Source: a virus
IMG/VR virus record: IMGVR_UViG_3300044960_000665
Location: 1-24,158 of that record
Direction: 5' to 3' (one strand)
Length of the DNA: 24,158 bases
Shown: positions 1 to 24,158 of the stretch, one piece after another
How the letters are laid out: each line of letters begins with the position of its first letter
How positions within the stretch are numbered: the stretch's first letter is position 1
Program-made: the position numbers and the translations under genes
The notes under the pieces: model-generated
What the model was told of the DNA's origin: nothing
Seen by the model: only the letters and a program-made list of their open reading frames with translations
Database searches by the model: none

Positions 1-1192
1 AATTACCACTAACTATGCCACCTATTACCCACATTTTGTTATTGTAAACGACGCTCGCATGCCCATACCTCCCACTGAATGCAGCACTTCCTGTAGCCTG
101 TGTCCATGTAACACCATCTGATAGCTTCAATGAATTAAAATTTATAGAATATATAGCAGATATATCAGAAGTTGTGCCTACAGTAAGTGTATTACTATTC
201 CACGTTAACGCTGGATCGGTTGCTAAACTTCCTGTAGTTGTGCCAAAGGGGATTCTTCCTATTTCTATTCCAGTTGTCTGTGTTGCAAGTGATATTGTGC
301 CTAGCCAATTATTTAAAGTCCCATCAGTTGAATATACAATCTTGTTCGCCGCTGAAGTTGCTGAAATATTAGAATTTGTAGTTGGAGTACCTGTAATAGC
401 TGACCAGTCTACTGTTGTTGAAGAGTCAGCTCCTACCCAAACACCGTTTACTTTTTTCAAGAATTGACCATCTGTTGCAGTTCCAACATCAACATCAGAA
501 AGTGCATCGATACTAGTCGAATTGATTACATTAGTTATTTCGGTATTTCCGTTTACGCCTACCCACGTACCATTCACCTTCTTTAAGAATTGACCATCTG
601 TTGCAGTTCCAACATCAACATCAGAAAGTGCATCGATACTGGTTGAGCTGATTACATTATTTACTCGTGCATTTGTATAATATAGATTTGTACTACCTTC
701 TGGAATGTTATCGGTATTTCCAGTTGTTTCTGCGCCTAATTCAATGGTTTGCCCGAGTTTGGTAACAGAATCTTTAAGCCAGTTATTGCTAATCGTACCA
801 TCTGATTCGGAGCGTACTATGTTAGTGTCCTCTATTACTACAGCCCCGAAGCCTTTAAAGCCTATAGTAGAGCTTCCATTACTATAAAGATAGTCCAAGA
901 AAGGCAATCCTGTTGTAGAATTAGGCGATATATAACCTATATTGCCTACACCAACACAAGATTGAGTCCCGAAGAATATCCTTGCCCGTGCTGTATCAGA
1001 ACCACCACTTGTGCCAGTACCTGGCTGGACGTATAAAATACTATTTATCCTGGAATGGTTTTTTAAATCTAGTGGTGCACCATCAGGGCTATAACCATAT
1101 ACCATGAAACTGAAAATACCCCAAAATATACTAAGGAAAAGAAGGGTATACAATGTCAGCTTAATTGACAAAATCCAATCTTTTCTATTCAC
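1..1192 (-). CDS. Fibre-like protein with N-terminal hydrophobic anchor, tandem fibre repeats and a Kelch-like motif (partial)
   Basis: The reading frame is open from a GTG at 1192 to the left edge (397 codons visible, C-terminus missing). The GTG is chosen because AAGGAG lies 7 nt upstream, just after the stop of the preceding gene. Residues about 9-31 are strongly hydrophobic after a short basic start, like a signal peptide or membrane anchor. Residues about 163-175 read EGSTNLYYTNARV, a motif frequent in phage tail fibres. Residues about 179-253 are a 42-residue tandem repeat (SIDALSDVDVGTATDGQFL core), also fibre-like. The last visible residues, about 366-395, contain SGRYGHASVVYNN and MWVIGG, which resembles a Kelch beta-propeller blade. 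It is the last visible gene of the tail operon and probably a receptor-binding or surface-exposed protein. The hydrophobic N-terminus is odd for a virion fibre; an exported or membrane-bound product is the alternative. Confidence 0.75.
   Translation of the reverse strand, partial: MNRKDWILSIKLTLYTLLFLSIFWGIFSFMVYGYSPDGAPLDLKNHSRINSILYVQPGTGTSGGSDTARARIFFGTQSCVGVGNIGYISPNSTTGLPFLDYLYSNGSSTIGFKGFGAVVIEDTNIVRSESDGTISNNWLKDSVTKLGQTIELGAETTGNTDNIPEGSTNLYYTNARVNNVISSTSIDALSDVDVGTATDGQFLKKVNGTWVGVNGNTEITNVINSTSIDALSDVDVGTATDGQFLKKVNGVWVGADSSTTVDWSAITGTPTTNSNISATSAANKIVYSTDGTLNNWLGTISLATQTTGIEIGRIPFGTTTGSLATDPALTWNSNTLTVGTTSDISAIYSINFNSLKLSDGVTWTQATGSAAFSGRYGHASVVYNNKMWVIGGIVSGN
433..657 (-). repeat. 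126-nt tandem repeat inside the fibre-like gene
   Basis: Two copies in register, about 433-531 and 559-657, are offset by exactly 126 nt (42 codons). The core ttgaccatctgttgcagttc and the following stretch to tgcatcgatact are identical between copies, while the linker encoding NG(T/V)WVG differs by several bases. The protein unit carries LSDVDVGTATDGQFLKKVNG, a phage fibre repeat type. Near-identity at DNA level suggests recent duplication or continuing recombination between copies. Confidence 0.85.
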
Positions 1193-1204
1193 GTGTTAAC
1201 TCCT

Positions 1205-2242
1205 TCATTCAATTCTATATGAATGTAATGTAATTTCTAAATTACTTCCAGGGATTGTACTTCCAACTTGATTGATATGTAATGATAAAGTATTTGTTGT
1301 AAGAAAATCTGTTTGTGTAAAAGGAATATATCCACTCTTAATACCTTCAGGTAAAACTATAGTTACAGGTGTACTTATAGGATTATTATCCTTGTATAAT
1401 TCTAAAATTACATCAGAACCTTCAGGATTTTCGACAAAAGTATAACTCAAACCAAAGAATTTTGATTTCACTGGCGGAGACCATCCATTGCCGATGATAC
1501 CATTTACCTGTAAATCACCTAACCAAAATCGATTAAAATCATATCTTATCTCTTGTGGTGAATTAGGATGCCATATAATGTCACAAAAATAATTACTTCC
1601 TGCTGGCAATGTTACACTTGTCCATTTACATTCAGTATAATCGCCAAGAGAAACGGTTAAAGTTAAATCTGAAGATTTAATATAATTATTTCCTGCAGGT
1701 AAAGACAAGTTCACATTTTGTGCAACTCCGTTAATATTAATATCAAGAGCAAGTGGATTATCAGGAGAACCCCCATCAGTACCAAAGGCAATATTATCTA
1801 TCTGTGCATTGCACGACCATTTAAGATAACCGAATACCTTTCCTTCTACTGGTTCGCCTAAATAAAATCTTTGTGTTATTCTATGCTGTATAGCAGGAGC
1901 GCCTGCGTACGCAAGTTCATCAATAATTCTCTGAAAATCATAACGCAAGACATCGTATAAATCCCTTTGGTCACTACTGGGAAATACAATACCAAATTGT
2001 CCATCTATATCCGTAAAAATCTGAAATGAATCATTTCCACTAATACCTCCGTAAGGTTCTTGGATTATAAGAGTTGTGTTATCTGTAGGATTTTGTGCAA
2101 TCGTGTACATATTGGGTTCGCCGTTACGTTTTATCTTGTGCCCAGCAACAACCCCACGATTATAAAAATCAGCGTCTGTAAAGGTTATAGTCGTTGAACC
2201 AGTAGTAAATGTTGCTGTGCCTTTATTAATTATATCTGCCAT
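1205..2242 (-). CDS. Beta-rich tail-tip accessory or receptor-binding protein
   Basis: This 345-residue protein follows the J-like hub by 6 nt. No recognisable Shine-Dalgarno precedes its ATG, so initiation probably depends on ribosomes finishing the hub gene. Residues 1-85 form a small beta-rich N-terminal part (FTTGSTTITFTDADF and similar), followed by a likely helix near residues 85-115 (FPSSDQRDLYDVLRYDFQRI) that could trimerise or dock it. The remainder looks like two similar beta-sandwich halves: each starts with an FYLG or FWLG strand (about residues 127 and 239) and has a later LPAG or LPEG turn. Position and composition suggest a tail-fibre or receptor-binding accessory. I do not recognise a named family, and the carbohydrate-binding idea is inference only. 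Confidence 0.7.
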   Translation of the reverse strand: MADIINKGTATFTTGSTTITFTDADFYNRGVVAGHKIKRNGEPNMYTIAQNPTDNTTLIIQEPYGGISGNDSFQIFTDIDGQFGIVFPSSDQRDLYDVLRYDFQRIIDELAYAGAPAIQHRITQRFYLGEPVEGKVFGYLKWSCNAQIDNIAFGTDGGSPDNPLALDININGVAQNVNLSLPAGNNYIKSSDLTLTVSLGDYTECKWTSVTLPAGSNYFCDIIWHPNSPQEIRYDFNRFWLGDLQVNGIIGNGWSPPVKSKFFGLSYTFVENPEGSDVILELYKDNNPISTPVTIVLPEGIKSGYIPFTQTDFLTTNTLSLHINQVGSTIPGSNLEITLHSYRIE

Positions 2243-2248
2243 AATATT

Positions 2249-5200
2249 TTATGTAATTAAATCACCATAAACTGTTATTTTAAGTTTAGATCCTACAAGT
2301 GACGGAAAAGTTACGGGAAATGGTAAATGACTAACACATACTCTATCAATTCTTACCACTCCCATATTCTGACCCCCATATGTGTATTTTCTAAAATTGA
2401 TTTGAATATATTGAGCTACAGGATGTGAGGAATCTTCTGCACTACCCCAGGCCAATTCTTCACAATTAGCTGAAGAATTAGTAGTGGGATTAAACAATAT
2501 ACCAGTTACTTCTCTAGGCGCATCCAATCCATATCCGTTAGGGAAATTGTCACCAACAAGCCATTCTGTTGCAACATAATGTACACCTGCTGAAAGTGTT
2601 TTGTCTTGCCAATAAGATGTATTGGGAATAGTGAATATAAATTCATCTATTATTTTTTTGTAATTAGTGGGAACATTCGTTCCCAAAATGTTTGTGTCGG
2701 TTGTAAAAATACAATCATTTATAGCTAAATTCGTTGTTGCATCTTTATTTGGTTTTGAAATTCGCAATACAGGAGCTGAGCCAGTTATAGTGGAGAGATA
2801 TATTCTATTAGTTCCACTAGCGTCCTTCATTGTAATGCTCGAACCATCTGTATCTTGCATTACAAGATTACCTAATTTTGCAGATATAGCAGATAAGCTT
2901 GATACGCTTATTTTGTCCGCTGTTACAGCACCTGCTTTTATAAGAGCGGTAATAATTGAACCAGCTGCTATAAAAGAAGAGTTTATCACAAAATCTTGTT
3001 TATCGGAGAATCTTGCAAAAAATGCTTTCTGGCTTATATCAGAAGAAGGCGATACATATGCCATAGGCGTATAACCCGACACATTACCACTCCAGAATTC
3101 TGATACTGAAATGACTTTGAATTTAGTATTTTTGTTTGGTGTATCTCCAGGCCAGACAATATATGAATCCTGTGTTAAGTTTCCTGTATTACCACTACTA
3201 ATGCTGTAGTTTGTTGTTGTACCGTCTGCGTTCTTAAATTTCAGTGTACCATTTGTCCAACTGACTGTATTATAATCAATGGCTGTAAAAGTCCCCTCGT
3301 AAATATACTTCTTAAACTCCCAATCAAAATCATCTGCACTAACTCCCCTAACCTCTTCGCTGTTATATGCCCAGGAAGACCATAAACCTTTCTTCCCAGA
3401 AGAGTTTTCAAATCTTACTTTGACAAAGTATTTATATCCGACTTTTGCATTTTTGATGATATACTGGTTTGAAATATATTGTTCATTTTCATCTTTTTTT
3501 GCTTCAACGTTTACGGTCTCACCATATACTTTTTTATCTGAGTTACTGTTTAGATAACCCTGGTCAACCTCTCCCAATGTAGGAATATTACCACCAGCGC
3601 TTGTAAGTGTTAATATAGGCGTTCCCGTAAATTGAGATGCCCTCCAATCAATGATTGATTTAACAACATCTTCAGCATGAGTCCCGCTTGGTTTATTCCA
3701 TTTAATGATTACGTTGTTGGAGGCACTTACAGTCACTGTAACACCTGTAACTTGTTGTGGTTTTTCAATTTCATCGTCTGAAACTGATTCGTCATCGTCC
3801 GACACACCTGGCTTGCCGCTTGCTATATTAGATACGATACCTTCCCCGTAAACATCATAAGGTTTTATTCTAAAATAATATGTTTTTTTCGGATCGAGGC
3901 TTTTATAGTCTGTTTCATAAAAAGTATCTGCAACATCTTCTTCTGTACTGTTAACAGTAATTACAGAAGTTATTCTTCGTTTTTTAAGTGTGCTTCCTAT
4001 GAACAATGAATTTTCGCATCTCTCTATAATAAAATGACTTATATCGTATTCTTCATCACCGTATGAATCATATGGATGTGGGAAGGATACTCTGATCCCA
4101 CTTTTAAGTTTCTTTAAAGTAGGAGTTATCTTTGTTTTGCCATCACTTAGAAACATGCCAGGTTTAGGATTTGTAACCGTCTTCTCTGCTGGTGCGGATT
4201 TCTTAGAATAGTCGTTTATACAATAAACTTTTATTTTTATTGTTCTTTGCGGTGTATTGTAGTAGGTATTGTAGTATGGATTGTTCGGATATTTTTCAAA
4301 TATCCTTGATATATCTTCCATTGAATCTTCATAATCATAAACATACTTATTGGTACTTATAGTCTCATGCCTGGCTACCATATCTCTGACAGGTGTATTT
4401 CCTATTTTTACAGTCGACGGAATGTCTGGAAAATATATTTCTACGTAATATTTAAGGCTTTCGTAACCTGTAGGTCTTATAGCATATGATAGATTCTGAT
4501 TTGATTGGCTTGTCATGTCATCCCATCTAAGCTTGAATGAACGTCCATATATCTGGTCATGCAATCCTAGTCTGTTTGCTATCTGAAGACCTGTAGGTAT
4601 AGGTAATTCATTTGAATCACCACCATATGTAAAAGTCCCATGTATTTTTATATCCGAAGATTGATTTGCGTAAGAATATGATTTTACTTCATATTCATAA
4701 TCAATCCCAGGAATAAGACCAGTTATTCTGAGCGGTTCGCCTGATGTTCTGCCCGCATAAACCCATTCTTTAGCATCAATATCTTTTATATACACTTCAG
4801 CATGAGACCAATTACTACTAGTGACAGGACGAGTTATATATATGATAGCTTGACCTAATTTAGTAGGGTCTTCTTTGATTTTTGCGGCAATGACAGGTAA
4901 TGGTGGGACTTTATGATGTTCAATTTTGTTAAGTATATCGTTTTCTTCTGTAGGCACTAAAACAGTGCCCGATTTTTCTTGGGAAGGGATTGGAGTATCA
5001 TATATGTTTTTGAATACATTGTCATCATAGGTAATTGCTACTATTTCGTAAGTATAGTCTTTTTGTCTTTTGGATATACAGGTAAATAACCTGTAATACT
5101 CATTGTTAGAATCGGTTGTACCTAATGAATATATACTATTAGATGATACATTGGTTATTGTGGTATTACATACAATATTTCTACCATTTTGGCTGATAAT

Positions 5201-7945
5201 AGTATATTCTTCTGCAGTTCCATCGTTTTTCCTGAGAAGGGCTTTTTGCCCGTATGTAACTGTAATATCTTTATCAACCGTAAAAACTGAACCAGAAACT
5301 GAAATTACCCTTCCACAGGTGGAATACCATTTTTTGGACGAACCTATTTGTATCTGATTGTTAACAGCTTCGTGTGAAAAATAAAATACGTCACCTATAT
5401 TATAGATACATGCATCTATCCCTTGTTCAAAAACAATAATATGTTTAATATATTTTGAATATTTCAATATATAGCTAAGAATTTTATTTGCATGCCATTT
5501 GTCAGTAATACCATATAGATGAATTTGCTCCATAATAAGATCGCCAACAGTGAAGTTTTCGTCTACATAGTCTCTACCAACTTGGTCTTGTTTGTATTTC
5601 CTATGTCTATTTAGGAATGATGCATAGATTCTATTTATTTTGTCTTCCGCTTTTACTTCTTCAATTCTAAAAGAACCAGCAACAATATTGGCGTTATTAA
5701 TCATTGTTACTGGCTTTCTCCATCTATCGATATACGTCAATAGTTTTTGTCCATCCCAGTAATTATATCCCCTGGTACTTTTTGCTAACAGCTCAAGGGT
5801 ATCTATAAGGGGCTGTCTGAAGTCAATGTTTATATTGACAGAAAACCTTCTTCGTGGTTTATTGTTTTCTGTTATTAAATGATCGGTATATTGTCTATCA
5901 GTAATACCATTAGTATCAGCTATATTGTATGATTGATATAAATCACCAAGTATGTTATTATCATAATCAAGATATAATCCTCTTCCATACATTTTATTTT
6001 TTTGTAAATCACAAATAATATCTAACGGATTATCACTCCATTGGCAGGAATCTTCTTGCCATTCACAAGTACCGTCAAAGATAACAGCACCTGCAATAGG
6101 CATCCAATTAGGTTCTGTACTTCCAGAAGTACCAGTTTTTATAAGTCGATAAGCATGATGACAAGGTGTTTTAATCCTTACTGGTTGCCCATTACCATCT
6201 GTAAGGCTACTATAAGAACGATTACCAATCCATGAAGGTAAACTTGAAATATTTTCACTTGTGTTTTTTATAAGCAGTCCATCAACAATGGCTGTAATAT
6301 TATCTATAGAACCGCTTATCTTTTCTGTCATTGTTAATCTTAATCCAATGAGAGCTTCGCCAGGATAGGTTAATTTGTCGTATCTTATATCTTCAATTGA
6401 TGTTATTACAATCTTATGTGCATCCTTATCTATCTTGTGCTCTGTTGCTGGAGATATTAATTTGAATTCAATTTCATATTTTGCATACGATGGTAGTCTT
6501 CCCTCGTTTCCGAAACTATCATGTGGGAAAACGTATGTTACTTGATATTCACCCTGTATAGTTTTTGGAGTTTCAGGAATTGCAAGTTTGGTAATATTAG
6601 GATTAACGTTCTTCTTGTAATAAATTGTATAGCTCTTACCTTTAACTGTTTTCCCATTATATTTTCCACTATCTGTTTCAGAAGGTTTAATTTGTTTACT
6701 AAACCTAATTTTCCCCCTATATAAGGGTATTAATGAGCCATCTTCATCACTAGTCTTGTATTCGCCATTTGCTTCAGTAAATACCGAATCTATTATATAT
6801 CTATATGTTGTTGGTTTTCCTTCTTTGTTGCCTATAAATTCAATTTCCATTCCTGGTTCTATATTATCTAAGTAATCAAAATTTTCTTGTGTACCTGTTA
6901 TTTCTTTTCCAGAAGAATCGGCAATAACAGCATAATTTGTTTTTTCTTTTACGTTAATATAATTTTCTGTACCATCTAAAACTACTTCTTGTTCTGTAAC
7001 ATCCTCTTGCCAAGAGCTATCTCCTAATTTCCTCCATCTTACCTTAATTATTACTTGATTGGGTTTATATCCTTCTTTATCATCAAATTTATAAAGACCT
7101 TCAGGAAAGGTAAAAGTAACTGCAAACGCATCAACTTTGCCATCAGTAGTAAATGTTTCACTCCACCTAGAATATGGAATTTCAATATTATCAATATCCT
7201 GATGTGCAGTAATAGTAAGTCCCATGTGAGGTATGACTTCCGCCACACTCCCATCATCTTCTTTTACTATCTGATATAATTGTTCTACTTTATCATTTAC
7301 AGAAAAATTCTTAGTGACTCTGACACCTTTAAAAGTCCATTCTGAGCCGTTTTGAGAAGCGGATAAATATCTTACAAATTCATAAGTTTCTTGCCCCTCA
7401 TCTTTAGATTGTCCATACAAAAGTAAATATCCTGGCTCTTTAGCGGATGCACTTTGAAATTTTCTGCTATTAGTACATTCAACGACCAGTGTTTTTGTCG
7501 GACTGCTTCCACTTAATGATTTAATCTTTCCCTCAACCTTTTTGACAAATTTATAAACTTTTTGTTGGTAATCTCCATGAGTAATGTAAATTTCGCAATC
7601 TTTATTAAAATTTGAATAGTATTGCCTAATAGGCAATTCATTAATCTTAATTTCCCTGCATCCTGCTATGGGACCATGCCCTAACGAGCCTAGAATGTTC
7701 GCTCTTGTTTTACCACCAAAACCACTTCTATACCAATTTATAATTGCTGGTGGAATCTGAATAGTTCCGTATGGAAGTGCAACAGGTGTACCTGGCTCAT
7801 ACGAATTTGACATTCCATAGAAACCATAAGTAGGGGAATCGAAGGGATTTTGTTTTTTAAGATGTGGTCTTAGAAGATAATTTAAGACAGTGGTTAATAA
7901 TGCTAATCCAATACCAATAAGTATTGGTATTAATGGAAAAGGCAT
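2249..7945 (-). CDS. J-like central tail tip (host-specificity) protein with FN3-like domains
   Basis: At 1898 residues this is the largest gene and sits where lambda J sits, after the L-like gene. The start at 7945 is supported by AGGAG 8 nt upstream, overlapping the stop of the L-like gene. A hydrophobic helix (residues 3-25) opens the protein, as in many J/GTA-type hub proteins. Residues about 30-1000 are the hub region; within it residues about 600-635 hold a GTSGSTEPNW...DGTCEW module. Several fibronectin-III-like domains follow (starting about residues 1018, 1115, 1272 and 1402; for example GLIPGIDYEYEVKSYSY). Near residue 1668 GSIITALIKAGAVTADKIS resembles the C-terminal helical stalk of J-type proteins. 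The last 200 residues form a likely receptor-contact tip. It probably closes the tail tube and mediates host contact. Confidence 0.9.
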   Translation of the reverse strand: MPFPLIPILIGIGLALLTTVLNYLLRPHLKKQNPFDSPTYGFYGMSNSYEPGTPVALPYGTIQIPPAIINWYRSGFGGKTRANILGSLGHGPIAGCREIKINELPIRQYYSNFNKDCEIYITHGDYQQKVYKFVKKVEGKIKSLSGSSPTKTLVVECTNSRKFQSASAKEPGYLLLYGQSKDEGQETYEFVRYLSASQNGSEWTFKGVRVTKNFSVNDKVEQLYQIVKEDDGSVAEVIPHMGLTITAHQDIDNIEIPYSRWSETFTTDGKVDAFAVTFTFPEGLYKFDDKEGYKPNQVIIKVRWRKLGDSSWQEDVTEQEVVLDGTENYINVKEKTNYAVIADSSGKEITGTQENFDYLDNIEPGMEIEFIGNKEGKPTTYRYIIDSVFTEANGEYKTSDEDGSLIPLYRGKIRFSKQIKPSETDSGKYNGKTVKGKSYTIYYKKNVNPNITKLAIPETPKTIQGEYQVTYVFPHDSFGNEGRLPSYAKYEIEFKLISPATEHKIDKDAHKIVITSIEDIRYDKLTYPGEALIGLRLTMTEKISGSIDNITAIVDGLLIKNTSENISSLPSWIGNRSYSSLTDGNGQPVRIKTPCHHAYRLIKTGTSGSTEPNWMPIAGAVIFDGTCEWQEDSCQWSDNPLDIICDLQKNKMYGRGLYLDYDNNILGDLYQSYNIADTNGITDRQYTDHLITENNKPRRRFSVNINIDFRQPLIDTLELLAKSTRGYNYWDGQKLLTYIDRWRKPVTMINNANIVAGSFRIEEVKAEDKINRIYASFLNRHRKYKQDQVGRDYVDENFTVGDLIMEQIHLYGITDKWHANKILSYILKYSKYIKHIIVFEQGIDACIYNIGDVFYFSHEAVNNQIQIGSSKKWYSTCGRVISVSGSVFTVDKDITVTYGQKALLRKNDGTAEEYTIISQNGRNIVCNTTITNVSSNSIYSLGTTDSNNEYYRLFTCISKRQKDYTYEIVAITYDDNVFKNIYDTPIPSQEKSGTVLVPTEENDILNKIEHHKVPPLPVIAAKIKEDPTKLGQAIIYITRPVTSSNWSHAEVYIKDIDAKEWVYAGRTSGEPLRITGLIPGIDYEYEVKSYSYANQSSDIKIHGTFTYGGDSNELPIPTGLQIANRLGLHDQIYGRSFKLRWDDMTSQSNQNLSYAIRPTGYESLKYYVEIYFPDIPSTVKIGNTPVRDMVARHETISTNKYVYDYEDSMEDISRIFEKYPNNPYYNTYYNTPQRTIKIKVYCINDYSKKSAPAEKTVTNPKPGMFLSDGKTKITPTLKKLKSGIRVSFPHPYDSYGDEEYDISHFIIERCENSLFIGSTLKKRRITSVITVNSTEEDVADTFYETDYKSLDPKKTYYFRIKPYDVYGEGIVSNIASGKPGVSDDDESVSDDEIEKPQQVTGVTVTVSASNNVIIKWNKPSGTHAEDVVKSIIDWRASQFTGTPILTLTSAGGNIPTLGEVDQGYLNSNSDKKVYGETVNVEAKKDENEQYISNQYIIKNAKVGYKYFVKVRFENSSGKKGLWSSWAYNSEEVRGVSADDFDWEFKKYIYEGTFTAIDYNTVSWTNGTLKFKNADGTTTNYSISSGNTGNLTQDSYIVWPGDTPNKNTKFKVISVSEFWSGNVSGYTPMAYVSPSSDISQKAFFARFSDKQDFVINSSFIAAGSIITALIKAGAVTADKISVSSLSAISAKLGNLVMQDTDGSSITMKDASGTNRIYLSTITGSAPVLRISKPNKDATTNLAINDCIFTTDTNILGTNVPTNYKKIIDEFIFTIPNTSYWQDKTLSAGVHYVATEWLVGDNFPNGYGLDAPREVTGILFNPTTNSSANCEELAWGSAEDSSHPVAQYIQINFRKYTYGGQNMGVVRIDRVCVSHLPFPVTFPSLVGSKLKITVYGDLIT

Positions 7946-7956
7946 GTTTTAATCTC

Positions 7957-8745
7957 CTAAGTAATTGCCCTTAAAGGTGATTGTGGCATACCAGGATAAA
8001 ATCTTCCACGTAATTTAGGTTTATAAGTTTTATCTGTTTGATTGAAATGTGCGGCACATCCATTTTTCCCTCTCACACTATGGTCACATGTATAAGGGTA
8101 TGTTGTATTGCACTCTTGATAGTTAGCAGTATCAAAAGCTTGCGTCAATACTCCATAAGGCGGATTGCTAGGATCGGGATAATATCTATGTGCATACTGT
8201 GTCCACCAACCGCACGTAGTAGCTGCTATAGGATCTGTGCCATCAGCATCAAATTTAAATCCACATCTATTTCTATCCCTTATAAACAAGGGTACATCAT
8301 TCTTAAATTCAGCTATAATTGGTGTTAATTCGTATATAACTTCTCTTGTTTCGTCGTCATATCCTGACTTATTGATCTTGTATTTTGAAATATCTATATA
8401 ATCAGAAGCGGATATAAGACCTTCAAAAGTCCTTGTAATTACAACAATTTTGCCGCTTACATCCCCCACATTTACAAAATCACTATTTTCTTTATTAATA
8501 GAAGAAATTCTTAAAGTTGCGGTTGGAAATTCTCCTTCTATATTCTGGTTGCCTTTTATCTCATATTTAAGAGGAATACATAGGTAGTTATTATTTCCCC
8601 ATGTATAATAACTACCATCACCGACAGAAGTCTTTTCTAAATTACAATATCTTTTAGTAGTTGTTGTATATCTTATCTCCACAAGGATAACAATCCTGTC
8701 TTGTTCAAGATATAAAGCCCGATTTTTAACGTTTGTGCTAGGCAT
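7957..8745 (-). CDS. L-like tail tip protein with cysteine-rich C-terminal domain
   Basis: This 262-residue protein lies between the M-like and J-like genes, the lambda M-L-J order. Residues 1-150 form a beta-rich tail-tip domain. The C-terminal 100 residues contain Cys161, Cys178, Cys212, Cys220 and Cys230 and end in RGRFYPGMPQSP, the layout of lambda gpL and of the GTA/BR0599-type tail proteins. Lambda gpL is known to bind an iron-sulfur cluster through four C-terminal cysteines; the same is plausible here but which four of the five are ligands cannot be told. The start overlaps the preceding stop in a TGATG, so it is translationally coupled. Confidence 0.82.
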   Translation of the reverse strand: MPSTNVKNRALYLEQDRIVILVEIRYTTTTKRYCNLEKTSVGDGSYYTWGNNNYLCIPLKYEIKGNQNIEGEFPTATLRISSINKENSDFVNVGDVSGKIVVITRTFEGLISASDYIDISKYKINKSGYDDETREVIYELTPIIAEFKNDVPLFIRDRNRCGFKFDADGTDPIAATTCGWWTQYAHRYYPDPSNPPYGVLTQAFDTANYQECNTTYPYTCDHSVRGKNGCAAHFNQTDKTYKPKLRGRFYPGMPQSPLRAIT

Positions 8746-9515
8746 CAGGCAACAACCTCCTTAAGTACAACAGAAACCGTATCTTCATTTATTTGACGGA
8801 TTTCCCTCTCAAAAGAATCTATATCAAAACGTACGATATAATTTGTATTATCTAAATAATGAGATACCATTGAATACGGATTAAAAGTAAAGACTTCATT
8901 TTTGCCTACTGCATGATTTTCAAAAAAATCTATAAGTGTTGACAAATTTTCTATTGCGTAATTAATAGTAAACTCCCTAATTGGATTTAATTGTTTGGGT
9001 ATTCTAATAGAGTTATAACTTTCTACAATTGGAATATCAGCAAAAAATCTTCCTGGCCCATTCATAGAAATCGTAAGAACATCTGAATCAAAATTAACAA
9101 CAGTTAAATTCCCTTCAAATAGAGAATATGAAGTATAAGGTGAATTTTCTGTTTTTTGGATATAAAAATTGTTATATCTCCCTTTCCTAGCAATAAAAAA
9201 ATACTTTAAAGCATCAGCTTGTGTATAAGAAATAGCATCGAAATGTAGTTTATAGCGCCTTAAAGAAGCTTCATATCTAGGTTTTCTTTGTTCTCTTAAA
9301 TTATCATTTCCCGATACAATTATATCTCTTGTAATAGATTCCATAATTGAATATGATGGTGAAGGCATATTGATAAAAGTATCAAATCTTGATAAAGAGC
9401 CTACTGCTGCTTGTTTTAAAGAGTTTAATTCTATAACTTCTGTATCAAATTTAATCTTTTCTATAAAAGGATAAGTAGCAGCTATAACAAGAGTAGGGCT
9501 GTTTAAAAAGTACAT
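8745..9515 (-). CDS. M-like minor tail (distal tail) protein
   Basis: This 256-residue protein follows the tape measure in a TAATG overlap and precedes the L-like gene in a TGATG overlap, matching the lambda H-M-L order. Residues 79-120 (RYEASLRRYKLHFDAI, then KYFFIARKGRYNNFYI) resemble the distal-tail/DUF2460 type core, in which a fold-forming domain contacts the tail tube end. No signal peptide or membrane segment is seen. It probably forms the ring joining the tail tube to the tip complex. Assignment rests on position plus this motif, so the family name is moderately certain. Confidence 0.72.
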   Translation of the reverse strand: MYFLNSPTLVIAATYPFIEKIKFDTEVIELNSLKQAAVGSLSRFDTFINMPSPSYSIMESITRDIIVSGNDNLREQRKPRYEASLRRYKLHFDAISYTQADALKYFFIARKGRYNNFYIQKTENSPYTSYSLFEGNLTVVNFDSDVLTISMNGPGRFFADIPIVESYNSIRIPKQLNPIREFTINYAIENLSTLIDFFENHAVGKNEVFTFNPYSMVSHYLDNTNYIVRFDIDSFEREIRQINEDTVSVVLKEVVA

Positions 9516-11230
9516 TACCTTTGTGCCTTAATGATTTTTCTTATTTTTGAATTTCTTTCATATGCCGCACTAACTTCAGTTTCTACTATAGCGCCTATCT
9601 CTCTTGGAGTAAGTCCAGTACCTATATTAATTGCTATTGTTTGTGGTTGAATACCAATATTTGTACTTGCAAAACCGACATTTCCACCCCTAGTTGCACC
9701 TCCCATACTTGCACCAAATCCCGAAAAAACTCCAGAAAGTATCCCAGAAAACCATGCTCTAAATGGTGTCATTAATGCTTCTGCAAATGCATCTGAAATA
9801 GCTCGTGCTAAACTTCTACCAAAACTCCTAGCTATATCTAAAAAATCCGTCCTTTCACCAGTAAATAATCCGAAAAACACGTCTGAAATTCCTCTTTCTA
9901 ATGGTTGGCTAAAAGCATTGGCTACTTTTTCGCCCCATTTTCTAGCAGCTTCTTCCATCTGTCTCATTCCCGTATCAAATGCTTTATAGGCATTGTCTAT
10001 TAATTTAGCCATATTTTCAGGCCAATCTATCATCTCTTGTGTAGGACCAGCAGGCGGAATATTTGGCGGTGGCATGCTTTTAAAATTTGCCGAAATTTCT
10101 ACTTGAACACCTTTTGGTGCTAGATTATCCATTTGTTTTTTAAATTCTTCTGCTAATTCAAGATTCTCTTTTAAAGAATCGGTTGCATTTTTAGCTTTCC
10201 CAGTATAAGCATCGATTAATCCTTGAAATAATGTTATTGGAGCTAATAAATATTGATTTATTTTTGGTATTAATCCAACAATTTTATCAGCTAATTTTTC
10301 AAGTAAAGATATTGCTAAATTTGTTGCCTCGATTTGTAATGTAACTAGTTTGAGAATATAAGAAGCGGTCTCTCCCCATCCACTACCAACATGATTCTTA
10401 AAGTCAGTCCATGCTTTATTAAGTTTTGCTATGCTGCCTGTAAGACCGTCAAGCGCTAACTTCTCAGCATCGGAAACAATAGATGCTTCTTTCATGAATG
10501 CATTTAAAACTGCCTGATATTTTTGAGCTTGACTTAATTTTTCTGCGCTTACACCCAAAGTACCAGCATATCTTTTTACCATTGCATCTAAATTTTCAGT
10601 AACGCCAGTAGCATCAGCCAAAACAGAGTTCCAGTTTTTAATACCTTCGGTCACTCTTTTAATTGCTTCCCCTAATGGCATGCCATGTTGTGTACCTAGA
10701 CCTATGCCCGTAGTTTTCAAGGCTTGAATCATTTTTACAGCATCTTGAAGATTATATATCTTCAAGAGATTTCTCATGGCTTCAGCTAAATCTTGAACAG
10801 AAACAAGACCATCACTGGCAAGGGTATTTATAGCCCCGAAAACTTTTTCTACATTCTGTCCTGTGGAACGTGCAATACCAGCGATACCTCGTAAGGTATT
10901 AGCATATTCTTCAGCGCTTAAAACGGCTTTTTTTGTAAAATCAAGCAGTTTAAACAGCGTCACTACCTTTAAACCGCTTAGAAAATACAGGTCTATTGTT
11001 TCAAGTTCTATGCCTAATTTCCTGAAAGCCGAAGTAAGTTGAGAAATCCTTGTATGTAAGCCAGATAGTCTTTGTTGTTGCTGGCTGTCGCCAATTTTGG
11101 CACTGGCTTGCCCCGTTGACTGTAAAGTCGCAGTAAGTTTTTTAAAGTCAGCTACGGCTTCATCAATACCTTTTTTGGTATCATTTACGACTTTTATTAC
11201 CCATTCAAGATTTACTTGTTCGTTTGCCAT
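9515..11230 (-). CDS. Tail tape measure protein
   Basis: This 571-residue protein is alanine- and lysine-rich and largely helical. Its position directly after the G/GT frameshift pair is diagnostic. Residues 1-90 are coiled-coil-like; there are hydrophobic stretches near residues 300-340. The C-terminal part (SDVFFGLFTGERTDFLDIAR, then SLARAISDAFAEALM) resembles the lambda-type tape-measure C-terminal domain. The ATG overlaps the end of the T frame by 19 nt and has only a weak ribosome site, so coupling to GT translation is likely. The protein sets tail length; its modest size implies a fairly short siphovirus tail, by analogy with other tape measures. Confidence 0.88.
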   Translation of the reverse strand: MANEQVNLEWVIKVVNDTKKGIDEAVADFKKLTATLQSTGQASAKIGDSQQQQRLSGLHTRISQLTSAFRKLGIELETIDLYFLSGLKVVTLFKLLDFTKKAVLSAEEYANTLRGIAGIARSTGQNVEKVFGAINTLASDGLVSVQDLAEAMRNLLKIYNLQDAVKMIQALKTTGIGLGTQHGMPLGEAIKRVTEGIKNWNSVLADATGVTENLDAMVKRYAGTLGVSAEKLSQAQKYQAVLNAFMKEASIVSDAEKLALDGLTGSIAKLNKAWTDFKNHVGSGWGETASYILKLVTLQIEATNLAISLLEKLADKIVGLIPKINQYLLAPITLFQGLIDAYTGKAKNATDSLKENLELAEEFKKQMDNLAPKGVQVEISANFKSMPPPNIPPAGPTQEMIDWPENMAKLIDNAYKAFDTGMRQMEEAARKWGEKVANAFSQPLERGISDVFFGLFTGERTDFLDIARSFGRSLARAISDAFAEALMTPFRAWFSGILSGVFSGFGASMGGATRGGNVGFASTNIGIQPQTIAINIGTGLTPREIGAIVETEVSAAYERNSKIRKIIKAQR

Positions 11231-11822
11231 TTGATTTCTTTAAATTCCTTAGAACAATTATCACAATCGTCTTTGCCTAATTTCTTACATATCTGACAGA
11301 ATTTATATTCTTTATCACTTTGCTTAATCAGTTCTAATATTCCTTTCTGAAGTGCTATCGCTTCACATCTGTATTTCAGATACGGCTGTACTTCCTCGAA
11401 TGAAAATTCTTCAATTTGATTTTTCTTAGTAATATCTCCGTCACATAAAATAACAACCATTTCATCAATTGCTTCTAATAATTGTTTCCAGCTGAATTTT
11501 CTATCTAAGGCTTTAGGTTTGGAAGAAGACCTATAAGCCTTTTGCAAAAAGGGCGTGATAGAAAATCCTCAATTATTTCTATAGTCTGTTCATCGTCGAT
11601 GTTTTCATCTAAGAATTTAGATAAATTTTCTATAGGAACGTTTGGGTTTAAAATCAAAGCAAATATCTCAGGCAATCTATTCCCTAAAGCTGATAAAAGT
11701 TTAAAAACCGTCAATTCCTGAGGATATTCAATCTCACTTAGAATGGTAATTATAGAACGCAAATTTTTAAGACTTACTTTGTTTTGTGTAAACTCAACAT
11801 TCCCGATAATATATTTTTTCAT
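11212..11822 (-). CDS. GT-like tail assembly chaperone made by -1 frameshift
   Basis: The T frame (11212-11547) has no plausible start: a TGA closes it just upstream of the overlap, and the first near-start is a TTG without a ribosome site. A -1 shift at CCCTTTT (11547-11553) in the G frame joins 92 G residues to 111 T residues, giving 203 residues. The T part ends in CQICKKLGKDDCDNC, a CX2C-X7-CX2C pattern that looks like a zinc ribbon. In lambda, GT at low ratio to G links the tape measure to tail tube subunits; the same role is expected here. The T stop lies inside the tape measure gene. Confidence 0.85.
11505..11822 (-). CDS. G-like tail assembly chaperone (zero-frame product)
   Basis: The product is 105 residues from the ATG at 11822. 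I chose this start over the in-frame GTG at 11837 because AAAGGAG lies 5 nt before it, while the upstream GTG lies inside that ribosome site region and overlaps the tail tube stop. The protein is small, acidic and helical (NIDDEQTIEIIEDFL), as G-type chaperones are. It ends 45 nt after a -1 slippery site, and is expected to be the major product. It would coat the tape measure during tail assembly and not remain in the virion, as known for lambda G. Confidence 0.85.
   Translation of the reverse strand: MKKYIIGNVEFTQNKVSLKNLRSIITILSEIEYPQELTVFKLLSALGNRLPEIFALILNPNVPIENLSKFLDENIDDEQTIEIIEDFLSRPFCKRLIGLLPNLKP
11508..11553 (-). promoter_or_regulatory. Programmed -1 ribosomal frameshift signal
   Basis: In the G frame the codons CGC CCT TTT TGC present the canonical heptamer C CCT TTT at 11553-11547. 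After a 6-nt spacer comes a hairpin: AGGCTTATAGGT (11540-11529), a 10-nt loop, and ACCTAAAGCCT (11518-11508), 11 bp with one bulged A. A TTCCA in the loop could pair with TGGAA about 20 nt downstream to form a pseudoknot, which is speculative. Slip site, spacing and structure all fit known dsDNA-phage G/GT signals. Confidence 0.88.
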
Positions 11823-11833
11823 CAAAACTCCTT

Positions 11834-13027
11834 TCACAATCTTGGTGGATTAGAATTAAGTACTTTAATCTGAATTCCACTATTTAAATTATCTACAGTA
11901 GTATTTCCGTAATATGCTGAGAATGTACCTTCAAAATATACTCCTGTAGGACCTTCAATAACAGGACTTGTAGCAGCAAACATAAGTTCTGGCAAAATAA
12001 TTTGAATGGCTTCATTGTTTGGTTCGCCTACTTTTGGAGACGATGTGCCTGGATTAGCTAATGTTGTATTCCCCCTAATGAATGTAAGAATAATAGATTT
12101 TTTTATACCATTATTAATATCTGTTAAGAGGGATACCGAATCAGCACCTGATGTATCACTAAACCATATTTTGCATGTTCCATTTACGGTTGTAACGCCA
12201 GCAGGTAGATACTTCCGTATACCACTACCACCAAGTACATATCCTTCATCCCCTAAATTGTTGTTAATTCTAATCTCTGATATTGAATCAATACATCCAA
12301 TCGCTTGAGCAGTGCTATAAGAATTACCAAGCATAACATGAGCACCAGCTAGCTCAAACGCATCATAAGGGGTATGGGTATATGTGATTTCGTTTGTACC
12401 AGCCATTTTAGAGGTATCTGTTGTTTCTCGTGCAGCCATTATTTCAAGATCGAGCCCAATATAACCCTCCTGAGGTATTTTAATAGTCATTGTATTAACG
12501 CAACAACCAAGAAATCTTCTGCTCTGAAAGGTATCAAGACCAGAAAATTGCACTTCTATAGTAAAACTTGGTATTTCTCCTATGGAAAAAGTATGAATAT
12601 AGGGAGCTGTTTCGTTTGCTACAGAAGCTGAATTTTCTCCTGTTGTAGTATACCCTTCTATATCATCTACGATTGTATGAGCACCTGTTGGTTTTGTGTA
12701 AATATTATTTGTAACACTAATATTGCCACCATAACTATCAGTAACCCTTCTTTTGCCAAGTGTATAAGCAAATAAAGGATACATAAATGGAGTTAATAAA
12801 GTCGAAAACGTCCCACTAGGGTTTTTATTCCCACGTGCTGGTTTTACGGGATTCCTATCGCCTTTAATTAAGGGATTAATAATCTGATTTTCAGAATTTT
12901 TAACGTTGAATGTAGCATATGGTATGACAACGGCTTTTTTATTTTCACCAAATCCCGTTGAAATGCTTCCATAAGAAGGTTCTATCCCAACGAGTATTTT
13001 AGTGGTACTTCCTTTGGCTTGAGCCAT
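11834..13027 (-). CDS. Major tail tube protein
   Basis: This 397-residue protein lies just before the G/GT chaperones, the usual site of the tail tube gene, and has a strong ribosome site (AAGGAGG 6 nt before ATG). The N-terminal motif IKGDRNPVKPARGNKNPSG followed by hydrophobic FSTLLTPFMYPLFAYTLG is typical of phage tail-tube proteins of the long type. The rest is beta-rich (for example FYGGN and GTCKIWFSDTS patterns), with a C-terminal part that could form an extra surface domain, since 397 residues exceeds the usual tube protein of about 150-250. It would form stacked hexameric rings. Confidence 0.82.
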   Translation of the reverse strand: MAQAKGSTTKILVGIEPSYGSISTGFGENKKAVVIPYATFNVKNSENQIINPLIKGDRNPVKPARGNKNPSGTFSTLLTPFMYPLFAYTLGKRRVTDSYGGNISVTNNIYTKPTGAHTIVDDIEGYTTTGENSASVANETAPYIHTFSIGEIPSFTIEVQFSGLDTFQSRRFLGCCVNTMTIKIPQEGYIGLDLEIMAARETTDTSKMAGTNEITYTHTPYDAFELAGAHVMLGNSYSTAQAIGCIDSISEIRINNNLGDEGYVLGGSGIRKYLPAGVTTVNGTCKIWFSDTSGADSVSLLTDINNGIKKSIILTFIRGNTTLANPGTSSPKVGEPNNEAIQIILPELMFAATSPVIEGPTGVYFEGTFSAYYGNTTVDNLNSGIQIKVLNSNPPRL

Positions 13028-13041
13028 AAATTACCTCCTTT

Positions 13042-13509
13042 TTATATAAATTCTCTTACCCTTAGAGAAAGTTCACAATGATTACATAAGATACCCGTCA
13101 TATCAACGACATCTATTTTATCTATTATAATACCATCGTGATAAAAGCATGTATCGTTTAATGTCCTATTAGTAGCGAATGCTTTTTCTATTGAATCAAG
13201 TAAAGAATTTAATGTTAATTCCGTAGAATCGGCATCTTTTAATCCAATCCAGCCTTCTATTATATATTTATGGATAATCTCACGACCTTTATCAGCTCCT
13301 AATCCTAAAAGTATTTGATTTGACTCAGGCAACCCATCTCTATATATCATCCATGTTCTTATTTGCTCTACACCACTTATGCTTGTTTTCATAATTGCTA
13401 ATCTATCAGCTTGGGTATTATAATATTTTCTCACACTATAGACATTCCCTATATCAGGAATGCTTTCTAAAATAACTTTTATTTGTGCTCTAATAGCAGA
13501 TTCAGACAT
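13042..13509 (-). CDS. Tail terminator (gpU-like) or tail completion protein
   Basis: This 155-residue protein sits between the neck protein and the tail tube gene, the place of tail terminators. It begins with an amphipathic helix (AIRAQIKVILESIPDIGNVY), has a central YIIEGWIGL strand and ends in a beta-strand with CELSLRVREFI, a layout seen in terminator proteins that cap the tube and join it to the head. Its ATG overlaps the previous stop by 8 nt. No family motif is decisive; the call rests on order, length and this layout. Confidence 0.65.
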   Translation of the reverse strand: MSESAIRAQIKVILESIPDIGNVYSVRKYYNTQADRLAIMKTSISGVEQIRTWMIYRDGLPESNQILLGLGADKGREIIHKYIIEGWIGLKDADSTELTLNSLLDSIEKAFATNRTLNDTCFYHDGIIIDKIDVVDMTGILCNHCELSLRVREFI

Positions 13510-14041
13510 TGAATTTCTTTCTTGTTCGTGGTGATGATACTATTCTTTTTAATACCTTCTCGAGCCCTTTATGTAACTCATTGTGAGTAATCGATTTAAA
13601 TCTCATAGCATTTCTTGACCAATGAAGTCTCGCAGGCAATCCTCTTTTTGAAATGGTGTATCTTACCATGAAAGCAGCCCTAGAAGCTTCTTCCTTAGAT
13701 AATCCTTTTTTTACCATCAACCACTTTACTATAGGTGATTGTGGTGGCATTCTAGCACCAGCTCTTCTTCCAAGTTCTACAACGCCTGCATATCTTTTGG
13801 CATAGCCTTTATTGAATAACCTTCCTGTAATTTCTCTACCTACAGCTTTTATATCCGTTGTAAGCGATTCTCTTAACTTTTCAGTAGCTCCAATGGGAAG
13901 CTCATTATATAATATCCCCCTAATCTGTTCTAAGGCAATTTTTACTGCCTTAGACATTTCTTCTAAAACTATCCGTCTCCTTCCTTCTTCTCTATAGAAG
14001 AATGAAGGAAGACCCAATTTTTCTTCTATTATAAGTCGCAA
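13502..14041 (-). CDS. HK97 gp10-like neck / minor tail protein
   Basis: This protein of up to 179 residues lies between the connector and the terminator. It is basic and helical, with PQSPIVKWLMVKKGLSKEEA and a following YTISKRGLPARLHW segment typical of the gp10/Z-like neck protein group that links the connector to the tail. The longest start is a TTG at 14041 with no good ribosome site. A later ATG (at about 13957, encoding MSKAVKIAL) is an alternative, so the start is unsure. Coupling to the upstream stop (14044) would favour the TTG. Confidence 0.62.
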   Translation of the reverse strand: MRLIIEEKLGLPSFFYREEGRRRIVLEEMSKAVKIALEQIRGILYNELPIGATEKLRESLTTDIKAVGREITGRLFNKGYAKRYAGVVELGRRAGARMPPQSPIVKWLMVKKGLSKEEASRAAFMVRYTISKRGLPARLHWSRNAMRFKSITHNELHKGLEKVLKRIVSSPRTRKKFNV

Positions 14042-14043
14042 AA

Positions 14044-14919
14044 TTAAGTTGTTCTCGAATTTCTTTCAATCCGAGGGTGGGTTAATCTCGTGATGCCGTA
14101 AGGATAGGTGGATACACGCTGAGTTATGTATAAAGATGGTACTGCTTTGTCATTACTTATTCCCATGTAGTTTTTATACATACTCATATATATTGCAGCT
14201 CTGTCCGCATAGCCAGAAGAAATATCAAATGGATTTGAAGAATCTGCGTTAATCGACGGATCAACACTATTGACATATTTTGTTGCAAGCTCTGTACAAG
14301 CTAATGCGGCTGTTAACCAGCAAAAAGCCTCTATATACCCAGATGGTATATTAGTGGCATCTCTCTTTGCAGTGAAAAAAACATTAAAAGTCTCTGTTGA
14401 CGCAGGGGCATTATCTTTTAAAAAAATCTTCCACGTACCAGTAGATGTTCTAATCAATTCATATCTGTCATTAAGCAGATATATTGGTGGTATTTTATCC
14501 ACAGGGTATTCTATTGCCGAAATAGTAGAAAACTCATTAACCCATCCACTAGGAGTAGCATATATTTGAGTTCCGTTACCCTGTATGGAAGCACCTACGA
14601 TATAAGGATAATCCTTAGAAAATATATCAAGACCACCTAAGATGTGCCTGTCGTAATCATCACTATCCTCCATCCATATAACTGTATTATCACTTACTGT
14701 GGCGCCAGAAACTTCAATCCAAGTAGGTTCGTTTGTACCAGAAGTCCCTGAAGTAGTACATTTAAAAGTTCTAGATTTGTATATAGTAGGATGTATACGC
14801 TCGCCTACTTGATAATCAGTATTTGCCCGCCATTCTGTTGTTGTGTATAAAGACAATCTGGACGCTTCATCAGAAACTAAAGAGATTACTTTTGTTCTAA
14901 TGTCAATATTTGTACTCAT
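14044..14919 (-). CDS. Head-tail connector/adaptor with inserted GTSG-EPxW module
   Basis: This 291-residue protein starts in an ATGA overlap with the previous gene. Position between capsid and neck genes, plus the late helix-rich part (EAFCWLTAALACTELATKYV) resembling DnaT/adaptor-type connectors, suggests the head completion ring attached to the portal. Residues 30-84 are an inserted beta module (W-RANTDYQVGERI, TTSGTSGTNEPTW, TVIWMED) of the kind usually seen in tail fibres and other surface proteins. The same module occurs in the J-like hub. The fold assignment of the core is inferred from context. Confidence 0.6.
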   Translation of the reverse strand: MSTNIDIRTKVISLVSDEASRLSLYTTTEWRANTDYQVGERIHPTIYKSRTFKCTTSGTSGTNEPTWIEVSGATVSDNTVIWMEDSDDYDRHILGGLDIFSKDYPYIVGASIQGNGTQIYATPSGWVNEFSTISAIEYPVDKIPPIYLLNDRYELIRTSTGTWKIFLKDNAPASTETFNVFFTAKRDATNIPSGYIEAFCWLTAALACTELATKYVNSVDPSINADSSNPFDISSGYADRAAIYMSMYKNYMGISNDKAVPSLYITQRVSTYPYGITRLTHPRIERNSRTT

Positions 14920-15395
14920 GTTTTTAATATAGCAGATTCAGCGGTATTTACACGAGTCTTTTCCCAATAATTCCCAACACGTCTGTCCCTAAGCTCGCCG
15001 ATTTTACTCTTATTCCAATTAGAAACACGGCTATAATATCCTACAATCCTTGTAATGCCTTCAAGTCTCTGAAATATACCATCGGATAAAGCTGTTATAA
15101 TATTTTTTAACTCTTCTTGTTTTGCAAATACGATTTTCTTAAGAGGTACAAAAAATGCAGTTTCAAGTTTATGGTTAATTACTTTAAAACCATCTTCTTC
15201 CGTTAGATGATCCTTGCCTGCAATAGGATAGCCTTTCTCAAGATAAGCATCAATTTCAAGCGTGTCTGTTTTATTAACCATCTCGTCAAATGTTTTAATA
15301 GCCTGCGCAATACGTTCTTTAACAAATTCTGTGTTTACATCATCAATGTTTATTTTACAATTCTCACCTGTACATACTTCCAACATCAAATTCAC
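14916..15395 (-). CDS. Small protein with NrdD-like glycyl-radical-tail motif
   Basis: This 159-residue protein starts at GTG 15395, with GGAGG 6 nt upstream; the GTG overlaps the stop of the preceding small membrane gene (GTGA). Residues 113-143 read GITRIVGYYSRVSNWNKSK, IGELRDRR, GNY. In class III anaerobic ribonucleotide reductase (NrdD) the C-terminal tail has an RxxGY glycyl-radical loop followed by a W/F-N-x-G/S-K and an acidic/arginine segment, and this matches that layout with Gly119 in the radical position. The NrdD zinc cysteines (two CxxC pairs) are absent and the N-terminal 110 residues match nothing I know. Possibilities are a spare-part glycyl-radical protein, comparable in idea to YfiD/GrcA, or a structural protein with a borrowed motif. 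Confidence 0.5.
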   Translation of the reverse strand: MNLMLEVCTGENCKINIDDVNTEFVKERIAQAIKTFDEMVNKTDTLEIDAYLEKGYPIAGKDHLTEEDGFKVINHKLETAFFVPLKKIVFAKQEELKNIITALSDGIFQRLEGITRIVGYYSRVSNWNKSKIGELRDRRVGNYWEKTRVNTAESAILKT

Positions 15396-15565
15396 TTCTT
15401 CCCTCCATCAATTAATTTATGCAGCTTATCATAATGTAACGTAATTTCAGACATATAGTTTTCTGCAATATGCCGTATTTTTGCCGCAAACATAAGACAA
15501 CACGTAAAATATCCAATTGCAGCACCAGCAAAAACTGCAAGACAATAGGATAAAATCATTTTCAT
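15392..15565 (-). CDS. Small single-pass membrane protein
   Basis: This 57-residue ORF has ATG at 15565, with GAAGGG 7 nt upstream. Residues 3-27 (ILSYCLAVFAGAAIGYF and following) form one hydrophobic helix, with a charged, helical C-terminal half (HIAENYMSE, LHYDKLHKLIDGGKK). Its stop overlaps the GTG start of the next gene as GTGA, so the two are translationally coupled. Function is unknown. Single-pass architecture and size would allow a holin or spanin-like role, but its place within head genes does not support that specially. Confidence 0.65.
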   Translation of the reverse strand: MKMILSYCLAVFAGAAIGYFTCCLMFAAKIRHIAENYMSEITLHYDKLHKLIDGGKK

Positions 15566-15603
15566 GGTTGTACCCTTCTTTTTAAGAAATATATATTGCT
15601 ATT

Positions 15604-16179
15604 TTACGGGTATAATGTTGCCCGTACATAAACAAGTGTAATTGTACCTGTGGCTGGTGGTTGATTGTATGCCTTGATTTCTACTGGTATATTATTTGCA
15701 GTATTTATTGTAGTGTTAGAAGTTACAAGGCTAGCTGCGTATTGATTATTCCCCCATGTCCTCCAGATCATTTTATACCATTGTGATGTTGTTGTACCTT
15801 TATTACCTATTACAGACGAACCCTCAAAACCAACTGTGGATGATGGTATAGCGTTGTGGTAAAATATGTCATACCCTCCAAAGTCGCATTTTATAGCTTT
15901 TTGTCCACTTGTATCGTTAAAAACAAATTCTGCATAAATTTCAATAGCACTATTGGTCCCCATTATACCACCAGGGATAGTAAACGAATCTAATGTTGTT
16001 TGTGTAGTACCTGTCATTGAAGAATTAACATATTTTTGATAGATAATCTTAGGAGTTTTAGCAAGTTCTATAGTAGCTATTGGATCAACTTCGCCTGTAA
16101 CACTAAGTGGCGTTGCAAAGGTATATGAACAAATACAAAACAATAATATCGGAAACATTAACATATATTTCATTTTCAT
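15604..16179 (-). CDS. Exported beta-rich protein downstream of the capsid gene
   Basis: I place the start at ATG 16179 (191 residues) because a Sec signal peptide begins there: KMKY followed by the hydrophobic MLMFPILLFCICSYTFA, with likely cleavage after TFA. An in-frame extension to 16248 lies inside the previous gene and would bury the signal. AGGGA lies 6 nt before the ATG. The mature part is beta-rich with LDSFTIPGGIMGTNSAIEIY and a terminal TLVYVRATLY strand, similar to receptor-binding tips and phage fibre C-terminal domains. Head decoration or capsid fibre would fit the position, but a signal peptide is unusual for a virion protein. Function not established. Confidence 0.65.
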   Translation of the reverse strand: MKMKYMLMFPILLFCICSYTFATPLSVTGEVDPIATIELAKTPKIIYQKYVNSSMTGTTQTTLDSFTIPGGIMGTNSAIEIYAEFVFNDTSGQKAIKCDFGGYDIFYHNAIPSSTVGFEGSSVIGNKGTTTSQWYKMIWRTWGNNQYAASLVTSNTTINTANNIPVEIKAYNQPPATGTITLVYVRATLYP

Positions 16180-16181
16180 AA

Positions 16182-16521
16182 TTATTCCCTGAAATAGGTA
16201 ATGGTTACTGTAGATGTACCCTCTGAAATATACGATAATTTTCGGCAATTATTTATTCCATTTATCAATACATTTTGTCCAGCTAAAACTCTATGCCCTG
16301 ATGTAGGCGTTGCAGTACTACCGTCTATTAGATATCTAATACTATTGCCTAAGACGGTCATAAATAGTGAACATAGGTTTGGTTCACTTTTCGCTGTAGA
16401 ATTTATGGTTTTAGCGATAGTGTTATTTACAGTAATTGTTTCAGAAAAAAAATGCTGTTTCTGCAAAGCATGCCGCCTGCAAACTTAATACCATCAAACA
16501 AACCATTAGCCATCTAATCAT
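16182..16521 (-). pseudogene. Phage beta-sandwich protein with signal peptide, frame broken at an 8-base T run (or frameshift-expressed)
   Basis: From ATG 16521 (AAAGGG 7 nt upstream) the frame gives a clean signal peptide, MIRWLMVCLMVLSLQAACFA, then ETAFFF and a stop. The T8 run in the mRNA (A8 at 16445-16452) separates it from the second frame, which continues SETITVNNTIAKTINSTAKS to the stop at 16182. The span is 340 nt, one more than a multiple of three, so loss of one T would give a 112-residue protein. The mature part (NSIRYLIDGSTATPTSGHRV, then VTITYF) matches a small phage protein type common near head-tail genes, normally without a signal peptide. Real mutation, sequencing error, or slippage-dependent expression are all possible. 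It overlaps neither neighbour and is followed at once by the next exported protein. Confidence 0.65.
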
Positions 16522-16546
16522 ATTCCTTCCCTTTCTGTAAACATAC

Positions 16547-16581
16547 GGAGTCATGGCTGAGTATTGCCCAGCCATGACTCC
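16547..16581 (-). terminator. Strong hairpin after the capsid gene (terminator or attenuator-like)
   Basis: A perfect 13-bp stem (ggagtcatggctg / cagccatgactcc) with a 9-nt loop lies between the capsid stop (16595) and the next start (16521). In the direction of transcription it is followed only by GTATGTTTACAG, so there is no proper U tract. It may lower downstream transcription or protect the 3' end of capsid mRNA. Confidence 0.6.
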
Positions 16582-16594
16582 ATACTTTCAGTTA

Positions 16595-17968
16595 TTACGC
16601 TACAATGTTACCATCAAATTGTCTGTCATCTATGATAGCACCATTGTATAAGTGAATGAATTTGAAGGTAATTTTATCATTTGTAAATACGCTACCGACT
16701 GTCTGTTGGTCTTGAACGAAAAACTCAGGTGTTTCTTTACCATCTAAAAACCCAATTTCCAACCCTTCAATATCAGAAGGTGAAGCAGCTAGATACCAGC
16801 TATTATCATCCGTCCAGAGTCTGTTAACGATCAACTCCATTTGCAGAGTCCTTGTGTAATCAGGATTTGTTGGGTTGAAATCGCTATTTCTAGGCGTCGC
16901 TATTAAGTCATATGCAGTTTTGTCAAGCGCCGTAGGAACGATTAGATATTTTGGCGGTATGCCCAGTCTCTTACCAGAACCTAATTCTGTTCTGTTCATC
17001 ATTGCACGCCTTCTGGCGTGTAGTGCAGAAGAGCTTAATGCATCTGTACCAAGATTACCTTTGGCTGCTGTAAACAAATTACCACCAGTATATATTACAG
17101 GGTTATCCGCAAGGAAAGCGAAAACAAATTCATATAACTGCCGTGCACATGCATTCGCAACTTTGGTGGGAATTCTTCTAATAACCCCTACATCGTCATT
17201 TCTAGTCATTTCCCATGTAATAGTCTCTGTTGCCCCTCTTTTTACCATTGTATACGATGCTTTCTCATCTGTAGGGCTTGTTAGTGCTGTATAAGCAGCG
17301 CCTTCAGCTACAATTGGCAAATCACCATAACCACCCAATCTTGTAATGTAATTAGTCCTAAAATCAAACCGTGGTACTACAACACAAATTTTTTTCCAGT
17401 CTTGATTGTATGCAGATTGTGTATATTCTTTTTGTAATCTCTTATTCATCGCATCTTTCAAGACCTCAGGTAACGATGTTGTATCCATCGCCGCAAGTAG
17501 TCTTTTACAATTCGCCTGCTTACCTGTTAATTGCTCATCTCCAGTGAAGTTAATGTATGCAGCCTTAAAACTCATTACTTTGCCATCAAAGAAATCATCA
17601 AACATCTGCCTTCTTTTGTCTAAATCATCCGTAACAAGCCTTATACTTCCAGCACCACTAATAGTGGCAGCTGTTAATTTATCAAGTGTTTCTTTTTCAA
17701 GTTTAATCGTAGCCTTTAATTCATCTTCAGTGAATTCTTTATCTTTATATTGTAACTTAATCTTCTCAATAACAGGACTCGGTAAACCAGATTCTTTAAG
17801 CATAGTTTCCATATTGAGCAAGCGCATAGTTTTAGCTGCCTGGTCAAACAAAGCCTGAGCAGCCCTAATCTTTTCGTCAAGGATTTTTTGCTTTTCATTC
17901 AAACTATTTTCTAAATCCTTGATTATATCTTTTTCTTGTCCACTATCTATTTGTTTGTTTTCTGTCAT
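16595..17968 (-). CDS. Internal in-frame start: scaffold-major capsid product
   Basis: Within the fusion, GGAGGT at 17981-17976 stands 7 nt before ATG 17968 (Met229, MTENKQIDSG). This ribosome site is as good as any in the operon, and the product would be 457 residues of scaffold plus capsid without ChaB and protease. The start also reads ATGA, the usual overlap of adjacent phage genes, so this may be the relic start of a once separate capsid gene. The arrangement recalls lambda Nu3 nested in C. Independent expression is inferred, not shown. Confidence 0.6.
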   Translation of the reverse strand: MTENKQIDSGQEKDIIKDLENSLNEKQKILDEKIRAAQALFDQAAKTMRLLNMETMLKESGLPSPVIEKIKLQYKDKEFTEDELKATIKLEKETLDKLTAATISGAGSIRLVTDDLDKRRQMFDDFFDGKVMSFKAAYINFTGDEQLTGKQANCKRLLAAMDTTSLPEVLKDAMNKRLQKEYTQSAYNQDWKKICVVVPRFDFRTNYITRLGGYGDLPIVAEGAAYTALTSPTDEKASYTMVKRGATETITWEMTRNDDVGVIRRIPTKVANACARQLYEFVFAFLADNPVIYTGGNLFTAAKGNLGTDALSSSALHARRRAMMNRTELGSGKRLGIPPKYLIVPTALDKTAYDLIATPRNSDFNPTNPDYTRTLQMELIVNRLWTDDNSWYLAASPSDIEGLEIGFLDGKETPEFFVQDQQTVGSVFTNDKITFKFIHLYNGAIIDDRQFDGNIVA

Positions 17969-18652
17969 TTGATTTACCTCCATTTGTTTTGCCGCAGCCA
18001 TTTTGATAAAATTACCACCTGCGGCTGGTTCATATACAATATCTACAGTTACCTTATCAATTTCCACAACTTCTCTGATTCCATTTTGTAAATAATCACG
18101 TCCGACAATATCTACTGATAGCCCTAAAAGATCGGTCTTGCCTTTGCTAAAGGCTGATACCAATGCATCTCGTAATTCTGTGCCTTTGGTATTTTTAAGA
18201 ATAATCAAATCACCGTAAATTCCGTCATCAATATATTGAACAGATTTAATCCATCCAACTAAGTCCGAAGGTGGTTTTCCATAAGGATGACCAATACTAT
18301 GTTGTGCCTCAGAAAGCATAAAGACCTTAGCGCCTTCAAATTTACTTAGATTATTTTTAAGAAGCTCCGCAGACCAGTTTCTATTATTAGCATCAAGACC
18401 AGCTTTTATAATTCTAACCCTCCACTTATAACCATCATCTTCAATAGCGGATTTTATTGAAACATCACAATAAACCATTGAAGATTTCTTATACCCTGCT
18501 TTTTCTATTGCGCTCCACGCTACCGCAAAGGCTTTTTCTTCAGAACCATATTCTTTATAGGCAGAATTAAAAGCGGCAAGCCATATTTCTTGTGCATGTT
18601 TTGGTAAATTTTTTACTGCTTCTGGTAATTCATCTAAATTTGAATAAGGCAT
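16595..18652 (-). CDS. ChaB - prohead protease - scaffold - major capsid protein fusion
   Basis: This 685-residue protein has AGGAGG just before ATG 18652. Residues 1-56 are a ChaB-type domain (LPEAVKNLPKHAQEIW, AFAVAWSAIEKAGYKK). Residues 60-220 look like a prohead serine protease: His118/His122 in QHSIGHPYGKPPSDLVGW and Ser179 in LLGLSVDIVG are candidate catalytic residues. Residues 225-330 are charged and coiled-coil-like (scaffold delta domain). Residues 330-685 are an HK97-type major capsid protein (RQLYEFVFAFLADNPVIYTG, GIPPKYLIVP). Usually these are separate genes. The protease would cleave near the KMAAAKQME linker and remove the scaffold during maturation. An internal ribosome site (next entry) may deliver most of the capsid subunits. 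Confidence 0.85.
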   Translation of the reverse strand: MPYSNLDELPEAVKNLPKHAQEIWLAAFNSAYKEYGSEEKAFAVAWSAIEKAGYKKSSMVYCDVSIKSAIEDDGYKWRVRIIKAGLDANNRNWSAELLKNNLSKFEGAKVFMLSEAQHSIGHPYGKPPSDLVGWIKSVQYIDDGIYGDLIILKNTKGTELRDALVSAFSKGKTDLLGLSVDIVGRDYLQNGIREVVEIDKVTVDIVYEPAAGGNFIKMAAAKQMEVNQMTENKQIDSGQEKDIIKDLENSLNEKQKILDEKIRAAQALFDQAAKTMRLLNMETMLKESGLPSPVIEKIKLQYKDKEFTEDELKATIKLEKETLDKLTAATISGAGSIRLVTDDLDKRRQMFDDFFDGKVMSFKAAYINFTGDEQLTGKQANCKRLLAAMDTTSLPEVLKDAMNKRLQKEYTQSAYNQDWKKICVVVPRFDFRTNYITRLGGYGDLPIVAEGAAYTALTSPTDEKASYTMVKRGATETITWEMTRNDDVGVIRRIPTKVANACARQLYEFVFAFLADNPVIYTGGNLFTAAKGNLGTDALSSSALHARRRAMMNRTELGSGKRLGIPPKYLIVPTALDKTAYDLIATPRNSDFNPTNPDYTRTLQMELIVNRLWTDDNSWYLAASPSDIEGLEIGFLDGKETPEFFVQDQQTVGSVFTNDKITFKFIHLYNGAIIDDRQFDGNIVA

Positions 18653-18664
18653 AACCCCCTCCTA

Positions 18665-18874
18665 TTATCCTTTAATTCTATCTCTTACATACTTTTTGCC
18701 GTCCGCTGTTACGAAAATAACTTCATTTTCCGTTTCTCTAAAAGAAAGGACATCAGATGGTTTGAGTTTTCTTGTGATTTTCTCATAAGTTATTTTAGTC
18801 TTATCCTGAGAAAGCTGCGGTTTAACATCGTTAAAAACAAGTCCTTCTAAATATTTATTTTCTATTTCTTTCAT
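18665..18874 (-). CDS. Small conserved-position head-region protein of unknown function
   Basis: This 69-residue protein lies between portal and capsid-protease genes. It overlaps the portal end by 20 nt, with GGAGGG about 8 nt before ATG. It is charged, with a beta-hairpin-like C-terminal part (ENEVIFVTADGKKYVRDRIK) and no membrane segment or cysteine. I recognise no family. Position suggests a head accessory; the short VTADGKKY strand pair resembles small ligand- or nucleic-acid-contact folds but that is not evidence of function. Confidence 0.6.
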   Translation of the reverse strand: MKEIENKYLEGLVFNDVKPQLSQDKTKITYEKITRKLKPSDVLSFRETENEVIFVTADGKKYVRDRIKG

Positions 18875-20216
18875 TATTATTTCCCTCCAATCTGTTTTTA
18901 ATTTGTTCTGTATCTACTTTTTTGCCTAAAAAAGACATCATGATGGCAAAAGATTCTAACGCCGCTGTTTTGTCAATCCATCCTCGACTTTCAGCAACAG
19001 CTAATCCATCAGCAACATTTTTGATGATAGCACCAAACTTAGTAAGGTCTTTAATACTAAGTTCGGGAGTTATGATTGTATATTTAGTATTTTCTTCTGT
19101 TAAATCCCCATATTCTATTTTGTTATATGTTTTTGCGCAATAAATCTGGTAATCAAATATACTCGATAGTATGTATTTAAAATAATTCTGTTTTTCAGTT
19201 AGAATCTTCATAGTAGGAATCATCATCTCGTCGGCAGAGGACTTGTTCACATCCTCAGCTCCGCCATACCAATGTGTTGGAAACCCAATACCACCGAGTA
19301 TATGATTTCTGATTATTTTTGCACCCTCTCTAACGTCAGGACTTTGCAGCTCAGGTGTAACAGCATTTAATTTAATAGACTCGTTATGCCCAAAGACATT
19401 TCCTGGTGTACCGCTAACTTTAGCTAAGATGTCGACTTTTTCTTGTATTACCTTTTCATCTGCACCTTCTATTTGTAAATCCCAAATAAAATTATTTAAT
19501 TGTGACCATTTTTCAGCATAATCATAAAGGTAATGCTCATAAATATCTATCCAATCTGCTATCGTGAAAAGTTCGCTTCGTCCTCTAGGGGAATTGGTAA
19601 CATTGTTAATAGAAAAGAAAAAACAATCTCCAGTAGTAAAAGTTTGCCTTAAGTTCTTAGCTTGAGGACTCAAAAAATCTTCAACATCTTTCCCCAAAAT
19701 TATTTTATAGTATTTATCAGGTTCGCCTGGTAAGTTTTTTACTTTTACTCCTATCTGAATTTTACAATTCTCAGGATCAACAATAACTTCAGAAATTTGT
19801 TTTGGGTCTATATACCCCATCCTTACTCTACCATTAGCAGTAGATACTTTTACAGGAAATAAAATATCACCAAACACAAGGATTTCAGTAAGATGTTTTC
19901 TGAGATATAAATCTAATCTATTGACAGGATCATACCAAAATTCTTTTAAAATTTTCATTACCTTTGGATTTGGAGATTCAAAAGGCAATTCTTCGGCAAT
20001 TATAAAGCTCACAATAACATTGATAATCCATTTAGCCATCGGATAATTATCCCACAACCAATAGCAAATGTCTATCATTCTGTCCTGAGACACTTCGGGA
20101 AGATTACGACTGTAAATAGTGTCGCTAATCTTTCTGAACCCCCTGACTTCTTCAACCAGTGTTTGCCGTGATGCCTTAATAGCTACTGTAGATGGATAAA
20201 CTTTCTCCTTAGCCAA
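18855..20216 (-). CDS. Portal protein
   Basis: This 453-residue protein follows the large terminase with a 34-nt overlap. The start is TTG at 20216 with AGAGGTGAT, a good anti-SD match, just before it. It has the portal layout: an N-terminal helical part, a wing segment (FGDILFPVKVSTANGRVRMG, YIDPKQISEVIVDPE), the NSPRGRSEL motif near residue 215, a stem/crown helical region and GGIGFPTHWYGGAEDVNKSS typical of SPP1/HK97-like portals. It would form the dodecameric DNA channel at one capsid vertex and dock the terminase. Confidence 0.9.
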   Translation of the reverse strand: MAKEKVYPSTVAIKASRQTLVEEVRGFRKISDTIYSRNLPEVSQDRMIDICYWLWDNYPMAKWIINVIVSFIIAEELPFESPNPKVMKILKEFWYDPVNRLDLYLRKHLTEILVFGDILFPVKVSTANGRVRMGYIDPKQISEVIVDPENCKIQIGVKVKNLPGEPDKYYKIILGKDVEDFLSPQAKNLRQTFTTGDCFFFSINNVTNSPRGRSELFTIADWIDIYEHYLYDYAEKWSQLNNFIWDLQIEGADEKVIQEKVDILAKVSGTPGNVFGHNESIKLNAVTPELQSPDVREGAKIIRNHILGGIGFPTHWYGGAEDVNKSSADEMMIPTMKILTEKQNYFKYILSSIFDYQIYCAKTYNKIEYGDLTEENTKYTIITPELSIKDLTKFGAIIKNVADGLAVAESRGWIDKTAALESFAIMMSFLGKKVDTEQIKNRLEGNNNERNRK

Positions 20217-21523
20217 GAATCACCTCTGATTAAATTATCTCTCAAATTAAATCCACCAATCCTTGTAATACCCATTGAAGATGTTGATGCAATTCGTTTA
20301 ACTAACTTATTCGGACTAGGCTGAGAAATTGCCGCAACACCATCTCCAGAATGTTTCTTATATGAATAAATACCATACCTTAAAGCATCCGCCCTATGAT
20401 CATTTTTCTTTAAAGGCTTATCCTCACCACGCCTTTTAGCCTTTTCATCCCAAACATAATGATTGCTTATCTCGGTTATCAAAGTCTTACAACTCTCATG
20501 TATCAAAATCTCGTACTTGTAAAAACCAGAACTTACCGTTTTAATCCCATCAAGTACATCATTTTCTGCTTGTATAACAGTATATCCTGATTTCTTTAAC
20601 TCTAGTATGAATGAACTAGCAGAAGGGTCAACAAAAATCTTTACATTAAGCCCACTGACGAATTTGCCTAACTCCGCTACTAATTCAGGGTCAGTTAGCT
20701 GTATCCCAGCCTTCTCAGCATCATGATACCACTCTTTTAAAACATATATCTTGCCGTCAATACCAAGACCAAAAAGTAAATATACTGTAGTAGACGCCGT
20801 ACCATAATCAACCCCAACCCAATACCTTACTATCTCGGGCACTTCCTTAACAATATGATGAACACTAAATGAATCATAAACAATCCCTTCAGCTAATACC
20901 CACTCTCCTAAAATCAATCTGCGATAAAAGATACCATTGTAAGTATTCTTTAACTCGTTCTTATATTCTTCTGTTAACGAAGGATTGTCTTCTATCTCAA
21001 ACTGTATATGATATAAATCCGAACGTGTATTCTTTTTCTCTATATAATCTTTGTATATCGTATGATACGGACTATCAGGATTGCACGTCCAATATATCCT
21101 ACTACCAGGTACAGAAATTCTTGTCCTAGACATATCAATAAAATTCTCAGGATGTATCGTCACTTCATCCGCATACCAACAACCAAATGTACCACCCTGC
21201 ACCCTACTCGCCGAACGTTCATCTATCGCACCAATACAATATATAACTCTCGTCTCATTCCCAACCCTAAACGTCAATTCCCCTAAATGAGCATTATAAT
21301 CACACTCACCAATAATTTTCATTAAATCATTCGTGACATTCCTCTTTAACGTATCCTTCGTCTTCCCAGTTAATAAAAATTTATCATACGGCATTTTATA
21401 ACACTGCTCAAGGAACAATATGTTCGCAACAAAGGTCTTCCCACTACGCACAGGACCATCAAATATGTTTATCCTCTTTGTCGCTTCCTTGAGTACTCTC
21501 AGCTGCTTTGGACTCAACCCCAT
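20183..21523 (-). CDS. terL: Terminase large subunit
   Basis: This 446-residue protein is the packaging motor. The ATPase has Walker A GPVRSGKT (residues 23-30), Walker B CWYADE (115-120) and coupling motif WTCNPD (145-150). The nuclease domain has Asp239 in GVDYGT, Asp299 in FVDPSA and Asp375/Asp379 in DHRADALRYG, the metal-binding acids of RNase H-like terminases. The PBSX-type large subunit is the closest style. ATG 21523 overlaps the small subunit gene by 65 nt, with GGAGG 9 nt upstream. All key residues are present, so it should be active. Confidence 0.95.
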   Translation of the reverse strand: MGLSPKQLRVLKEATKRINIFDGPVRSGKTFVANILFLEQCYKMPYDKFLLTGKTKDTLKRNVTNDLMKIIGECDYNAHLGELTFRVGNETRVIYCIGAIDERSASRVQGGTFGCWYADEVTIHPENFIDMSRTRISVPGSRIYWTCNPDSPYHTIYKDYIEKKNTRSDLYHIQFEIEDNPSLTEEYKNELKNTYNGIFYRRLILGEWVLAEGIVYDSFSVHHIVKEVPEIVRYWVGVDYGTASTTVYLLFGLGIDGKIYVLKEWYHDAEKAGIQLTDPELVAELGKFVSGLNVKIFVDPSASSFILELKKSGYTVIQAENDVLDGIKTVSSGFYKYEILIHESCKTLITEISNHYVWDEKAKRRGEDKPLKKNDHRADALRYGIYSYKKHSGDGVAAISQPSPNKLVKRIASTSSMGITRIGGFNLRDNLIRGDSWLRRKFIHLQ

Positions 21524-21950
21524 TCCGCATAGCCTCCAATGAATCTATCATAGCCCTAACCCCAGGCGGTATCTCATGCTTCAAATTAACCTGCTGCTTG
21601 TCTCCATACCCCCTATTACCAGCATAAACACACAATAACTTCCATATCATCGTCGTATCACCCATTAACGCTTTGTTAAACGCTAAATCCTCCAGTACAT
21701 CCGCCCTCACATCATTACGATACTCCAATACAGCCTCCAAATACCTCTTCATCTCCTCATTCCTCTTCACATAACTATGTAACGACTTGTGCGAACAGTT
21801 TAATAACCTCGCCGCCCTCGTTAAATTACCCTGCGATACAAATATCGCCTCCCTTATCACTTCCTCACTCGCACATAATGGCTCCTTACTCTCAGGAAGA
21901 AAATCACTAGTCGCTAACTTCGTCTCACATATTATCGTGTCTATCTTCAT
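21459..21950 (-). CDS. terS: Terminase small subunit
   Basis: The proposed product starts at ATG 21950 (163 residues). The frame is open further upstream to 22187, but that part is a low-complexity, proline-rich translation of a purine-rich non-coding tract, and a promoter lies at 21958-21985. The N-terminal DNA-binding part shows a helix-turn-helix pattern (VIREAIFVSQGNLTRAARLL, NCSHKSLHSYVKR), followed by the typical ALMGDTTMIWKLLCVYAGNRG segment, PBSX/SPP1-like. It recognises the packaging site and loads the large subunit. No ribosome site is visible before the ATG; a GTG three codons earlier is an alternative start. Confidence 0.85.
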   Translation of the reverse strand: MKIDTIICETKLATSDFLPESKEPLCASEEVIREAIFVSQGNLTRAARLLNCSHKSLHSYVKRNEEMKRYLEAVLEYRNDVRADVLEDLAFNKALMGDTTMIWKLLCVYAGNRGYGDKQQVNLKHEIPPGVRAMIDSLEAMRNGVESKAAESTQGSDKEDKHI

Positions 21951-21957
21951 ATAAATC

Positions 21958-21985
21958 ACTATATCAAAACCGCTTACAATGTCAA
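21958..21985 (-). promoter_or_regulatory. Sigma70-type promoter of the structural operon
   Basis: On the minus strand TTGACA (21985-21980) is separated by 16 nt from TATAGT (21963-21958): a perfect -35 and a 5/6 -10. The expected transcription start, about 7 nt further on, falls at or next to the ATG of the small terminase gene (21950), so the mRNA would be leaderless or nearly so. It is the only good promoter I see for the minus-strand operon. Confidence 0.7.
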
Positions 21986-22333
21986 TTCTATTTATATTAT
22001 CGGAAAATAAAAAAATTGTTTCAGAAAATAATAATAGAATAATGAAATGATGAGGAAAAGTGGGGATAGGATTGAGGGGGTTAAGAGGGAAGTTATCGGG
22101 CAAAAAGGGAAAAGTACCAGGGGGGGTTAACATGCCCAAGACATGCATTTCACAACTGCAATACCCATTTCGCAATGAGTATTTCATAATGAAATATCTG
22201 GCATGGTATTAGAGAAGTGTCGCAAAATAGTCCACGTCCTAACATATTGTCTACACGCAACTTACAAAAAAAATATAAAAAAAGATATATATGGTATGCC
22301 AGATGCATACATATAAATGGAAAAGTAGAAAAA
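21986..22333. other. Divergent intergenic region with purine-rich tract and inverted repeats
   Basis: Between the two divergent units lies about 350 nt without a convincing gene. The plus strand at 22041-22130 is about four-fifths purine, with runs of G. Three inverted repeats resemble operators: AATAC-C-CATT / AATG-A-GTATT (22160-22183), ATTTCAT-A-ATGAAAT (22181-22195) and ATAT(G)GTATGC / GCATACATAT (22289-22314). Candidate plus-strand promoter elements (TATAAA at 22312-22317 with no good -35; TTGTTT/AATAAT at 22016-22043) are weak. The late promoter borders it on the left. Packaging (pac/cos) sites are often near terminase genes, but nothing here identifies one. Confidence 0.5.
22132..22212 (+). 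CDS. Possible 26-residue peptide ORF
   Basis: ATG at 22132 follows a seven-G run with a 5-nt spacer, a possible ribosome site, and reads MPKTCISQLQYPF to a TAG at 22210-22212. It spans two of the operator-like inverted repeats, so it could be a leader peptide or chance. No homologue is recognised. Confidence 0.2.
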   Translation: MPKTCISQLQYPFRNEYFIMKYLAWY

Positions 22334-22403
22334 TAGGGATTCTGAAAACCTGTGTCGGAATCTCTATGGTACTTGGAATTACACAGGGGAAAGGAGAAAG
22401 GAT
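22334..22403 (+). promoter_or_regulatory. H-type pseudoknot leader, copy A
   Basis: Stem 1 pairs TAGGGATTCTG (22334-22344) with CGGAATCTCTA (22356-22366), 11 bp including two wobbles. Loop 1 is AAAA. The rest of the hairpin loop, CCTGTGT (22349-22355), pairs with ACACAGG (22381-22387), giving stem 2 of 7 bp that abuts stem 1 directly. Loop 3 is 14 nt with the core ACTTGGAAT. AAGGAG (22391-22396) follows 3 nt later, then the ATG at 22404. The geometry is sterically reasonable and would place stem 2 against the ribosome site. Confidence 0.75.
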
Positions 22404-22994
22404 ATGAAATTGTACACAATTATTGATGGGGAAGTTTACGAGGGTGCAACTGTTACGCAGTTCTCCCTTAAAAACGCTGGTATTGTAATACCAGCGATTG
22501 TTATCGGAGAAGAAGGTCATGGCAGGGCGCTGGGCGTCCTGCCAGTAAAATTCATCGAAGGAAGCACTCCTGAAAAGGAGTGGAGTGAGAAGGGGGAAAC
22601 CCTCCTCCACTCCGCAATCATTGGGGCAACAAGGGCTGGAAAGCCCAAGTTGCTCCAAACCATAGAAGGCGCAGATGAAAAATGCATCTGCGTCTTCAGG
22701 ACGTCAATCGGTTTCAGGGGTGGAAATTTCCACTCCGGAGACTTGATTGGCGAAGGAATCTTCGCCGCATTCCCGGGTGAAATAATCACCCGGGGAATTA
22801 TAGCCCAAGGCGATGCGGGGAGGATGGGCAGCGGCGAGCAAATCGTCGCTGTCATCCCACCAAAGAGTGTTTTTCGTACAGCCTACACGGGTAGGCTGTA
22901 TGGGAAAGCCCCATCCCACTATTATATGTGGGATGGTAAAATCCTGACTGGTGGCGTCACCTGGGATGAAAGGGACGCCATCAAAATTTTCTAA
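22404..22994 (+). CDS. Unknown 196-residue protein encoded by a hairpin-tiled ORF
   Basis: ATG 22404 has AAGGAG 7 nt upstream, directly after the pseudoknot leader, and a perfect terminator follows the stop. The protein is glycine- and isoleucine-rich, apparently soluble and beta-rich (AGIVIPAIVIGEEGHGRALG, GEGIFAAFPGEIITRGIIAQ, HYYMWDGKILTGGVTWDER). No signal peptide, membrane helix or motif is recognised, and I cannot assign a family. Base composition is richer in G+C than the phage genes, suggesting separate origin. The coding sequence carries about 13 consecutive stem-loops (separate entry), so the RNA itself may be functional. A start on an SD and 196 open codons argue that it is also translated. 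Confidence 0.7.
   Translation: MKLYTIIDGEVYEGATVTQFSLKNAGIVIPAIVIGEEGHGRALGVLPVKFIEGSTPEKEWSEKGETLLHSAIIGATRAGKPKLLQTIEGADEKCICVFRTSIGFRGGNFHSGDLIGEGIFAAFPGEIITRGIIAQGDAGRMGSGEQIVAVIPPKSVFRTAYTGRLYGKAPSHYYMWDGKILTGGVTWDERDAIKIF
22441..22980 (+). other. Array of about 13 consecutive hairpins inside the ORF
   Basis: Stems by position: 22448-22462 (5 bp plus outer 4), 22475-22496 (10), 22520-22544 (10, one G-U), 22565-22582 (7, GAAA loop), 22582-22613 (6), 22621-22658 (10 with one G-U, then 5 with GGAA loop), 22665-22697 (13, one G-U), 22717-22736 (10 as DNA, 8 as RNA; one G-U), 22749-22766 (7), 22770-22797 (9 plus 2), 22822-22857 (9 plus 6, G-U pairs), 22877-22900 (10), 22911-22936 (9), 22952-22980 (7). 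Imperfect pairs are all G-U on the plus-strand RNA, never A-C, so selection appears to act on the mRNA. Confidence 0.8.
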
Positions 22995-22997
22995 TTC

Positions 22998-23040
22998 AAC
23001 ACCCTTCCAGGGATCAATTCCCTGGAAGGGTGTTTTTTTT
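22998..23040 (+). terminator. Rho-independent terminator of the hairpin-tiled gene
   Basis: A perfect 15-bp stem (ACACCCTTCCAGGGA, 22999-23013, with its complement 23019-23033), a 5-nt loop, and a run of eight T (23033-23040). The adjacent A-T at 22998/23034 can extend it. It lies just after the stop codon and only 30 nt before the second pseudoknot leader. Confidence 0.95.
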
Positions 23041-23069
23041 CACGAAAAGGGGGAGTGTATCCTCCTGTG

Positions 23070-23137
23070 TAGGGATTCTGAAACCTGTGCCAGAATCCTT
23101 ACTACACTTGAAATCGCACAGGAAAGGAGGAAAAAAA
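23070..23137 (+). promoter_or_regulatory. H-type pseudoknot leader, copy B
   Basis: Stem 1 pairs TAGGGATTCTG (23070-23080, identical to copy A) with CAGAATCCTTA (23091-23101), 11 bp. Loop 1 is AAA. CCTGTGC (23084-23090) pairs with GCACAGG (23116-23122), 7 bp. Loop 3 is again 14 nt with ACTTGAAAT. AAAGGAGG (23123-23130) follows at once and the ATG is 7 nt later. Compared with copy A, the last stem-2 pair changed from U-A to C-G, and three stem-1 pairs changed between Watson-Crick and wobble. Confidence 0.78.
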
Positions 23138-23821
23138 ATGAAGGTAAGAGTGGAATACAAACTGTCAGAGAAGGGGCAAAGGGATGCCATACGGAAAGGA
23201 CTCGACGGGAGACGATACCAGAAAACGGTACTGGACGATCCCCAAAACACGATGCTCGAATCGAAAATAGGGGAAATGGAGACCGATGGCGTAATGCGCT
23301 TCCACCCGCAGGAGGAAGTATGGATTGATGTGGAATATGGACACGGGAACAGGTATATGCAATCAAACCCCGTCGAGTGTGAAAAATGGGGGGAGATTAT
23401 CAAAGACATCATCCACACATACGGGAAGGAGGTATGCTTCAGGGTGTCCTATCGTGAAGCGTTCCTCGACTCGCCGATCATCACCATTGCCGATCTCCAA
23501 CGGTATGAAGTTGAGTTCTTCGAGAGTGAAGAAAAGGCCAAAAAGAAAATCGAAGAACTTCGCTCTACTGTAGAAAATATATGCCAAGAAATTGAAAAGG
23601 AAAAACAGGAAAAAGAAAAGAAATTAGCGGAGGCCAAAACATTATTGTCAGGCGTCTTGGCATCTTATGAGGAGAAAATCCAAGAGCTAAGAACAGAAAT
23701 CGAGCAAAACTCAAGAGAAAAGATATACGATGAAATTCTGAGAAAAGGAGGGTTCACCGTAACCGAAAAAAGGAAAGTAAGGTACATCGTGAAGAAGGAG
23801 GAAGAGGAAGAAGAAAACTGA
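23138..23821 (+). CDS. Unknown coiled-coil protein with acidic tail
   Basis: This 227-residue protein starts at ATG 23138 with AAAGGAGG 7 nt upstream. A longer open frame to 23030 runs through the terminator U tract and the leader, so it is not used. Residues 1-120 are mixed alpha/beta (WIDVEYGHGNRY, EVCFRVSYREAF); residues about 125-205 are a long charged coiled coil (EEKAKKKIEEL, EIEKEKQEKEKK); the end is basic then acidic (RKVRYIVKKEEEEEEN). No catalytic motif is seen. It shares the pseudoknot leader with the upstream gene but shows no protein similarity to it and lacks the dense hairpins. A nucleic-acid-binding or scaffold role is guesswork. Confidence 0.75.
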   Translation: MKVRVEYKLSEKGQRDAIRKGLDGRRYQKTVLDDPQNTMLESKIGEMETDGVMRFHPQEEVWIDVEYGHGNRYMQSNPVECEKWGEIIKDIIHTYGKEVCFRVSYREAFLDSPIITIADLQRYEVEFFESEEKAKKKIEELRSTVENICQEIEKEKQEKEKKLAEAKTLLSGVLASYEEKIQELRTEIEQNSREKIYDEILRKGGFTVTEKRKVRYIVKKEEEEEEN

Positions 23822-23840
23822 TTATAGGGAAGTCAGAAGG

Positions 23841-23879
23841 AAAGGAAGCAGGGCTCAACGCTCTGCTTCCTTTTTTTTT
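23841..23879 (+). terminator. Rho-independent terminator after the coiled-coil gene
   Basis: An 11-bp perfect stem (AAAGGAAGCAG / CTGCTTCCTTT, arms 23841-23851 and 23863-23873), an 11-nt loop and nine T residues, 19 nt after the stop codon. Confidence 0.9.
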
Positions 23880-23917
23880 ATATCCTGAATCTGAGCATAT
23901 TCTGGCATTTTCTACCA

Positions 23918-24158
23918 ATGCATTTATCGGGGGGAGATTATCTGGACGATCTTGAAGCGCTCAGGGAAAAAGGTTTAAGGTATCAGGCATTGAGAGGAGG
24001 CAGGTTAAAGGTATAGAGGCGATAGTAATAGACCTTCAGAGGGAGGGTAATGTATATATCTGTAGTGGATGTGGCAAGGAGGTTAAAAGCAAGCACAGTT
24101 CAAGGGTACAGGAAGTCAGGCATCTTCATCTATGGAGATATTTAACGATATTGAGATT
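23918..24158 (+). pseudogene. ISL3-type transposase N-terminus, frame disrupted, runs off the right edge
   Basis: The plus-strand frame from 23956 to the edge reads KVSGIERRQVK, GIEAIVIDLQREGNVYICSG, CGKEVKSKHSSRVQEVRHL. This is the N-terminal zinc-binding region of ISL3-family transposases (the first CxxC is visible). No start codon exists in that frame before the conserved part. A start at ATG 23918 gives LDDLEALREKGLRY in another frame that ends at a TAG at about 24014; the two frames join at about 23984 if one base was lost. So the element is probably inactivated, unless the sequence has an error. No terminal inverted repeat could be identified. Confidence 0.6.

Follow-up and report, generated by a model that had tools for sequence, protein, structure and literature searches.

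A repeated pseudoknot leader before two unrelated phage accessory genes as a candidate translational operator

The locus and its two accessory genes

The window, i.e. the whole stretch of 24,158 nucleotides that was analysed, carries a tailed-phage structural module (terminase, portal, capsid/protease, tube and tail genes) on the minus strand in its left and middle parts. The closest relative found was G011, a 42 kb IMG/VR record whose structural module is syntenic with a protein identity of 47–74%, followed at a greater distance by the Microcystis phage Mae-JY22 (capsid, 35%). The phage lineage concerned is barely sampled. Near the left end of the window, positions 432–674 contain a direct repeat of 117 nt (85% identical, spacing 126), and an inverted repeat of 28 nt (79% complementary; 831–858 and 24005–24032) lies near both ends of the record, which could be due to chance or be an old IS remnant. 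At the contig end (24058–24156, plus strand; Pfam PF14690, E 7e-6), a zinc ribbon from an ISL3-type transposase persists as a remnant, and the end of the record may accordingly be IS or host DNA.

On the plus strand, two genes, here called gene 1 and gene 2, each stand behind a structured leader and are each followed by a terminator or a likely terminator (Table 1). Relatives of the gene 1 product were found in the Pseudanabaena phages Pam2 and PA-SR01 (44%) and in at least eight IMG/VR contigs; the set collected comprised nine IMG/VR loci. The predicted all-beta structure of the gene 1 product (pLDDT 90) had no significant match among solved structures and weakly resembled an uncharacterised rudivirus protein (E 1.6e-4, TM ∼0.46). 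Gene 2 had no relatives in the collections searched, and its single-sequence fold was poor (pLDDT 55). Neither product was recognizable as a nucleic-acid-binding, ssDNA-binding, metabolic, transport or resistance protein. The GC3 value is 53% in both genes versus 27% in the capsid gene, and in G011 neither gene is present at the equivalent position, which is occupied by other small ORFs. The region 22404–23821 was thus probably acquired, and we infer that the two genes form an acquired accessory (‘moron’-like) block of separate units. A consensus promoter scan gave no convincing promoter near either leader copy.

Table 1. Coordinates of the leaders, genes and terminators in the window, and of a different repeated leader in the contig L020.
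Feature	Position	Strand	Details
Window (IMG/VR virus record IMGVR_UViG_3300044960_000665)	1–24,158		
Pseudoknot leader, copy 1	22334..22387	+	sequence, pair-by-pair check
Copy 1 stem 1	22334–22344/22356–22366		TAGGGATTCTG/CGGAATCTCTA; 11 bp, two G-U
Copy 1 loop 1	22345–22348		AAAA
Copy 1 stem 2	22349–22355/22381–22387		CCTGTGT/ACACAGG; no junction base
Copy 1 loop 3	22367–22380		TGGTACTTGGAATT
Copy 1 Shine-Dalgarno	22390..22396	+	AAAGGAG; 7 nt 5′ of ATG 22404; read from sequence
Gene 1	22404..22994	+	196 aa, all-beta, phage accessory family
Intrinsic terminator of gene 1	22998..23040	+	16-bp stem, T run
Hairpin of copy 2 only	23048..23066	+	AGGGGGA-GTGTA-TCCTCCT; computed fold energies
Pseudoknot leader, copy 2	23070..23122	+	sequence, pair-by-pair check
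Copy 2 stem 1	23070–23080/23091–23101		TAGGGATTCTG/CAGAATCCTTA; one G-U
Copy 2 loop 1	23081–23083		AAA
Copy 2 stem 2	23084–23090/23116–23122		CCTGTGC/GCACAGG
Copy 2 loop 3	23102–23115		CTACACTTGAAATC
Copy 2 Shine-Dalgarno	23123..23130	+	AAAGGAGG; 7 nt 5′ of ATG 23138; read from sequence
Gene 2	23138..23821	+	227 aa, short N-terminal domain and long coiled coil
Likely terminator of gene 2	23847..23880	+	GGAAGCAGGGC...GCTCTGCTTCC, then T run; read from sequence, absent from consensus terminator scan
L020 leader copies	1869–1937, 2186–2259, 2570–2640, 3438–3525		last one precedes gene 1 relative

Two leaders with one pseudoknot design

Both leaders can be folded as H-type pseudoknots with a stem 1 of 11 bp, a loop 1 of 3–4 nt, a stem 2 of 7 bp, a loop 3 of 14 nt and no nucleotide at the junction, and pair-by-pair inspection upheld this fold as it had been described in the initial annotation. 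The strong Shine-Dalgarno (SD) sequence AAAGGAG(G) is unpaired and lies outside the knot in both leaders. Stem 2 is separated from AAAGGAG by 2 nt in copy 1 and by 0 nt in copy 2, or by 3 and 1 nt when AAGGAG is counted, in agreement with the 1–3 nt annotated before. The spacing from stem 2 to the ATG, which is the whole interval between knot and start codon, is only 16 nt in copy 1 and 15 nt in copy 2 and is purine-rich, the SD-to-ATG distance being constant. The computed stability of the stem 1 hairpin alone is about −18 kcal/mol and that of the stem 2 duplex −9 to −11 kcal/mol. The two stems probably stack coaxially into a rigid, quasi-continuous rod of 18 bp; both folds can form, and presumably they do so inside the cell as well.

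Copy 2 is preceded by a hairpin whose TCCTCCT strand pairs either with the upstream AGGGGGA or with AGGAGGA of the gene 2 SD (23125–23131), at −29.8 versus −29.5 kcal/mol, making an extra on/off switch possible. This hairpin was set aside as part of a common design because copy 1 has no counterpart. A second CCTGTG is located just 5′ of copy 2 stem 1 (23064–23069) and could rival the loop strand for CACAGG.

Comparison of the two copies revealed 11 substitutions and one 1-nt indel within the knot, the latter in loop 1, and a further indel of 2 nt after stem 2. The 18 pairs remain standard in both copies; of these, 14 are unchanged, three exhibit a one-sided exchange between Watson–Crick and G-U pairing, and one differs on both sides (U-A/C-G). 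The earlier count of one stem 2 pair as U-A versus C-G, three G-U swaps in stem 1 and no broken pair was thereby reproduced, whereas the ‘compensatory change’ read into it comes down to the single two-sided pair. The probability that 11 randomly placed substitutions leave all pairs intact is about 0.02 with the observed transition bias (10:1) and 0.001 without it, and a column-shuffle covariation control (258/500) has no power at two sequences. Covariation cannot be proven from two copies on one phage fragment. In loop 3, the four nucleotides on the 5′ side all vary and the core ACTTGRAAT is fixed at eight of its nine positions.

Local alignment of the two leaders scored 57, whereas none of 500 shuffled pairs exceeded 26, their maximum. 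The first base of stem 1 marks the onset of the similarity, which extends up to the start codon or barely beyond it; the two units are unrelated in their upstream flanks and in their coding sequences, as the initial annotation had stated for the genes, and the common part consists of knot, SD and start codon. A scan for this architecture (stem 1 of at least 8 bp, stem 2 of at least 6 bp, loop 1 of 1–6 nt, junction of 0–1 nt, loop 3 of 6–23 nt, at most 6 nt from an SD with start codon) found exactly two matches on both strands of the window, namely the two leaders, no match in 20 dinucleotide shuffles of the window, and no match in the non-coding parts of 26 related loci. We therefore hold with high confidence that the knot is real, mainly on account of its double occurrence at two ribosome binding sites (RBS) and only secondarily of covariation.

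Three of the four changed pairs swap between Watson–Crick and G-U, an exchange acceptable in RNA but not in a DNA dyad, and the leaders are thus taken to be an RNA element. With a covariance model, the reverse strand of the same site scored 19 bits versus 75 bits. Because of the G-U swaps, and because the two leaders resemble each other only from the first stem 1 base up to the start codon, a shared promoter or DNA element was rejected. Likewise, the 1-nt and 2-nt indels are incompatible with a conserved reading frame or peptide, and a −1 frameshift stimulator was dismissed on positional grounds, as the element precedes the start codon instead of lying within both reading frames.

Searches for related leaders

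None of the 4227 families of Rfam 15, which include preQ1-I, SAM-II, fluoride, glnA and Downstream-peptide, matched the window at its gathering score, bearing out the earlier failure to place the leader in a riboswitch class. Scores below this threshold amounted to noise; the best riboswitch among them was preQ1-II (RF01054), whose 18.6 bits (E 8.2), obtained for copy 2 only, fall short of the cut-off of 47. Two exact motif patterns found no leader homologue in IMG/VR, and the seven matches of a relaxed pattern in the same collection all lacked stem 1. One contig, L105, carries CCTGTGT/ACACAGG over an SD; since the sequence that would form stem 1 is part of a different hairpin, it was taken as a chance match. 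One pattern over the GTDB species genomes gave two matches that lacked the knot and were judged to lie within coding sequence. These pattern scans require exact bases, and absence of homologues from them is not strong evidence. A covariance model of stem 1 and sequence found no homologue in the related loci and full related records, nor in 398 genomes from the phylum of one arbitrarily chosen Streptococcaceae genome, and blastn against named phages and plasmids yielded nothing beyond short matches attributable to chance. This knot does not precede any of the gene 1 relatives in other phages. Taken together, no leader homologue was found outside this record in IMG/VR, the GTDB species genomes, named phages, plasmids and the related phages searched. 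The initial annotation had named a lack of further homologues with covarying pairs as grounds for refutation, and none turned up in these collections; given how sparsely the phage lineage is sampled, this limits its claim and does not overturn it.

A different repeated leader was observed in L020 (IMGVR_UViG_3300010286_000199), where four copies of about 70–88 nt precede four ORFs (Table 1). Its layout is GCAGGGCTAGG - hairpin - hairpin - TWMCGCTCAACCTG, and both internal hairpins stay paired in all four copies despite changes on both sides. The CCTGC of its closing stem GCAGG/CCTGC has a potential alternative partner in a GCAGG-like segment that immediately precedes the SD. This leader, which had no Rfam match, is riboswitch-like and hints that phages with the gene 1 family use shared RNA leaders repeatedly. 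The same contig contains several copies of GGGTTTATCAG...AATTCATAGG before ORFs between 5519 and 6694, including a tyrosine-recombinase-like ORF at 5962. Among other contigs with a gene 1 relative, the leader of that relative in L003 (7680–7713) contains AGTGCC...GGCACT, which would enclose and mask the SD, and L016 carries an Rfam type II hammerhead ribozyme at 4873–4936 (51 bits).

A possible shared translational operator and its alternatives

Our preferred interpretation, held tentatively and short of even confidence, is that each copy acts in cis as a 5′-leader RNA through which a trans-acting protein places the two accessory genes under common translational control. The knot RNA would be the selected unit. 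Translational control is inferred because the knot abuts the expected upstream edge of the 30S footprint while the SD itself is free, and a shared leader is a natural route to co-regulation because a terminator separates the two units, which would be transcribed separately. A phage or host protein might recognize the knot via the conserved AAA of loop 1 and ACUUGRAAU of loop 3, this being the least certain step; once bound, it would overlap the 30S site and block 30S binding, so that both genes would be turned down together. The fixed ACUUGRAAU core beside varying 5′ nucleotides suggests, at the sequence level, a loop 3 that is recognized or docked. Several observations speak against an operator: there are only two copies on one phage fragment, with no homologue in the collections searched and hence no covariation from an independent source, the knot alone need not repress as the SD is unpaired, the gene 1 relatives in other phages lack the leader, and neither product is recognizable as RNA-binding. 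An SD outside the aptamer is no bar to regulation, since one preQ1 type still regulates in this manner (PMC11625349). Of the initial proposal of translational control by a ligand or a protein, resembling that of T4 gene 32, the fold, the duplication and the proximity to the RBS stood, whereas control itself is plausible only, and a stabiliser or insulator would fit almost as well. Probably, the leader serves to control translation and is confined to a little-sampled phage lineage.

Several known leaders resemble the present ones in part. Like the preQ1-I, preQ1-II and SAM-II riboswitches, which act on translation initiation, they form a single compact pseudoknot at the RBS, but unlike those classes they have no Rfam match, and their stem 1 is twice as long as that of preQ1-I. 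The rpsO (S15) operator likewise places a pseudoknot at the RBS and controls translation, in that case of a cellular ribosomal-protein gene, its knot overlapping the RBS and trapping the 30S subunit. A structure next to a strong SD is also shared with the 5′ stabilisers of aprE, phage SP82 and ompA, which are 5′-proximal; that of ompA lacks a pseudoknot. The aprE and SP82 elements differ in being a simple stem-loop or a polypurine element, again without a pseudoknot (PMC7509114), and the knot of the preQ1 and SAM-II classes usually incorporates SD nucleotides (PMC11625349), whereas here they lie outside. The proposed logic is that of the gene 32 operator of T4, RB69 and T2, an H-type pseudoknot with coaxial stems that lies in the 5′ leader of the phage gene it controls and to which gp32 of T4 binds, thereby repressing translation (PMC535899, PMC3014915). 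Both copies here share the property of a pseudoknot in the 5′ leader of a phage gene. However, the T4 knot comprises about 28 nt, starts 67 nt 5′ of the AUG and is followed by an unstructured UUAAA-rich stretch of more than 40 nt (PMC535899, PMC3014915), while the present leaders measure 53–54 nt, have stems of 11 and 7 bp, stand directly at the SD and serve two genes. No UUAAA-rich tract of that length lies between knot and AUG here, and no gene 32-type ssDNA-binding domain was found in gene 1 or gene 2, the gene 1 model matching no solved fold.

A close and only slightly less probable alternative is that the knot, presumed to be at or near the 5′ end of the transcript, serves as a constitutive mRNA stabiliser or RBS insulator that blocks decay dependent on the 5′ end and keeps the SD open by preventing the coding sequence from folding onto it, for durable high expression without any trans factor. 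The very stable fold adjoining a strong SD at a 7-nt spacing is consistent with this, as are the two self-contained units of atypical GC, which look like accessory cassettes made for autonomous expression, and the A-rich 3′ side of loop 3, which could dock in stem 1 and steady the knot without a ligand. Precedent exists in Bacillus, where leaders with a 5′ stem-loop and an RBS stabilise aprE mRNA; moreover, the mRNAs of aprE and of phage SP82 have shorter half-lives when the RBS is mutated (PMC7509114). On the other hand, a plain hairpin would suffice for this purpose, a knot with a conserved ACUUGRAAU exceeds it, and the consensus scan found no good promoter adjoining either copy. We lean towards recognition, by a small margin, because a stabiliser needs neither conservation of loop 3 nor the same knot at two genes. 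A ligand riboswitch of a new class, in which the pseudoknot would be the aptamer and the neighbouring SD the output, appears unlikely. Compact RBS-proximal H-type pseudoknots are indeed a common riboswitch form (PMC11625349), and the loop residues are better conserved than their flanks, but the SD is unpaired in the knot, the two strong uninterrupted helices make the fold stable without a ligand, and the genes are not recognizable as metabolic, transport or resistance genes. Furthermore, the phylogenetic spread of the known classes is missing, with no homologue outside the record in the collections searched, the best Rfam score (preQ1-II) is far below its cut-off, and positive evidence for a ligand is nil.

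The remaining explanations are considerably weaker. The quasi-continuous 18-bp helix before two phage genes could be the substrate of an RNase III-type enzyme or a structured intergenic spacer; this is improbable, as a cut would part leader from gene within nucleotides of the SD, and copy 2 lies directly 3′ of a terminator with no obviously joined upstream cistron. Just as improbable is a DNA operator, i.e. two overlapping dyads under a repressor with no RNA element. Both stems are inverted repeats in DNA too, but the Watson–Crick/G-U changes in three of the four altered pairs break dyad symmetry and not RNA pairing, and the dyads, placed between the presumed start site and the RBS, are interleaved in the manner of a pseudoknot. 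Least credible of all is a recent duplication of a leader whose knot has no function and whose pairs survive by common descent and chance. There are two copies only, and chance survival of all pairs would occur in about 2% of cases under the transition bias; against this, the knot is absent from shuffled sequences, the loops change faster than the stems, and the flanks have fully diverged while the knot has not.

Returning to the shared operator, a broader form of it, in which an 11 + 7 bp H-type pseudoknot at the SD constitutes a new class of translational operator that places several unrelated accessory cassettes under one RNA-binding repressor or ligand, is more doubtful. Gene 1 relatives elsewhere may likewise use different shared RNA leaders, as in L020. 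A 2010 review regarded the T4-type gene 32 knot as perhaps the sole viral pseudoknot that autoregulates translation (PMC3014915). The leader would offer a small and well-defined RNA of 54 nt with which to find the protein or ligand that reads it. If the interpretation is correct, the twin leaders would represent a second, unrelated pseudoknot design serving two genes, and thus an RNA-level regulon for phage cargo genes carried as separate gene–terminator cassettes, which would show that phages can connect their cargo genes to one another through RNA.
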